A stretch of 64,000 bases of DNA from Bacteroidota bacterium (GCA_019637975.1 JAHBUR010000008.1:1-64000); one strand, 5' to 3'. Positions 1-64,000 are shown, numbered from the stretch's first letter. Notes: generated from the sequence alone by a model not told the origin. Numbers and translations: made by a program.

Positions 1-523
1 CCTGCATGAAATCCTGATGAAATGCCCGCGTGTCGTCGTTGTGTACATACCTGAGCGCGTAGTTGAGATTGTCCACCTCATCGCTTGAAGGTGATGCGGA
101 TGTAAAGACAAGCCGCCGTTGCAATTCTCCGGCTGTGTTGTCGGCAAAGAGCAGGAAGAGAACTTTGAAATTAATCTCAACCCAATCCTTTTCATAGAAC
201 CGGAGAAGCTGCTGTTGTTCAATTGTGGTCGGGGGCTTCATCAGAAAAGTTCCATCACCCAGAAATATCGCCGCAACGACCCGTCCGTCAACGGGTTTGC
301 ACAGGAAGATGCGCCCCCGCTGAAGATGGAAATGTCCGACATCGCGACTGAAGGTGAAATCGGCGACCTCGGCACTTTGGGATTCGTCCGGTTGAAGGCC
401 GATGAGTTGATCGTACAGCCTGTCGTACTCGGTCGGTTGGATTTGGGATGATTGAGCCGCCGATACAACATCGTTGCAGGCAAGCGACAAGAGTAGGATC
501 AGAAGTGTGCGCAGTATTGCCAT
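1..523 (-). CDS. Secreted M1-like metallopeptidase family protein, N-terminal part (runs off the window)
   Basis: The frame starts at the ATG whose complement ends at 523 and stays open to the window edge, so only about 174 N-terminal residues are present. A GGGAG Shine-Dalgarno lies just upstream. Residues 1-23 form a signal peptide (MAILRTLLILLLSLA then a Cys and AA). The following stretch contains FTFSRDVGHFHLQRGRIF, KPVDGRVVAAIFLGDGTF and PPTTIEQQQLLRFY. I recall this arrangement from N-terminal domains of large exported M1-type aminopeptidases. The catalytic HExxH region would lie outside the window, so peptidase activity is an inference. It could be a stand-alone protein with the same N-terminal fold. 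Confidence 0.55.
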   Translation of the reverse strand, partial: MAILRTLLILLLSLACNDVVSAAQSSQIQPTEYDRLYDQLIGLQPDESQSAEVADFTFSRDVGHFHLQRGRIFLCKPVDGRVVAAIFLGDGTFLMKPPTTIEQQQLLRFYEKDWVEINFKVLFLLFADNTAGELQRRLVFTSASPSSDEVDNLNYALRYVHNDDTRAFHQDFMQ

Positions 524-575
524 TGTGGTTCTCCCTTGAATCAGAAAGGTTGGCGGAATAAGTCAACTCACAACA

Positions 576-2039
576 TCATATCCTCCGTGTTTGCATCGCA
601 ATCTCATACAACCTCATATACTTCTTCGCCGAGGCATCCCACGACAGGTCGGCGTTCATGCCGTTCATCATCATCTGGTGCCAGACCGGCTTGTTCGTCC
701 GGTACATGGTCACTGCGCGCCAAACGGCATCGTTCAGCGCATAGCCCGCCGCGTCGTTGAAGGAAAAGCCGTTCCCTTCGTTGCTGCCGTACGATTGATA
801 CTCGTGCCAGTCGTGCACTGTGTCCGCAAGTCCGCCGGTTTTTCGGACGATGGGAATGGTGCCGTAGCGCAGACTGTACATCTGGTTCAAGCCGCACGGT
901 TCGTAGCGCGAGGGCATCAGGAACATATCGGCGGCGGCTTCGATCAGGTGGGCAAGCTCGTTGTTGAAACCGATGTAGGTCCAGACTTTATGCGGCAATG
1001 CGTGATGGATTGCCGAGAACATGCGTTCGTACCGCTCTTCTCCTGAGCCGAGAATCACCCATTGGGCGTCAAGTTCCATCAGACTGTTGAATGTTTCGGC
1101 GATCAGATCGAAGCCTTTTTGCGCCACGAGTCGTGACACAATCCCGATAAGAGGCCGGTCGGTGTCGTACGGCATGCCGACTTTTTCGAGAAGAAATTTC
1201 TTGTTGAGATATTTCCCGCCCAGATTTTCTTTCGAATAGTGGTGGGGAAGATGCGGATCGGTTTCAGGATTCCAGACGTCCGTGTCGATGCCGTTGAGCA
1301 CGCCGTGCAGATCTTCGCGACGCAGCACAAGGTAACCCTCCATTCCCGCGCCGTACTCCGGCGTGAGAATCTCGTGCGCGTAGGTGTCGCTCACTGTGCT
1401 GATGATTTCGGCGGAGAGGATTCCCCCCTTCATCATGGATACGCCGCCGAACATCTCCAGCGCGCTGAACCGGTCCGGCCGGATCTCCGCAATATCCATC
1501 ACCGACTTGCCGAACAATCCCTGGTACCCGATGTTGTGAATCGAATAAAGCGTCGCCGTGCCGTCGAACATTCTATCCCAACTGTAATTGTCTTTGAGAA
1601 GCAACGGCAGCAGGCCGGTTTGCCAGTCGTTGCAGTGAATAACGTCGGGCGCCCATTGCAGTCGCTGGAGTGTTTCGATGACAGCCTTCGAGAAGAGAAT
1701 GAACCTTGCATCTTCATCGAAGTCGTTCGTATAGATTCTCCCCCGATGAAAGAAATGCGGACAATCGATGAAATAGACCGGTACATCCGAGCCGGGAAGG
1801 TTCGCCCGCGATACGTGCACAGGCCAGGCAACACCCGCGACGCGTACCGGTATCTCGCCTATGGCGTACTCGTAATGCAAATCGTATTTCGTTTCGTCGA
1901 TGGTGTTGTATTTCGGAAGGAATACTTTGACGTCACAGCCGAGTTTGCGCAAATACTTGGGCAGCGCGCCGGTAACGTCCGCGAGTCCGCCCGCTTTGGC
2001 AAAAGGCACACATTCGGATGCGGCGATGGCGATGTTCAT
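576..2039 (-). CDS. glgA: Glycogen synthase (ADP-glucose type)
   Basis: Transfers glucose from ADP-glucose to the non-reducing end of an alpha-1,4-glucan (GT5, cytoplasmic). The N-terminus MNIAIAASECVPFAKAGGLA carries the KxGGL ADP-glucose loop. The C-terminal half has the GT-B signature SRYEPCGLNQMYSLRYGTIP followed by TGGLADTV. From the ATG at 2039 the protein has 487 residues, close to the usual 477-490. An upstream in-frame TTG at 2081 would add 14 residues unlike the family, so I prefer 2039, although no strong ribosome site is visible. No other glycogen gene adjoins it; a phosphohexomutase lies far away at 56240-57646. Confidence 0.93.
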   Translation of the reverse strand: MNIAIAASECVPFAKAGGLADVTGALPKYLRKLGCDVKVFLPKYNTIDETKYDLHYEYAIGEIPVRVAGVAWPVHVSRANLPGSDVPVYFIDCPHFFHRGRIYTNDFDEDARFILFSKAVIETLQRLQWAPDVIHCNDWQTGLLPLLLKDNYSWDRMFDGTATLYSIHNIGYQGLFGKSVMDIAEIRPDRFSALEMFGGVSMMKGGILSAEIISTVSDTYAHEILTPEYGAGMEGYLVLRREDLHGVLNGIDTDVWNPETDPHLPHHYSKENLGGKYLNKKFLLEKVGMPYDTDRPLIGIVSRLVAQKGFDLIAETFNSLMELDAQWVILGSGEERYERMFSAIHHALPHKVWTYIGFNNELAHLIEAAADMFLMPSRYEPCGLNQMYSLRYGTIPIVRKTGGLADTVHDWHEYQSYGSNEGNGFSFNDAAGYALNDAVWRAVTMYRTNKPVWHQMMMNGMNADLSWDASAKKYMRLYEIAMQTRRI

Positions 2040-2120
2040 GGCAACGACTGGGCAGTTGAATGATGGGTTGTTTGGGCTCAATATACTGACGGGGAGCAGA
2101 AAAGCAAACCGTCTACCGAC

Positions 2121-2390
2121 TCAGTTCTTCTTCCACCTCCTCAACTTCGGTATATACTCGTTCGCCATCGCGCCAGCTTTCTCCGCAGGTATGTTCATCT
2201 GCTTCGTCATGTAGTCAACGGAAAGTTGCATCATCCCTTCCATCGTCAAGTCGGGCGTTGTAAACGCGCCGTTCGCGTAGCAAATGTGGCAATACTCGCG
2301 AGTCGTCGAGCCGTCGACTTCTGTTCCGAGATTTCCAAATTGTTCCGAAAGAGGCATGCCGCAACTCTGGCACCGTAGTTTATCATCCAT
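2121..2390 (-). CDS. Small zinc-ribbon protein
   Basis: An 89-residue protein with a zinc-binding pattern: CQSCGMPL near residue 8 and YCHICYANGAF near residue 34, giving a CxxC...CxxC knuckle. This matches the putative zinc ribbon family (zf-ribbon_2 type), whose members often carry the phrase CGMPL. The C-terminal half is helical and charged (MEGMMQLSVDYMTKQM to RRWKKN). The cellular role of the family is unknown to me. A good AAGGAG ribosome site precedes the ATG, and a plausible sigma70-type promoter lies just upstream, divergent from the foldase operon. Confidence 0.75.
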   Translation of the reverse strand: MDDKLRCQSCGMPLSEQFGNLGTEVDGSTTREYCHICYANGAFTTPDLTMEGMMQLSVDYMTKQMNIPAEKAGAMANEYIPKLRRWKKN

Positions 2391-2408
2391 TCCAATCTCC
2401 TTCTCTCA

Positions 2409-2438
2409 TTAATAAGAATATTCCACAATCGGGTTCAA
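2409..2438 (-). promoter_or_regulatory. Putative promoter of the zinc-ribbon gene
   Basis: On the minus strand TTGAAC (2438-2433) and TATTAA (2414-2409) are separated by 18 bp, and the AAGGAG ribosome site and ATG at 2390 follow. Assigned by eye. Bacteroidota-type organisms may use a different -7/-33 consensus, so this is tentative. Confidence 0.35.
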
Positions 2439-2486
2439 TCTACCGGATTAGCTCTCCACTCGCAACCCGAAACAGGCCAAAATTCC

Positions 2487-2515
2487 TTGAAACTCACCCC
2501 TCTTTTCGTTACCAT
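2487..2515 (+). promoter_or_regulatory. Putative promoter of the foldase operon
   Basis: TTGAAA (2487-2492) and TACCAT (2510-2515) are separated by 17 bp, about 60 bp before the start of the first parvulin lipoprotein gene. The spacing fits a sigma70-type promoter. It is divergent from the putative promoter at 2409-2438. Assigned by eye only. Confidence 0.4.
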
Positions 2516-2576
2516 AGTAAGCCTAAAACCATCAGAAGTCCTTTCATTTTCAACTAATTACGGAGTTTCAGTGGCT

Positions 2577-4928
2577 ATGCATTTCTTCAACAAGCTCGCA
2601 CTTGTGGGCTGTGTCGTGATTGGTGCAGTTGTGCTGTTCGGATGCTCACCAAAACCGGGGGAACTTGTTGTCGCAAAAGTGGGCAACAAACCGATCTTAC
2701 TCAAAGAATACGAAGAACTGTACTTGAAGAGCAGCGGCAGTGTAGATCAGGCCTCGGCGTCAACCCAGGAGGAGCGTGAGAAGTTTCTGGATTTGATGAC
2801 GAAATTCAAACTGAAGCTTGCCGACGCGTATGATCAGGGGCTGGACAAGCAGCCTGAGATTCGCAGCGAAATCAACCAGTACAAGGGAAGCCTCGTCGCA
2901 TCGTACCTCACTGAGAGGGAAGTCACCGCCCCGGGAATCAAAAAACTGCACGAAGCCCGGCAAACGGAAGTCCGTGCCAGCCACATCCTCCTCTCGCTCG
3001 CCCCCGGCGCAGCGCCGAGCGATTCGGAAGCGGTATTCAAGAAAGCGTACGAACTTATCGGTCTGCTGAATACCGGAGCGTCGTTCGAATCGCTTGCCGT
3101 TGCGCATTCCAACGACCCGTCGGTGCACCAGAACAAGGGCGATCTCTATTTCTTTACCGCAGGCCGGATGGTTCCCGAGTTTGAAGAAGCGGCGTTTGCA
3201 CTGAAGACGGGCGAGTTGACGCAAAAGCCGGTGCGCACGCAATACGGCGTACATATCATCAAGTGCACGGGACGCCAGCCGGCGTCGGGAGAAATCAAAG
3301 CAAGCCACATTATGATCCGGTTTCACAGCCAGGAACCTTCTCCCGAAGACACGCTCGAAGCATACAAGAAGATCAGCCAGATTCGTGACAGCCTGCTTGC
3401 AAAGTTCGATTTTGCCGAACTTGCAACACGCAACTCGGAAGACCCCGGTTCCGCCCCCCGCGGCGGCGACCTCGGATGGTTCGGCCGCGCCCGATGGATC
3501 CAGCCGTTCGACGAAGAGGCATTCAAACTGAAGCCGGGCGAAATTTCGGGAATCGTCCGCACGATCTACGGATATCATCTCATTAAATCCTACGAGACAC
3601 GACAGACAAAGCCGTACGCCGAGGCGAAAAAGGAACTGCAGCAAGTATATCAGCAAACGCGTTTCCAGCAGGACTACCAGAAGTTCCTGGGCAAGCTGAA
3701 GGCGGAAACACAATTCAGTATGGATGAAACCGCGCTAAACCTGTTCGTTGTGTCGTTTGATTCACTCAAGACAACACGCGACAGCGCCTGGTACAGCACG
3801 CTTGAGCCGGAATTAGGCAAGCGGCCTCTCATCCGCTTCGGCCAACGTACGGTTTCGTGCGACAGTATCGTTTCGATCATGATTCTGCGGCCCGATATGA
3901 CGAGCGTGCCCCTGAATTCCCATTCGTTGCGCCAACAAGTCGAGAAGATCGCGGAACAGCTTGTGTTTCAGGTAAAGGGCGAAACCATCGAACAGACATA
4001 TCCGGAGTTCGCCTCCATCATGAAAGAATACACGGACGGCATTCTGTTGTATCAGATTGAGCAGGACAGGGTTTGGGGAAAGGTTGCGGTGAACGACACG
4101 GTTCTTCAGAGTTATTTCAACGCCAACCGCGATAACTTCGTGTGGCCCGATCGCGTTGACTTCACCTCCGTCTCAACGTACAGCGACTCGCTCGCCAATC
4201 TGATTCATGAAAAGCTGAAAGCCGGAAAAACGCTCGAGCAAATATTTGCCGAAGACTCCGCACGAATGAAGATGCCGACTTCCTTCAGAGTGGCGTTTGC
4301 AAAAGGATCGGCAGCCCTTACTCCGTCTGCACTCAAGACTCTGGTTGCTGTGGCCGCCGAACTCAAGAACGACGCCGTGCTGACCCTCTCCCTTGCCGCG
4401 CAGCCGGATACATCAAAACGAAAGGCGCAGGAGGAGAGACTTGCCAATCAACGTCTCGATGCAGTCAAGAACCAATTCACGAGAAAGCTGGGCGTTGATC
4501 CGGAACGGATCCAGACCTGGGTACGGCCGTTGGCTGATCATATTACCGACCCCGCCGACAGAAACCGTGCACTGACAACAGTCAGCATCGACATCATCAA
4601 CCGCCGCCCGTGGATTGTCGGTGGAATTGATCATCAGGTTCAGGCGGTACGGACGGATGAGCGGACAATGAAGGCGGATTCTCTTGCAGAAGGCGCTTAC
4701 TCCGGGCCGTTCAGCTATCGCGGAAACTTCACCATCGTCCGCTTGAACAAGAAAGAACCCGCCCGGCAGAAAACGTATGAAGAGGCCGGCACGGAAGTGT
4801 CGAGTTCGTTCCAGGAATATGAATCGAAGCGTTTGGAGAAAGAATGGCTTGACGGACTTCGCAGAAAATATCCCGTTGTCGAACATAAAGAGGCATTGCA
4901 GAACGCGTTTGCCCGGGTCCAACCATAG
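2577..4928 (+). CDS. Lipoprotein peptidyl-prolyl isomerase with two parvulin domains and an embedded OmpA-like segment
   Basis: A periplasmic foldase candidate of 783 residues from the ATG at 2577; an in-frame GTG at 2571 is also possible, with CGGAG at 2561. The signal peptide ends in the lipobox VLFGC, so it is probably lipid-anchored. Two parvulin domains follow, each starting with ASHI: about residues 134-231 (ending YGVHIIK) and 242-341 (with GGDLGWFGR and YGYHLIK). Further on, about residues 565-675, FRVAFAKGSAALTPSAL, the phrase LANQRLDAVKNQF and RNRALTTVSI resemble an OmpA-like peptidoglycan-binding domain. A helical C-terminus follows. It is first in a three-gene foldase cluster, with 7 bp to the next gene. 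The OmpA-like call is by eye. Confidence 0.85.
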   Translation: MHFFNKLALVGCVVIGAVVLFGCSPKPGELVVAKVGNKPILLKEYEELYLKSSGSVDQASASTQEEREKFLDLMTKFKLKLADAYDQGLDKQPEIRSEINQYKGSLVASYLTEREVTAPGIKKLHEARQTEVRASHILLSLAPGAAPSDSEAVFKKAYELIGLLNTGASFESLAVAHSNDPSVHQNKGDLYFFTAGRMVPEFEEAAFALKTGELTQKPVRTQYGVHIIKCTGRQPASGEIKASHIMIRFHSQEPSPEDTLEAYKKISQIRDSLLAKFDFAELATRNSEDPGSAPRGGDLGWFGRARWIQPFDEEAFKLKPGEISGIVRTIYGYHLIKSYETRQTKPYAEAKKELQQVYQQTRFQQDYQKFLGKLKAETQFSMDETALNLFVVSFDSLKTTRDSAWYSTLEPELGKRPLIRFGQRTVSCDSIVSIMILRPDMTSVPLNSHSLRQQVEKIAEQLVFQVKGETIEQTYPEFASIMKEYTDGILLYQIEQDRVWGKVAVNDTVLQSYFNANRDNFVWPDRVDFTSVSTYSDSLANLIHEKLKAGKTLEQIFAEDSARMKMPTSFRVAFAKGSAALTPSALKTLVAVAAELKNDAVLTLSLAAQPDTSKRKAQEERLANQRLDAVKNQFTRKLGVDPERIQTWVRPLADHITDPADRNRALTTVSIDIINRRPWIVGGIDHQVQAVRTDERTMKADSLAEGAYSGPFSYRGNFTIVRLNKKEPARQKTYEEAGTEVSSSFQEYESKRLEKEWLDGLRRKYPVVEHKEALQNAFARVQP

Positions 4929-4935
4929 TGTTGCC

Positions 4936-5769
4936 ATGCTGTTGCTCGCCACTGTGTTCGTTTCCTGCTCGGAACAGCGGCCCGTTGATGAGTATGTTGC
5001 CCGCGTCGGACAGGCGACGCTGACGCAGAAGAACGTTGAGGAGAATGCCGGCGGGCAACCGGAACATCTCGTGCGGCAGTACGTCAGCAACTGGGTGATG
5101 TCGGAGATTCTCTTTCAGGAGGCGCAGCGGAGAGGGTTCGCCACATCGGAGGCGGTGATGCGGCAGGCCGGGGAGGCAAAGAGGCAGTTTGCCATTACTG
5201 CCTATCTCGAGCAGGAGGTTTACAGCGACGAACCGTCGGCAATTCGCGACAGCGATCTGCAACACGAGTTCACCTCCAACGCCGAATCGTACCGTCTGCC
5301 CAACGACGTTGTCAAGATGAGCTTTGCCGTCTTCGACGAGCGGGATGAAGCAAACGCATTCAGATCCAAAGTTCTTCGCGGCGCGCGATGGGAGGACGCA
5401 GTACAATCGGTCCGCAGCGACGAGGGGCAAAGCCGCCATCTGCTCCGTGTCGCCACCGGCGAGTACTTTACCCAGGCAGTCCTGTACCCCGAGGAACTCT
5501 GGAAGATTGCCCGTGCGTTGAGTAAAGAAGATATCTCGTACGTCGTGCGGACGAATGCGGGGTATTGCGTTGCTGTTGTCCATGATGTAAAACGGCAGGG
5601 CGAATTGCCCCAGTTTGACTATGTGAAAGAAGAAATCCGGCAGCGGCTCGCCATGAAACGGCGGAACGAGAAGTACGCAAAACTGCTGGACCAACTGCGC
5701 GCAAAGTATGAGGTCGATGTCCGGCTCGCAGCCGGCGATACAACAAGAGGAAACGTCAATGAAGAATGA
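4936..5769 (+). CDS. Degenerate parvulin/SurA-like lipoprotein
   Basis: A 277-residue protein between two clear foldases. I chose the ATG at 4936 because it gives MLLLATVFVSC, a short hydrophobic leader with a lipobox-like FVSC; the usual basic N-terminal residues are missing, so a start inside the upstream gene cannot be excluded. Residues 17-100 look like a SurA N-terminal helical domain (GGQPEHLVRQYVSNWVMSEI, then ILFQEAQRRG). The middle, about 120-225, has a parvulin-like length and order but lacks the usual SHIL and GGDLG motifs. It may be a chaperone without isomerase activity (inference). It overlaps surA by 11 bp, suggesting translational coupling. Confidence 0.7.
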   Translation: MLLLATVFVSCSEQRPVDEYVARVGQATLTQKNVEENAGGQPEHLVRQYVSNWVMSEILFQEAQRRGFATSEAVMRQAGEAKRQFAITAYLEQEVYSDEPSAIRDSDLQHEFTSNAESYRLPNDVVKMSFAVFDERDEANAFRSKVLRGARWEDAVQSVRSDEGQSRHLLRVATGEYFTQAVLYPEELWKIARALSKEDISYVVRTNAGYCVAVVHDVKRQGELPQFDYVKEEIRQRLAMKRRNEKYAKLLDQLRAKYEVDVRLAAGDTTRGNVNEE

Positions 5770-7054
5770 TGGGAAGAGGAATGTGATTATGAAAACGTGG
5801 TTGCCGGTTCTGTTTCTTGCATGCTTGGTGGCTGTTGCAGAGGCGCAGGTACTGGACCGCATCGTTGCCGTTATCGACAAGGAAATGATTCTTGAATCCG
5901 AGTTGAACGCCCAAACCCAGTTCTTCATTACCACCAACAAACTCGACCCCAATACGCCCGGATTACGTGAGCAAGTTCTCCAATCCATGATCAACGAAAA
6001 GCTGATTCTGGCCAAAGCGATTGAAGACAGCGTGACAGTCTCGGAAGACGAAGTCACACAACAACTTGACGCCATTGTGCGGCAGCGCGTACAGGCGGCG
6101 GGTTCGGAGCAACGTCTGGAAGAACTGTACGGCATGCCCATTTCCCGCATCAAGCGCGAATATCGGGATGAGATGAAAAAGAACCTCCTCTCCCAACGGT
6201 TGCAGCAGCAACGATTCGGCGGCTCGCAAATCAGCCGTCTCGAAGTGGAGGAATTCTTCCGCACGTACCAGGATAGTTTGGGGGAAGTGCCCGAGGAAGT
6301 GGAACTGGCGCATATTTTCGTGCGCCCGAAGTTCGGCGAGACGGAGAAGGCGGAATCATACGGAAAAATGAAATTGCTGCTCGACAGCATCAAGGCGGGA
6401 GTTCCGTTCGAAGATCTTGCGCGGCGGCATTCGCAGGATCCCGGTTCCGCGGCGCAGGGGGGAGAATTGGGGTTTGTCCGCCGCGGCTTGTTTGTGAAGG
6501 ATTTTGAAACTGCTGTGTTTTCTCTGAAAGAGCAGGAAGTGTCGGGAATTGTCGAAACGGAATTCGGCCTCCACATCATCCAGTTGTTGGAACGGCGAGG
6601 CGACGCGGTTCATGCGCGCCACATTCTGATGCGCATCGAGCGAACCGAAGCGAGCGACGATTCGGCGAAGGCATATCTCAACGGCCTGCGCACACGGATT
6701 CTTGCCGGCGAGAGCTTTGCCGAGATCGCAAGAAAATTCTCGGAAGACAAAGAAACGGCAAGCATCGGCGGAAACCTCGGCACGTTCGAGCTTGAGCAAC
6801 TCCCGAAAGAACTCTATCCCGTTGTCTCACCGTTGAAGAGCGGCGAGATCAGCGAGCCGGTACGGATTCCCGTCGGTACGCAGTACGGCTACAGCATTGT
6901 GTGGGTACGGGAACGAACCCCCGAACACAAAGCCAACCTCGATCAGGACTACAAGCGCATCGAGATTGTTGCAAGCAACTACAAGCGGCAGAAGGATTAC
7001 GCCGCATGGCTCGAGTCGTTGCGCAAGAGTATTTATTGGGAGTCGCGGTTGTAA
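5759..7054 (+). CDS. surA: SurA-type periplasmic chaperone and peptidyl-prolyl isomerase
   Basis: SurA escorts outer-membrane proteins through the periplasm. The 431-residue product has a signal peptide ending at AEAQ, a SurA N-terminal domain (VLDRIVAVIDKEMILESEL, residues about 27-170) and two parvulin domains. These start at ELAHIFVRP (about 181, with GGELGFVRRG and GLHIIQ) and at HARHILMRI (about 284, with GGNLGTF). The start is fixed by an AGAGG site before the ATG at 5759, which overlaps the previous gene. The length is near E. coli SurA (428). It is probably co-transcribed with the two preceding foldase lipoproteins, so all three likely act in outer-membrane biogenesis. Confidence 0.9.
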   Translation: MKNDGKRNVIMKTWLPVLFLACLVAVAEAQVLDRIVAVIDKEMILESELNAQTQFFITTNKLDPNTPGLREQVLQSMINEKLILAKAIEDSVTVSEDEVTQQLDAIVRQRVQAAGSEQRLEELYGMPISRIKREYRDEMKKNLLSQRLQQQRFGGSQISRLEVEEFFRTYQDSLGEVPEEVELAHIFVRPKFGETEKAESYGKMKLLLDSIKAGVPFEDLARRHSQDPGSAAQGGELGFVRRGLFVKDFETAVFSLKEQEVSGIVETEFGLHIIQLLERRGDAVHARHILMRIERTEASDDSAKAYLNGLRTRILAGESFAEIARKFSEDKETASIGGNLGTFELEQLPKELYPVVSPLKSGEISEPVRIPVGTQYGYSIVWVRERTPEHKANLDQDYKRIEIVASNYKRQKDYAAWLESLRKSIYWESRL

Positions 7055-7092
7055 AGGACATTATCAGAAACAAGGAAGCGGGGAATACGACT

Positions 7093-8100
7093 TTGGCTAA
7101 TATATCGCCGGTGAAGCAAGTCAATGATGTTGATGCAGCAAAACAGTTACAGCAATCCTACGACGCCCTCCGCAAAGAAATCGCCAAGGTTATCGTCGGG
7201 CAGGATAAGATTGTCGAGCAGTTGCTGATTTCCCTGCTCGCCCGCGGGCACTGCCTGCTCGTCGGCGTGCCGGGTCTTGCCAAAACGCTTCTCATCCGGA
7301 CGTTGGCGCAGGTTCTCGATCTCTCGTTCAACCGCATCCAATTCACTCCCGACCTGATGCCGAGCGACATCACCGGCACGGAAATCATCGAAGAGAACAC
7401 CTCAACAGGCGGCAAGACGTTCAAGTTCATCCAGGGGCCGGTGTTCGCCAACATCGTCCTCGCCGACGAAATCAACCGCACGCCTCCGAAAACACAGGCG
7501 GCGTTGCTCGAAGCGATGCAGGAACACCGCGTAACGGCGGCGGGCAAAACCTACACGCTGCAGGAGCCGTTCTTCGTTCTCGCAACACAAAACCCCATCG
7601 AACAGGAAGGAACATATCCCCTCCCCGAAGCGCAACTCGACCGGTTCATGTTCAATCTGTGGCTCGATTATCCGTCGCAGAACGAGGAAGTACAGATCGT
7701 GAAAACCACCACCAGCCAGGCAACGGCAACATTGAACCACGTGTTGTCGGGAGCCGAAATTTCCGCGTATCAAGATTTGGTGAGAAGAGTGCCGGTTGCG
7801 GACAACGTGATCGAATTTGCCGTGCGGCTTGCAACGCGAACACGCCCGAAAACAGATGACGCGCCGAAGTTTATCAAGGATTGGCTCAGTTGGGGCGCGG
7901 GGCCGAGGGCGTCGCAATACATGATCCTCGGAGCAAAAACACGCGCCATTATTGCGGGCAAACACACACCGGATATCGACGACGTGCGGGCGATGGCGGC
8001 GCCGGTGCTGCGTCATCGCATTGTCCCGAACTTCAACGCGGAAGCCGACGGCGTCTCGACCATTGATATCGTCGAACGGCTCGTCAACGAAACACCTTAA
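7093..8100 (+). CDS. MoxR-family AAA+ ATPase
   Basis: A cytoplasmic AAA+ chaperone usually paired with VWA-domain partners. Walker A is GVPGLAKT (residue about 58), Walker B is VLADEINRTPPKTQAALLEAM (about 122), and sensor-like ATQNPIEQEGTYPLPEAQLD follows, all typical of MoxR. No ATG fits the frame between the surA stop and the conserved region. I chose TTG at 7093, which has GCGGGG 9 bp upstream and gives 335 residues. A GTG at 7111 is an alternative, and an ATG inside surA would need a 48-bp overlap. The gene downstream encodes a VWA membrane protein; the DUF58 gene that usually sits between such genes is missing here. Confidence 0.9.
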   Translation: MANISPVKQVNDVDAAKQLQQSYDALRKEIAKVIVGQDKIVEQLLISLLARGHCLLVGVPGLAKTLLIRTLAQVLDLSFNRIQFTPDLMPSDITGTEIIEENTSTGGKTFKFIQGPVFANIVLADEINRTPPKTQAALLEAMQEHRVTAAGKTYTLQEPFFVLATQNPIEQEGTYPLPEAQLDRFMFNLWLDYPSQNEEVQIVKTTTSQATATLNHVLSGAEISAYQDLVRRVPVADNVIEFAVRLATRTRPKTDDAPKFIKDWLSWGAGPRASQYMILGAKTRAIIAGKHTPDIDDVRAMAAPVLRHRIVPNFNAEADGVSTIDIVERLVNETP

Positions 8101-8104
8101 TCAA

Positions 8105-8160
8105 CGATTACCGGTTACGGATTACAGACGTTTCCGTAATCCAGAATCAGTAATCCGACA
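8105..8160. repeat. Degenerate 7-bp-phased repeat with dyad symmetry
   Basis: The gap between moxR and the VWA gene can be cut into eight consecutive heptads: CGATTAC, CGGTTAC, GGATTAC, AGACGTT, TCCGTAA, TCCAGAA, TCAGTAA, TCCGACA. The left three share TTAC at the end. The right ones share TC..TAA, which is the reverse complement, so the tract can fold (GGATTAC with GTAATCC). No run of T follows, so it does not look like a terminator. Other 7-bp-phased tracts lie at 29169-29189, 35332-35359 and 40414-40441. Confidence 0.7.
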
Positions 8161-8162
8161 TC

Positions 8163-10322
8163 ATGCCCGATATCAGCCTCAGTTTCACATCTTCAGCGTT
8201 CATCGTTCTTCTCCTCGTTCTCATTGCGGTCGCGATATCCATTCTGTTCTACCGCCGGACAGTTCCGCCGGTGCCTCCTGCAAAACGCTATCTGCTCATC
8301 GCCCTTCGGGCCGCCGCCCTTTCGTTGTTGCTGATTTTCCTGTTCGAGCCGCTGCTTCGTCTTATCACCACATCCACCCAAAAGCCGGTTCTTGCTGTTC
8401 TTGTTGATAACAGCAAGAGCATGACGATCAACGACAACGCCGGGGACAGGCTGGCGCAAGCGCGTAGCATCCTCTCGAACAACGCACTCCGTGAGGCAAG
8501 TGGAAAGGGTGAGGTACGCTACTACGCCTTCGGGACTCGTACGAAGCAGAATGAGGAGACGGACTCACTCCGGTTTGATGACGACGCAACGGATATGATT
8601 GCCGCGTTGAGAATGGTTGCGGAGGAGAAGGAACGGCTTAACATCGGCGCGGTGGTGATGCTGACAGACGGCAGCTACAATCTCGGCCAGAATCCCGTGT
8701 ACGAAGCGGAACACCTCGGCATTCCGCTCTTTACAATCGGTGTTGGCGATTCAACTGAACAGAAGGATGTTCTCATCACAAAAATCGTTACGAACGATCT
8801 CGTGTACAACGAAACCGAAGTGCCGGTTGACGTGACGATCAAGAGTTCCGGGTATGCGAACGAGAAGGTGGAAGTGATTCTCTCCGACGGGACACGGGAG
8901 TTGGGCAGAACGCAGGTTGTTCTGCAGGAGGGAACGCGGGAATACAGCGTCCGTCTCACCTACACGCCGGAAGGTGAAGGTGTGAAGAGATATACAGTCC
9001 GCATTTCTCAACTTCCGGGTGAACTGACAACGGCAAACAACCAGCGGACATTTCTTGCGCGCATACTCAAAAGCAAGTTGCGCGTTCTTTTGCTTGCCGG
9101 TACGCCCTCCCCGGATCTTTCCATCGTCAAACAGACGCTGAGCGAGGATAGGAACATTGATGTTCTCTCCCTCACCCACAAATCTCCTTCAGTATTCTAC
9201 GAGCGCCCGCTGACATCGCAACTGCTCGACTCATCAGATTGCATTGTGCTGATAGGATTTCCGATTGCCGGCGTCGCAGACGCAACAATGGAAATGACCA
9301 GGGCGTCCATCGAAAGGAAGGCAACGCCCTTGTTCTTCATCAACGGCAGGTCTGTTGACAGCCGGAAGCTTGCGCCGCTCAGTCCGTTGTTGCCGTTTTC
9401 AGACGCCAACCCCGTGCAGAATGAACAACTCGTCTTCATTGAACCTGCAGCAGCGCAACGAAACCACCCGATCCTCGCCACGAATACGGAGGAAGGAATA
9501 GCGAGCTGGAGCCGTTTACCTCCCATCTACAGATTGCAGACAGCTTACAGAATAAAATCGGAGGCGACAGTTCTTGCAACCGTCAAGATCAATAACATTG
9601 TACTGAACGAGCCGCTTATCGCAATCCGCAGCGTGAACCGGCAGAAGTCGATGGCAATACTCGGCTACGGCATCTGGCGCTGGCGGTTGATGGCACAGGG
9701 AAATCCGCAGACGGAAAAACTCTTCGCCACATTCCTCTCCAACAGCATCCGCTGGCTCAGCACACGTGACGACAGTCGTCCGGTGAAGGTCACTCCGTTG
9801 AAGCCTGAATTCTCCCAGGGCGAGCCGGTGGAGTTTGTCGGACAAGTGTATGACGCGAGCGCCAATCCGGTGGAGAATGCGCAAGTGAAGGTCGCGGCGG
9901 AACACGAAGGCAAGCAGTTCGAGACCACCCTTCGCCCCATCGGCAATGGAAGATATGAAGGGACTCTCGAAGGACTCGACAAGGGCGACTACACATTCAA
10001 GTCCGTTGCAACAATTGACGGACAGGCATTAGGCGAAGATCGGGGAAGATTCACGGTCGGCGAACTTGACTTGGAGTTTCAGGATACACGCATGAATGTG
10101 CAGTTGTTGCGCCAGCTTGCAGCCCGAACAAACGGCGAATTCCTTCTTCCCTCGCAAATATCCGGACTTCCCTCCCGCATCAACTCGCTTGCATCATTTG
10201 CTCCGCGGGAAGTGCATGATGCGCGTGAGTTCGAATTGTGGAATTGGAAGTACATGCTCGCGCTTGTTGTTCTTCTGTTTGCCGTTGAGTGGTTTGTGAG
10301 AAAACGAAGCGGCATGCTGTAG
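8163..10322 (+). CDS. Membrane-anchored VWA-domain protein (MoxR partner)
   Basis: A 719-residue protein with two N-terminal membrane segments (about residues 10-28 and 42-65), a VWA domain starting at VLVDNSKSM (metal-site DxSxS, about residue 80) with MLTDGSYNLG as the second loop, and a C-terminal membrane segment (about 695-712) ending in a short basic tail. Between them, around 280-450, is a Rossmann-like stretch (LRVLLLAGTPSPDLSIVKQT) of the kind found in amidotransferase-like VWA proteins, then Ig-like beta regions. It likely works with the upstream MoxR ATPase at the inner membrane. Substrates are unknown. The gap to moxR is filled by a heptad-phased repeat. Confidence 0.85.
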   Translation: MPDISLSFTSSAFIVLLLVLIAVAISILFYRRTVPPVPPAKRYLLIALRAAALSLLLIFLFEPLLRLITTSTQKPVLAVLVDNSKSMTINDNAGDRLAQARSILSNNALREASGKGEVRYYAFGTRTKQNEETDSLRFDDDATDMIAALRMVAEEKERLNIGAVVMLTDGSYNLGQNPVYEAEHLGIPLFTIGVGDSTEQKDVLITKIVTNDLVYNETEVPVDVTIKSSGYANEKVEVILSDGTRELGRTQVVLQEGTREYSVRLTYTPEGEGVKRYTVRISQLPGELTTANNQRTFLARILKSKLRVLLLAGTPSPDLSIVKQTLSEDRNIDVLSLTHKSPSVFYERPLTSQLLDSSDCIVLIGFPIAGVADATMEMTRASIERKATPLFFINGRSVDSRKLAPLSPLLPFSDANPVQNEQLVFIEPAAAQRNHPILATNTEEGIASWSRLPPIYRLQTAYRIKSEATVLATVKINNIVLNEPLIAIRSVNRQKSMAILGYGIWRWRLMAQGNPQTEKLFATFLSNSIRWLSTRDDSRPVKVTPLKPEFSQGEPVEFVGQVYDASANPVENAQVKVAAEHEGKQFETTLRPIGNGRYEGTLEGLDKGDYTFKSVATIDGQALGEDRGRFTVGELDLEFQDTRMNVQLLRQLAARTNGEFLLPSQISGLPSRINSLASFAPREVHDAREFELWNWKYMLALVVLLFAVEWFVRKRSGML

Positions 10323-10368
10323 TTGATACTGCGCGGAAGTTTTCCTACTTTCTTCCTGAGGTCACTGT

Positions 10369-10686
10369 ATGAGAAATTTCGGACGGCTTGTTCGAGCATG
10401 GCTCAGCGGCAGGTACAGGGTGTTTCCCTGGCGAAGCCTGTTTGTATTCATCCTCGTCGCCCTCTACGCCGTCAATCCGTTTGACATCATTCCTGATTTC
10501 ATTCCCTTCGTTGGCGTAATCGACGATGCAGCCATGCTGGCCTTTCTCATCCGTTCATTGATGAAGGATGTGGAGAAGTTCCTGGACTGGGAGAATGCAA
10601 CGCGATCCGGCAAGGATGTGGTTGACGCGGAATTCGAAGTAGTCAGTGAAGATGGTGGAACAGTCAAAGGAAAGCTGAAATCATAG
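10369..10686 (+). CDS. DUF1232 (YkvA-like) membrane protein
   Basis: A 105-residue protein with the DUF1232 signature: a hydrophobic helix (FVFILVALYAVNPFDIIPDF) followed by IPFVGVIDDAAMLAFLIRSL. The family is small, membrane-associated and of unknown function. The C-terminal tail is acidic and polar. It sits 46 bp after the VWA gene and is followed by a strong terminator at 10712-10745, so it probably ends the transcription unit that starts near 2487 or within it. Confidence 0.8.
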   Translation: MRNFGRLVRAWLSGRYRVFPWRSLFVFILVALYAVNPFDIIPDFIPFVGVIDDAAMLAFLIRSLMKDVEKFLDWENATRSGKDVVDAEFEVVSEDGGTVKGKLKS

Positions 10687-10711
10687 CTTCTGAGTATTAT
10701 GCTGGAGGCAG

Positions 10712-10745
10712 AAAAAGCCCGCTCCATTTCTGAAGCGGGCTTTTT
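10712..10745. terminator. Rho-independent terminator, copy 1 (bidirectional)
   Basis: Arms AAAAAGCCCGCT and AGCGGGCTTTTT (12 bp) around a 10-nt loop, with T runs on both strands. It lies between two convergent genes, DUF1232 (plus) and the Ig-like lipoprotein (minus). A 36-bp stretch including it recurs exactly at 11558-11593. Confidence 0.9.
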
Positions 10746-10762
10746 ATTGTCGATCAGCATTT

Positions 10763-11506
10763 TTACGGCTTGGTATGAAAGACAAGATGAAAGTCCTGTT
10801 CAAGGGTGTCTCCGTCATAGTCGTGCATGCTGCGAAAGAGAGTAAGAGTGTACGTTCTGTACGGCTCAAGATTGTACACAAGGAGGCACATTCCCTTTTT
10901 CATGGGCGGGCGGCAGTTGATGAAATAGCAGCCATCCGAGACTTGTGCCGGTGAACTGACACTGAAGTACAGTTCTTGGAGAACGGGAATGTAATCGTTC
11001 AATGAGAAGTTGCAGAAGATGTGGCTTTCGCCCCGAAGGCTGACCGTATCACTATGCTGAATGCTTGTCCAGAGTACGCGCAGCGGGGCGGGATTCGGCT
11101 CAACAGTAAAGCGAAGTACAACCGAATCTTTCAGCATCCTCCCGGATGTATCCAGAAGACCCCGGGGAATCACGACCTCTACTGTTCTCTCCGCCTTCCA
11201 GAGCAGGGCTTGATACTTTGCAATACTCAGATTCCGGCAAACAAGATCTATGCAAGCCCCCGTTGCCACCGTGTCATCGACATATCGGGAGCTGATCTTG
11301 TCAAGTTCCTCACTGGAGACTCCGTAGTTGAACTGCACGAGGACGGGCGTCCCTCGCTCAACCCACACGCTCCCGTTAGCCGGCTGGATGGATACAATCT
11401 CCAGGAACTTTGATTCTTCCTGAATCGGAGGCCGGACATTCTCTTCCTTGCAAGCGGTGATGCAGAGCGCAAGGAGAAACGCTGGAAGCAAACTGTATGA
11501 TCTCAT
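10763..11506 (-). CDS. Lipoprotein with an Ig-like (SbsA/Big_5-type) domain
   Basis: A 247-residue protein with a signal peptide and lipobox LCITAC at residues 14-19. The region from about 35 (IVSIQPANGSVWVERGTPVLVQFNYGV) to about 135 (VVLRFTVEPNP) reads like a bacterial Ig-like domain: an 'N-G-S-x-V' opening, a 'P-V-L-V-x-F-N' strand and a closing 'LRFTV' strand. The remainder has beta character and several Cys. A GGAG site 9 bp before the ATG at 11506 supports this start; a longer frame opening inside the neighbouring terminator is rejected. The substrate is unknown. The gene is bracketed by two identical terminators, a sign of an insulated one-gene unit or of an inserted cassette. Confidence 0.65.
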   Translation of the reverse strand: MRSYSLLPAFLLALCITACKEENVRPPIQEESKFLEIVSIQPANGSVWVERGTPVLVQFNYGVSSEELDKISSRYVDDTVATGACIDLVCRNLSIAKYQALLWKAERTVEVVIPRGLLDTSGRMLKDSVVLRFTVEPNPAPLRVLWTSIQHSDTVSLRGESHIFCNFSLNDYIPVLQELYFSVSSPAQVSDGCYFINCRPPMKKGMCLLVYNLEPYRTYTLTLFRSMHDYDGDTLEQDFHLVFHTKP

Positions 11507-11557
11507 CTCAAAGTTCTCCACGAAGTATACAGAGCACAAGGAACTCGAAATCAGACG

Positions 11558-11590
11558 AAAAGCCCGCTCCATTTCTGAAGCGGGCTTTTT
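11558..11590. terminator. Rho-independent terminator, copy 2 (downstream of maeB)
   Basis: Same stem-loop as at 10712-10745: arms AAAAGCCCGCT and AGCGGGCTTTT with the same 10-nt loop and flanking T runs. It is placed just after the maeB stop on the minus strand and before the start of the Ig-like lipoprotein gene. Identity with copy 1 continues for 36 bp including loop and tail. Confidence 0.9.
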
Positions 11591-11603
11591 ATTTCACAGC
11601 GTG

Positions 11604-13919
11604 TTACTCGTACACCGTCTCGAGTCGGGGCGATACCTTTCCCAACCGTTCGGTACCTTCTCCGCCGGGCTCCTGCGCATCGCGCACGGCCATTGCGGCC
11701 ACGTTCACAATATCCGCAACTTCATTGCCGGGAATGAGCAGATAGACGGGCTTCCGCATACCAATCAGCATGGGGCCGTAGAGTTCAGCTCCGCCTAACT
11801 TCGCCAGCAGCTTGTAGGCAATGTTCGCCGATTCGAGGTTCGGCATCACAAGCAGGTTAGCGCCGCCCTTCAATGTGCTGAACGGATACAGCGATTCGAT
11901 GATCTCGGGAGACACAGCGGTATCCGCCATCATCTCACCATCAACCATCAATTCCGGCGCACGCTTCTTCACGAGCTCTGCCGCCTTCGCCATTTTCATA
12001 GCCGAAGGATGCTGTGTACTGCCGAAGTTGCTGAACGAAAGCATCGCAATCCGCGGCACGATGTCAAAACTGCGGACTTTGTCCGCTGCGAGAATGGCAA
12101 TCTCGGCAAGCTGTTCGGCCGTCGGATCGAAATTCACCGTTGCGTCGGCGATGAACCGGACGTCGTTCTTGAAGATGAGCATGTACATGCCGGCAATAGT
12201 ACTGATACCGGGCTTTGGCTTGATAATCTGGAGTGCGGGACGGATCGTCTCGGGATAGTGTTGCGTCAATCCGGCCACAAGTCCATCGGCGTCGCCGGTG
12301 TTCACCATCATCATGCCGTAGTCAATGGGGCGCTGGAGATGGTTGCGAGCGTCCTTCAGCGTCATGCCTTTGCGTTTGCGCATGTCGTAGAACTTGCTCA
12401 CGTACTCGTCGAATTTTTGTGCATGCAGCGGATCGACAACTTCCACGCCTTCCAGATCGAGATCGAGCATTTTGATTTTCTCAGCGATCGTCTCTTTGTT
12501 TCCGAGCAGAATCGGCTTTGCGATTTCCTCGTCGAGAATAATCTGGCTTGCGCGCAATACCTTCTCTTCCATTCCTTCCGGAAATACGATCCGTTTCGGC
12601 GCTTTTTGTGCCTTATGAATTGTGGCGCGCATGATTTCCTTGCCGCGTCCGAACCGGCTTTCGAGCGAGTCGCGATATGCGTCGAGGTTCTCGATCGGTT
12701 TGCGGGCAACGCCGGTTTCCATTGCCGCCTTCGCAACAGCCGGGGCTTCCCACAACAGAACACGCGGATCGAGCGGCTTGGGAATAATATATTCGCGCCC
12801 GAACTTGATCGGCTTGCCGCCGTATGCTTTGATGACGGAATCGGGAACATCTTCTTTGGCGAGGGACGCCAGCGCATGTGCCGCCGCAAGTTTCATTTCG
12901 TCGTTGATGGCACTTGCCATGCAATCGAGGGCGCCGCGGAAAATGAACGGGAATCCGAGAACGTTATTCACCTGGTTCGGATAGTCGGAGCGGCCTGTTG
13001 CCATGAGAACGTCGCTGCGTGCTGCAAGCGCATCTTCGGGCGTAATTTCGGGATCCGGATTTGCCATCGCGAAGATGATGGGATTATCCGCCATGCTCTT
13101 GACCATTTCCTTCGTGACAACGCCCTTCACGGAAACGCCCGCAAACACGTCGGCACCTTTCATTGCGTCTTCAAGCGTCCGTGCGTCGGTTTCAATGGCG
13201 AAGAATTCTTTGTAGGGATTCATTCCGTCTTTGCGTCCCTTGTACACAACGCCCTTCGTATCGACGAGAATCAGATTCTCCCGCTTCACACCCAACGTTA
13301 CATAGAACTTTGCGCAGGCTATTCCTGCCGCGCCCGCGCCGCTGAATACCACCTTCACGTCTTCGAGCTTTTTGCCGACAAGTTCCAACGCGTTCAGCAA
13401 TCCGGCTCCGGAGATGATCGCCGTTCCGTGCTGATCATCGTGGAACACCGGGATGTTCATTTGCTTCTTCAACTCTTCTTCAATACGGAAACATTCCGGC
13501 GCCTTGATGTCTTCCAGATTGATACCGCCGAATGTCGGTTCCAGCGCTTTCACGATCTTGATGATCTCCTCGGGATCGTGTGTGTCAAGCTCGATGTCGA
13601 ACACATCGATATCGGCAAATCTCTTGAACAGAACTCCCTTTCCTTCCATCACCGGTTTGCCTGCTGCGGCTCCGATATCGCCGAGACCCAACACGGCGGT
13701 GCCATTGGAAATAACGGCGACGAGATTTCCTTTCGCCGTATACTTGTAGACATCCGCCGGATTCGCCGCAATTTCGCGGCACGGCTCGGCAACGCCGGGT
13801 GTATAAGCAAGCGAAAGATCACGCTGCGTCGCGCACGACTTCGTGATCGTAACCTCGATCTTGCCTTTTCGCCCCTGGCTGTGGTAGTCAAGCGCGTCTT
13901 GTTTTCGTATCATTGCCAT
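11604..13919 (-). CDS. maeB: NADP-dependent malic enzyme with phosphotransacetylase-like C-terminal domain
   Basis: Decarboxylates malate to pyruvate with NADP reduction. The 771-residue length fits the MaeB class (E. coli 759). The N-terminal half has [12 protein letters not shown], the NAD(P)-binding [12 protein letters not shown] and [15 protein letters not shown]. The C-terminal third (from about residue 430, [19 protein letters not shown]) is the phosphotransacetylase-like regulatory domain. An AAGGAGG site sits 7 bp before the ATG at 13919; a second ATG two codons later is less well spaced. The gene stands alone, with a terminator right after it. With two pckA genes and an aminotransferase elsewhere in the window it belongs to the PEP-pyruvate-malate node. 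Confidence 0.95.
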
Positions 13920-14127
13920 GATGTAGCCTCCTTGTGAAAGTTCCTCAAAGCCAATCCGGCAATCTCAGCGGGGTACCGGAGATGCGGGGCTGGGTATTGG
14001 CTCGTGATGATTTGTTGAATGAGAGATAGACATGCTAATTCGTCTATATTTGGGTCAAAGCCTGTGCCACCAAGAAACAAGGAATGGAATTGAATTTCAA
14101 CCTGTTGGCTGGCCCCATTTCCCACTT

Positions 14128-14158
14128 TTGACAATCAAAAATGCGGTTTTCCTACAAT
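14128..14158 (+). promoter_or_regulatory. Putative promoter of the Ste24-like protease gene
   Basis: TTGACA (14128-14133) and TACAAT (14153-14158) are separated by 19 bp, about 30-60 bp before the candidate start codons. The spacing is a little long. The 270-bp gap from 13920 also must hold the maeB promoter on the other strand, which I could not place with confidence. Confidence 0.4.
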
Positions 14159-14189
14159 TGATTTTCCTGCGTGATTTGCGTAGAATTTC

Positions 14190-15326
14190 ATGTTGAAGAC
14201 TATCAAGAGTTCAAGTACTATGACATCAGCAGATCCGGCAAAGGCCAAACAGTACAGCCGCACAAAGCTCGTGCTCGGGATTACCTCATCCGCGCTCTCG
14301 TTTGCACTTCTGCTTGTCATCGTTCTGTCGGGTGTTTCGGTGGAGTTGAGAAATTGGGCACATTCTCTTTTCTCGCTCGACTACGCAGCGATTGTTCTCT
14401 TTTTGCTGGCATTGGGCATCATGCAATCGTTCGTCACGCTGCCGATAGGCTTCTATTCAGGATTCATTGTTGAACATCGCTACAATCTCTCCAACCAGAC
14501 CTTCGGGCGGTGGGTATGGGAACGCGTGAAGGGATTACTGGTCGGGGCTCCGCTCATGCTTGCAGTTGTGCTGGTTCTCTACTATTGCCTGAAGACGTAC
14601 GGCGAATGGTGGTGGCTTCCGGTGAGCATCGCGCTTACCTTTTTCTCTCTTGTTCTGGCGCGAATTGTTCCGACGTTCATCATGCCGCTCTTTTACAGGT
14701 TTACGCCCATCGAAAGCGGTTCGCTCAAAGAACGCATTATGAATTTGTGTGAGAAGGCGGGCGTGCGTATCGACGGGATCTTCTCATTCAACATGAGCAA
14801 GAACACGAAGAAGGCAAACGCGGGCTTCACCGGAATCGGGAAATCGAAACGCATCATTCTCGGTGACACGCTGATGCAGGAATTTTCGGAGGAGGAAATC
14901 GAAACGGTGTTCGCTCATGAACTGGGACATTACACGCACAAGCACATCCTCATCGGAATCGCGGTCGGCATGTGTTCAACGTTTGCCGGACTCTATGTAA
15001 CATCGAAGCTGTATGCACTTTCGTTGGGATGGTTCGGATTTGCATCGGTAGCGGATGTGGCGGCCTTGCCGATATTGGGATTGTGGCTTTCGGTGTTCGG
15101 ATTGGTGACATCGCCGTTGGGAAATGTTCTTTCGCGCAAGCACGAACGCGAAGCAGACAGATATGCCGTCACGACAACCAAGAACAAGCACGCATTCATC
15201 TCCGCATTGCTCAAGCTGGCGGATACGAATCTTGCCGATCCGGAGCCGCATCCGGTTATCGAGTTCCTGTTCTACAGCCACCCGTCGATTGCGCGGCGTA
15301 TTGCATTGGTGGAATCGCTGAATTGA
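14190..15326 (+). CDS. M48-family membrane metalloprotease (Ste24/HtpX-like)
   Basis: An integral membrane zinc protease of up to 378 residues. The zinc motif HELGH (VFAHELGHYTHKH, about residue 249) and the third ligand in EREADRYA are intact. Several hydrophobic segments flank the catalytic region and the N-terminal layout (SFVTLPIGFYSGFIVEHRYNLS) resembles Ste24/CAAX prenyl protease 1 rather than short HtpX. In bacteria such proteins probably clear damaged membrane proteins (family knowledge). The start is uncertain: ATG 14190 or ATG 14220, neither with a strong ribosome site. The stop is one base from the plsC start, so the two are likely coupled. Confidence 0.85.
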   Translation: MLKTIKSSSTMTSADPAKAKQYSRTKLVLGITSSALSFALLLVIVLSGVSVELRNWAHSLFSLDYAAIVLFLLALGIMQSFVTLPIGFYSGFIVEHRYNLSNQTFGRWVWERVKGLLVGAPLMLAVVLVLYYCLKTYGEWWWLPVSIALTFFSLVLARIVPTFIMPLFYRFTPIESGSLKERIMNLCEKAGVRIDGIFSFNMSKNTKKANAGFTGIGKSKRIILGDTLMQEFSEEEIETVFAHELGHYTHKHILIGIAVGMCSTFAGLYVTSKLYALSLGWFGFASVADVAALPILGLWLSVFGLVTSPLGNVLSRKHEREADRYAVTTTKNKHAFISALLKLADTNLADPEPHPVIEFLFYSHPSIARRIALVESLN

Positions 15327-15327
15327 A

Positions 15328-16041
15328 ATGAAGAAGATCATCGGCTCCCTCAGGTTTTTGGGCTTGTTTTCGCTTTCGATGTTCTTCGCAAGCATTATTC
15401 TGCTGACACTCATCTTTACACGAAGTTCACGGGTGTTTCATGGATATTGCAGAATGTGGGCGAGAAGCGTATTGTTCGTGTGCGGAGTGAAGGTCACGGT
15501 TCGGGGCGTTGAGCATCTCCGCAACGGAAACGGTTTCGTCTATGTTTCAAATCATGCGGGAATGTTCGATATTCCCTCGGTGATTGCGGGCATCCCCGAT
15601 CAAATCCGAATTGTGTATAAGAAAGAGTTGGAGAAGATACCGATCTTCGGTTGGGGATTGAAATTCGGCAGTTACATTGCCATTGATCGGGGACGCGGAG
15701 TGCAGGCACAGCGAAGTCTGGAAGAAGCCATCGGCAAAATCCGCAACGGCGAATCGGTGTTGCTGTTTGCGGAAGGGACGCGAACGTTGGATGGGAAGTT
15801 GCAGTCGTTCAAGCGCGGGGCGTTTCACATTGCGGTACAAGCGGGCGTTCCGGTTGTTCCGCTGACCATCAACGGGAGTTTCACAATTCTTCCGAAACAT
15901 TCAATCAGCATCAATCCGGGACATGTTGAACTGATTCTCGACACACCGATTCACCTGACCGGACAACAGGGCAAGGAATCCGAACTCACACTCATGGAGG
16001 AAGTACATGCGGCAATCGAGAAGCATTATGTCAACCAGTAA
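15328..16041 (+). CDS. plsC: 1-acyl-sn-glycerol-3-phosphate acyltransferase
   Basis: Adds the second acyl chain to lysophosphatidic acid in phospholipid synthesis. The 237-residue protein has an N-terminal membrane helix (residues about 6-32), the catalytic HX4D motif in SNHAGMFD, and the substrate motif FAEGTRT. An internal PVVPLTINGS matches the third conserved block of the family. It begins right after the Ste24-like gene and its end overlaps the following lipoprotein gene by 14 bp, so the three form one unit. Confidence 0.9.
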   Translation: MKKIIGSLRFLGLFSLSMFFASIILLTLIFTRSSRVFHGYCRMWARSVLFVCGVKVTVRGVEHLRNGNGFVYVSNHAGMFDIPSVIAGIPDQIRIVYKKELEKIPIFGWGLKFGSYIAIDRGRGVQAQRSLEEAIGKIRNGESVLLFAEGTRTLDGKLQSFKRGAFHIAVQAGVPVVPLTINGSFTILPKHSISINPGHVELILDTPIHLTGQQGKESELTLMEEVHAAIEKHYVNQ

Positions 16042-16747
16042 TCGCTTTTTCTATCTTTTCGTTCTTTCAATTCTCGCATTCGCATCATGCACGAAGGAGA
16101 CCCTCGAACCGCAATCCGAGCGAACTACGTTGGGACACATACTGTTAACCGTCGTTACGTCACTTCCCAACCCGAATGATTTCCAATTTCGCGGACGGGT
16201 TGAGGGATTCGGCGGCAGCGGCGATACGTTGCTCACGGTACCGGGCGTCGGCACGTTCAATCACTACACGGCATTACGCGACACGCTCACCGGCGACACG
16301 GCGTGGGTGTACTATACACTTCCCCCCGGCGAACGGCTGAAGGTGGACACGACGTCACGAACGGTTCTGATTTACAAGAAAACCGACGCAGGCTTCGCGT
16401 TGATTCTCAAAAGCAAAAACGATAGCTTGATTGCCATGGTGAACACGCTTCCGCCGGCGGAACTCGACACACTCTTCACAAAGGCAGGCGAGCAGCGTTT
16501 CCGTGTTGTGGTGGGCACCGAGTTGTACACTTCCCGCAACACGCCGTGCGGCCGCGAAGGGGACTACAACATGATGTTCTCGTCAGCCGAAGGGTCGGCA
16601 AACATACCCCCGGGGCGCAGCGGGTTGCTGCAAACCGGCGACAAGATCTACAACGTTTCGAACGTTCTTAACACGCAGATTATCAAAGATTTGGGAAGCT
16701 GTTCGAACTTCCGGTCTGCGTTCCAGTTTATGATTCTCCAGCAGTAA
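16028..16747 (+). CDS. Lipoprotein of unknown function
   Basis: A 239-residue protein with a signal peptide and lipobox AFASC near residue 20. No family recognised. It contains beta-rich segments (GHILLTVVTSLPNPNDFQF, GDTAWVYYTLPPGERLKV) and a central motif RVVVGTELYTS. The start at 16028 is preferred over an upstream ATG at 16007 because it puts the signal peptide at the N-terminus. The gene overlaps plsC and ends 10 bp before gatC, so it is probably expressed with them. Four cysteines besides the lipid-anchor one could form disulfides outside the cytoplasm. Confidence 0.7.
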   Translation: MSTSNRFFYLFVLSILAFASCTKETLEPQSERTTLGHILLTVVTSLPNPNDFQFRGRVEGFGGSGDTLLTVPGVGTFNHYTALRDTLTGDTAWVYYTLPPGERLKVDTTSRTVLIYKKTDAGFALILKSKNDSLIAMVNTLPPAELDTLFTKAGEQRFRVVVGTELYTSRNTPCGREGDYNMMFSSAEGSANIPPGRSGLLQTGDKIYNVSNVLNTQIIKDLGSCSNFRSAFQFMILQQ

Positions 16748-16757
16748 TTCACAACCG

Positions 16758-17051
16758 ATGGCAGTAACACTGAACGACGTTGAGTATGTTGCACGGCTTG
16801 CCCGTCTTTCTTTTTCGGAGGATGAAAAGGAAACACTGACGCATCAGCTGAACGACATTCTCACATACATGGAACAACTCAACTCTCTCGATACAACAAA
16901 CGTTGAACCGCTTGCGCATGTGATCGAGTTGAAGAATGTTTTTCGTGAGGATGAGATCAGGAGCGGCGTTTCGCAGAACGAGGCCTTGAAGAACGCCCCT
17001 GCGACAAGCGGAGAGTTTTTCAAAGTGCCGAAAGTTGTCGGCCCGCGATGA
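16758..17051 (+). CDS. gatC: Asp-tRNA(Asn)/Glu-tRNA(Gln) amidotransferase subunit C
   Basis: GatC bridges GatA and GatB in the amidotransferase that converts misacylated Glu-tRNA(Gln) or Asp-tRNA(Asn). The 97-residue protein shows the family pattern: VEYVARLARLSFSEDE at the N-terminus, LTHQLNDILTYMEQLNSLDT, and the C-terminal LKNAPATSGEFFKVPKVV. gatA and gatB are not in the window; unlinked gatC genes are common in this superphylum (recollection). The stop overlaps the kdsB start by 4 bp. Confidence 0.93.
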   Translation: MAVTLNDVEYVARLARLSFSEDEKETLTHQLNDILTYMEQLNSLDTTNVEPLAHVIELKNVFREDEIRSGVSQNEALKNAPATSGEFFKVPKVVGPR

Positions 17052-17806
17052 CAAACACCGTTGTCATTATCCCGGCGCGCTATGCATCGCAGCGGCTTCC
17101 GGCAAAACCGCTGGCCGATATCGGTGGCAAGCCGATGATCCGGCATGTGTATGAAAGAGCGGCACAAGCAACCCTGGCAACCAAGGTTCTCGTCGCCACC
17201 GATGATCGCCGCATTGCAGATGCGGTTGAGGCGTTCGGCGGAAACGCCGCGATGACACCGGTTGATCTGCAAAGCGGCACCGACCGGGTTGCATTTGCCG
17301 CACGCAGCATCAGTGGCTCCGACATTATCGTAAACGTGCAGGGAGATGAGCCGCTGATTGCTTCCGAGATGATTGATGAGGGGATTCGCATCGTTGTGGA
17401 AAGCGATGCACAGGTCGGTACGCTGGTCAGGAAAATCGAGCAGGAAGCGGAGTTGTTCAATCCCAATATTGTGAAAGTCGCTCTCGGAAAGAACGGCACA
17501 TGTCTCTATTTTTCACGCTCGCCCATTCCGTTCGGCAGGGATGTTGCCCAAAAGGATTGGCTGAAGCAGACAGCATACTACAAGCATATCGGGCTGTATG
17601 TGTTCAGGCGGGAGTTCCTTCTCCGGTATCCGACACTCCCGCAAACCCCGCTTGAACGCGCCGAGAAGCTTGAGCAGTTACGCATTCTTGAACATGGTTA
17701 TACGATCCGGGCCGCTGTTACAGAGTACGATAGCGTACCCGTTGACACGGAGGATGATTTGAAACGCGTACGACTGGTATATCAACAACAGTATGAACGA
17801 CGCTGA
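17048..17806 (+). CDS. kdsB: 3-deoxy-manno-octulosonate cytidylyltransferase
   Basis: Makes CMP-Kdo, the activated donor for the LPS inner core. The 252 residues match the family length. Visible motifs are IPARYASQRLPAKPLADI at the N-terminus (nucleotide-binding), VATDDRRIADAVEAFGG, NVQGDEPLI, and the C-terminal VDTEDDLKRVR. Start and stop overlap neighbours by 4 bp (gatC) and 14 bp (DUF502 gene), so it is translationally coupled on both sides. It is direct evidence that the organism makes Kdo-containing LPS. Confidence 0.95.
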   Translation: MTNTVVIIPARYASQRLPAKPLADIGGKPMIRHVYERAAQATLATKVLVATDDRRIADAVEAFGGNAAMTPVDLQSGTDRVAFAARSISGSDIIVNVQGDEPLIASEMIDEGIRIVVESDAQVGTLVRKIEQEAELFNPNIVKVALGKNGTCLYFSRSPIPFGRDVAQKDWLKQTAYYKHIGLYVFRREFLLRYPTLPQTPLERAEKLEQLRILEHGYTIRAAVTEYDSVPVDTEDDLKRVRLVYQQQYERR

Positions 17807-18428
17807 TAACAAGAAGGGATTCTGGGCGGAGGTACGCACAACGTTCTTCCGCGGCGTTGTCGTCATCATCCCTCTCGGCCTCACCTATTGGTTCTTCAGC
17901 TCCCTTTTGAACGCGATTGACGGAATTTTTTCGCCCGTTCTGGAGGAATGGCTGGGCCGCAGCATTCCGGGCCTCGGATTCATGACAATGGTGGTGCTGG
18001 TGTTTCTCGTGGGCCTGCTGGCGAGAAATCTTGTCGGGAGGATTCTGTTTAATGGCTTTGAAAATCTCCTCAAGCAGATTCCCTTTGTCCGCTCGGTGTA
18101 CAGCGCCATCAAAGATCTCGTCGGGGCGTTTACGATTGGGGGAAAAGGAAAAACATTCCGCGAAGTCGTGATGATCCAATACCCGCGGCCCGGATTGAAT
18201 ACGCTTGCATTTGTAACGAATGAGATGACGTTCCATACGGCAGACAATCAGAAGGTTGAGTTCTATAACGTCTACATCCCGAACCCGCCGAACCCGACGT
18301 CGGGTTTGCTGATTCTTGTTCCGAAAGAACAGGCCGTCAAGCTGAATCTTTCAATCGAACAGGGATTGAAACTCGTTCTCTCCGGCGGGATTGTCCTGCC
18401 CGAGAAACTTGAACAACTCAAGAAGTAA
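17793..18428 (+). CDS. DUF502 inner-membrane protein
   Basis: A 211-residue protein matching the DUF502 family: two membrane segments (about residues 20-42 and 65-90), the conserved IPFVRSVYSAIKDLV after them, and a soluble beta domain with PRPGLNTLAFVT and the phrase IPNPPNPTSG. The function is not established. It overlaps kdsB by 14 bp and precedes pyrG by 55 bp. Confidence 0.85.
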   Translation: MNDADNKKGFWAEVRTTFFRGVVVIIPLGLTYWFFSSLLNAIDGIFSPVLEEWLGRSIPGLGFMTMVVLVFLVGLLARNLVGRILFNGFENLLKQIPFVRSVYSAIKDLVGAFTIGGKGKTFREVVMIQYPRPGLNTLAFVTNEMTFHTADNQKVEFYNVYIPNPPNPTSGLLILVPKEQAVKLNLSIEQGLKLVLSGGIVLPEKLEQLKK

Positions 18429-18474
18429 GTTATCCAACAACTCTTTGTGACAGATTCGAGCCTTCGTGGCATAG

Positions 18475-20103
<1,629 letters not shown>

Positions 20104-20126
20104 ATAACCTATCTGTTGACGGAATC

Positions 20127-20344
20127 ATGCGTACTGTAGTCACAGCTCTTCTTCTACTCGCGGTTTCTTGTGCGGGTAACTAGAGGGAAGTGGATGCAAC
20201 CACGTTTGCGTGGCATCCAGAAAAGACACCGTATAGATTCATTTTGGAGATTCCGAACGATTGGAATGATCCGGGGGACTATTTACGATTGAGGAGAATG
20301 CTACTGATGAGTTGACCAAAGGAATTGGTATATGGAGTCTTTGA
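20127..20344 (+). pseudogene. Decayed lipoprotein gene (in-frame stop and frameshift)
   Basis: An ATG at 20127 opens MRTVVTALLLLAVSCAGN, a convincing lipoprotein leader, then a TAG at 20181. The same frame continues with coding-like sequence (VDATTFAWHPEKTPYRFILE, IPNDWNDPGDY) to a TGA at 20313. The next frame carries TIEENATDELTKGIGIWSL to a TGA at 20342. The simplest reading is one short secreted protein broken by a nonsense change and a frameshift, or a remnant of a longer gene. It fills the gap between pyrG and the CPBP protease gene, whose ATG at 20332 overlaps its end. No homologue recognised. Confidence 0.55.
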
Positions 20345-21045
20345 CAGGATCTGTTTTCTTCGCAGCAACCTGTTTTCTCGTTTTTCTTTGCTTCAAGTGG
20401 TTTGACAAACGGCTTTTGCTCGGATTCGGGATCCTGTTTGCCGTGTACATCGGCATTGATGACGTGCTGACCGGTTTGCCATCACTTGTTCCTGCCTTGA
20501 AACAAATCCCCGGCCGCTGGAATTGGGCCGGTAAGATTCTCAGCATTCTCTTTTCTCTTATCGTCATCTTAACGTTTCAAATTGACAGGACAGCCACAGG
20601 TCTGATCCTGAAGCAGAGGAATATCTCCAAATCTCTCATTGCCCTGCTCATTTTGACGTTACTCAGCTTCTTTCTCGGTATCGTCTTTAAGCCGGAATTG
20701 CCGGATGCAGAGACAATTCTTTTCCAAACATTGATGCCCGGCTTGGCCGAAGAGATCGCTTATCGCGGCATTGCCCCGGCATTGTTACTTGGCCTCATTG
20801 CATCCAAGTCGGCGTCAGAGGAAATCCCCTGGGCGGTCATCCTCATCACAGGCATTTCCTTCGGTGTTTGGCATGGTATCAGTTTTCACGAGTATAAGCT
20901 CTCCTTCGATCTTATGTCGGCGCTCTTTCCGCTGCTGGGCGGCATTGCATACGGCTGGTTGCGATTTTCCAGCGGGAGCCTGCTGCTGCCTATCATTGCG
21001 CACGGCGCAGGCAACACCGTTTTCTACCTGTGGAGTTTCATTTAA
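20332..21045 (+). CDS. CPBP-family intramembrane metalloprotease
   Basis: A 237-residue protein with about seven hydrophobic segments and the three CPBP/Abi motifs: EEIAYRG (EExxxR, about residue 141), FGVWHG (FxxxH, about 183) and HGAGNTVF (HxxxN-like, about 224). Members cleave substrates in the membrane, mature bacteriocins or process exported proteins; which applies here is unknown. The start overlaps the remains of a broken lipoprotein gene, so its own translation signals are unclear. No bacteriocin gene is visible nearby. Confidence 0.85.
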   Translation: MESLTGSVFFAATCFLVFLCFKWFDKRLLLGFGILFAVYIGIDDVLTGLPSLVPALKQIPGRWNWAGKILSILFSLIVILTFQIDRTATGLILKQRNISKSLIALLILTLLSFFLGIVFKPELPDAETILFQTLMPGLAEEIAYRGIAPALLLGLIASKSASEEIPWAVILITGISFGVWHGISFHEYKLSFDLMSALFPLLGGIAYGWLRFSSGSLLLPIIAHGAGNTVFYLWSFI

Positions 21046-21238
21046 GCGTAACGATCCCAGACAAAATCTAATAACTTCATCGGAGTCATCAAGGATGCTC
21101 GACGAGACAAGGAAACCCCGATCGCAGCAAATCGACAACAACACCGCTGCTGACAGCATAAGTTTCTACAGTTTTCCCGGCCTTTATTTATTGTTCACAT
21201 ACTGATTGAAAATTCTTTCGTACCTCCGCATTGATCCC

Positions 21239-21982
21239 ATGTTCCTCCGCAAAGTCACACCCGGCTCAACCAGCAGACTGACGATCGTCGATCACGGCGA
21301 AACGTACGGACGGCACATTCTCGCCAAGGCACTCACCGGCCTCCGCATTGAAACGTGTGTCGACCTGGGTTGCGGAGGCGGTGATGATCTTATGGTTGTT
21401 GCAGCACAGAATCCGCAGGCGGCACTGTACGGCGTTGACTTCGGAGAGTGGAATTTTGACAGACTGAAGGCGCGGAACATCCGCCCCCTCTCCATCAACG
21501 TTGAGAAAGAGAAACTTCCCTTCGACGACAACTCCGTTGACTTCGTCATCGCCAATCAGTTTTTCGAACACACCAAAGAGATCTTCTGGATCAACCACGA
21601 AGTCTTTCGCTGTTTGAAACCGGGAGGGCATCTCTTCTTCGGAACGCCCAACATTCTCTCGCTCCACAACCGGATTCTGATGCTGTTCGGTTTTCATCCC
21701 ACCCAACACAAACTCACCTCTGCACACGTCCGGCCGTTTTCGAGACGCGACGTGAAAGCATTCTACCATGACATCGGCTCCGGCTTCTGCCGCATCAGAG
21801 GGTTCAGGGGCTCGCAGTTCTACCCCTTTCCGGGAAAAGCAGCGCGGTTCTTCTCACGGCTGTTTCCCGGCATGTCGTTCTCCATTTTTTTCCTCATACA
21901 AAAGACCGGAGGCTATCAACGCGAATTTCTCGAATGGCCGGGCAGGGCGCAGTTGGAGACGAACTTTTTTGTCGGACGCTGA
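21239..21982 (+). CDS. Class I SAM-dependent methyltransferase
   Basis: About 247 residues from the ATG at 21239; a TTG at 21206 would add 11 residues, and neither start has a clear ribosome site. Motif I is VDLGCGGGDDLMVVA (about residue 42), the acidic end of strand two is GVDFGEWNFDRL, and motif IV/post is FDDNSVDFVIANQFFEH, with the loop CLKPGGHLFFGTPN. This is the methyltransferase 11 type. The substrate is unknown. The preceding 190 bp from 21046 hold no gene I can support. Confidence 0.85.
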   Translation: MFLRKVTPGSTSRLTIVDHGETYGRHILAKALTGLRIETCVDLGCGGGDDLMVVAAQNPQAALYGVDFGEWNFDRLKARNIRPLSINVEKEKLPFDDNSVDFVIANQFFEHTKEIFWINHEVFRCLKPGGHLFFGTPNILSLHNRILMLFGFHPTQHKLTSAHVRPFSRRDVKAFYHDIGSGFCRIRGFRGSQFYPFPGKAARFFSRLFPGMSFSIFFLIQKTGGYQREFLEWPGRAQLETNFFVGR

Positions 21983-22068
21983 GTCCTCCTGAAGCTGTAT
22001 CTATCCCTTTGAATTCCCCGTCGCTTCTTTCTATATTGAAGCGAACATATCATCCCAATCTCTGACTC

Positions 22069-23580
22069 ATGCCAACACTTGCAGCAATTGATGTCGGCTC
22101 CAACGGCATCCGCCTTATCGTCGGAAAGGTGAACGGCGACCGCAACATGCAGATTCTGGAAAACATCCGTGAAGCCGTGCGGCTCGGGCAGGATGTGTTC
22201 ACAAAATCCGTCATCGCCGAAGAGACCATCGACAAGGCGGCCGAGGCGTTCGCCCGTTTCAAATCCGTAATTGCCGCGCATGACGTGAAGTGGACGAAAG
22301 CCATTGCCACGAGTGCCGTGCGGGAAGCACAGAACAAGGACTTGTTTGTTGACAGGATGGAGCAAGCAAGCGGCATCACGATCAATGTCGTTGACGGAGA
22401 AGAAGAAGCTGTTCTCATTCATCTTGCCGTTGCATCGAAGATCAACCTGAAAAACAAGCGCGCTATCCTCGTCGATATAGGGGGCGGCAGTACGGAAGTG
22501 ACCCTTGTTGCTGACGGGCAGATTCTCTCGACGGAAAGTTACAAGATGGGAACCGTGCGCCTGTTGCAGTTGCTGGAGGAAAGAAAACACGGCGAGAAAA
22601 AATTCGGCCAGCTTGTGCGTGAGTACGTCGACGCCACACAGAAGAGAATGAAGAAGGAACTCGGCGCCGAGGAAATCGATGTGTGCGTAGGAACGGGCGG
22701 AAATATCGAGGCGCTCGGCGCGTTGCGCGTGCAACTGTTCGACAAGGAACGAAGCGACGTTGTACAGGCTGATGAACTTGATACGCTGGTCAAGAAACTT
22801 CAAAGCTTGACGTACGAAGAACGCATCCAGCAATTGCTTTTGCGCCCCGACCGTGCGGATGTGATTGTGCCCGCGTCGATTGTTATCCAGAAGTTGTTGA
22901 AACGCGCGGGTGTGGATGAACTGCAAATCCCGTCTGTCGGGTTAAAAGACGGCCTGCTCATCGACATGATGCAGGAACTGTATGGCGAGAAGAAAATCTC
23001 GTCGCGCGATCAGGTGTTGACGTCGGCATTGCAGCTCGGCCGCAAGTTCTCGTTCGACGAGCAGCATGGACTTGCTGTGGGCCGCTATGCAACTCGTCTC
23101 TTTGACGAAACGCGAAATCTTCACAATCTCCCGATGGAATACCGGCTGCTGCTGGAGGTCGCCGCAATGCTGCATGATATCGGTCATTTCATCAATATGA
23201 TTGATCACCACAAGCATACGCTCTATCTCCTTACAGCATCGCCGGTTATCGGACTTTCGAAGGCACAGATGGCTATTGTCGCAAACGTTGCCCGCTACCA
23301 CCGGAAATCCCTGCCGAAACCACAGCACGAAGCGTACAGCGTGCTGTCATCGAAAGAGCGTGTCATCGTCTCGAAACTTGCAGCGATTCTTCGTCTTGCA
23401 GATGCAATGGACAACGAACATGCGACGAAGGTTGAAGATTTCACCGTTGAGTACAAGAAGCCCAAGTTCATTCTTACGTTGAAGGGCGAAGGCGACCTGC
23501 TGTTGGAAAAATGGGCATTGATGAAGAAGGCGGCAATGTTCGAAGAAGTGTACAGCGTGAAGCTTTCCATTAATGACTAA
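22069..23580 (+). CDS. ppx: Exopolyphosphatase / guanosine pentaphosphatase (Ppx/GppA) with HD-type C-terminal domain
   Basis: Hydrolyses polyphosphate ends or pppGpp. The 503 residues fit the two-domain Ppx length. N-terminal ASKHA motifs are AIDVGSNGIRLIVGKV, the phrase VDGEEEAVLIHLAV and LVDIGGGSTEVTLV. The C-terminal part has an HD-like site MLHDIGHFINMIDHHKHT (about residue 368). The stop overlaps the start of the CHAD gene by 8 bp, and the sixA gene follows, a grouping that points to polyphosphate metabolism rather than only pppGpp. The start is at ATG 22069 without a strong ribosome site. Confidence 0.93.
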   Translation: MPTLAAIDVGSNGIRLIVGKVNGDRNMQILENIREAVRLGQDVFTKSVIAEETIDKAAEAFARFKSVIAAHDVKWTKAIATSAVREAQNKDLFVDRMEQASGITINVVDGEEEAVLIHLAVASKINLKNKRAILVDIGGGSTEVTLVADGQILSTESYKMGTVRLLQLLEERKHGEKKFGQLVREYVDATQKRMKKELGAEEIDVCVGTGGNIEALGALRVQLFDKERSDVVQADELDTLVKKLQSLTYEERIQQLLLRPDRADVIVPASIVIQKLLKRAGVDELQIPSVGLKDGLLIDMMQELYGEKKISSRDQVLTSALQLGRKFSFDEQHGLAVGRYATRLFDETRNLHNLPMEYRLLLEVAAMLHDIGHFINMIDHHKHTLYLLTASPVIGLSKAQMAIVANVARYHRKSLPKPQHEAYSVLSSKERVIVSKLAAILRLADAMDNEHATKVEDFTVEYKKPKFILTLKGEGDLLLEKWALMKKAAMFEEVYSVKLSIND

Positions 23581-24517
23581 GCGAAGTACACAATCGGGAT
23601 CGGGCAAAAAGGCAAACCCGCGGAAACCGCCTTCACGTCGTCTGCCGCGGATCGGTACAATACTGATCGACTCACTGGAACAACGGTGGCGCAAATATCT
23701 GAACGAACTCCGGCGATGCAAGCGGGCGTTTTCCGAGGAAGCCGTTCACGACGTACGCGTCGCAACACGACGGCTGATTTCCACGTTGTTGATCATCAGG
23801 ATTGTCTATCCCGACCGGAATATGCGCAAGATCGAGCGCAGATTGAAACGGTTGTTTGATTCGATGAGCCCGCTGCGCGATGCGCAGGTACAACTTCTTT
23901 CACTTCAGGAGAAGGTGATGGACTATCCAGAGTTGGAGACCCTTCTGACTGTTCTCAAAGTCCGTGAGCGAAACCTGATGGATTCCATCTCACGAAGAAT
24001 CTCGACGATCGATACGATATCGATGGGGAGATCATTTCGCGGACTGAAGGAAGGGCTTCGCCGGCATTTCTCCCGCCCGATGATGGGAGAGATCTGTTGG
24101 AATGCCGTGCTCGGTGCAGCGCTGGGACGTTTCAATGCGGCAGTATGGGGAAAGGAACACAGTATCCCTTCGCGGCCCGCAACAATTCACCGGGCGCGCA
24201 TTGCATTCAAGAAATTCCGCTACACGCTGGAAGCAATCGCCCCGATGCTGCCTGCTGCCGACAAACGTATGTTGAAAGCGATGGATGAGTATCAGACACG
24301 AATGGGAAGCATACAGGATGCTCGAATTTTGAATGACCTCGTAGCCCGCTTCACCCAGCAACGTCCGCCTGCATTGCGCAGAGAACTTGCCGGTCTTCGC
24401 CGCGAGCTGCTTGCCCGGAAGAAGGAATTGATCTCCCACTACGAACAATCGGCAGATGAGTTGTACAGTCTCCGTAAGCCGATGTTGACTTCGAGAAAGC
24501 AAGGAACACGTCGATGA
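23573..24517 (+). CDS. CHAD-domain protein (polyphosphate-associated)
   Basis: A 314-residue protein with a very basic N-terminus and the CHAD histidine helices: EEAVHDVRVATRRLIS (about residue 55), then LFDSMSPLRDAQVQ and later IHRARIAFKKFRYTLEAI (about 205). CHAD domains bind polyphosphate and proteins carrying one locate to polyphosphate granules (family knowledge). It lies between ppx and sixA with overlaps of 8 and 4 bp, so a role at polyphosphate granules is likely. No CYTH domain is attached. Confidence 0.9.
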   Translation: MTKRSTQSGSGKKANPRKPPSRRLPRIGTILIDSLEQRWRKYLNELRRCKRAFSEEAVHDVRVATRRLISTLLIIRIVYPDRNMRKIERRLKRLFDSMSPLRDAQVQLLSLQEKVMDYPELETLLTVLKVRERNLMDSISRRISTIDTISMGRSFRGLKEGLRRHFSRPMMGEICWNAVLGAALGRFNAAVWGKEHSIPSRPATIHRARIAFKKFRYTLEAIAPMLPAADKRMLKAMDEYQTRMGSIQDARILNDLVARFTQQRPPALRRELAGLRRELLARKKELISHYEQSADELYSLRKPMLTSRKQGTRR

Positions 24518-25026
24518 ATCTCTACATACTTCGTCATGCAATTGCCGAGGAGCGCAGTCACGAACACTGGCCCGATGACTCCCTCCGTCCTCTTACAACC
24601 AAAGGAAAGAAACGCATGCATCGAATTGCGGTGGCCATGCGGGCGCTCGGCCTTTCGTTCGATGTCATCTATACGAGCTCCTACACGCGGGCACGGGAAA
24701 CCGCCGACATTGTTGTTGCTGTTTTCAATGCCGGGAAGAAGCTTCGCGAAACCGGGACACTGGCGGTTGACGGCGACCCTGGAGAACTTGTCCGCCTCAT
24801 CAACAGCGCGAAGAACGAATTCGAGAATGTATTGCTTGTCGGACATGAACCGTACCTTGGAGAGTTCATCTCCACTCTTCTTGTCGGTGATTCGAGCCTG
24901 CCGCTGACGATGAAAAAGGGGGGAATTTGCAAACTCAGCGTCGGCAACTTGAAGTACGGAGCCTGTGCATCCTTGGAGTGGCTTCTGCCGCCATCTGTTT
25001 CATCGCTGATCGGGAATTCACGATGA
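24514..25026 (+). CDS. sixA: SixA-type phosphohistidine phosphatase
   Basis: A histidine-phosphatase family member of 170 residues. The catalytic RHA motif is at MNLYILRHAIAEE, and the second conserved block is TSSYTRARETADIV. The VGHEPYLGEF motif carries the second catalytic His. SixA removes phosphate from phosphohistidine; in clusters with CHAD and ppx it may act on polyphosphate-linked substrates (inference). Start and stop each overlap neighbours by 4 bp. Confidence 0.9.
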   Translation: MNLYILRHAIAEERSHEHWPDDSLRPLTTKGKKRMHRIAVAMRALGLSFDVIYTSSYTRARETADIVVAVFNAGKKLRETGTLAVDGDPGELVRLINSAKNEFENVLLVGHEPYLGEFISTLLVGDSSLPLTMKKGGICKLSVGNLKYGACASLEWLLPPSVSSLIGNSR

Positions 25027-25856
25027 AGGTATTTCTCATCACCCTTCTCACATTTCCTCTTCTTCTTCACTCGGAACAGAAAACAGCGGTCAACGCGGCT
25101 CTTCCGGGCTACGATCTCTCCGACAAAAAGCCGCGGCAATTCGTTCTGCCCAACAAACTGGCCGAAGCATCGGGTCTTGCAATGACTGATGATGGACGCC
25201 TGTTTTGTCACGATGACGAGCGGGCTGTTGTGTATCAGATTGACTATTCAAACGGCGCAGTTGTCAAACAATTCTCGCTCGGCAGATTTGGCGTGAGAGG
25301 TGATTTTGAAGATATTGCCGTTGTTGGGAGGTTGTTCTATCTTGTCGAAAGCAACGGCACGATCTATGAATTCCCTGAAGCCGGAAACGGACAGACGGTT
25401 GAGTTCAGAACGTACACAACGCCGTTGACAACAAAGAACGATGTTGAAGGGCTTGAATATGATCCCGAAACACACTCTCTGCTTCTTGCCTGCAAGGAAT
25501 TTCCCGGCAAGGGATATGAGGGACACAGGGCGGTGTACTCCTTCTCACTCAAAACAAAACAACTCTTGCCAGCGCCCCGTTTTCTCATTCCTCTGAAGAA
25601 CATTCGGGGAAAGGAATTCAAACCTTCCGGTATTGCCCGCCATCCGAAAACGGGAACGTTCTTCATCATCGCTGCTCGTGGCAGCACCATTATCGAAATT
25701 TCCAAGGAGGGGAAAATTCTCAGCCAGCAGCCGATTAACAGGAAAGTGAATACACATCCCGAAGGAATCGCTTTTGCGCCTGATCTTACACTCATTCTCT
25801 GCAACGACGGGCAGGGAAAGCGCGGTACGTTAATCCTGTACCCAAAGAAACAATGA
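25023..25856 (+). CDS. Exported beta-propeller protein (SdiA-regulated / YjiK-like)
   Basis: A 277-residue product with an N-terminal signal-like segment (MKVFLITLLTFPLLLHSEQ). It contains repeats typical of the SdiA-regulated propeller family: EASGLAMTDDGRLFCHDDE, then GDFEDIAVVGRLFYLVESNG, the phrase NDVEGLEYDPETHSLLLACK, and KPSGIARHPKTGTFFIIAA. The alternating 'D-x-x-G-L-x-x-D' elements could hold calcium. Its activity is not established. It overlaps sixA by 4 bp (ATGA) and the next gene by 4 bp, placing it inside the polyphosphate-linked unit, so an extracytoplasmic phosphate-related role can be suggested only from context. Confidence 0.75.
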   Translation: MKVFLITLLTFPLLLHSEQKTAVNAALPGYDLSDKKPRQFVLPNKLAEASGLAMTDDGRLFCHDDERAVVYQIDYSNGAVVKQFSLGRFGVRGDFEDIAVVGRLFYLVESNGTIYEFPEAGNGQTVEFRTYTTPLTTKNDVEGLEYDPETHSLLLACKEFPGKGYEGHRAVYSFSLKTKQLLPAPRFLIPLKNIRGKEFKPSGIARHPKTGTFFIIAARGSTIIEISKEGKILSQQPINRKVNTHPEGIAFAPDLTLILCNDGQGKRGTLILYPKKQ

Positions 25857-26494
25857 GGATGACCATGAAGATAAGTTCCCGATTAACGCTGTGTATGTTG
25901 CCAACTCTATGCTTGTTGCTGGCCATGCCATCCCTTGCACAGGACGACTCTTCGCGCGGGCCCTACCTCGGCTTGCACGGCGGCTTATTTAATCCTTCGT
26001 CTCCGAAGTTCACGGATCTGTACTCGACAAGCATTCGTGTTGCATACGGCCTCACATTGGGGTCGCATTTGTCTGAGATGTTTGGGACTTTCGGACGAAT
26101 AACGCGGAGGGAATTTTCAAATGGCACGACTATCATACGGTTGGATCCGACATTCTCCCCCGTCACTTCTCCGCTCGTTCTGCGTATGTGGTTACTCGAC
26201 GTTGGAATAGAGATTCGGCTTGCCCGTTTTGATCTTCTTTCTCTCGGTGCATGCATCGGGGCGACCGTCGGATACGCAAAGGAGGAAATACAGTTGCTCA
26301 ACCGTCAGCCGAAGAATGAGGGATATGGCATAGCCGGAGTGTTCATTGGTGCTGTGGTCGAGCAGAAAATCGCTGGAACACCACTGGCTATTGTGTTGGA
26401 CTTGCATTACAGCAGCACAACCTCAACTCCTGAGCATTACACGAACATCTATGGCGGAACTACATTGCTATCCGAACTGCGGTGCTATTTGTGA
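25853..26494 (+). CDS. Probable outer-membrane beta-barrel protein, unknown function
   Basis: A 213-residue protein with a signal peptide ending at SLAQ (residue about 29). The mature part has alternating hydrophobic strands (GPYLGLHGGLFNPS, then SIRVAYGLTLGSHLSEMFG, LLDVGIEIRLARFDLLSLGA, GIAGVFIGAVVEQ, PLAIVLDLHYSS), like a small outer-membrane barrel. No named family recognised. It overlaps both neighbours by 4 bp, so it is translated as part of the ppx-CHAD-sixA run. Confidence 0.65.
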   Translation: MRMTMKISSRLTLCMLPTLCLLLAMPSLAQDDSSRGPYLGLHGGLFNPSSPKFTDLYSTSIRVAYGLTLGSHLSEMFGTFGRITRREFSNGTTIIRLDPTFSPVTSPLVLRMWLLDVGIEIRLARFDLLSLGACIGATVGYAKEEIQLLNRQPKNEGYGIAGVFIGAVVEQKIAGTPLAIVLDLHYSSTTSTPEHYTNIYGGTTLLSELRCYL

Positions 26495-27153
26495 ACAACA
26501 CGGATAGCATAGCCATCATTGCCGCAACGGCAGAATACGTCAAGGCAAAACTCTCGGGCGAAGGTTCGGGGCACGATTGGTTTCACGTTGAACGTGTCTG
26601 GAAGAATGCGCGACACATCGGCACCGAAGAACAGGTTGACATGTTCATCGTCGAACTTGCTGCGCTCCTGCACGACATCGCCGATTGGAAATTTGCCGGA
26701 GGTGATGATTCCGCCGGACCGCGGGAGGCCAGAACATGGCTCGAAAGTCTGAAAGTTGACGAGGAGACGATTGCGCATGTCTGCGACATTATCATGAACC
26801 TGTCGTTCAAAGGGGCCGGAGTGAAGAGTGCAATGCACACACGTGAGGGCATGGTGGTTCAGGATGCCGACAGACTCGACGCCCTCGGCGCTATCGGTAT
26901 TGCGCGGGCGTTTGCCTACGGCGGACATAAAGGAAGCGAGCTTTACAATCCGGACGTGAAGCCGGAATTTCACACATCATTCGAACAGTATAAGAACAGC
27001 CGCGGCAATACGATCAATCACTTCTACGAGAAGCTGTTGCTGCTGAAAGACCTGATGAACACGGAAACTGCCGGAAAAATGGCTGAGCAGCGGCATACGG
27101 TCATGGAAGTGTTCCTTGAACAATTTCTTGCCGAATGGAACGGCACACGTTGA
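26491..27153 (+). CDS. HD-domain phosphohydrolase (YedJ-like)
   Basis: A metal-dependent phosphohydrolase of about 220 residues. Metal ligands appear in GHDWFHVERVWKNA, in ALLHDIADWKF (HD pair) and in the late Asp of QDADRLDALGAIGIARAF, the usual HD order. The C-terminal FYEKLLLLKDLMNTETAGKMAEQR is typical of this subfamily. The substrate is unknown; nucleotides are likely. I chose the GTG at 26491 because it forms a GTGA overlap with the upstream stop; another GTG at 26482 would add three residues. It closes the overlapping run that begins with ppx. Confidence 0.85.
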   Translation: MNNTDSIAIIAATAEYVKAKLSGEGSGHDWFHVERVWKNARHIGTEEQVDMFIVELAALLHDIADWKFAGGDDSAGPREARTWLESLKVDEETIAHVCDIIMNLSFKGAGVKSAMHTREGMVVQDADRLDALGAIGIARAFAYGGHKGSELYNPDVKPEFHTSFEQYKNSRGNTINHFYEKLLLLKDLMNTETAGKMAEQRHTVMEVFLEQFLAEWNGTR

Positions 27154-27172
27154 CAAACGCGGAGTAACAACA

Positions 27173-29182
27173 ATGAGAAATCTCTCAATCATCGTTTTTG
27201 CAATTTCCGCGACTGCGTGGGCGCAACAACCTGCGCGAGACTATCCGGTGACGGCGGTTCCGTTTACCCAGGTTCGCGTCTCCGATGCATTCTGGGCGCC
27301 TCGCATTGAAATGAACCGCAGTGTTACCATTCCGTCGTCGTTCGATCACTGCAGAACAACCGGGCGGATCAAGAATTTTGAGATGGCGGCTGAACGAAAG
27401 GGGAAATTCCTCACGAAGTATTCATTCGACGATACCGACATTTACAAGACTCTTGAAGGCGCTTCGTACGCGCTGTCTACACATCCCGACAAGCATCTTG
27501 ATGCATATCTTGACAGTCTTATTGAATTGATCAGTCGGGCGCAGGAACCTGATGGCTATTTGTTCACCGAGCGTACGATGGATCCGGTCAACACAAGCAA
27601 GCGCATCGGATCGGAACGGTGGGTGAATGAACGGCTGCACAGTCACGAGTTGTACAACGCGGGACATTTGTACGAAGCCGCGGCAGCACATTTCCTCGCG
27701 ACGGGCAAACGTTCTCTGCTGGGTATCGCCCTCAAGAACGCGGATCTTATTGATGCAACATTCGGGCCCGGCAAGCGGCGCGTTGCACCCGGTCATCAGG
27801 TGATTGAGATGGGCCTCGCCAAACTCTATCGCATTACGGGAGACGAAAAGTATCTCCGACTTGCCAGGTTCTTTCTTGATGAGAGGGGCAGAGTCCCCTA
27901 TGACACGACCAGCAAGGATGTTTTCCGAAACGGCAAATACTGGCAGGATCATAAGCTGGTTGTCGATCAGAAGGAAGCGGTCGGGCATGCTGTTCGCGCC
28001 GTGTACATGTACAGCGCTATGGCCGATATCGCCGCACTGACGGGAGATGCATCATATATCCGCGCCATTGATACGTTGTGGGAGAATGTTGTCGGAAAGA
28101 AAATGTATGTACACGGCGGCATCGGCGCGGCAGGTGACGGCGAGCGTTTTGGCGAGAACTACGAACTGCCGAATCGTGATGCATACTGCGAAACCTGTGC
28201 TGCTATCGGCAATGTGTTCTGGAATCACCGCATGTTCCTGCTTCACGGCAACGCGAAGTACATCGATGTGTTGGAACGGATTCTCTACAACGGATTGATT
28301 TCGGGTTTCGGGCTGGATGGAAAGACATTCTTCTACACCAACGCAATGCAAATCAGCAAACACTACCGCCATCCCGATATTGAACTTTCGCGCTCGACGT
28401 GGTTTCCTTGCTCGTGCTGCCCCACGAATATCACACGCTTCGTCCCATCGATTCCGGGATACATTTTTGCGCAAAAGGAGAAGAACATTTATGTGAATTT
28501 GTTCGTGTCAGGCGAAACGGAGATCTCCCTCCCGAACGGCGTTCGCGTTGCGTTGAAACAAGAGACGAACTATCCGTGGAACGGAAAGGTGAGAATCGCA
28601 ATCAACACCGGGAAGTCGGCGCGGTTTTCAGTGAATATCCGTATTCCCGGATGGCTTTCCCGGCCGGTTCCGTCCGATTTGTACAGCTATCAATCAAAAC
28701 GGACAGCTTCCTATTCGCTGACAGTGAACGGTTCAACGGCGACAGTAGAAGCAAAAGACGGGTACGCAATTCTTGATCGTGAATGGAAGAAGAATGATGT
28801 GGTGGAAATAGATTTTCCAATGAACATCGAGCGCATGGTATCGCACCCGAATCTCAAAGAGAATTCGGGTAAAGTTGCCCTGCAACGCGGGCCGCTTGTG
28901 TATTGCGCGGAATGGGTTGACAACGGTGGACTGACAAGCAACTTGTTGTTACCGGACGACACGGAGTTGAAGGCGGAATTCCGCCTTGATTTGCTCAACG
29001 GAGTGATGACGCTTTCCAGCGAAGTCCCGGCATTTGTTCTCGGGAAAGACGGCAAAAGTGTAACGACGGAGCGGCAACAGTTTGTCGCAATTCCCTACTA
29101 TGCGTGGGCGCATCGGGGAGAGGGAGAAATGAATATCTGGCTGCCGCGAGCTCTTACGGGGATAGAAATCATTAATCATTGA
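27173..29182 (+). CDS. Secreted GH127-family glycoside hydrolase (beta-L-arabinofuranosidase-like)
   Basis: About 669 residues with a signal peptide ending at AWAQQ. It matches the GH127 (formerly DUF1680) layout: FWAPRIEMNRSVTIP at the N-terminus, an alpha/alpha barrel with HELYNAGHLYEAAAAH, the catalytic region NRDAYCETCAAIGNVFW and the metal-site cysteines in FPCSCCPTNITRF, then a beta-sandwich C-terminus. GH127 enzymes release beta-L-arabinofuranose; the exact substrate cannot be read here. A GGAG site 9 bp before the ATG at 27173 supports the start. It follows the HD gene by 19 bp. No transporter or other sugar gene adjoins it. Confidence 0.87.
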   Translation: MRNLSIIVFAISATAWAQQPARDYPVTAVPFTQVRVSDAFWAPRIEMNRSVTIPSSFDHCRTTGRIKNFEMAAERKGKFLTKYSFDDTDIYKTLEGASYALSTHPDKHLDAYLDSLIELISRAQEPDGYLFTERTMDPVNTSKRIGSERWVNERLHSHELYNAGHLYEAAAAHFLATGKRSLLGIALKNADLIDATFGPGKRRVAPGHQVIEMGLAKLYRITGDEKYLRLARFFLDERGRVPYDTTSKDVFRNGKYWQDHKLVVDQKEAVGHAVRAVYMYSAMADIAALTGDASYIRAIDTLWENVVGKKMYVHGGIGAAGDGERFGENYELPNRDAYCETCAAIGNVFWNHRMFLLHGNAKYIDVLERILYNGLISGFGLDGKTFFYTNAMQISKHYRHPDIELSRSTWFPCSCCPTNITRFVPSIPGYIFAQKEKNIYVNLFVSGETEISLPNGVRVALKQETNYPWNGKVRIAINTGKSARFSVNIRIPGWLSRPVPSDLYSYQSKRTASYSLTVNGSTATVEAKDGYAILDREWKKNDVVEIDFPMNIERMVSHPNLKENSGKVALQRGPLVYCAEWVDNGGLTSNLLLPDDTELKAEFRLDLLNGVMTLSSEVPAFVLGKDGKSVTTERQQFVAIPYYAWAHRGEGEMNIWLPRALTGIEIINH

Positions 29183-29189
29183 TCATGAT
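29169..29189. repeat. 7-bp-phased repeat over a stop codon
   Basis: Three consecutive heptads TCATTAA, TCATTGA, TCATGAT. The middle one contains the TGA stop of the GH127 gene (29180-29182), so the repeat spans the last two codons and the short gap before the M50 protease gene. Short, so chance cannot be excluded; listed because three other heptad tracts occur in the window. Confidence 0.45.
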
Positions 29190-29200
29190 ATGAGGTTAAC

Positions 29201-29905
29201 GTGACGCCGGAGATACTTGCCAACGGACTTGCGTGGTACGTCGTGTTTTTGTTTTCAATAACAGTGCACGAAGCGGCTCACGCATTTGCTGCAATGAAAA
29301 TGGGAGACGACACGGCATACAACGGCGGACAAGTAACGCTTAATCCTGCGCCGCATGTACGCCGCGAACCATTCGGCACCGTGATCGTTCCGATTCTCTC
29401 CTACTTCCTTGCGGGTTGGATGATGGGATGGGCAAGCGCGCCGTACAATCCGCATTGGGCGTTACAGTATCCGAAGCGCTCCGCAATTATGTCGCTTGCC
29501 GGACCGGCATCGAATCTGGTGCTTGTCTTTGGGACTTCGATCATCATTCGGCTGGGAGTTGAGTTCGGCTTCTTTGTACCGCCCGAGAGGCTTTCCTTTA
29601 CTCATCTTACTGAGGCCGTCGATGGGGGCATGTGGTCAAACGCTGCAACCATACTTAGCATTCTCTTCTCTCTGAACCTGCTGTTGTTTGCTTTCAATTT
29701 GATACCTGTGCCGCCGTTGGATGGAAGCGGTGCATTGCCGCTTTTCATGAGCGAACAGCTCGGACAGAAGTACATGAGTCTCCTGCATCGATCGGGCTTT
29801 GCCATTTTCGGTATTTTTCTCGCGTGGCAATTGTTCACGTACATCTACCCGCCGATTCATTTGGCGGCAATTAACTTGCTGTATCCCGGCTTAGATTATC
29901 ATTGA
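29201..29905 (+). CDS. M50-family site-2-type membrane metalloprotease
   Basis: A 234-residue polytopic protein with the zinc motif HEAAH in ITVHEAAHAFAAMKMG (about residue 23), a conserved GP in MSLAGPASNLVLV, and the third-ligand motif NLIPVPPLDGSG (about 165). This is the compact SpoIVFB/rhomboid-like M50 layout without a PDZ domain. Members cleave membrane-spanning substrates; the target here is unknown. The start is GTG at 29201 with GAGG upstream. Confidence 0.87.
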   Translation: MTPEILANGLAWYVVFLFSITVHEAAHAFAAMKMGDDTAYNGGQVTLNPAPHVRREPFGTVIVPILSYFLAGWMMGWASAPYNPHWALQYPKRSAIMSLAGPASNLVLVFGTSIIIRLGVEFGFFVPPERLSFTHLTEAVDGGMWSNAATILSILFSLNLLLFAFNLIPVPPLDGSGALPLFMSEQLGQKYMSLLHRSGFAIFGIFLAWQLFTYIYPPIHLAAINLLYPGLDYH

Positions 29906-29926
29906 TACGGCAGCCAGTCGTTCGAC

Positions 29927-30445
29927 ATGAATCTTGAAGAACAAATCCTCAAAGAACACTCCAAGCACAACACGGTCCGCATTGCGCGGTGGGTTGGCAG
30001 CGACAAAAAGCGATTCAAGCAGTTAATGGATCTGTTTCTGAAAGGAGAATATCGAGTGACGCAGCGATCAGCGTGGATCGTATCGCATTGTGCTGATGAA
30101 CATCCGGTTCTTCTTCTTCCCTACCTCAACAAAATGATCGACCGTATGATGGAACCGGATGTGCATGTTGCGGCGAGAAGAAATGTCGTCAGGCTTTTGC
30201 AGAATATCGAAGTCCCACCCAAACTTGCGGGCAAAGTGGCAACGATTTGTTTCGAGTTGCTGGCATCTCGGAAAGAGCCGGTTGCCGTAAAATGCTTCTG
30301 CATGACAGTTCTCGGCAACATCGCAAAGCAAGAGCCGGACCTCGGGAATGAAATCCGGCTCATCGTTGAACAACAGATACCGTGGGGAACGGCGGGGTTT
30401 CGCGCAAGGGCAAAAAAAGTATTGAAAGGGCTCGACGCCCACTGA
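29927..30445 (+). CDS. HEAT-repeat-like protein, unknown function
   Basis: A 172-residue, mostly helical protein. Paired helices such as RVTQRSAWIVSHCADEHP, the stretch LLPYLNKMIDRM, and VAARRNVVRLLQNIEVP resemble HEAT repeats, usually protein-binding scaffolds. No signal peptide. Its stop is one base from the stop of the convergent M2 peptidase gene, leaving no space for a terminator. Confidence 0.7.
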   Translation: MNLEEQILKEHSKHNTVRIARWVGSDKKRFKQLMDLFLKGEYRVTQRSAWIVSHCADEHPVLLLPYLNKMIDRMMEPDVHVAARRNVVRLLQNIEVPPKLAGKVATICFELLASRKEPVAVKCFCMTVLGNIAKQEPDLGNEIRLIVEQQIPWGTAGFRARAKKVLKGLDAH

Positions 30446-30446
30446 G

Positions 30447-32240
30447 CTACTGAATCGTGCTCTTCCTGCCGGCGTTTACTTTCTTGAGATATTCCATCAG
30501 CGGCTGATAGTATTCAAGCATTGCGCGGGCGCTCAGGTCTTCCCCTGTTTTCTCTTTCAGCACCTCTCGCCAATCGCGGGTAGCGCCGGGGCGCATAATG
30601 CCGCGCAGAAAATCTCCCGCTTCTTGGTTGCCATAATAATTGCAGACATTCGGGCTTTGTTTCAGAATATTCTTTGCGATATAGTCATGAAGCTGGAATT
30701 TCAGCACGCACGAGATCGCATAATCGTAATACTGCCCGGGATCGTCGATGATATGAGTTTTCGTCGCTGCATCGCAATATTCTGAAAGCCGCGGCGTCGG
30801 AGGAACAATCCCCTGAAATCTTTCCACATACTCCCACCAGCGCTTGTTGTATTCATCCTTCGTCAGGTTCTGCTCGTAGAGGTCGTGCTCGAAATGCGAC
30901 ATCGTGCCGGCGGCGAATGGGATGAACACAACGGAGCTGCTGGAAAGTGCTTCATTCAACAGCCACTGCGTCTGGTCAATCTTCTTCGCCGGAAGCAGGC
31001 CAAGATCCTGCAGATACGGCTGTTGCATCGACGCGATGGCCATCAAATCGCCGATACCTTCGTGGTAGCCGCGGTTTGCCCCGTCACGCAAAACCATGGG
31101 CACATCCGGATTTGAGTATTCTATGAAGTAGTAGATGTGTCCGAGTTCATGATGCGATGTTCTGAACCACTCCGCCGTCGGTTCGATACTCATTAATGAA
31201 CGATAGTCATCGGCAAGATTGATGTGCCACGCCGAGGCATGATTGTTCTTCTTGCGCGCCGAGCCTGCTTCCACAGGATAAAGATCGGACTTTTCCCAGA
31301 ATGTCTTGTTCATTTCCGGGAACCCGAGGCTCACGTAGAACTTCTCGGATTGTTCAGCAATCCATTCCTTTGTCTTTGTCTTGAACGGCTCGTTCAAATC
31401 TACAGACTTGATAAGTCCGGGCCAGTTCTGCCCCCAACGGTTCGGCAACCAGTGAGCAGGTAGCTTGTCGGGTACGGGCTGTTTATATCGTTTCGCGAGC
31501 TCATAGCGGGCGTATGTATGAAGTTCCCTGTACAGCGGCCGAAGTTCGTCCACTAATTTCGCCATCAACACCATCATCTCCGATGTAGACATGCCGTAAT
31601 CGGCGACCTCAAGGTCGAAATAGGAGTTGTATCCCATTTCCCGCGCAACTCTGTTTCGCAGGTATTGAAGCTCTTCCAGTCCGTCCCGGAGTTCTACCCC
31701 GACACCTTTGCTGGTTTCCCAGGCGAAGAGTCTCTCTTTAAGATTGTTTGACTCCACCAGAATGCGATCTATTTCGTTCGTTGTGACTTTCTTCGGCTTT
31801 CCATCCGCGTCGGTCATCATGTATTCATAGCCGTAGAGGGCACTTGTCTGCTTTGTTGTCGCGCTGATCAGCGAGTCGACAACGGCCGGAATGGTCCCGG
31901 GAGCGTGGGCTGCAAAAAGACGAATCTTCTCAAGCTGGCGAACCTGCAAAGGATCAAGTTTGTCGCGTTGTGCAAGCAAGGTCTTCGTCTTCTCAATAAC
32001 CTCTTTGCTTCCTTGGAATCTTGCCAGCACTTTTGTTGCCTCCGTGGCGAGACTGTCGTTCACGTCGCTGATGTCGGTATTGGCAAGCCATTGCGCTTCA
32101 TTCGCAGCCGTCAGCAGCTTGTGGAATTGCGTGTTATAGTCCTGAAGAAATTCATCTGCCTCTTGCTTCGGCTCGTTTGCGCAGGAAGTCAGAAGCAACG
32201 CTGTAACGGGAAACAGCATCAGGGTAACGATATGTTTCAT
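30447..32240 (-). CDS. M2-family (ACE-like) zinc peptidase lipoprotein
   Basis: A 597-residue peptidase with a lipobox LLLTSC near residue 19. The zinc site is in RTSHHELGHIYYFIEY (HExxH), the third ligand Glu in GYHEGIGDLMAIAS, and the family phrase HASAWHINLADDYR is present. M2 enzymes remove dipeptides from peptide C-termini (family knowledge); here it would act outside the cytoplasm. I chose the ATG at 32240, with GGAG 8 bp upstream, instead of an earlier start at 32285 that would put 15 residues before the signal peptide. The gap 32241-32416 holds only small hairpins and no gene. Confidence 0.9.
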   Translation of the reverse strand: MKHIVTLMLFPVTALLLTSCANEPKQEADEFLQDYNTQFHKLLTAANEAQWLANTDISDVNDSLATEATKVLARFQGSKEVIEKTKTLLAQRDKLDPLQVRQLEKIRLFAAHAPGTIPAVVDSLISATTKQTSALYGYEYMMTDADGKPKKVTTNEIDRILVESNNLKERLFAWETSKGVGVELRDGLEELQYLRNRVAREMGYNSYFDLEVADYGMSTSEMMVLMAKLVDELRPLYRELHTYARYELAKRYKQPVPDKLPAHWLPNRWGQNWPGLIKSVDLNEPFKTKTKEWIAEQSEKFYVSLGFPEMNKTFWEKSDLYPVEAGSARKKNNHASAWHINLADDYRSLMSIEPTAEWFRTSHHELGHIYYFIEYSNPDVPMVLRDGANRGYHEGIGDLMAIASMQQPYLQDLGLLPAKKIDQTQWLLNEALSSSSVVFIPFAAGTMSHFEHDLYEQNLTKDEYNKRWWEYVERFQGIVPPTPRLSEYCDAATKTHIIDDPGQYYDYAISCVLKFQLHDYIAKNILKQSPNVCNYYGNQEAGDFLRGIMRPGATRDWREVLKEKTGEDLSARAMLEYYQPLMEYLKKVNAGRKSTIQ

Positions 32241-32416
32241 TCTCCTATCTCCAATGATTATGTTGTTGGAACAATTCTGTCGCACGAGGCCACTGGCCTT
32301 CCTTGTTCGAATTGAATGAGAACTGCTGAAAGAATTTGGTGTTGGAAGAAAAGATTCGTCATTTCAATGTAGAGAAGTCCCGCGGCGATGTCAAGGCGCG
32401 GTCAGGCCCGAAAGGG

Positions 32417-33370
32417 TCATCTGGAGGGCCGCATGTGTTTGTTGCGCAACAGCGACAGTATAACAGAAACAGTCAAAACGGATGCAATAGTGCCGAGGGA
32501 GATGCCGATAGAAATATGAACAACATCCTCCAACAACATCTTAATCCCGATAAAAATGAGAACGAGGGAAAGTCCATGCTTCAGGTAGTAAAAGGACTTC
32601 ATGACTCCAGCGAGCAGAAAATACAAAGCGCGCAAACCGAGAATGGCAAAGACGTTTGACGAGTAAACGATAAACGGATCGCGCGTTACGCCGAATACCG
32701 CGGGGATCGAGTCCACAGCAAACACGATGTCCGTCGTTTCCACCGTCAGGAGAACCAGAAACAACGTTGTGACATGAAGTCTGCCGCCGACGCGTGTGAA
32801 AAAATTGTGCGTCTCATACCCTGTATCGACCGGAAACACCCTCTTCGCTAATCGGATAATGGGATTCTTGTCAGGATGAACCTTCACCTCATCCTCGCGC
32901 AACATTTTCCAGCCGCTGTAGATGAGTATTGCCCCAAAAATGTAGAGAATCCAGTCAAATCGCGCTATGAGCAATGCACCCGCCGCGATAAATATCGCAC
33001 GAAACACGAGCGCGCCAAGCACACCCCAGAACAGTACTCTGTGTTGATACTTCGGGGGGACACCAAAATAATTGAAGATAAGGATGAAGACAAAAATGTT
33101 GTCAACCGAAAGGGATTTTTCTAGCAGATAGCCGGTCAGGAATTCCAGACTCACCCTCGTTGCCACTTCACTTCCGCTATTCTCCTTCACCCAGAAGTAC
33201 AAGCCCACGTTGAAGACAAGCGAGAGTGCAATCCACACAACACTCCACCATGCCGCTTCTTTGAGAGTGACCGGCTCATCTTTTCTGTGAAACACACCAA
33301 GGTCGAGCGCCAACAGGAGGAGGATGAAAAAATTGAAGCCGATGAAGAGGTAGAGTTCGTTTTCCGGCAT
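32417..33370 (-). CDS. TerC-family integral membrane protein
   Basis: A 317-residue protein with about nine membrane helices. Conserved acidic motifs are SLSVDNIFVFILIF (about residue 88) and VETTDIVFAVDSIPAVFG (about 205), both typical of TerC/Alx proteins, which handle manganese or other metal ions. The central loop is charged (MLREDEVKVHPDKNPI). It follows the esterase gene with a 2-bp gap and is the last gene of a four-gene coupled unit. The name TerC does not mean tellurite resistance here: no other ter genes are present. Confidence 0.9.
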   Translation of the reverse strand: MPENELYLFIGFNFFILLLLALDLGVFHRKDEPVTLKEAAWWSVVWIALSLVFNVGLYFWVKENSGSEVATRVSLEFLTGYLLEKSLSVDNIFVFILIFNYFGVPPKYQHRVLFWGVLGALVFRAIFIAAGALLIARFDWILYIFGAILIYSGWKMLREDEVKVHPDKNPIIRLAKRVFPVDTGYETHNFFTRVGGRLHVTTLFLVLLTVETTDIVFAVDSIPAVFGVTRDPFIVYSSNVFAILGLRALYFLLAGVMKSFYYLKHGLSLVLIFIGIKMLLEDVVHISIGISLGTIASVLTVSVILSLLRNKHMRPSR

Positions 33371-33372
33371 GG

Positions 33373-34041
33373 CTACGTACTCTTCCCGCCGTCAATCTGT
33401 TGCGAAAGCCACCGGACCATGTCGTTCAGACTTTGCTGGCCGATTTCATGCGCCATCGGGTATTCATGATACTCAACGCGAGCTTTCGCCGCATCCAGCT
33501 TCTCCTTAATGAGGCGGCTTGCCTCAACAGGAATCACCTGATCGTAGAGTCCGTGAGCAACAAAAAAGCCGAGGGCGTTCACTTCGTTCCACCGGTATTC
33601 GAGATGTGTACCCTCGACGAGATAGCCGCTGTTGGCAAGAACGCCGCGGAATTTCTGCGGCATGCTCAATGCCATCGCCAGCGACATCACTGTCCCCATG
33701 CTGAACCCCAACAGGTAGACCTGATGTTGATCGACAGGATAATGTAACAGCACAGCATCGACAAACGTGGAGAGCTTGTCGCAACTCTCTTTGAACATGT
33801 GCGGCTCAGGTTTGCCCATCTCCAGAAAGTCATACCACTTGTATCCGCCCCATTCCAGGTTGAACGGCGCCCGCACGGCGATAGTCAGCAATCGGGAATC
33901 GAGATATTGCGCAAGTCCGGCAAGATCATGCTCATCGGCGCCAAGCCCGTGCAGCATGATAACCGTCGGATGCTTCTCGCCCGCCGGGGCTTCAGGCTCG
34001 ATCAGGATATGATGAAGAGATGAAGATATTGTCTTCCTCAA
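33373..34041 (-). CDS. Phospholipase/carboxylesterase-type alpha/beta hydrolase
   Basis: A 222-residue cytosolic hydrolase. The oxyanion region is VIMLHGLGADEHDL, the nucleophile elbow is LLGFSMGTVMSLA (Ser), and the Asp and His of the triad are in HGLYDQVIPVEAS and YPMAHEIGQ. It resembles the abhydrolase_2 carboxylesterase family. The substrate is unknown. It starts inside the stop of the upstream amidohydrolase gene (ATGA overlap). Confidence 0.85.
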   Translation of the reverse strand: MRKTISSSLHHILIEPEAPAGEKHPTVIMLHGLGADEHDLAGLAQYLDSRLLTIAVRAPFNLEWGGYKWYDFLEMGKPEPHMFKESCDKLSTFVDAVLLHYPVDQHQVYLLGFSMGTVMSLAMALSMPQKFRGVLANSGYLVEGTHLEYRWNEVNALGFFVAHGLYDQVIPVEASRLIKEKLDAAKARVEYHEYPMAHEIGQQSLNDMVRWLSQQIDGGKST

Positions 34042-35369
34042 TTACTTCGCATCCTGCGATATTTCTCTTTGTACTTTTCATACAACATCGTATGGCGACT
34101 CGTGAGGTCGACTTTTTTTCCCTCAATAAATTGCATCTCAACCCGTGTCATGATTTCAAGGGGATCGCCGTCTGTTATAATAAGCGTTGCGTCCTTGCCA
34201 AGTTCGAGCGAGCCGATCCTGTCTGCAACGCCGAAAATTTGCGCCGGGTAGAGGGTGATCGCTTTCAGCGCCTCTTCTTTTGGCAGGCCGTAGGCAGCGG
34301 CATGAGCGGCCTGATACGGCAGGTTGCGTTCGTGCGGTGCTTCCTCTTCGCTGATAATGGCAAACCGGATTCCGGCTTCGTGCAGTTTCTTCGGCAATGC
34401 AAACGGCTCATCATATTTGTCGAAACGGCGTGTGGGAAGACGGTGAATGCCTCCTGCTAGCACCGGGATGTTGTGCTTCTTCAGCAAATCCGTTACGCGC
34501 CACGCCTCATGCCCTCCGCGGATGATAAGCTTAAGATTCTCCTGTATTGCCCATGCAACAGCCGCCTGAATTTGTTGCACGTCATTCGCAACCACCATCA
34601 CCGGCACTTTGCCTTCGAGCACGGGAATCATTGCCTCCCAACGCAGATCGACGTTATGGTAGGGAATGCCCTTTTGCTCTTCCGCTTTCTTTGCGTTCAT
34701 GTATGCCCGCGCATCGCGGAAGGCATCGGCAAGTTCTTTCAACTGCTTCTCGCGCTCCTTGATCTGATCCGCCTCGGAGCGGATTTGTCTGCGCCCGCGA
34801 CCGATTGTCATAGCCGGCCACTGGACGACAAGGGCGGCCGGTGCTTTCAGCGTCATGTCCTCCCATGTCCATCCATCCGACATCATCACCGCCGACATAC
34901 CGGAGATGAGTCCGCCTTGCGGCGCGGTGACAAATGTCGTGATGCCGTTTGCCCGCGTAACGGGAATGATCTCCGACTCCGGGTTCACAGCAACTTCAGC
35001 GCGAACGTTCGGGTTGATGCGGCCGGTTTCATTGTGATCGCGAGTAGCGCGTACGGCCCCGATCTCGGTGAGCCCGATATATGTATCAGGACTCATCAGT
35101 CCGGGATACACATGTTTGCCGGTTGCGTCAATCACTTCGGCTCCCCGCGGCGTCGTGAGTTGTGTTTCGATTGCCGTGATTTTTCCGTCCTCGAAGATGA
35201 TCGTTCCCTTTTCAATCACCGGCCCGCTGACCGTGTGTATCGTCGCATTTACGATGGCAATGGTTTTCTCCTGTTTCTTGCCGGGAATTTGTCCCAACGC
35301 AAGAAGCGAACCGGAAGAGACGACCAACACCCCAATGACCAATGACCAATGACGAATACCATTCTTCAT
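34038..35369 (-). CDS. Secreted amidohydrolase-like protein lacking the HxH metal motif
   Basis: A 443-residue exported protein. The start at 35369 follows an AAGGAGG site and gives a signal peptide (SLVIGVLVVSSGSLLALGQ). The amidohydrolase opening is present (AIVNATIHTVSGPVIEKGTI) and so is the closing composite domain (LELGKDATLIITDGDPLEI), but where the metal-binding HxH should follow 'YPGL' the sequence reads MSPDTYIGL. It may be catalytically inactive or use another chemistry. It lies one base after the double amidohydrolase gene and could be its partner. Part of the signal peptide is encoded by a 7-bp tandem repeat (35332-35359). Confidence 0.8.
   Translation of the reverse strand: MKNGIRHWSLVIGVLVVSSGSLLALGQIPGKKQEKTIAIVNATIHTVSGPVIEKGTIIFEDGKITAIETQLTTPRGAEVIDATGKHVYPGLMSPDTYIGLTEIGAVRATRDHNETGRINPNVRAEVAVNPESEIIPVTRANGITTFVTAPQGGLISGMSAVMMSDGWTWEDMTLKAPAALVVQWPAMTIGRGRRQIRSEADQIKEREKQLKELADAFRDARAYMNAKKAEEQKGIPYHNVDLRWEAMIPVLEGKVPVMVVANDVQQIQAAVAWAIQENLKLIIRGGHEAWRVTDLLKKHNIPVLAGGIHRLPTRRFDKYDEPFALPKKLHEAGIRFAIISEEEAPHERNLPYQAAHAAAYGLPKEEALKAITLYPAQIFGVADRIGSLELGKDATLIITDGDPLEIMTRVEMQFIEGKKVDLTSRHTMLYEKYKEKYRRMRSN
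35332..35359. repeat. 7-bp tandem repeat inside a signal-peptide coding region
   Basis: Three perfect copies of CCAATGA and one variant CGAATAC in a row. On the coding (minus) strand it reads as TCATTGG units and encodes IRHWSLVIG within the signal peptide of the amidohydrolase-like protein. Confidence 0.8.
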
Positions 35370-35370
35370 T

Positions 35371-38300
35371 TCAAAATCCTCCTTCGTCATTATGTCGGGG
35401 ATGATCCACTTCGTCGCCGCGCTTTTGCGGCCGCGGTGTTTGCTCGGAACCGCCCGCTTTCTTATGTGTCAGCGCTTTCTGGATGAGGGTTGCGCGTTGC
35501 TTCTGTACTTCCTCGTTCATTTTCTTGTCTTCGTCAATATCGAAATACTTCCGGCCGTCAACCCACGTTTGCTCGCAACGCGAATACGTCGAGAGAGGGC
35601 TGCCGCTCCAAATGACGAAGTCAGCGTCTTTGCCGGGCTCAAGCGATCCGACTCGATTATCCACCTTGAGCTGCTTTGCGGGGTTGATGGTGACAAACTT
35701 GAGGGCTTCTGTTTCAGAAACACCGCCGTATTTGACTGCCTTCGCTGCTTCAAGGTTCATCCGCCGCGCAAGCTCGTCGCTGTCGGAGTTGAATGAGACC
35801 AGCACGCCTTGCTCGTGCATTAACGCGCCGTTGTGCGGAATGGCATCATACACTTCGAACTTGTATCCCCACCAATCGGTGAACGACGACCCGCCCGCTC
35901 CGTGCTTCGCCATCACGTCGGCGACTTTGTAGCCTTCGAGAATATGCTGGAAGACCTGAACTCTGAATCCCGGTTTGCCAAGCATACGGTCGAAATCCTC
36001 CACCACTCTCATCAACATCAGAATCTCGCTTTGCACATACGAATGGCAATGGATGAACCGCTTGCTGCGCAGAATTTCGACGATCGCATCAAGCTCAAGA
36101 TCGCGGCGCGGCGGAATACCCGTTTTCTCCTTCTCCCACTTCTGCCACGCCTTCTCGTAGTCGAGAGCGGCTTGAAACTCGTCTCGGATTATCTGCTCCA
36201 CTCCCATGCGCGTTTGCGGATAGCGTGTTGTGAAACGTTCGCCCCAATTTGACTGCTTGACGTTTTCACCAAGCGCAAATTTTATTGTGGGTGGAGCGCC
36301 TTCGAATTTCAGTTCTTCCGGCAGCAATCCCCAACGTAATTTGATGAGTTGCGCCTGTCCGCCGATCGGGTTGGCGGAGCCGTGAAGAATGTGGGCTGAA
36401 GTCAAGCCGCCCGCCAGCGCGCGGTAGATGTCGATGTCGTCGCTTTGCACCACATCTGCAACGCGAACTTCGGCAGAGATTGCCTGCTGTGCTTCATTGA
36501 CGCTGCCTGTCGCCGCCATGTGAGAATGCGCGTCGATGAGGCCCGCGGTAACATGCTTCCCCTTTCCGTCAATTATCAATGCGCCGGAAGGTGCGGCGAG
36601 ATTTGTTCCGACATTTACGATCTTCCCTTTCTGAATCAACACATCGGCATTCTCCAACTTACCCTTCGGTCCGCTCGTCCAGACTGTTGCGCCTTTCACA
36701 ATCACTGTTGCAGGCTGATCAGGTATTTTTGATCTACCGAACTCGCCGTAAGGATATACGGGAGGGAACGATGCCATCTTTGTTTCCTTCGGCTTTGCCG
36801 TATCGGGATCGGGAATGTACGGGGCAACACGATCCGCAAACCAGGTGAACGTCGAGCCGTCCGACCATTCGCCGTTGCCTGTAAGCATGTCCGGACGTGC
36901 AGTTGCCGTCATGCGAATGATACCGCCGAAACCGATCGAATCACCGGCAAACGAAAACGAGAGGCGTGAAGCAGAGTAGGAAACAGTTGTCAGCTTCACT
37001 TCTTTTTTCAGCCCGCCGGGAGATGTTTTCGTCACAGTTCCCTGCAGCGATTCGGGTTCGCCTTTCAGCGTCAGGGTGATGGTATCGTTGGATGATTTTT
37101 CTCCTTTGATGGTCCACTTTCCTCTCGGATCAATTTCCGGTAACGGCTTGATTTCGTAGCGACTGCCGTCAATCCAACTTTCCCTGATGACTGTCTTTTC
37201 TGCAAACAGATCACCGTTCGTAACAATGAAGTTTGCCGTCTTTCCAACATCGAGCGAGCCGAGTTGCTTCTCGACTCCGAAGAGCCGGGCGGGAGTTGAT
37301 GTCAGCGCCGCAAGCGCGGCATCAGCAGAAAGTCCGCGTTCAACTGTTGTCCGAACTGCTGCGAGAAATGTCGCGGGATCGTCAAGCGTTGCAGAGGTGA
37401 ATGCAAACGAAACGCCCGCGTCTTGCAGACGCTTGGGATTTTCGGGAGCCTCATCCCAGTGGCGTAATTCTTCGAGCGTGTATTGCAGCGCCTCTTCGGG
37501 CGAGTCGACTTTCGGAGTTTCAGGGAAGTTGACAGGAAGAATAATGGGTCGACGCGTCTGCTTGATTGCATTCAGCGTCTTGTACTCGCGTCCGCTTCCC
37601 CGTACAATCACATTCAAACCGAATTCCTTCGCAATGTTCTCCGCACGAAGGAAACTCAACTCATCGTTCACTTCAATAATGAATGGAAGCGACTTCGCAT
37701 CCCTCATCGCTGCGAGTGCCTCGTTTGTTTCTGGTCGGGGGAGAGAGAGATTCTTTGCATACGCGTCCTGTGCCTTTGCATACCAGTCCGCATCATACAT
37801 CGCTTGCCGGATCAGCGCAATGATGCCCATGAGCGAGCCCGGGTAACCGTCGTACCCCCACTCACCGCCAAGCTGTGCGTGATGGGCCACGCCGTCCCTG
37901 ACGAGCCCGTCGTTCGGCTTCCCGCCACCGAGATTCACCACCGCGCTTTTTCCCTTGATAATTCCCCGCTGTGGAACGATCAGCGCCGATGTGAAGCCCT
38001 GGCTGCGAAGCTTCTCGGCTGCTTTTTGATCAGGCGTGAAGAGTCTTGCGGCGTTGTTCTGCGCTGCAACCATCTTGTTCCAATATTCCGCCCCCCGCGC
38101 CGGATCCTGCTCGGGCCGCTGGCGCGGTTGATCGCCTTCCTGTTGGGGTTGCGGCTTCGGGGCCTTCGGCACGCCGTAATCCGAATACGAATCAATCAGT
38201 CCTGGGTAGATGGACTGTCCCATCATATCCCACACACGCGCATCGGCGGGAATGGCGGCATTCGTTCCGACAGCGACAATCACGCCGTCACGGATCACCA

Positions 38301-38481
38301 GCGTTCCTTTGTCGATCACCTTGCCCGGCGATTGAATGATGCGGGCGTTCGTGAACGCGTGAACGGTTGGCGTGTTCCTGCGGATGCCTTCGGGCGGAGT
38401 TGTTTGCGCAATGCCCGATTGCAGAACGAGAAGAGCCAACGCAAGCAACACTCCTCCCCGACGCGATAGCGTATCAATCAT
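35371..38481 (-). CDS. Large secreted protein with two amidohydrolase domains
   Basis: A 1036-residue exported protein with a signal peptide ending at SGIAQ. Domain 1 (about residues 40-450) begins like an amidohydrolase, but the HxH site is replaced by PGLIDSYSDYG. Domain 2 (about 590-1005) keeps the ligands: GLIDAHSHMA, then FIHCHSY, FQHILEG and SFNSDSDELA. Between them is a beta-rich linker (GKWTIKGEKSSNDTITLTL). Domain 2 is probably the active hydrolase. An AGGAG site lies 6 bp before the ATG. It heads a unit with the second amidohydrolase-like gene, an esterase and a TerC protein. The substrate is unknown; some relatives are annotated as imidazolonepropionase-like. Confidence 0.85.
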   Translation of the reverse strand: MIDTLSRRGGVLLALALLVLQSGIAQTTPPEGIRRNTPTVHAFTNARIIQSPGKVIDKGTLVIRDGVIVAVGTNAAIPADARVWDMMGQSIYPGLIDSYSDYGVPKAPKPQPQQEGDQPRQRPEQDPARGAEYWNKMVAAQNNAARLFTPDQKAAEKLRSQGFTSALIVPQRGIIKGKSAVVNLGGGKPNDGLVRDGVAHHAQLGGEWGYDGYPGSLMGIIALIRQAMYDADWYAKAQDAYAKNLSLPRPETNEALAAMRDAKSLPFIIEVNDELSFLRAENIAKEFGLNVIVRGSGREYKTLNAIKQTRRPIILPVNFPETPKVDSPEEALQYTLEELRHWDEAPENPKRLQDAGVSFAFTSATLDDPATFLAAVRTTVERGLSADAALAALTSTPARLFGVEKQLGSLDVGKTANFIVTNGDLFAEKTVIRESWIDGSRYEIKPLPEIDPRGKWTIKGEKSSNDTITLTLKGEPESLQGTVTKTSPGGLKKEVKLTTVSYSASRLSFSFAGDSIGFGGIIRMTATARPDMLTGNGEWSDGSTFTWFADRVAPYIPDPDTAKPKETKMASFPPVYPYGEFGRSKIPDQPATVIVKGATVWTSGPKGKLENADVLIQKGKIVNVGTNLAAPSGALIIDGKGKHVTAGLIDAHSHMAATGSVNEAQQAISAEVRVADVVQSDDIDIYRALAGGLTSAHILHGSANPIGGQAQLIKLRWGLLPEELKFEGAPPTIKFALGENVKQSNWGERFTTRYPQTRMGVEQIIRDEFQAALDYEKAWQKWEKEKTGIPPRRDLELDAIVEILRSKRFIHCHSYVQSEILMLMRVVEDFDRMLGKPGFRVQVFQHILEGYKVADVMAKHGAGGSSFTDWWGYKFEVYDAIPHNGALMHEQGVLVSFNSDSDELARRMNLEAAKAVKYGGVSETEALKFVTINPAKQLKVDNRVGSLEPGKDADFVIWSGSPLSTYSRCEQTWVDGRKYFDIDEDKKMNEEVQKQRATLIQKALTHKKAGGSEQTPRPQKRGDEVDHPRHNDEGGF

Positions 38482-38508
38482 GAGTACTCCTGAAAATAGA
38501 TTGGTAGA

Positions 38509-39045
38509 TCAAGATGTGAATAATATCCGGTAGATGTCGTAATCGGGTTGGCTGAACGTTACAAAGCGAACTTCTTTCAGGGATGGATTCTTCTCAACGA
38601 AATTCTTCACCGCTTCGACCGCTATCTTTGCCGCCCCCTCAATCGGGAAGCCGTAAACCCCTGTTGAGATGGATGGAAACGCTATCGTCTTTACATTGTT
38701 CTCGACAGCAACCTGCAATGAGTTGCGGTACGCATTCGCCAACAACTCAACTTCATGATTTCCGCCTCCGTGCCACACGGGCCCGACCGTATGAATGACA
38801 TGTTTCGCCTTCATTCTCCCGCCGGATGTTATCATTGCTTCGCCAGTCGGAAGGCGGCCGTGCCGGGCGATATACGCTTTGCATTCGTCCAGAATTTGCG
38901 GTCCACCTGCCCGATGAATCGCACCGTCAACTCCGCCCCCGCCCATCAGACTCGAATTAGCGGCGTTGACGATGGCATCAACCTCTTGTCGGGTGATGTC
39001 GGCTTGAACGAGGGTGAGTGTCGTCGAACCGATTCGGATGTTCAT
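38509..39045 (-). CDS. Macro-domain protein (ADP-ribose-processing, YmdB-like)
   Basis: A 178-residue single macro domain. Signature elements are VDAIVNAANSSLMGGGGVDG near residue 25, the phrase HVIHTVGPVW, and the ligand loop FPSISTGVYGFPIEGAA. Such proteins deacetylate O-acetyl-ADP-ribose or process ADP-ribose-1''-phosphate (family knowledge). It is directly downstream of rtcB (72 bp), which raises the possibility of a link to RNA-end chemistry. No strong ribosome site before the ATG at 39045. Confidence 0.9.
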   Translation of the reverse strand: MNIRIGSTTLTLVQADITRQEVDAIVNAANSSLMGGGGVDGAIHRAGGPQILDECKAYIARHGRLPTGEAMITSGGRMKAKHVIHTVGPVWHGGGNHEVELLANAYRNSLQVAVENNVKTIAFPSISTGVYGFPIEGAAKIAVEAVKNFVEKNPSLKEVRFVTFSQPDYDIYRILFTS

Positions 39046-39117
39046 GCGTGAAGAGGATATGAAAACCGCTGCGTGTTGTGATCCAATCTAAGGAATGATG
39101 AACGCCGAATCAACAGC

Positions 39118-40281
<1,164 letters not shown>

Positions 40282-40296
40282 CAGAAGAAGATTTCA

Positions 40297-40376
40297 ACAC
40301 AAAGGCTCAAAGCCACACAAAGGTACACAAAGAAGAGAACAAAAGAAGTTTGTGGTTCCTCTCGTCTTCGTACTCA
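40297..40376. repeat. Dispersed ACAAAG-step repeat, copy 1
   Basis: ACAAAG-like words at 40299, 40307, 40317 and 40327 (steps of 8, 10 and 10 bp), ending CAAAGGTACACAAAG. A rough inverted right arm follows (TTTGTGGTT...CTTCGTACTC). The same step pattern and ending occur at 44313-44385. It lies just upstream of rtcB. Confidence 0.65.
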
Positions 40377-40382
40377 AAAGAC

Positions 40383-40412
40383 AAAGCCCCCCGGCACACT
40401 GGGAGGCTTTTT
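40383..40412 (-). terminator. Likely terminator of the first pckA gene
   Basis: Arms AAAGCCCCCC and GGGAGGCTTT with one mismatch around an 8-nt loop, and a T run on the plus strand (A run on the other). It lies between the 3' end of pckA (minus strand) and the start of rtcB. On the minus strand it ends in TTTGT, so it is usable in that direction, though the T run is better on the plus strand. Confidence 0.55.
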
Positions 40413-40413
40413 A

Positions 40414-40441
40414 TATCTGACGTCTGATTTCTGACTTCTAT
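40414..40441. repeat. 7-bp-phased repeat next to the pckA stop codon
   Basis: Consecutive heptads TATCTGA, CGTCTGA, TTTCTGA, CTTCTAT, sharing TCTGA/TCTAT. It lies between the terminator at 40383-40412 and the stop codon of pckA at 40443. Confidence 0.55.
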
Positions 40442-40442
40442 T

Positions 40443-42029
40443 CTACTTCGGCCCCGCGTTGCGAACATCCTCGCTTGCAGCGGCGGCAAACTGTTCGAAG
40501 TTCTTTTTGAACTTCCCAGCAAGGTCTTTTGCCTTCGCGTCGTACGCTGATTTGTCCTTCCAGGTGTTGCGGGGATTGAGAATCTCTTCGGGAACACCGG
40601 GACATGAGGTCGGTATGTTCAGTCCGAATACGGAATCCTGGACCGTCGCAACGGCGGCAAGCGTGCCGTTGAGCGCCGCGGTCACCATTGCGCGCGTGTA
40701 GCCGATTTTCATTCTCGCACCAACACCCACTCCGCCACCGCTCCAGCCGGTATTCACAAGCCAGCAATCCGACTTGTGTTTTGCAATCTTCTCGCCCAGG
40801 AGTTTTGCATAGACAGTCGGCGGCAACGGCATAAATGGCGCGCCAAAGCATGTGCTGAACGTCGTCTGCGGCTCGGTAACACCCTTTTCGGTTCCCGCAA
40901 CCTTTGCCGTGTAGCCCGAAAGGAAATGATACATCGCCTGCGCCGGGGTCAGCTTTGATATCGGCGGCATCACGCCATAGGCGTCGCAGGTGAGCATGAT
41001 GATGTTCTTCGGATGCCCCGCAATTCCCGATGGAACAATGTTCTTAATATGTGTGAGGGGATATGCTGCACGCGTATTCTCTGTGAGCGTGCCATCATCG
41101 AGATTGACGTGGCGCGAATCGGAGTTCAGAATCACATTCTCCAGGACGGTTCCGAACATGCGTGTGGTATCATAGATGTCCGGCTCCGCGTCCTTCGAGA
41201 GGCGAATCACTTTTGCGTAGCATCCTCCTTCAAAGTTGAATATGCCGCCGTCCGTCCAGCCGTGTTCGTCATCGCCGATCAGACTTCTGTCAGGATCCGC
41301 CGAGAGAGTGGTTTTGCCGGTACCCGAGAGTCCGAAGAACAACGCCGTGTCGCCATTCTTACCCGCGTTCGCAGAACAGTGCATCGGCATCACGCCGCTG
41401 TCGGGAAGAAGATAGTTGAGAATCGTGAAAACGGATTTCTTGATCTCTCCCGCGTAACTCGTTCCGCCGATAATCACCAGCTTACGCGCAAAGTTGATGA
41501 CAATGAACACTTCGGAGTTCGTGCCGTCAACTTCCGGCGAGGCGTGAAACCGCGGCGAGTCGATGATTGTCCATGTGTCGGGCGACGTATGGACAACGGG
41601 CTGTTCCGGCTGAATTAACAGGTTGCGCGCAAAGAGATTGTGCCACGCATAGTCGGTGATGACGCGGACCGGAATGCGGTACTTTTCGTCCGCACCGCCG
41701 TAGAGGTTTGCCACAAACACATCACGGCCTTGAAAGTACGCGCACATCTTGGCATACAATGCATCGAACTTGGCGAGTTCCATCGGGCGGTTCACTTTTC
41801 CCCATGCAATCTTGTCCTCGCTCGAAGGCTCTTTCACGATGAACTTGTCGTTGGGAGATCGACCCGTGTGGTGTCCGGTATGAACCACCATCGGCCCCAG
41901 ATGAGAAATCCATCCTTCACGCCGACGGACAACTTCTTCATACAATCGGGGAGTCGAAAGATTTGAATACACGTCGCCGAGATTTTTCAATCCGAGTTGA
42001 GCGAGTACGCCCTTCACTTCAGTTGGCAT
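40443..42029 (-). CDS. pckA: Phosphoenolpyruvate carboxykinase (ATP), paralogue 1
   Basis: Converts oxaloacetate and ATP to PEP and CO2 (gluconeogenesis) or the reverse. The 528 residues fit the ATP-dependent class. The substrate loop [12 protein letters not shown], the P-loop [14 protein letters not shown], metal-site LIGDDEHGW and [12 protein letters not shown] are present. I chose the ATG at 42029 with AGAAGGA 9 bp upstream; the frame stays open further upstream but that sequence is unlike the family. A second, clearly different pckA is at 47059-48699. Confidence 0.95.
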
Positions 42030-42143
42030 GAACGATTTCCTTCTTGAGTAAATGAAACAGTGTGAGTTTGGCCGGGGAGTGGCGTTCAAGTGGAGAAAAA
42101 GATACGGTGAATCCCCAAACATTTCAAGGAAATCTTCTCCGTT

Positions 42144-42181
42144 GGTGAGAGCCCTCACAGACCCCCGGATGAGCTCTCACC
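42144..42181. repeat. Inverted repeat between the S9 peptidase and pckA genes
   Basis: Perfect 9-bp arms GGTGAGAGC and GCTCTCACC around 20 nt. No T run follows on either strand, so it is not a standard terminator. On the minus strand it would lie in the leader of pckA about 115 nt before its ATG, or after the S9 peptidase stop. A regulatory hairpin or operator is possible. Confidence 0.6.
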
Positions 42182-42213
42182 TTCCGGTCGGGAATTCGAC
42201 CTACATTACGTTT

Positions 42214-44262
42214 TCAGTGCAAGTATTGCTTCAACCACTCAAACACCGTTTCGTGCCACAGCTTGCTGTTTGCGGGCTTCAGCACCCAGTGATTCTCATC
42301 CGGAAAGTAGAGGAATTTTGACGGGATACCTTTCCGTTGCAATGCCGTAAAAAGCTGAAACGCTTCCGTTTCAGGAACGCGGTAGTCTTTTGCGCCGTGA
42401 ATCACGAGGTGAGGAGTCTTGAAATTCTCTGCATACGTGTGCGGCGAGAATTTTTCGTATCCCTTCGGATTGTCCCAAGGAGTACCTCCGTGATCCCATT
42501 CGTCAAACCAGACTTCTTCCGTTGTGCCGTACATGCTCACGAAATTGTACACGCCGTCATGCGTAATCAGTGCGTTGAACCGTTGCGGACAGTTTCCCTG
42601 GAACCAATTGATCATGTAACCGCCGTAGGAGGCTCCTGCCGCTGCCTTCTTTGTACTATCCACGAACGGAAGTTTGCAGGCATAGTCGAGCCCTCTCATC
42701 AAATCGACATACACCTTGCCGCCCCAGTCACCGGAAATTTCATCCATGAACTTCTGTCCGAACCCGCTGCTTCCGCGCGGATTCGGGGCCATCACGATGT
42801 ATCCTTGAGCCGCCCACAACGCGGGATTCCACCGGTACGACCATGAATTCATCCACGCGCCTTGCGGCCCGCCGTGCACAAGATACACAAGCGGATACTT
42901 CACGCCTTCCTTCATCACCGGCGGTTTGAAAATCCACGATTGAACGTTCGTTCCACCCGCACCTTTGAACCAGATGCTCTCCGGCTCGGGAATGTCGAGC
43001 GTGGCAAAGAGCCCATCATTCACACCCGTAATCTTCTTCAGGTTGGATCCGTCGAGACCGATGCTGTACACTTCCGCCGGACGAACGGCACTGACATGCG
43101 AAAAAATGACGGAAGAGGAAGTAACGTTCAGACTCCCGTTTGTTGCCTTGTCGAACACTTTCTTCACGTCATTCCCGGCAATCGTCACAGACCAAATGGG
43201 CTTGCTTCCCTTCTCCTCGGCTGCAAAGTAGATCGTTCTGCTGTCCGATCCCCATTCAAACTCATCGATATGTGAATCGAAATTCGCCGTCAAACTTCTG
43301 CTTGTTGATGTTGCCCTGTCGAACAACATCAGTTGCCAGCGGTCGGCTTCGAAACCGGGACGTGCTTGTGCCCGATACGCAATGTACTTCCCGTCGGGCG
43401 AGTAGCGAGGATGTCCGTCGGCAGCGGCGTTGGTTGTGATTTGTCTCGGAGGTTTGCCATCGAGAGGGACAAGCCAGATATCGTAGTTCGTTGTCCACGC
43501 TTCTTCCCGCGTGTTTACCGTTGATGCCGTGTGTGCTATTTCTTTCCCATCGGGTGAAAAGGCAAACTCAACTCCCGAGTTGAATGTCATCGAACGCGGC
43601 ACGCCGTCGCGCATAATCGGCGTGACGTTCACCGGATCTCCGCCTTCAACACCCTGTACAAACACATGCTGACGCTTGCCGTCGATCCAGGTGTCCCAAT
43701 TCCGGAAGTACAGTTGGGTCAGGATCTTTGCCTTGACTTTGCCGTTCTTCAGCTCATCCAATCTCTTCCTGTTAAGAGAATCACTGACGGCAAAGGGATG
43801 TGTCGAGTTTTCAGGAAACACATCCGACACGAACGCGATCATCTTTCCGTCAGGCGACCAGAGTGGCGTCGAAGCCCCTGTAGAGAGAACGGTCAGCTGT
43901 TTCTGCTCGCTGCCGTCGGGCTTCATCAGCCAGATTTGGGAATCGCCCGAGCGGCTTGACTCGAACGCAATCCACTGACCATCCGGAGACCACACCGCAT
44001 GACGGTCGGATGCGGGATCTGTCGTTAATTGTCGCGGTGTGCCGCCTTCGGTTGAGGCAATCCACAAGTCGGAGAAGTTCCTGTTCTCTCCAACATCGGG
44101 CGTCGTCAGCGTGTACACAACCCACTTTCCATCGGGCGAGACCGCCGGTTGGGACACGCGCTGCATCTTGAACATATCCGCGAGTTCGAGAGGTCGTTTC
44201 TGCTGCGCGTAGAGATTCGAACAGAACAGCGTGGTGATAATGAGAATCGTTATTCTTCGCAT
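42214..44262 (-). CDS. S9-family prolyl oligopeptidase-type peptidase, exported
   Basis: A 682-residue serine peptidase with a signal peptide (MRRITILIITTLFCSNLYAQ). The N-terminal half is a TolB-like propeller with repeated SPDGKWVVYTLT / SPDGQWIAFESSRSG elements. The C-terminal alpha/beta-hydrolase domain has the nucleophile elbow AAGASYGGYMINW, the acid in HGAKDYRVPETEA and the His in PDENHWVLKP. Such enzymes act on peptides in the periplasm. The start is ATG 44262; a longer frame would read into a dispersed repeat (44313-44385) and is rejected. Confidence 0.92.
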   Translation of the reverse strand: MRRITILIITTLFCSNLYAQQKRPLELADMFKMQRVSQPAVSPDGKWVVYTLTTPDVGENRNFSDLWIASTEGGTPRQLTTDPASDRHAVWSPDGQWIAFESSRSGDSQIWLMKPDGSEQKQLTVLSTGASTPLWSPDGKMIAFVSDVFPENSTHPFAVSDSLNRKRLDELKNGKVKAKILTQLYFRNWDTWIDGKRQHVFVQGVEGGDPVNVTPIMRDGVPRSMTFNSGVEFAFSPDGKEIAHTASTVNTREEAWTTNYDIWLVPLDGKPPRQITTNAAADGHPRYSPDGKYIAYRAQARPGFEADRWQLMLFDRATSTSRSLTANFDSHIDEFEWGSDSRTIYFAAEEKGSKPIWSVTIAGNDVKKVFDKATNGSLNVTSSSVIFSHVSAVRPAEVYSIGLDGSNLKKITGVNDGLFATLDIPEPESIWFKGAGGTNVQSWIFKPPVMKEGVKYPLVYLVHGGPQGAWMNSWSYRWNPALWAAQGYIVMAPNPRGSSGFGQKFMDEISGDWGGKVYVDLMRGLDYACKLPFVDSTKKAAAGASYGGYMINWFQGNCPQRFNALITHDGVYNFVSMYGTTEEVWFDEWDHGGTPWDNPKGYEKFSPHTYAENFKTPHLVIHGAKDYRVPETEAFQLFTALQRKGIPSKFLYFPDENHWVLKPANSKLWHETVFEWLKQYLH

Positions 44263-44312
44263 GGTGCATCTTGTGAATAGTAGTTGTAGAAATGATGATT
44301 GACCGGGGTTCA

Positions 44313-44385
44313 AGACGAAGACACGGAGTTGCACGAAGGTACACAAAGGAAAACATCTTCCTGAACCTTTGTGTCTCTTTGTACC
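44313..44385. repeat. Dispersed ACAAAG-step repeat, copy 2
   Basis: ACGAAG-like words at 44315, 44323, 44333 and 44343, spaced 8, 10 and 10 bp exactly as in copy 1, ending CGAAGGTACACAAAGG. The right arm CCTTTGTGTCTCTTTGTACC is its approximate reverse complement, so the element can fold into a hairpin. It lies between the S9 peptidase start and the dcd stop. Confidence 0.7.
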
Positions 44386-44428
44386 TTTTGCCGAAGGCAT
44401 TCCTTCGGAAGAGTTACATCTTTCGTGC

Positions 44429-44968
44429 TCACTTCAAAAAATTCTTCCACATCATTGATTCAACCGGCTTGTCTGTTCGTGCAGTGTACTTTGCAGACGC
44501 TTTCGATTTGTAGCTTGTCAGCACTTCGCCATCAACCTCAAAATAGATCAACTGGCCAATCGGCATTCCATGATAAATGCGTACAGGTTGCTTGACGGAA
44601 ATCTCCAGCGTCCACGTGTTGCAGAAACCGATGTCCCCTTTGCCCGCCGTTGCGTGAATATCAATGCCTAACCGCCCGATGCTACTCTTACCTTCAAGGA
44701 ACGGAACATGCGCATGTGTCTCGGTGTATTCTTCCGTCACTCCCAAATACAATCTATGCGGAAGCAAAATCAGCCCGTCGTCCGGAATGGCGAAATGTTC
44801 CACTTGATTATGAACTTTCGCATCGAGAATATCACTCTTGTACGTCGCAAGCCATTTGCCGAGATGCACGTCGTACGAGTTGGAGCCTAAGTACTTCTTG
44901 TCGAACGGAGAGATGACGATGGTGCCTTTGTCCATCTCTTCGAGAATGCGTTTATCGGTGAGAATCAT
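44429..44968 (-). CDS. dcd: dCTP deaminase
   Basis: Deaminates dCTP to dUTP in thymidylate supply. The 179 residues show the trimeric dUTPase/dCTP deaminase fold: MILTDKRILEEMDKGTIVI, the motif LGSNSYDVHLG, the active-site block EGKSSIGRLGIDIHATAG and DIGFCNTWTLEI, and the C-terminal SKASAKYTARTDKP. It could be the bifunctional dCTP deaminase/dUTPase; this cannot be decided by eye. It is divergent from the toxin-antitoxin pair across 138 bp. Confidence 0.92.
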   Translation of the reverse strand: MILTDKRILEEMDKGTIVISPFDKKYLGSNSYDVHLGKWLATYKSDILDAKVHNQVEHFAIPDDGLILLPHRLYLGVTEEYTETHAHVPFLEGKSSIGRLGIDIHATAGKGDIGFCNTWTLEISVKQPVRIYHGMPIGQLIYFEVDGEVLTSYKSKASAKYTARTDKPVESMMWKNFLK

Positions 44969-45106
44969 GCGAGAATGATTGGTGGAACGTCTTGTGATGT
45001 GTTCTAATTTAGAAAATTTCCGTGGAAAAGCCAGCCTGATGCTTGTATTGCTATTCGTTTCTGGATGGACTATCTTAATTCAACATGAAAGGAAGGGAGA
45101 AAGGCG

Positions 45107-45331
45107 ATGTCCAGCACATATCGTTTGAAGGCGAGCGAACTTGATGATCAGTTCCTCGCAAGCATCAAAACATTGTACGGCGACAAAGAGGTTGAGATCG
45201 TGGTGTATGAAATGGATGAGACGAAGTACCTTCTTCGCTCGCCGGAAAACAAGCGAAGATTGCTTGAAGCGATTGACGATGTGGAACATAACCGCAATAT
45301 CGTCATCCCCGATCAAAAGCAGTTTCAATGA
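45107..45331 (+). CDS. Putative antitoxin partner of the YoeB-like toxin
   Basis: A 74-residue acidic protein encoded just ahead of a YoeB-type toxin and overlapping it by 4 bp, the standard antitoxin position. The N-terminal half forms beta strands (EVEIVVYEMDETKYLL). The C-terminus, RRLLEAIDDVEHNRNIVIPD, resembles the toxin-neutralising tail of YefM-type antitoxins. I see no Phd/YefM DNA-binding domain at the N-terminus, so how the operon would be autoregulated is unclear. A GAAAGGCG site precedes the ATG. Confidence 0.8.
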   Translation: MSSTYRLKASELDDQFLASIKTLYGDKEVEIVVYEMDETKYLLRSPENKRRLLEAIDDVEHNRNIVIPDQKQFQ

Positions 45332-45591
45332 AAACCGTTGCGTTTCAATCAGGAGCATTCGAGCAATACAGCAATTGGGCAAAGGAGAATCCGAAGATAT
45401 TCGAACGATTAACTATGGTGATTCGTAGTGCTGCTCAATCACCATTTGAGGGTATCGGTAAGCCCGAACCTCTCAAACATGAACTGCAAGGCTATTGGTC
45501 GCGCCGCATAACGGACGAACATCGCCTTGTCTACAAGGTCACACAAGACTCCATCATCATCGTCTCCTGCAAATACCACTACAAGAGATAG
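45328..45591 (+). CDS. yoeB: YoeB/Txe-family toxin (mRNA interferase)
   Basis: An 87-residue RelE-superfamily protein. The family signature is clear: FEGIGKPEPLKHELQGYWSR, then RRITDEHRLVYKV and the closing SCKYHYKR. The catalytic basic/His residues near the C-terminus (H in KYHY) and the Glu-Arg-His pattern are kept. YoeB toxins cut mRNA at the ribosome. It overlaps the antitoxin gene by 4 bp and appears intact. Confidence 0.93.
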   Translation: MKTVAFQSGAFEQYSNWAKENPKIFERLTMVIRSAAQSPFEGIGKPEPLKHELQGYWSRRITDEHRLVYKVTQDSIIIVSCKYHYKR

Positions 45592-45631
45592 CAACTGCCG
45601 CCGACACTGCCCGTCGTTCCAATTTCTAAAC

Positions 45632-45680
45632 AGTTGTAAATTTGCATTGCATATTTACAACTCTGATGTAAAATTGCAAT
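45632..45680. promoter_or_regulatory. Operator-like inverted and direct repeats upstream of the aminotransferase operon
   Basis: Perfect 10-bp arms AGTTGTAAAT (45632-45641) and ATTTACAACT (45653-45662) around 11 nt. In addition TGTAAATTTGCATT (45635-45648) recurs as TGTAAAATTGCAAT (45667-45680), with 2 mismatches and 32 bp apart, three helical turns. It lies in the 253-bp gap after the toxin gene and about 165 bp before the aminotransferase start. Confidence 0.55.
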
Positions 45681-45844
45681 CCCCCCACAACACTCTCCGA
45701 TTTGTCAATTTCGAGAATCGTTTCATCTGTACCCCTTGAAATCTGCCATTTTAGCGGATTTTCTCTGGCATTGAATCTGCGAGGAATAAAACGGTGAAAT
45801 CCATTCGAACCGGCTGAACAGGAAATTCTACCGAAGGAAATATC

Positions 45845-47062
45845 ATGAGTATAAGTAAACTTGCACGCGAAATTGCCCCGTCGCCGACGCTTGCGCTGAA
45901 CGAAGAAGCGCGCATTCTTCGCGAGAAAGGCGAAGCTGTCGTTCACTTAGGCGCGGGCGAACCAAAAAACAAAGCCCCCATCAGCGCTATCCTTGCCTCG
46001 GCAGCCAAACTGAATGTTGGCGACATCAAGTACACGCCGACCGAAGGAACAATGGGGCTGCGCAAAGCCATCATCAAGTACACGGAAGAAAATTACGACC
46101 GCGTGGTCGCCCCGGAAAATGTTCTTGTCTCGGCGGGAGCGAAGCAAGCGTTGTACAATCTCCTCGTCACGCTCGTCAATCCGCAGGATGAAGTGATTGT
46201 GCTCGCGCCGTACTGGGTGAGTTATCCCGAAATGATCAAAATGGTGTACGGCATTCCCGTCATTGTCACGCCGGAAGATGGCGGATTCTATCCGCGTATG
46301 CAGGAAATCGAGCGCGCCGTCAGCTCGTACACGAAAGCTATCATCGTCAACAGTCCGAATAATCCCTCGGGCGTGATGTATCCCGAGTCGTTCATTGCGG
46401 AGATTGTCGCGTTCTGCGAACGCAAAGGTATCTATCTTATCATGGACGACATCTACCACAAGTTGGTGTTTGATGGAAAGACGAACATCTCCGCATACAA
46501 ATTCACCAACAAAGATACCGAAAACACACGAGTCATCGTTATCAACGGCATTTCAAAATTGTACGGCATGACGGGTTTCCGCATCGGCTGGACGATTGCG
46601 CCGAAGGCAATTACAGAAGTGTTGGGGAACGTGCAGTCGCAGACTGTTTCCTGTACATCGCTTCTGCTGCAAGCTGCCGCGGAAGGCGCTCTCACCGGAA
46701 TACAAAGTCACGTTGATACGCTGCGGATGACGTTAGAGAACAACCGCAACGTGATGATGCAGGAATTGAAATCGTTCAACGGCGTGAAGATTACGAAACC
46801 CGACGGCACGTACTACTGCCTGCCGGATTTTCGTGCATACAGCAACGACTCGGTCGGACTGTCAAAGTTCTTGTTGAAGAAAGCGCTTGTCGTTACGGTG
46901 CCGGGGAAAGAGTTCGGGATGGAAGGACACTTGCGACTGAGCTATGCAACGACAATCAAAGACGTAATGGAAGGCGTTGCCCGCATCAAGTGGGCGCTTG
47001 ATCCGACATCTCCCAATGATATTTACATCGGTGAACGAAAACTGATTCGGGATTGGCTATGA
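45845..47062 (+). CDS. PLP-dependent class I aminotransferase (aspartate aminotransferase-like)
   Basis: A 405-residue fold-type I aminotransferase. The PLP lysine lies in INGISKLYGMTGFRIGW, and other family marks are VLVSAGAKQALYNLL, NSPNNPSGVMYP and LIMDDIYHKLVF. Aspartate/prephenate aminotransferase-like activity is most likely. Its TGA overlaps the ATG of the second pckA gene, so oxaloacetate formed from aspartate could pass straight to PEP (inference). An AAGGAAA site precedes the ATG at 45845. The upstream gap holds a strong palindrome at 45632-45662. Confidence 0.9.
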   Translation: MSISKLAREIAPSPTLALNEEARILREKGEAVVHLGAGEPKNKAPISAILASAAKLNVGDIKYTPTEGTMGLRKAIIKYTEENYDRVVAPENVLVSAGAKQALYNLLVTLVNPQDEVIVLAPYWVSYPEMIKMVYGIPVIVTPEDGGFYPRMQEIERAVSSYTKAIIVNSPNNPSGVMYPESFIAEIVAFCERKGIYLIMDDIYHKLVFDGKTNISAYKFTNKDTENTRVIVINGISKLYGMTGFRIGWTIAPKAITEVLGNVQSQTVSCTSLLLQAAAEGALTGIQSHVDTLRMTLENNRNVMMQELKSFNGVKITKPDGTYYCLPDFRAYSNDSVGLSKFLLKKALVVTVPGKEFGMEGHLRLSYATTIKDVMEGVARIKWALDPTSPNDIYIGERKLIRDWL

Positions 47063-48699
47063 ACAACCTACTGAATATTGTAACACCGGCACAGGCCGAA
47101 GCCACAGCACTCAAGAGCGACTACGGTTTAGACAATCACGGTCTAGCAAACCTGCGCGTTGCGTACTGGAATCTGCCGACAGAAGCGTTGTATGAAGAAA
47201 TCACGTTCCGCAAGGAAGCGCGCATTACGCGCAACGGGCCAATCGTTGCGTTCACGGGCAAGCATACCGCCCGCTCCGCAAACGACAAGTTCGTTGTGAA
47301 AGAGCCGACCACCGAGGAGAAAATCTGGTGGGGACAATACAACCGACCGATGAGTCCCGACAAGTTCAACGATCTGTACAATCGCTTGCAGGGATTTCTG
47401 CAAGGCAGAGATGTGTTCGTGCAGGATTGCTATGCTGGCGCCGACCCGAATTACCGGATGCCAGTCCGCATGATCACCGAGCTTGCATGGCACAGCCATT
47501 TTGTGCGGAACATGTTCATTCTGCCGAAGACGAACGAGGAATACCGCCGGCACGTTCCGGACTTCACCGTGATTTGCGTGCCGTCGTTCAAAGGCATTCC
47601 ACAGATTGATGGAACACCCGCGAACACATTCATCGCCCTCAACTTCGCGCAGAAGCTTTGCATCATCGGCAACACAGCCTATGCGGGGGAGATCAAGAAA
47701 TCCATTTTCACCATCCTCAACTTCCTGTTGCCGCTCGATGGAGTCATGCCGATGCACTGCTCGGCAAACATCGGCAAGGATGGCGATGCTGCAATCTTCT
47801 TCGGCCTTTCGGGAACGGGAAAGACGACACTCTCCGCCGACCCGAACCGCGGCCTCATCGGCGACGATGAGCATGGCTGGAGCGACGAGGGCGTGTTCAA
47901 TTTCGAAGGCGGCTGTTACGCAAAAGTGATTCAGCTTTCCCCTTCGGCTGAGCCGCAAATCTACGCGACGACGCGCATGTTCGGCACCATTCTCGAAAAT
48001 GTTCCGTACGATCCGGTTACCCGCGTGATTGACCTCGACGACGAGTCCATCACCGAAAACACCCGCGCATCGTATCCGTTGGAGTTCATCGGTAACGCCG
48101 TCCCCGAAAAATTAGGCGGACATCCGAAAAATATCATTCTTCTCACCTGCGACGCATCAGGTGTCATGCCTCCGATTGCGAAACTCACGCCCGATCAGGC
48201 GATGTACCAATTCATCTCCGGCTACACATCGAAAATTGCCGGAACGGAAGTCGGGTTGGGCAAAGAGCCGGAGATGACATTCAGCGCGTGCTTCGGCGGG
48301 CCCTTCATGGTGCATCATCCCTACTTCTACGCCGATTTGCTCAAGCGGAAGATTCTGCGTCACGGCGTCAACTGCTGGCTTGTCAACACAGGCTGGATTG
48401 GCGGGCCGTACGGCATCGGGAAGCGCATCAGCATCAAGTATACGCGTGCGCTGCTCAACTCTGCACTGAGTGGCGAGCTGTTGAACGTTGAATACAAAAC
48501 CGATCCCATCTTCGGCTTCCAGGTTCCGCAACGCTGCGGCGACGTGCCGGTAAGCGTTCTGAATCCGGGAGATTCGTGGAGCAACAAGGATGACTACATG
48601 CGGCGATACAAAGATCTCGCTTCCCGCTTCATCGAAAACTTCAAGAAGTTCGAGTCCGGCTGTCCGCCGGAGGTGATTGCGGCGGGGCCGAGGAGATAG
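47059..48699 (+). CDS. pckA: Phosphoenolpyruvate carboxykinase (ATP), paralogue 2
   Basis: A second intact ATP-type PEP carboxykinase of 546 residues. Conserved elements: P-loop [19 protein letters not shown], metal-site GDDEHGWSDEG, and NTGWIGGPYGIGKRISIKYTR, the more canonical form of this loop. The substrate loop reads GKHTARSANDKF, with Ala where paralogue 1 has Gly. It starts in the aminotransferase stop codon (ATGA overlap), so it is translationally coupled. The two paralogues differ throughout, so this is an old duplication or separate acquisition, not a recent copy. Confidence 0.95.
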   Translation: MNNLLNIVTPAQAEATALKSDYGLDNHGLANLRVAYWNLPTEALYEEITFRKEARITRNGPIVAFTGKHTARSANDKFVVKEPTTEEKIWWGQYNRPMSPDKFNDLYNRLQGFLQGRDVFVQDCYAGADPNYRMPVRMITELAWHSHFVRNMFILPKTNEEYRRHVPDFTVICVPSFKGIPQIDGTPANTFIALNFAQKLCIIGNTAYAGEIKKSIFTILNFLLPLDGVMPMHCSANIGKDGDAAIFFGLSGTGKTTLSADPNRGLIGDDEHGWSDEGVFNFEGGCYAKVIQLSPSAEPQIYATTRMFGTILENVPYDPVTRVIDLDDESITENTRASYPLEFIGNAVPEKLGGHPKNIILLTCDASGVMPPIAKLTPDQAMYQFISGYTSKIAGTEVGLGKEPEMTFSACFGGPFMVHHPYFYADLLKRKILRHGVNCWLVNTGWIGGPYGIGKRISIKYTRALLNSALSGELLNVEYKTDPIFGFQVPQRCGDVPVSVLNPGDSWSNKDDYMRRYKDLASRFIENFKKFESGCPPEVIAAGPRR

Positions 48700-48715
48700 A
48701 AGAAGTTGTTCATCC

Positions 48716-48739
48716 ACTAAGGGCACGAAGTTCGCGAAG
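48716..48739. repeat. Possible ACGAAG-step repeat, copy 3 (short)
   Basis: ACTAAG, ACGAAG and GCGAAG at 9-bp steps just after the second pckA stop. Similar words but not the 8-10-10 pattern of copies 1 and 2, so membership is uncertain. Confidence 0.35.
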
Positions 48740-48806
48740 GCGGGATGATCTCGTAGCGTCTTGTCATGCAGTCGTTGACGCAGCAGAGGCGCTTCAGCTT
48801 TTCGCT

Positions 48807-51236
48807 CTACAATCCCCACCAATAACTCATCTTCAGCAGCACGGCGTCATCGTGCGGCAGCTTGAAGATGCCGCGGAACCGCGGGCCGAAGTCGTTGTTG
48901 TAATTGCCGGAATCATCTGCACGGCTTTGAGTCCACACAAGAAAAATTGTACTGCCCGGTAGAAACTCCCATCGCAGCAGCAGGTTGGCGTCGAAGATCG
49001 CGTAATTAAAATCGTACACGTTAGGAGTTGTGTAGGAGGCAAAGCCGCTGCCTCCGGTCAGGAGCCGGAAGTTGTTGTAGCGCCCCCGTGCAAGCAGAAC
49101 TTGTGTATAGAACTGCAACGATACCGTTCGGGTGAAGGTGATGATGCCGCGCAGCGCGAAATCTATCTCGTCGACATCTCTATCTCCAAAGAGACTGCGC
49201 CCGCCGACCGGAACAATCCTGCCGCCGCTCAGTACTCCCGTTTCTTCCGAACGTGTCTTCTCAAAGTAAAAGAGAGGTGTGAGTTCGATGTTTGAGGCCG
49301 GACGAATCGTAACGCCGATGAGGGTGCTGATGCTCTTCTTCTCCTTCTCATCAAACCGGAAATCTGTTGTCATCGAAATAGAAACCGGCTGTCGCTCATC
49401 TGTTTGTATTTGCGCCTGAAGCGAGTAATCGACGGGGCGAAGGTAGAGGCCGAGAATCCCCCGTTCCGAATCGCTGTAGGCCCGGTCGTTGAGAACAAAG
49501 CGGAATGTTGACTTCCAGAAATTCGTCCAGTCTGCCGAGAACGACAGGTCGACCTGCGAAAGTGTACGTACACCGTCCCAGTTCCACTTGGCTTCGGGAA
49601 CAAGCGAGAACGAATAGCGGCGGAACGGCTCTTCGGCCCTGTTCTCGCGATAGAGAAGCTGCACGTAACCGCCGTGATACCGCGGCTGCGCAAAGAAGCC
49701 GAGATCGTTGCTGTTGAAGTTGGCGCTGAAGAAATTGTAGGATGCCGTGTAGTACCAGTGCCGCGCCGCGATGCGCGAGAACAGCAGGCGCCCGGCGGTG
49801 CCGTCCGGATTGGCGCGGCTGCTGGATGAATGCACGCCGGCGATGTAACCATCGAGCGTATACGAGCCGTCGTCGAAGCGCAGATTCCAATCCGCACCGC
49901 CGCTGAACGCCGGCTTCAACTGATCGCGGGCAGCAAGTGTTGCAACGCCGCCAACCCACGAGTTTCCTGCAAGCTCCTGCTTTACACGAACAACGTTGTA
50001 CGTTCCTTTCGGCTCCGTCTGTATCCTTGATTCCCGTCCCGCGCTATCCAACAGAACCGCATTCTCGTCATCGGTGGCAGTGGCAAGAACGCCCAACGAA
50101 AAACCGGATTCCGTGTGGCCGGTTACTTTTGCGGCGCCGAGAATCGTTGTAATGTGAGGATTTTCTTTGATGGACCCGCCGGGAGGCGCAGCAACAAACG
50201 GAGAAAGGAAGGGTCTCTGCCCGATTCTGCGCGAGTAAAATAGCGTAAGGGGGGTGTTATCAACCGAATTGCCGAATGTGAACAACTGCGCGCCTTCAAT
50301 GAAGAACGGGCGCTTCTCGGGATAGTACGTTTCGAAGACTGTCAGATTAAGAATCGACTGATCCACCTCCACCTGGCCAAAGTCGGGATTGATCGCCGCA
50401 TCAAACGTAAAGTTGCGGCTGAGTCCGTACTTCACGTCAAGTCCGGCATGCGCTGCTTGATCAGACCGGTGCGGACGGTACGACGCTTCCGTTTCGAATG
50501 ATGCCGTTGCAGAAATGTACGGGATGAGACTCAGATGCAAGGGTGGCGTAATGGCGCGGATGCCTTCTACATATCCCCATTTTGAGATCATCAGCCGTTC
50601 GGTACTCGGCACCATCACCCATTCGATTGTTTCCCGCTTCCGGCTGATGTAGCGACGGAAGTTAATCCCCCATCGATATTCTCCATCTTGCGGCGAGAAC
50701 CGGATAGCGTTGTAGGGAATCTCAAACTCCGCCGACCATCCTTCACGATGCCGCGCCGTGCGTACACTCCACACAGCGTCATAGTTCAGGTCGTAGGCAT
50801 TCCCGTCCTGCGAAAGGAAGCCGTCGCTTTGCACGCCGGCAACATTTACTGAAAACACGAACGCCGTTTGCCGGTCATTGTATGAATCAATCTGCACGGT
50901 GAACCGGTCGGCTTCCGATGTCCGGTCTCGCCGTGTCAATTGCGAAACGATCCCGTGCGGATTGCTGTCGTAGCAAATCACCCCGACATAAATTGCCTTA
51001 TCGTCATACAGAATGCGGACAGAGGTTCTCTCGGTCGGGGGGTTTCCTTCGAGGGGATAGAACTGCGTGAAGTCTTCCGCGGGTAGTGCGGCGTGCCACT
51101 GTCGCTCGTGCAGCAATCCGTCGAGCGTTAACCGACTTTCAAGGCGGGCCGCCTTGATGATCTTCCCTGTATCAGCCCATAATGCGGGTGAAACCAGAAA
51201 CGCATATGCAAGGAGGAATCCCCCTGAGTAACGCAT
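48807..51236 (-). CDS. DUF5916-type outer-membrane protein with N-terminal CBM9-like domain
   Basis: An 809-residue exported protein. After a signal peptide (ending PALWAD), residues about 25-210 form a carbohydrate-binding CBM9-like domain: LTLDGLLHERQWHAALPAED, with the phrase VRILYDDKAIYVGVICYD and FTVQIDSYNDRQTAFVF. The rest (YDAVWSVRTARHREGWSAEF, INPDFGQVEVDQSILNLT, and YYPEKRPFFIEGAQLF) is the DUF5916 pattern with a long barrel-like C-terminus. The exact role is unknown. The start is ATG 51236; an earlier one at 51290 would displace the signal peptide. The gap 48700-48806 holds only a short repeat. Confidence 0.85.
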   Translation of the reverse strand: MRYSGGFLLAYAFLVSPALWADTGKIIKAARLESRLTLDGLLHERQWHAALPAEDFTQFYPLEGNPPTERTSVRILYDDKAIYVGVICYDSNPHGIVSQLTRRDRTSEADRFTVQIDSYNDRQTAFVFSVNVAGVQSDGFLSQDGNAYDLNYDAVWSVRTARHREGWSAEFEIPYNAIRFSPQDGEYRWGINFRRYISRKRETIEWVMVPSTERLMISKWGYVEGIRAITPPLHLSLIPYISATASFETEASYRPHRSDQAAHAGLDVKYGLSRNFTFDAAINPDFGQVEVDQSILNLTVFETYYPEKRPFFIEGAQLFTFGNSVDNTPLTLFYSRRIGQRPFLSPFVAAPPGGSIKENPHITTILGAAKVTGHTESGFSLGVLATATDDENAVLLDSAGRESRIQTEPKGTYNVVRVKQELAGNSWVGGVATLAARDQLKPAFSGGADWNLRFDDGSYTLDGYIAGVHSSSSRANPDGTAGRLLFSRIAARHWYYTASYNFFSANFNSNDLGFFAQPRYHGGYVQLLYRENRAEEPFRRYSFSLVPEAKWNWDGVRTLSQVDLSFSADWTNFWKSTFRFVLNDRAYSDSERGILGLYLRPVDYSLQAQIQTDERQPVSISMTTDFRFDEKEKKSISTLIGVTIRPASNIELTPLFYFEKTRSEETGVLSGGRIVPVGGRSLFGDRDVDEIDFALRGIITFTRTVSLQFYTQVLLARGRYNNFRLLTGGSGFASYTTPNVYDFNYAIFDANLLLRWEFLPGSTIFLVWTQSRADDSGNYNNDFGPRFRGIFKLPHDDAVLLKMSYWWGL

Positions 51237-51363
51237 TAGGGTCGAAATATCAGTGGATGGATCCTGTGTTAGTTCAAGATAGCCTTCCATTCGCAGAAAA
51301 TCAACGAACCCTCAACTGAACTGTGACAAGGGTTACACAAGAGGGGATGCATCGGACGGGTAC

Positions 51364-52770
51364 TCACGACCTTTCAAGCCGCACCACATTCTCGATATGG
51401 TAGGTGTGAGGGAACATGTCAACGGGCTGGATTTCAGCAATCCGGTACGCGTTTGCCATCAGCTTTACGTCGCGGGCTTGTGTTGCCGGATTGCAGCTCA
51501 CATACACAATTCGCTCGGGTTTCATTTCTATGACTTCCTTCACGACCTTCTCGTGCATACCGGCTCGAGGCGGATCGATGATCATCACATCCGGCAAAGG
51601 ATGGTTGTCGAGCCAGGCTGTATCTTTCGTCAATCGATCTTTCAAATCTCCCAACACAAACGCGCAATTCGTTACTCTGTTGGCGGTCGCATTCTTTCGG
51701 GCATCTTCGACGGCTGCTTCGACATTTTCCACGCCGACAACTTCTTTCACATCATCGGCGATATGCAATGCAATCGTGCCGGTGCCGGAATAGAGATCAA
51801 ACACCACATCGCCGGGTTTGAGACCGGCCATCCGTTGTGCGACATTATACAATCGTTCGGCCTGCTGTGTGTTTGTCTGGAAGAATGAGTTTGCTGAAAT
51901 ACGGTAGATGCGTTTCCCGATCATCTCTGTAATATAGCCGGGGCCGTGATACACTTTTTCATACTCGCCGATAGCAACGAGATTCTTCCGCTGCGTGATG
52001 TTGTTGATGATAGTGGTGATGGATGGCATCTCCTTCAGCAAACACGTGCAAAGAGATGAGAGCAACCCGGGGTTGTCGTCAGAGGTAACGATATTCACCA
52101 TCAACTCATTCGTGGAGGCGCTTTGCCGAATGACAAGATTGCGGAGATAGCCGGCGTGTGTGAATGTTGAGTAGATGGAGAGATTCCGTTCAACGCAAAA
52201 ATTCCGGACTGTGTTCACAATGCGGATGCTTTCTTCGGATTGGAGATGACATTCTTCAAGATCGAGAACCTTGCGGTACATCCCCGCCGGATGCATACCG
52301 AGAGAAAATGCCTGCACATCCTTGTTCGATTCATACTCTTCCTTCGGAAACCACTTCTCTCCGAAAGAAAACTCCATTTTATTCCGGTAAAAGTAGATTT
52401 GATCCGAACCGATTGCAGGATTGACGGCTATTCCTTTGAACCCGCCTATTCGCTCAAAAGCATCAGCTACATGCTGGCGTTTGAAATCGAGTTGCGCCCG
52501 GTAATCAACATGCTGCCATTTGCAGCCGCCGCAGGTTCCGAAGTAACGGCAGCGCGCCTGAACACGCAACGGCGACTGCTTCACAAGCTCGACAACTTCG
52601 GCTTCAAGAAACTGCTTTTTAATTTTCGTCAACCGGACGCGGGCCTCGTCGCCGGGAACGCCGCCGTAAACGAACACCACGAGTCCGTCATGCCGGGCAA
52701 GGGACTTCCCTTCAAAGGCAAAGGAATCCAATGTGAGGATAAGTTCTTCTCCCCGCCGGAATTGGCTCAA
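51364..52770 (-). CDS. rlmD: 23S rRNA (uracil-5-)-methyltransferase, RlmD/RumA type
   Basis: Methylates a uridine C5 in 23S rRNA with SAM. About 468 residues: an N-terminal TRAM domain (about 1-60, ELILTLDSFAFEGKSLARHD), the iron-sulfur cysteines CRYFGTCGGCKWQ, the SAM motif FDLYSGTGTIALHIAD, and the catalytic Cys in RIVYVSCNPATQARD. The start is TTG at 52770: it overlaps the ABC-F stop (TTGA) and has GGGGAG 8 bp upstream. A GTG at 52821 would overlap by 55 bp. Other uracil-5 methyltransferases such as RlmCD or TrmA-like enzymes cannot be excluded by eye. Confidence 0.88.
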   Translation of the reverse strand: MSQFRRGEELILTLDSFAFEGKSLARHDGLVVFVYGGVPGDEARVRLTKIKKQFLEAEVVELVKQSPLRVQARCRYFGTCGGCKWQHVDYRAQLDFKRQHVADAFERIGGFKGIAVNPAIGSDQIYFYRNKMEFSFGEKWFPKEEYESNKDVQAFSLGMHPAGMYRKVLDLEECHLQSEESIRIVNTVRNFCVERNLSIYSTFTHAGYLRNLVIRQSASTNELMVNIVTSDDNPGLLSSLCTCLLKEMPSITTIINNITQRKNLVAIGEYEKVYHGPGYITEMIGKRIYRISANSFFQTNTQQAERLYNVAQRMAGLKPGDVVFDLYSGTGTIALHIADDVKEVVGVENVEAAVEDARKNATANRVTNCAFVLGDLKDRLTKDTAWLDNHPLPDVMIIDPPRAGMHEKVVKEVIEMKPERIVYVSCNPATQARDVKLMANAYRIAEIQPVDMFPHTYHIENVVRLERS

Positions 52771-54725
52771 TCGTTCATCTCCCCGGTCACACGTTCCAAT
52801 TCTCTTGTCAGCTCGCCCCACCTGAAGTAGACATTCTGCAATTCGCTTTCCAGATTCTTGTATTGCGCAGTAACGGCCTTCACCTTCCCGCCGTCTTTGT
52901 AGAAATCGGGATGCCCCATCAGTTCTTCAATCTCGCGTTTCAGCGCTTCCTTCTGCTCGATTTCCCGTTCGGCTTTTGTTATCTTTTCTTTCAGTGGTTT
53001 TGTGATCTTGTAGGCGCGCTGGCGCTGTTCAGCTTCGATTCGCCTGCGTTCCTTCTCGGAAATATGCGATTCTTCTTTCCTTGCGGGTACAGAAACCGTT
53101 GCGGTTGATGCGGCAATCTCCTTTTGCTTGGCGTAGATATACTCGCTGACGTTGCCCGCAAACGTACGAACTCCTCCCTTTGAGAATTCCACGACCTTGT
53201 TCACGATGGGATCGAGAAAATCGCGATCATGTGAGACGATGATGTAACTTCCTTCGAAATTCATCAATGCCTTCTGCATCACCGCCTTCGAGCGCATATC
53301 AAGATGGTTCGTCGGTTCGTCCATGACAATCAAGTTGCAGGGTTGGAGCAGCATTTTGGCAAGAGCCAGCCGACTTTTCTCGCCGCCTGAAAGAACGGCG
53401 ACTTTCTTGAACACATCATCTCCGCGAAACAGAAAACAGCCGAGCAGATTGCGCAACGACTTCCTGATTTCGCCGACCGCAACTTCATCCACCGTTCCCA
53501 ACACATCATTGGCCGGGTTCAATTCGTCTGCCTGATGCTGGGCAAAATAGGAGAGGATCACATTGTGCCCGAGCTTTCGCTCGCCGCCCTCAAACGGTTC
53601 GACGCCGGCAACGATTTTGGAGAGCGTGGATTTTCCGGCGCCGTTCACGCCTACAAATGCAATCCGGTCGCCGCGATCAATGTCGAAATCGATACCACTG
53701 AATATGCGCTTGCTGCCGTAGCTTTTTTGCAGATTTCTGATTTCCAACACAGATCGCCCGCTTGACGGAGCCGGAGGAAACTTGAAGTGAATGCCGCTCT
53801 CTTCATCTTCAATCTCCACCAGATCCATCTTCTCCAACATCTTGACCCGGCTTTGAACCTGTCTGGCTTTTGTCGCCTTGTAGCGAAAGCGTTCAATGAA
53901 CCGTTCTGTTTGTTTGATTTGTTGCTGCTGATTCTGATAGGCGGCGAGTGTGAGTTGCTTTCTTTCTTCCTTTTCTCGCACATACAACGAAAAGTTTCCG
54001 GGATATTCGGCAAGATTACCGAGACTCAACTCGTACGTTTTCGTCGTCATATTATCGAGAAAGCGACGATCGTGTGAGACAATCATAACTGCCCCTTCAT
54101 ACGATTGCAGATATTCTTCCAGCCACTGCAATGAATCGAGGTCGAGGTGATTTGTTGGCTCGTCGAGCAGCAATAGTGATGGTTGTATGAGAAGAAGTTT
54201 CGCAAGCGCGATACGCATTTGCCAGCCGCCGCTGAACTCATCCGTCTGTCGATCCAAATCCTCGACGGAAAAGCCTAGGCCGAGAAGTACTTTCTCTATC
54301 TTCGCTTTCATGCGGAACGCGTCGCTGTCTTCCAGCTTGTGTTGCAGTTCGCCATAGAGTTCCAGCAGTTCCTGAAATTCTTCACTCTGATGGTCAGTCA
54401 CTTCACCCATCCGGCGATGGACTTCTTCGAGATGTTGTTGCGCTTCCAGCACATCACCGAACGCTGTTTCGGCTTCCTTGTACAACGTGCGCCCTTCGAC
54501 GTGCATGCCTTCTTGCGGAAGGTAGCCGACCGTGACGTACTTTGCTTTCGCAATTTCGCCTTTGTCGGGGGAGGCTTCGCCGATAAGCATGCGGAGCAAC
54601 GTGGTCTTGCCCGTTCCGTTCGACCCTACAAGTCCGATCCGATCATGTGTGCCGATACGAAACGACACTCCCTTGAAGAGAATTTTGCTGCCGTATTGGA
54701 GTGCTATGTTAACTGCGGAGATCAT
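52767..54725 (-). CDS. ABC-F family ATPase (ribosome-associated)
   Basis: A 652-residue protein with two ATPase domains and no membrane segments. Walker A motifs are GSNGTGKTTLL (about residue 37) and GVNGAGKSTLS (about 350); ABC signatures are FSGGWQMRIALAKLL and LSGGEKSRLALAKMLL. A linker of about 70 residues separates the domains, and the C-terminus is a coiled coil (EKITKAEREIEQKEALKREI). ABC-F proteins act on the ribosome or protect it. It is translationally coupled to the rRNA methyltransferase gene, which supports a ribosome role. Start ATG 54725, with no clear ribosome site. Confidence 0.93.
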   Translation of the reverse strand: MISAVNIALQYGSKILFKGVSFRIGTHDRIGLVGSNGTGKTTLLRMLIGEASPDKGEIAKAKYVTVGYLPQEGMHVEGRTLYKEAETAFGDVLEAQQHLEEVHRRMGEVTDHQSEEFQELLELYGELQHKLEDSDAFRMKAKIEKVLLGLGFSVEDLDRQTDEFSGGWQMRIALAKLLLIQPSLLLLDEPTNHLDLDSLQWLEEYLQSYEGAVMIVSHDRRFLDNMTTKTYELSLGNLAEYPGNFSLYVREKEERKQLTLAAYQNQQQQIKQTERFIERFRYKATKARQVQSRVKMLEKMDLVEIEDEESGIHFKFPPAPSSGRSVLEIRNLQKSYGSKRIFSGIDFDIDRGDRIAFVGVNGAGKSTLSKIVAGVEPFEGGERKLGHNVILSYFAQHQADELNPANDVLGTVDEVAVGEIRKSLRNLLGCFLFRGDDVFKKVAVLSGGEKSRLALAKMLLQPCNLIVMDEPTNHLDMRSKAVMQKALMNFEGSYIIVSHDRDFLDPIVNKVVEFSKGGVRTFAGNVSEYIYAKQKEIAASTATVSVPARKEESHISEKERRRIEAEQRQRAYKITKPLKEKITKAEREIEQKEALKREIEELMGHPDFYKDGGKVKAVTAQYKNLESELQNVYFRWGELTRELERVTGEMND

Positions 54726-54818
54726 GGGAGGCAATATACTGAAATCTGGCGAGCGGGAGAAGTATGCCCGCGCTGAATTGACGGGAGGTGTTGAACCGAC
54801 GATGCGGAAAGACTCTCT

Positions 54819-56138
54819 CTATCGCAAATAGTACTTCAGCGGATTCGGATCTACGCGGCATTCCTCCGCAATGCGAATGTTGTCGATTTTCTTTTCGTCG
54901 CGAAGCCTGTACAGTCTCGGAACCATGAGGTCGCGGACTTCAATCGGTGTCATAGGATTGATGAAGATGCCCGTTCCACCTTCAAAGCCGGCAGGCACAG
55001 TCACGCGCCACTTGATCAGCACATGCCACGGCATTTTGTACACAGCATCGATGGGTGTATAGTACCACTCTTCGTTGCAGGAGATTTTGCTGCCCATTGC
55101 GGCATGCATTGCGTGCACAAGGTTGCTCATCCCCCGTATTTCATCATCCGTGTGTTCATAGGGTCTGCCCGCCTGCGACTTCGAGTAGATTTCGATGGTC
55201 GGATGCCGATGGCCGATACCGGCGTACGCAATCGCGAAATCGTTCTCGGCAAAAACCAGGTTGTGGTGTGCCGCAAAATTTGCCCCGAACTGGTTGTACA
55301 CGTTCGGATCTTCACGAATCATCTTTGTTTGATTTTCGATGGAGGATCCCCATTCATCGAGCGCGACAAGTTGTTTGTGAAGATGGTCAAACGATGCCCC
55401 GCCGGGCCGCAACCAATTCTGGAACACGCTGATATAGCGAACGTAGCGGTTCGCAGCAGCTACATCACGCATTGCTTCTATTGTGAAACGAAAATACTGG
55501 AAGTGTTCCTCCAGCGTCATCTCTCCGGAAGAGTACAGGTCGGAGGTATTTACAGCGTTGTCGCGATAATGGCGCTTGGCAATAATCATTTCATGCGAGC
55601 CGCCGAAGAACGAATCGGCAAGTGCCAGCCTGTCAGCCATGTGCATCTTCTCCAGCTGTTCATCAGACTTCCCTTCGCGACGCAACTTGTATTCAATGAT
55701 ATCAGAAATGTGTTTCAGCCCGGCGGGATTGGCAAGATACTCTTCCTTCCACCGGGTCTGGGCACCCGTCAGTTTGTAGGCGTAATTCTTGCGCCAATAG
55801 TCGAGCGTGACAATCTCAAACATGTTTCCAACACGGCGGAACTCGGCGGTGGTATCGAAATATCTGTCCGGTGCCGCGAGAGGAATACTTCCCCACCGGC
55901 CATCAGCATGACGGATAAGGCGGGCTTTTTCGGGGGCTGTTTCGTGATAACGAGACTGGCAGAAGCTGCAATAATCTTCAGGTGAATGAACTTCAAGGGA
56001 CTGCACATCTTCTGCTTGTTCGTTCGTAATGGGCTTCCCTTTTCGACCGGCAACAGCCCACACCTCGGTGCCTGTAAACGGATTAACCTGCTTCACCGTA
56101 CCGTCGGGCATTATGGTGTAGTAAACTGTGAGTTCCAT
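54819..56138 (-). CDS. GalT-like nucleotidyltransferase (DUF4921 family)
   Basis: A 439-residue protein related to galactose-1-phosphate uridylyltransferases. It has a zinc-like CSFCQSRYHE (CxxC, about residue 49) and an active-site HxHxQ in GGASFDHLHKQLVAL. The C-terminal half keeps the HIT-like frame (AAHHNLVFAENDFAI, the phrase GHRHPTIEIYSK). The exact sugar phosphate is unknown. The next gene upstream encodes a phosphohexomutase, which would supply hexose-1-phosphate. Start at ATG 56138 with GGA close by; a longer frame from 56186 is less likely. Confidence 0.75.
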   Translation of the reverse strand: MELTVYYTIMPDGTVKQVNPFTGTEVWAVAGRKGKPITNEQAEDVQSLEVHSPEDYCSFCQSRYHETAPEKARLIRHADGRWGSIPLAAPDRYFDTTAEFRRVGNMFEIVTLDYWRKNYAYKLTGAQTRWKEEYLANPAGLKHISDIIEYKLRREGKSDEQLEKMHMADRLALADSFFGGSHEMIIAKRHYRDNAVNTSDLYSSGEMTLEEHFQYFRFTIEAMRDVAAANRYVRYISVFQNWLRPGGASFDHLHKQLVALDEWGSSIENQTKMIREDPNVYNQFGANFAAHHNLVFAENDFAIAYAGIGHRHPTIEIYSKSQAGRPYEHTDDEIRGMSNLVHAMHAAMGSKISCNEEWYYTPIDAVYKMPWHVLIKWRVTVPAGFEGGTGIFINPMTPIEVRDLMVPRLYRLRDEKKIDNIRIAEECRVDPNPLKYYLR

Positions 56139-56239
56139 GCTTGTCCATAGTTGTTGGAAAACTCTCTTTTCAGAATACAGCAACACCGGAAGGCGGGCAA
56201 CATTGCAGGCGTGCCTGAGACTCGGCTGTGAAGAGACCC

Positions 56240-57646
56240 CTACCCACTAATCGATGCAGCAAGAAGCGCGTCGCATTTTATCTGACTGTCGGACTCGGCA
56301 TAGAAGCGAATAAGCGGTTCTGTTCCTGACGCACGCACCAGCACCCATCCGCCTCCTTCAACGAAGAACTTGAAGCCATCCTTATCCTGACGATCAATGA
56401 CGTTGTAGCCCGCGATTTTCTTCACGCCTTTCTTGAACCGCCTCATGATCGCCGCTTTGCCCTGTTCCGTTGTATGATGATCAATACGCTTGAATTCATG
56501 CTGACCGTATTCGTCCATCAATTCCTGGACAAGATAGCTCAGGCTTTTTTGCCGGACGGCCATCATCTCACACAACAACAAACCGAGAAAAATCCCGTCC
56601 CGCTCGGGCAGGTGAACTTTCGTTCCGAGGCCGCCGCTTTCCTCTCCGCCAATTAACACGTCGCCTTCCACCATCAGCCTGCACACGTGTTTGAAACCAA
56701 TAGGCGTCTCGCGCATCGCCAGTCCGTACTTCTCGCACTGTTTGTCGACCATTTGCGTGACGGAGAAGGTTTTGACAACATCCCCTCGTAATCCTCTCTC
56801 TTCTACAAGATATTTGAGAAGAAGAGCAAACACGCGTTGCGAGTCAACAAAATTGCCGTGTTCATCAACCGCGCCAATGCGGTCGGCATCGCCATCGGTC
56901 GCAATGCCGATGTGAAATCCCTCGTCCTTCACGCGACGCATGAGTGTACCGAGGTTTTGCGTTATCGGCTCCGGGTTTGTGCCGCCGAACGACGGGTTGT
57001 ACTCATTGCGCATCTGAACAACATTCGGAAGCACGCCATCCAACACACCCTGGCCTGCGCCGTGCATAACATCGTAGAGAATCCTGATGCCGGAATTCTT
57101 GATGAGATCAAAGTTCAACTTCGTCATCAAATCATCAAGGTACTGTTGCTTCATGCTGATGGTGGAGATTGTGCCTTTGTCCAGAAGCTGTTTGAATGAT
57201 CGCTTTTGCGGTGGGAGTTTTTTCGGCTTCAGAATCTTTGCCAGTTCCTTCTCTACCTTATCAATAGTCTCGGGAAACGCCGGCCCTCCGAATTCGCCCT
57301 TGATCTTGAAACCGTTCCATTTGTAGGGATTGTGGCTCGCTGTGATGACGATCCCGGCAGCGGCTTTTTCGGTTTTTGAGAGAAGAGAAATAGCCGGTGT
57401 CGATGCGATGCTGTCTGAAAGCTTCACTTTGATACCGGTATTGGCAATCGTAGTCGCAACAACTTCGGCAAATTCCTTTGACATGAACCGCGCATCGTAG
57501 CCGATAACAATCCCGTTACGGATTTTCTTGTGTTTCTTGTAGTGTCTTGCAGTCGCAAGAGCGACCTTCTCAAGATTCGCAAACGTGTAGTCGTCGCCGA
57601 TCACGGCACGCCAGCCGTCGGTGCCGAATTTTATGGGTTGGGGCAT
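56240..57646 (-). CDS. Phosphoglucomutase/phosphomannomutase family enzyme
   Basis: Interconverts hexose 6- and 1-phosphates. The 468 residues contain the phosphoserine loop GIVITASHNPYKWNGFK, the metal-binding DGDADRIGAVD, the substrate loop GGEESGG, and the C-terminal phosphate-binding RASGTEPLIRFYAES. This is the ManB/Pgm-type alpha-D-phosphohexomutase family; glucose, mannose or glucosamine specificity is not decided. AGGAAAG precedes the ATG at 57646. It is downstream of eno by 34 bp. Confidence 0.93.
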   Translation of the reverse strand: MPQPIKFGTDGWRAVIGDDYTFANLEKVALATARHYKKHKKIRNGIVIGYDARFMSKEFAEVVATTIANTGIKVKLSDSIASTPAISLLSKTEKAAAGIVITASHNPYKWNGFKIKGEFGGPAFPETIDKVEKELAKILKPKKLPPQKRSFKQLLDKGTISTISMKQQYLDDLMTKLNFDLIKNSGIRILYDVMHGAGQGVLDGVLPNVVQMRNEYNPSFGGTNPEPITQNLGTLMRRVKDEGFHIGIATDGDADRIGAVDEHGNFVDSQRVFALLLKYLVEERGLRGDVVKTFSVTQMVDKQCEKYGLAMRETPIGFKHVCRLMVEGDVLIGGEESGGLGTKVHLPERDGIFLGLLLCEMMAVRQKSLSYLVQELMDEYGQHEFKRIDHHTTEQGKAAIMRRFKKGVKKIAGYNVIDRQDKDGFKFFVEGGGWVLVRASGTEPLIRFYAESDSQIKCDALLAASISG

Positions 57647-57680
57647 GAACTTTCCTAATCTGATTTGAAGTGTTACGAAC

Positions 57681-59021
<1,341 letters not shown>

Positions 59022-59098
59022 TCAACTTCGCCAAATCGCCGAACAAAATCAATTCATGTTTGATGGAATGTGATACAACCCTCGCCGGAAAGGGAAGT

Positions 59099-60166
59099 CT
59101 ATGCATCCGGTTTGCGGCGCCGCATAGCGTTTTCCACGTGCCGGAAAACGTCCTGCACATCGAGTAACTTCATGCATTCCATGTAGTCACCCCCCTCTCT
59201 GTTACAGAAGTCGAGATGACAGGGATGGCACGCGACATCCCGGCGCAACGCTGCATGCCCTTCTTCTGATGAATAGGGAAACCAGATATTTTCTTCGCCC
59301 GGTCCGAAGATACCGACGGTCGGGACACCGAGCGCCGCGCCAATGTGCATTGTACCGTTGTCGTTCGCAACGTATACCGCACAATGCGAGATAATGGCAG
59401 CAAGTTGCCGCAACGGCAAAGCACGCAGAACTTTGATGGTTGCAAACGAATGCCGGACGACCTGCCGGACGGCCTCGTCATCATTCGGGCCGGCGGTGAT
59501 GATGATCTGCGCGCCGAGTTTTGCGGCAATCTGATCGGCAAGTTCGGCGAACCGTTCCGGCAGCCAGCGCTTCGCCGGCCACGTTGCTCCCGGATGTATT
59601 CCGACGATGGGCTTTGCGGGATCAAGCGGATTGTTTTCGTAATCCAGCCATTGAAGATAGATTTTCGCTTCCCGCTTTTCGTCTTCTGTCAAGAATATCT
59701 CTGTACGGTTCGATGCGGGTTGAACCCCGACGGCTCGAATGAACTGATTGTGAAATTCGATTGCCGTCTTCGGATTTCCATCATCACGGACTTGAATCGT
59801 ATAGAGACTTCCGCGTCCCTTTCGTTCCGCCCCTACTCTGACTCTCGCGCCCGTCGCGCGGGTCAGCAACGCGCTGCGGGGATTATTGAACAGGTCGATC
59901 GCAAGGTCAAACTTCCGTCGCCGCAGCAGCCACGCAACCCGCGGCTGCTCGATGAGTGTCGGTTTTGAAAAATCGAACGGAATAAGTTCGTTGAGATGAG
60001 GATTGTGTTCCAGTAATGAAACGGCTTTCTTCTCCCCCATATAGGCAATGTATGCACCGGGGAACGCGTTTCGGAGCGAGCGAATAACCGGCGTCGTCAA
60101 CACGATGTCGCCGATGAATTTCATGCGTGAGAGAAGAATGCGGGAAAACGGACGAGGGGCGTTCAT
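59099..60166 (-). CDS. LPS heptosyltransferase-like glycosyltransferase (GT9)
   Basis: A 355-residue GT-B enzyme likely adding ADP-heptose to the LPS core. N-terminal RILLSRMKFIGDIVLTTPVIRSL and the C-terminal ANDNGTMHIGAALGVPTVGIFGP are GT9 marks, with GIHPGATWPAKRWLPERF between. A cysteine-rich tail (CHPCHLDFCNREGG) is present in many relatives. The ATG at 60166 overlaps the stop of the upstream membrane protease gene (ATGA). Together with kdsB it supports an LPS with a Kdo-heptose core. Confidence 0.9.
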   Translation of the reverse strand: MNAPRPFSRILLSRMKFIGDIVLTTPVIRSLRNAFPGAYIAYMGEKKAVSLLEHNPHLNELIPFDFSKPTLIEQPRVAWLLRRRKFDLAIDLFNNPRSALLTRATGARVRVGAERKGRGSLYTIQVRDDGNPKTAIEFHNQFIRAVGVQPASNRTEIFLTEDEKREAKIYLQWLDYENNPLDPAKPIVGIHPGATWPAKRWLPERFAELADQIAAKLGAQIIITAGPNDDEAVRQVVRHSFATIKVLRALPLRQLAAIISHCAVYVANDNGTMHIGAALGVPTVGIFGPGEENIWFPYSSEEGHAALRRDVACHPCHLDFCNREGGDYMECMKLLDVQDVFRHVENAMRRRKPDA

Positions 60167-62454
60167 TGGTGTTGTGTAAAGAATTTCTTCGCCCAATCAA
60201 TCCGTTCAAGCCAATCATGAATCTCGTTTCTTGCGGCTTCTCCTGCTACGAAGTTCAGCGATCTCCAGAATACAGCCTTCGCTTCTTCAAACCTCTTCAG
60301 GCGGAAGAGTGAGTAGCCGAGCATGCGTAATCGCGAGCATTCGAGGACTGAATCAACAGACTCGAGGGCAAACGAATGAAGAATTGTTTGTGCTTCGTCG
60401 AATCGATGCAAACGGACCAATGGCTTTGCCAGCATGTAGTGCGGTAGCCAGGAACCCGGGGATTGTTGAACTGCTAAACTCAATTTCCCGGCACGAATCG
60501 TATCATTCTCGTCGGAAAGAAAATACAGCCGCCATCGTTCTTCCTCCTCGCTGCTTGCATGTTGCCGCAAGCGAACAGCTTCTGTAAGGCCCGCCGACAA
60601 ATCCGCCCGCTCCAGCCTCCGGTACAATTGCAGCGCTCGGAGCGTATCACCCTTTCTCCACAACCCGTCTCCTATCGTCAGGAAGAGCGGGAGATACTGG
60701 GCGGGCTTTTCGTTCTTCAGAATGATGGTATCAAGAGCGGAAGAAAGAACGTCATAGTTGCCGAGGCGCAGGGAACTGGAAAGCAACCCGCTCAGCGATT
60801 CATAACTCAAGGTCTCCTTGAATGAAGCATCGTACAGTGCATAAGCCTCGTCATACTTCTTCCCGGAGAATTTCTTGCGCGCAAGCGCATTCCGGGCTGC
60901 AATAACACGCGCACAGACTTTCTGAAATATCGGCGGGCGACGGAAGAGAACATCAACGACATCACGATCCTGATCGGTAACCGGAATGCCCTCGAGGAAT
61001 GTGCGCCACTCTGCGACAAGGGAGTCGAGTCCCTTGCCGTACATTCTTTCGTATTCGTTCGATCGGTACAACAGCATCATGTTGCGTATGCCGTACGTGT
61101 CAATCAAGTAGCGGCAGAATGATCCTGCCAGCACATAGCTGATAGACGACGACTGCGCTGCAAATCCTGTCAGCGACATGATCGAGCTGATGTCCGGCCC
61201 GACGCCGAATCTGCGCATTGCGGCTGCATACTCATGCGGCGTGCGGCTTCCCCATTCCCATTCAATCGCCATTGCCAGGCCTTCGACCAATCCCGTACTA
61301 AGACTTGCCTTGATAATCGGCAGACCGAATGGTGCGGCAACAACATGCACAAGTTCGTGCTTCAGTGTTGCATCGAGCGACTGTTTCGTGAGGTGAATCT
61401 GCTGACTCCACGGCTTCGCGATGTTCGTGTTGCCTGCTCCCATCAATCGCTGCTTCACTTCTGAGGAAGGATAAATGAATGATTCTATCTTTCCCTTGTA
61501 TGACAAATTGAACTCATCCGTAATCTGCTTCAGACGAAACTCATGTTCGGCGGCTATCCAGCGAATCTCTGACTTGTCGTACGATTGCTTCGCATAGTAA
61601 ATACGAAAATGCTGTGTCTCTATCGCCTCACCTAACGATCGGCGGATGAAGTTGCTTGACGAATCAAAACCAAGCTCTCCCCGAAACCACCACGTGACAA
61701 TTACCAGCGTCGCCAAAGCCGCTGTGACAAACACGGATCGTCCCTGCATCATTGCGCCGAGGAGTGACAGACCCTTTTCCCAGCTTGCATCGTCCGGATG
61801 TGTACTCCGAAGAATCAGCAAGGCCATCCACACCAACGCGCCGGCAAGAAGCAGCGTCAGAATTCTGAACATTACCAACGATGAGCTGATGCCAAGCACT
61901 TCATCGTACGTCAGGCCGGGAAAGTAGCCGTAAAAGAAATTGTACGAAAAGATCGCCGGTGTGAAGTAGCCGACGGCAAGTACTTCAGCAAACATTGCCA
62001 GCACAAACAGTACGAACAGTGTCCGGGGCCAATGATAATGCGCCGCACAGAAGAATCCAAAGGCGCTCGAAAAGAGCACGCTCACCACAGGTATCAGAAC
62101 AAAGAAGCCGAACCCTTCGATCAGCGAGCAATTCTTCACGAACAACGCGTTCGTAAGCATGACAATAAGAGGGATGATGAGAAGAGAGAGGTTGAAAACG
62201 AGGGCCTGCTTGAAAGAGTTGAAGGCAAGAGCAGCGGATGAAGATTGCGGATTGACGGCTGATTCTGAAAGCGATCCCTTTACAGCCCGGATTGTCAGGA
62301 AGCCTGAAATGAACGACGCCAGCAACGCTATGACCGCGGAGAATTCGTAGCCGAGATAATTGAGGAGGGGAAGATGCGTGCAGACGAGCGACACTACGAG
62401 GTATATTGCTGCGGGAATTGCCGTGTTGCGGTTGCTCAAGATTTCACGTATCAC
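60163..62454 (-). CDS. Polytopic membrane protein with gluzincin-like protease domain and TPR-like tail
   Basis: A 763-residue protein. The first about 255 residues hold roughly six to eight membrane segments. A soluble domain follows with LKHELVHVVAAPFGLP (HExxH, about residue 367) and a downstream Glu in LSTGLVEGLAMAIEWEWG, the layout of peptidase-MA-type zinc proteases. The C-terminal 230 residues are helical repeats like TPRs (YDEAYALYDASFKETLSYES, and LRALQLYRRLERADLS). I do not recognise a characterised homologue. It is translationally coupled to a heptosyltransferase and 18 bp from murA, so an envelope-assembly role is suggested by context only. Confidence 0.75.
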   Translation of the reverse strand: MIREILSNRNTAIPAAIYLVVSLVCTHLPLLNYLGYEFSAVIALLASFISGFLTIRAVKGSLSESAVNPQSSSAALAFNSFKQALVFNLSLLIIPLIVMLTNALFVKNCSLIEGFGFFVLIPVVSVLFSSAFGFFCAAHYHWPRTLFVLFVLAMFAEVLAVGYFTPAIFSYNFFYGYFPGLTYDEVLGISSSLVMFRILTLLLAGALVWMALLILRSTHPDDASWEKGLSLLGAMMQGRSVFVTAALATLVIVTWWFRGELGFDSSSNFIRRSLGEAIETQHFRIYYAKQSYDKSEIRWIAAEHEFRLKQITDEFNLSYKGKIESFIYPSSEVKQRLMGAGNTNIAKPWSQQIHLTKQSLDATLKHELVHVVAAPFGLPIIKASLSTGLVEGLAMAIEWEWGSRTPHEYAAAMRRFGVGPDISSIMSLTGFAAQSSSISYVLAGSFCRYLIDTYGIRNMMLLYRSNEYERMYGKGLDSLVAEWRTFLEGIPVTDQDRDVVDVLFRRPPIFQKVCARVIAARNALARKKFSGKKYDEAYALYDASFKETLSYESLSGLLSSSLRLGNYDVLSSALDTIILKNEKPAQYLPLFLTIGDGLWRKGDTLRALQLYRRLERADLSAGLTEAVRLRQHASSEEEERWRLYFLSDENDTIRAGKLSLAVQQSPGSWLPHYMLAKPLVRLHRFDEAQTILHSFALESVDSVLECSRLRMLGYSLFRLKRFEEAKAVFWRSLNFVAGEAARNEIHDWLERIDWAKKFFTQHQ

Positions 62455-62472
62455 CGTTAGCGGCTCTTGATG

Positions 62473-63735
62473 TTAGTATTCCTTGCCGGAGATCCGTTCA
62501 ATATCAGCCCCGATTGCCCGCAGCTTCTTTTCAATCGCTTCGTAGCCGCGGTCGAGATGATACACCCGCAGAACTTCCGTTTCACCCTCAGCAACAAGTC
62601 CTGCGAGAATCAGCGATGCGGATGCACGAAGGTCGGTGGACATGACGGTTGCGCCGGTCAGCTTCTTCACGCCGCGGATGATGGCCGCGTTCTTTTTAAG
62701 TTCGATATCGGCACCAAGCCGTTCGAGCTCCGGCACATGCTTGAAGCGATCGGTGTAGATGGTGTCTGTTACAATGGAGGTTCCGTTTGCAACGGACATC
62801 AACGCAATCCACTGCGCCTGCATGTCCGTCGGGAAGCCGGGATAGATAACGGCAGTGGCATCAACCGGCTTCAACTGATCGGGCGCACGCAACTCGAACG
62901 CCGAACCCAAAACCCCGGTGGTACATCCTGCGTCTTCCAACTTTTCGCCGACTGCCGAGAAATGCTCCGGATTGACGTGTTCCAGCGTTACGGTGCCTCC
63001 CGTTATTGCTGCAGCAACGAGAAAGGTTCCTGCTTCTATTCTATCAGGAATAGTCTCGAAATCCGCCGGGTGGAGTTCAACAACGCCCTCGATCTCCAAC
63101 CGGTTTGTGCCGATGCCGTCGATCTTGGCTCCCATCCTCACAAGAAATTCAGCAAGCGCCGTTATTTCAGGTTCTATGGCAGCATTGATAATTACTGTTG
63201 TTCCTTTGGCCAGCACTGCCGCCATGAGGAGGTTGCCGGTTGCTCCGACGCTTGAAATATCGAAATGGATTTTTGCGCCCGTCAGTTGCTTTGCTTTTGC
63301 AACAATGTAGCCCCGCTCTAACTTGATTTCCGCTCCGAGCTTCTTCATCCCCTCGACATGCAAATTCACCGGACGCGGCCCCCAGGCACAACCGCCGGGG
63401 AGCGAGACTTTCGCTTTTCCGTACCGTGCAATGAGAGGGCCCAGAACGTAAATGGATGCGCGCATTTTCTTGACGTGCGCATACGGGGCTTCGTGCTTGT
63501 TGACTCCGCGTGTGTCGAGCGTGAGAACATCGTCATTCAAATCTATCTTCATTCCCATCGACTTCAGCAGGCTCGACATCGTGGCGACATCCCGCAGATT
63601 CGGAGTATTGCTGAGATGGAACGTTCCGCCGGCGAGCAGCGTTGCCGGCATCAGCGCAAGTGATGCGTTCTTTGCCCCGCCAATGCGAACCCTGCCGCTG
63701 AGTTTCTTGCCGCCGCGTATGATGAATTTGTCCAA
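62473..63735 (-). CDS. murA: UDP-N-acetylglucosamine 1-carboxyvinyltransferase
   Basis: First committed step of peptidoglycan synthesis: transfers enolpyruvate from PEP to UDP-GlcNAc. I chose a TTG start at 63735 (giving MDKFIIRGGKKLSGRVRIGG, 420 residues), the usual N-terminus and length; the open frame extends 30 codons further without an ATG. Conserved parts are GAKNASLALMPATLLA and LPGGCAWGPRPVNLH with the catalytic Cys that fosfomycin targets. No clear ribosome site was seen before the TTG. Uses PEP, linking it to the eno/pckA theme. Confidence 0.93.
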   Translation of the reverse strand: MDKFIIRGGKKLSGRVRIGGAKNASLALMPATLLAGGTFHLSNTPNLRDVATMSSLLKSMGMKIDLNDDVLTLDTRGVNKHEAPYAHVKKMRASIYVLGPLIARYGKAKVSLPGGCAWGPRPVNLHVEGMKKLGAEIKLERGYIVAKAKQLTGAKIHFDISSVGATGNLLMAAVLAKGTTVIINAAIEPEITALAEFLVRMGAKIDGIGTNRLEIEGVVELHPADFETIPDRIEAGTFLVAAAITGGTVTLEHVNPEHFSAVGEKLEDAGCTTGVLGSAFELRAPDQLKPVDATAVIYPGFPTDMQAQWIALMSVANGTSIVTDTIYTDRFKHVPELERLGADIELKKNAAIIRGVKKLTGATVMSTDLRASASLILAGLVAEGETEVLRVYHLDRGYEAIEKKLRAIGADIERISGKEY

Positions 63736-64000
63736 GGAGAGAGAGCCCGATTTGTGTTGAATCTGATATTGTGCGGTGTGCCGAAACCGCGGAACCAATT
63801 TCACCAAAAATGCAGGGAAAATCAATCACGTCACACCACTCTCCATCGTTGAGAAATCCAACACCCGTTGCCTGGTTTCTCATTTCTGCAACTGCGACGA
63901 CGCCACTTTCCTATGTTTGAGAAAATAGACCGGATTCATCCGGCCAGCCTCGATTCAATCTTGAAATAAATCTGTCAATTTGCCTAATCCGAAAACATGA
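63736..64000. other. Right-edge non-coding stretch upstream of murA
   Basis: 265 bp with no frame I can support. It should contain the murA promoter on the minus strand, but I could not place one. A small palindrome CCGGATTCATCCGG lies at 63930-63943. A gene may begin beyond the window edge. Confidence 0.5.

Follow-up and report, generated by a model that had tools for sequence, protein, structure and literature searches.

An exported beta-propeller gene linked to polyphosphate genes in Bacteroidota: a possible connection between polyphosphate use and envelope phosphate handling

The stretch of DNA analysed here, referred to as the window, comprises 64,000 nucleotides of a Bacteroidota bacterium (GCA_019637975.1, JAHBUR010000008.1:1-64000) and lies on contig C8 of a draft genome of 4.25 Mb in 68 contigs. 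Between positions 22069 and 27153 it carries six open reading frames on the + strand, and the successive overlaps of 8, 4, 4, 4 and 4 bp reported for them in a preliminary description are borne out by the ORF calls and their start contexts. The first gene, ppx (22069..23580), encodes a Ppx/GppA phosphatase of the exopolyphosphatase family with an HD-like domain III (Pfam PF02541, 171 bits; PF21447, 94.5 bits); since it satisfies the broader PF02541 and stays under the cut-off of the exopolyphosphatase subfamily TIGR03706 (239.6 bits against 307), it could be either an exopolyphosphatase or a guanosine pentaphosphatase. The 8 bp overlap joins it to the second gene (23573..24517), which encodes a protein with the polyphosphate-binding helical domain CHAD (PF05235, 107.3 bits against a cut-off of 25.6) and is the only CHAD gene of the genome. 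The third, sixA (24514..25026), encodes a histidine phosphatase of the SixA family (NCBIfam TIGR00249, 85.4 bits against 74.5), in which the catalytic-type histidine motifs LRHA and VGHEP are intact and which aligns with solved SixA-like chains. The domain matches of these three genes agree with the polyphosphate cluster that had been recognised in them.

The fourth gene (25023..25856, ATG start) encodes an SdiA-regulated, or YjiK-type, beta-propeller (PF06977, 35.5 bits against a cut-off of 21), whose signal-like N-terminus accords with the export previously proposed for it. The 213-aa product of the fifth (25853..26494) had been described as a barrel-like outer-membrane protein; an exported and possibly barrel-like protein is what stands of that description, the label of barrel being the insecure part because the OMP_b-brl match (PF13505, 21.2 bits) is under its cut-off of 28.7. 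The sixth (26491..27153, GTG start) encodes an HD-domain phosphohydrolase similar to YedJ/PRK10119 (PF01966, 35.7 bits, above cut-off; PRK10119, 98 bits, under the cut-off of 286). Position 27153 is no natural end, as the ATG of a GH127 family glycoside hydrolase gene (27172..29182, + strand; PF07944, 368 bits) lies 18 bp past the HD stop and is followed on the same strand by an M50 peptidase gene (29201) and then by one for a 172-aa protein (29927), all with gaps of 18-21 bp; the GH127 gene probably lies outside the polyphosphate/envelope system discussed below. A promoter scan gave 6 promoter-like sites against 8.0 in shuffled sequences, and a terminator scan was likewise uninformative.

The genus was sampled through three species, namely that of the window and those represented by the genomes G055 and G276, and in all three the order ppx-CHAD-sixA-propeller is kept, with propellers 85% and 62% identical to that of the window in the other two; this order is therefore beyond what chance would maintain. 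The nearest named relative among the matches, CHB1, an uncultured Chlorobi/Ignavibacteria assembly, has a propeller 84-85% identical. Beyond the fourth gene the order breaks inside the genus: in G055 the propeller gene is followed directly by HD, again with a 4 bp overlap, and in G276 by a gene for a MoxR-type ATPase, the HD gene being on a different contig. The 213-aa gene is missing in both sister species, its product has weak matches alone, in 4 of the 149 genomes of the class, and a single species shows the complete run of six. Thus the six genes, which had been taken together as one run, are rejected as a unit, and it is the four-gene version that the same comparison of relatives upholds.

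Outside the genus the arrangement loosens further. Two other genera of the family retain parts of it, one (G289) as ppx-sixA-propeller and the other (G291) as ppx-CHAD-sixA followed, all on one strand, by the genes for a barrel of the TonB-dependent receptor type, for a lipoprotein-like protein of 225 aa and for the propeller. In G014 ppx-CHAD is kept and the other genes of the run are gone. The ppx-CHAD-sixA core is present in the class, and in G039, of family f8, it stands alone. From these orders it follows that what is kept is ppx/sixA with CHAD, plus the propeller in the family of the window, and that the barrel and HD positions vary.

The model of the window propeller predicted by AlphaFold2 (pLDDT 90) finds its best match among solved structures in E. 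coli YjiK (3qqz; Z 24.4, 227 residues aligned, rmsd 2.6), followed by glutaminyl cyclases (Z 21-23). YjiK thus resembles it both as the top structural match and through the SdiA-regulated sequence model, whose cut-off the window protein exceeds, but the identity between the two is only about 15%, and we know of no link between YjiK and polyphosphate. A simple pattern search for export signals among 101 propellers gave 39 lipobox-like and 51 signal-like N-termini and 11 with neither, from which most of the relatives look exported, many of them as lipoproteins.

A profile built from nine propellers detected the gene in 56 of 395 genomes of the phylum, sampled regardless of ppk1, and in these ppk1 and sixA were located by independent searches, the expectation being that of uniform placement. 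In 20 of 51 genomes a ppk1 gene is no more than 11 kb away from the propeller gene, against an expectation of 0.42; genome counts of this kind are inflated by relatedness, but the counts of genera (14) and families (7) are still high. For sixA the corresponding figure in this unbiased phylum sample is 15 genomes (0.38 expected), and one gene or the other is found within that distance in 27 of the 56 genomes, as it is in the window, where sixA is adjacent. In about half of the propeller loci no polyphosphate gene is nearby. A further 35 loci from the class have ppk1 near the propeller in 11 cases and sixA in 18, and the families that repeat the linkage (f4, f5, f12, f14, f45, f48 and f1) include f4, from the window's own order. 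The label of ppk1 given to a gene at locus L125 has no support in Pfam, and that gene is not to be reckoned as Ppk1.

In the usual layout of the class the propeller gene is followed by Omp85 and faces ppk1-sixA-HD-PycTM, and in family f16 the order is HD-PycTM, ppk1, propeller and phosphoesterase/Omp85. The HD gene of the window was also considered as a member of the same family as these HD-PycTM partners, which the comparison (best E about 0.003) does not support. Individual records from outside the Bacteroidota, which are not an unbiased phylum sample, carry the linkage too: one from Gemmatimonadota reads ppk1-sixA-DUF4956-propeller-CHAD with an additional ppk1 encoded on the other strand, and DUF4956-propeller-ppk1 is the order in others.

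The genome of the window has two ppk1 genes, on contigs C9 and C6, so that a ppk in the vicinity of the run, for which a search had been advised, is not what the genome holds. In the tree, all the propeller-linked ppk1 genes of Bacteroidota fall in one part together with the C6 copy, which groups with the linked Ppk1 of f5 and f45, and the C9 copy goes with the unlinked long form. The C6 Ppk1, the second of the genome, can be aligned with E. coli PPK1 over its full length, including the regions that bear the catalytic histidines.

The propeller gene is most commonly followed by the gene of an outer-membrane barrel, often with that of a phosphoesterase: Omp85 and/or a metallophosphoesterase is the next gene on the same strand in 36 of 58 loci and in 28 of 44 genera. 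The phosphoesterase motifs GDNxY, GNHD, HHP and GHxH are each present in 24-27 of 29 domains. Between phosphoesterase and barrel there is a domain of some 450 residues with no Pfam match, in which, across a 29-sequence alignment, K118, D246 and D248 are invariant and R249, H250 and D273-R274-D275 nearly so, and whose predicted structure (pLDDT 86, pTM 0.87) matches the kinases CotH, CtkA, HipA and PI4KII, with PI4KII (Z 15.0) and CotH (Z 14.9) giving the quoted scores, the former the best. This domain would resemble the CotH/HipA/PI4K-type kinases in its predicted fold and in its invariant lysine and its DxDRH-like and DRD motifs; it differs from them in its exported-type N-terminus, in its fusion to Omp85 in most relatives and in the lack of a Pfam match. 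At the window locus the usual barrel is replaced by the unrelated small protein that the sister species lack, and no Omp85 or phosphoesterase gene lies directly downstream of the propeller; both are on contig C27, where kinase-fold protein, phosphoesterase and Omp85 barrel are encoded by three adjacent genes, in the same order as in G055. This exchange of partners is informative, as the propeller in the family of the window is no longer beside ppk1 and Omp85 and sits with ppx and sixA.

Groupings centred on CHAD have been described before. CHAD binds polyphosphate, and stand-alone CHAD genes are often found in operons with polyphosphate enzymes, according to one study (PMC6537752), and in biomining archaea a figure legend names SixA, PPX and CHAD in one region (PMC10892726). 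The ppx-CHAD-sixA grouping of the window, like the three-gene form in family f8, is of this kind; unlike the window, the clusters in the available sections of these descriptions come with no mention of exported propellers or outer-membrane proteins. Of the open-access papers searched, none combined SdiA-regulated proteins and polyphosphate kinase or paired DUF4956 with polyphosphate, and for Omp85 with metallophosphatase there was only an unrelated plastid paper; the gene link between polyphosphate and the envelope appears undescribed there, which is not proof of novelty, as subscription papers lie mostly outside that literature.

The explanation that we prefer, while giving it somewhat less than an even chance, is that the four-gene core is a polyphosphate-use operon, presumably co-transcribed, that is tied to one component of a phosphate system of the envelope. 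CHAD would bind polyphosphate in the cytoplasm, where Ppx would cut it to phosphate and SixA would take phosphate off a phosphohistidine, possibly that of Ppk1, many relatives having sixA beside ppk1. The YjiK-type propeller would act in the periplasm or at the outer membrane, where, together with an outer-membrane barrel and a metallophosphoesterase, it would bind, release or sense phosphate compounds, in such a way that capture outside would be matched to storage inside. For the genome of the window, the barrel and phosphoesterase partners would be those of contig C27, and the partner Ppk1 that of C6. An envelope link fits because outer-membrane barrels and phosphoesterases are the propeller's usual neighbours. 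A strict dependence on polyphosphate is disfavoured, since three Chlorobi-type genomes (G040, G333 and G356) keep propeller, Omp85 and HD-PycTM with no ppk1 match in a genome search; ppk1 is likewise missing in G078 and G406. Of the connection between stored polyphosphate and the envelope that had been put forward for this locus, the gene linkage stands, inside and outside the phylum, and the neighbours fit it, the mechanism being what we infer from them.

Polyphosphate is usually regarded as a cytoplasmic granule store. If our preferred reading is right, this recurring neighbourhood would place it in the envelope phosphate handling of Bacteroidota, Gemmatimonadota and beyond, would give a widespread and uncharacterised propeller family its first functional context, and would offer a testable role for SixA beside Ppk1, in addition to flagging an unannotated exported domain of predicted kinase fold.

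The main rival to coupling is co-regulation without contact, whether physical or by signalling, in which all the genes would answer phosphate starvation, the envelope proteins scavenging while ppx, CHAD and sixA store. Its favourable signs are that the theme is constant although the partners change (Omp85, TonB-dependent receptor, small barrel, HD, DUF4956), that a PHO4 transporter occurs in one propeller locus, and that orientations differ, being convergent in f5, f14 and f45; the four-base overlaps, however, and the recurrent direct adjacency of the propeller to a barrel or to ppk1 suggest a tighter coupling, and we consider co-regulation alone rather unlikely, if a serious contender. It is improbable, to a greater degree, that the propeller is part of an outer-membrane machine of kinase-fold domain, phosphoesterase and Omp85, to which the polyphosphate genes would be hitch-hikers or a frequent and dispensable supplement. 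Such a machine would account for the neighbour most often found beside the propeller and for the genomes that retain part of it and lack ppk1, but not for the genus of the window and a further two in the same family, where the propeller has left it for ppx and sixA.

That the propeller might be a phytase-like enzyme, freeing phosphate from organic phosphates for storage, seems very unlikely. The window protein has, besides its SdiA-regulated match, a weak one to Phytase-like PF13449 (20.5 bits, under the cut-off of 27.6) and a relative at locus L138 exceeds that cut-off (33.5 bits); the family alignment contains invariant acidic residues, and a calcium-dependent nucleotidase propeller (1s18, Z 15.6) is among the fold matches. 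That nucleotidase is nevertheless level with many unrelated propellers, YjiK and glutaminyl cyclase come closest in fold, and the comparison with phytase-like proteins proposed at the outset yielded little likeness; the structure matches listed for the model show no solved phytase.

An equally slight chance is given to an outer-membrane phosphorylation system coupled to polyphosphate, in which the exported domain of predicted kinase fold, fused to the Omp85 barrel, would be countered by the metallophosphoesterase and organised by the propeller. ATP is lacking outside the cytoplasm, and polyphosphate made by the second Ppk1 would be the direct or indirect source of phosphate there. Finally, the explanation that the genes are merely packed together as operons usually are when a genome is compact, which would make the association functionally meaningless and to which the same-strand continuation into GH127 and the two genes beyond it might point, is scarcely credible against 20 linked genomes with 0.42 expected, spread over 7 families in varied arrangements.

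The fact that sixA directly adjoins the short-form ppk1 in 15 genomes (loci L069, L155 and L157-L161, among others), in 7 of which the propeller is unlinked, suggests a relation between the SixA histidine phosphatase and the polyphosphate kinase Ppk1. Several Gemmatimonadota Ppk1 proteins carry N-terminal extensions (L134:3115-6279; also loci L127, L133, L136 and L139), and DUF4956 and the propeller lie immediately upstream of their genes; the Ppk1 at L119:12500-15334 has an N-terminal CYTH match that is sub-threshold.

Three genomes (G040, G333 and G356; loci L068, L168 and L175) retain the propeller, Omp85 and HD-PycTM, and no ppk1 match was found in any of these genomes. On an Ignavibacteria contig, two propeller genes form a tandem pair (L108:2024-2797 and the gene upstream). 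A protein of about 800 aa also recurs next to the propeller/ppk1 neighbourhood (L098:2313-4718 and 14 related loci), distributed over families f16, f19, f28 and f34, and is without significant match in Pfam.

The co-directional run of the polyphosphate genes in the window also includes a GH127 gene (27172-29182), whose protein reaches 464 bits with the aceric acid hydrolase model, against a cut-off of 950.

Elsewhere in the window genome, on the minus strand of contig C27 (L238:6838-10793), a putative kinase-fold gene, a metallophosphoesterase and an Omp85 barrel are adjacent. The exported-type protein of this trio, for which there is no Pfam match, is predicted to adopt an atypical-kinase fold, and the counterparts of the trio in relatives are one or two fused proteins.
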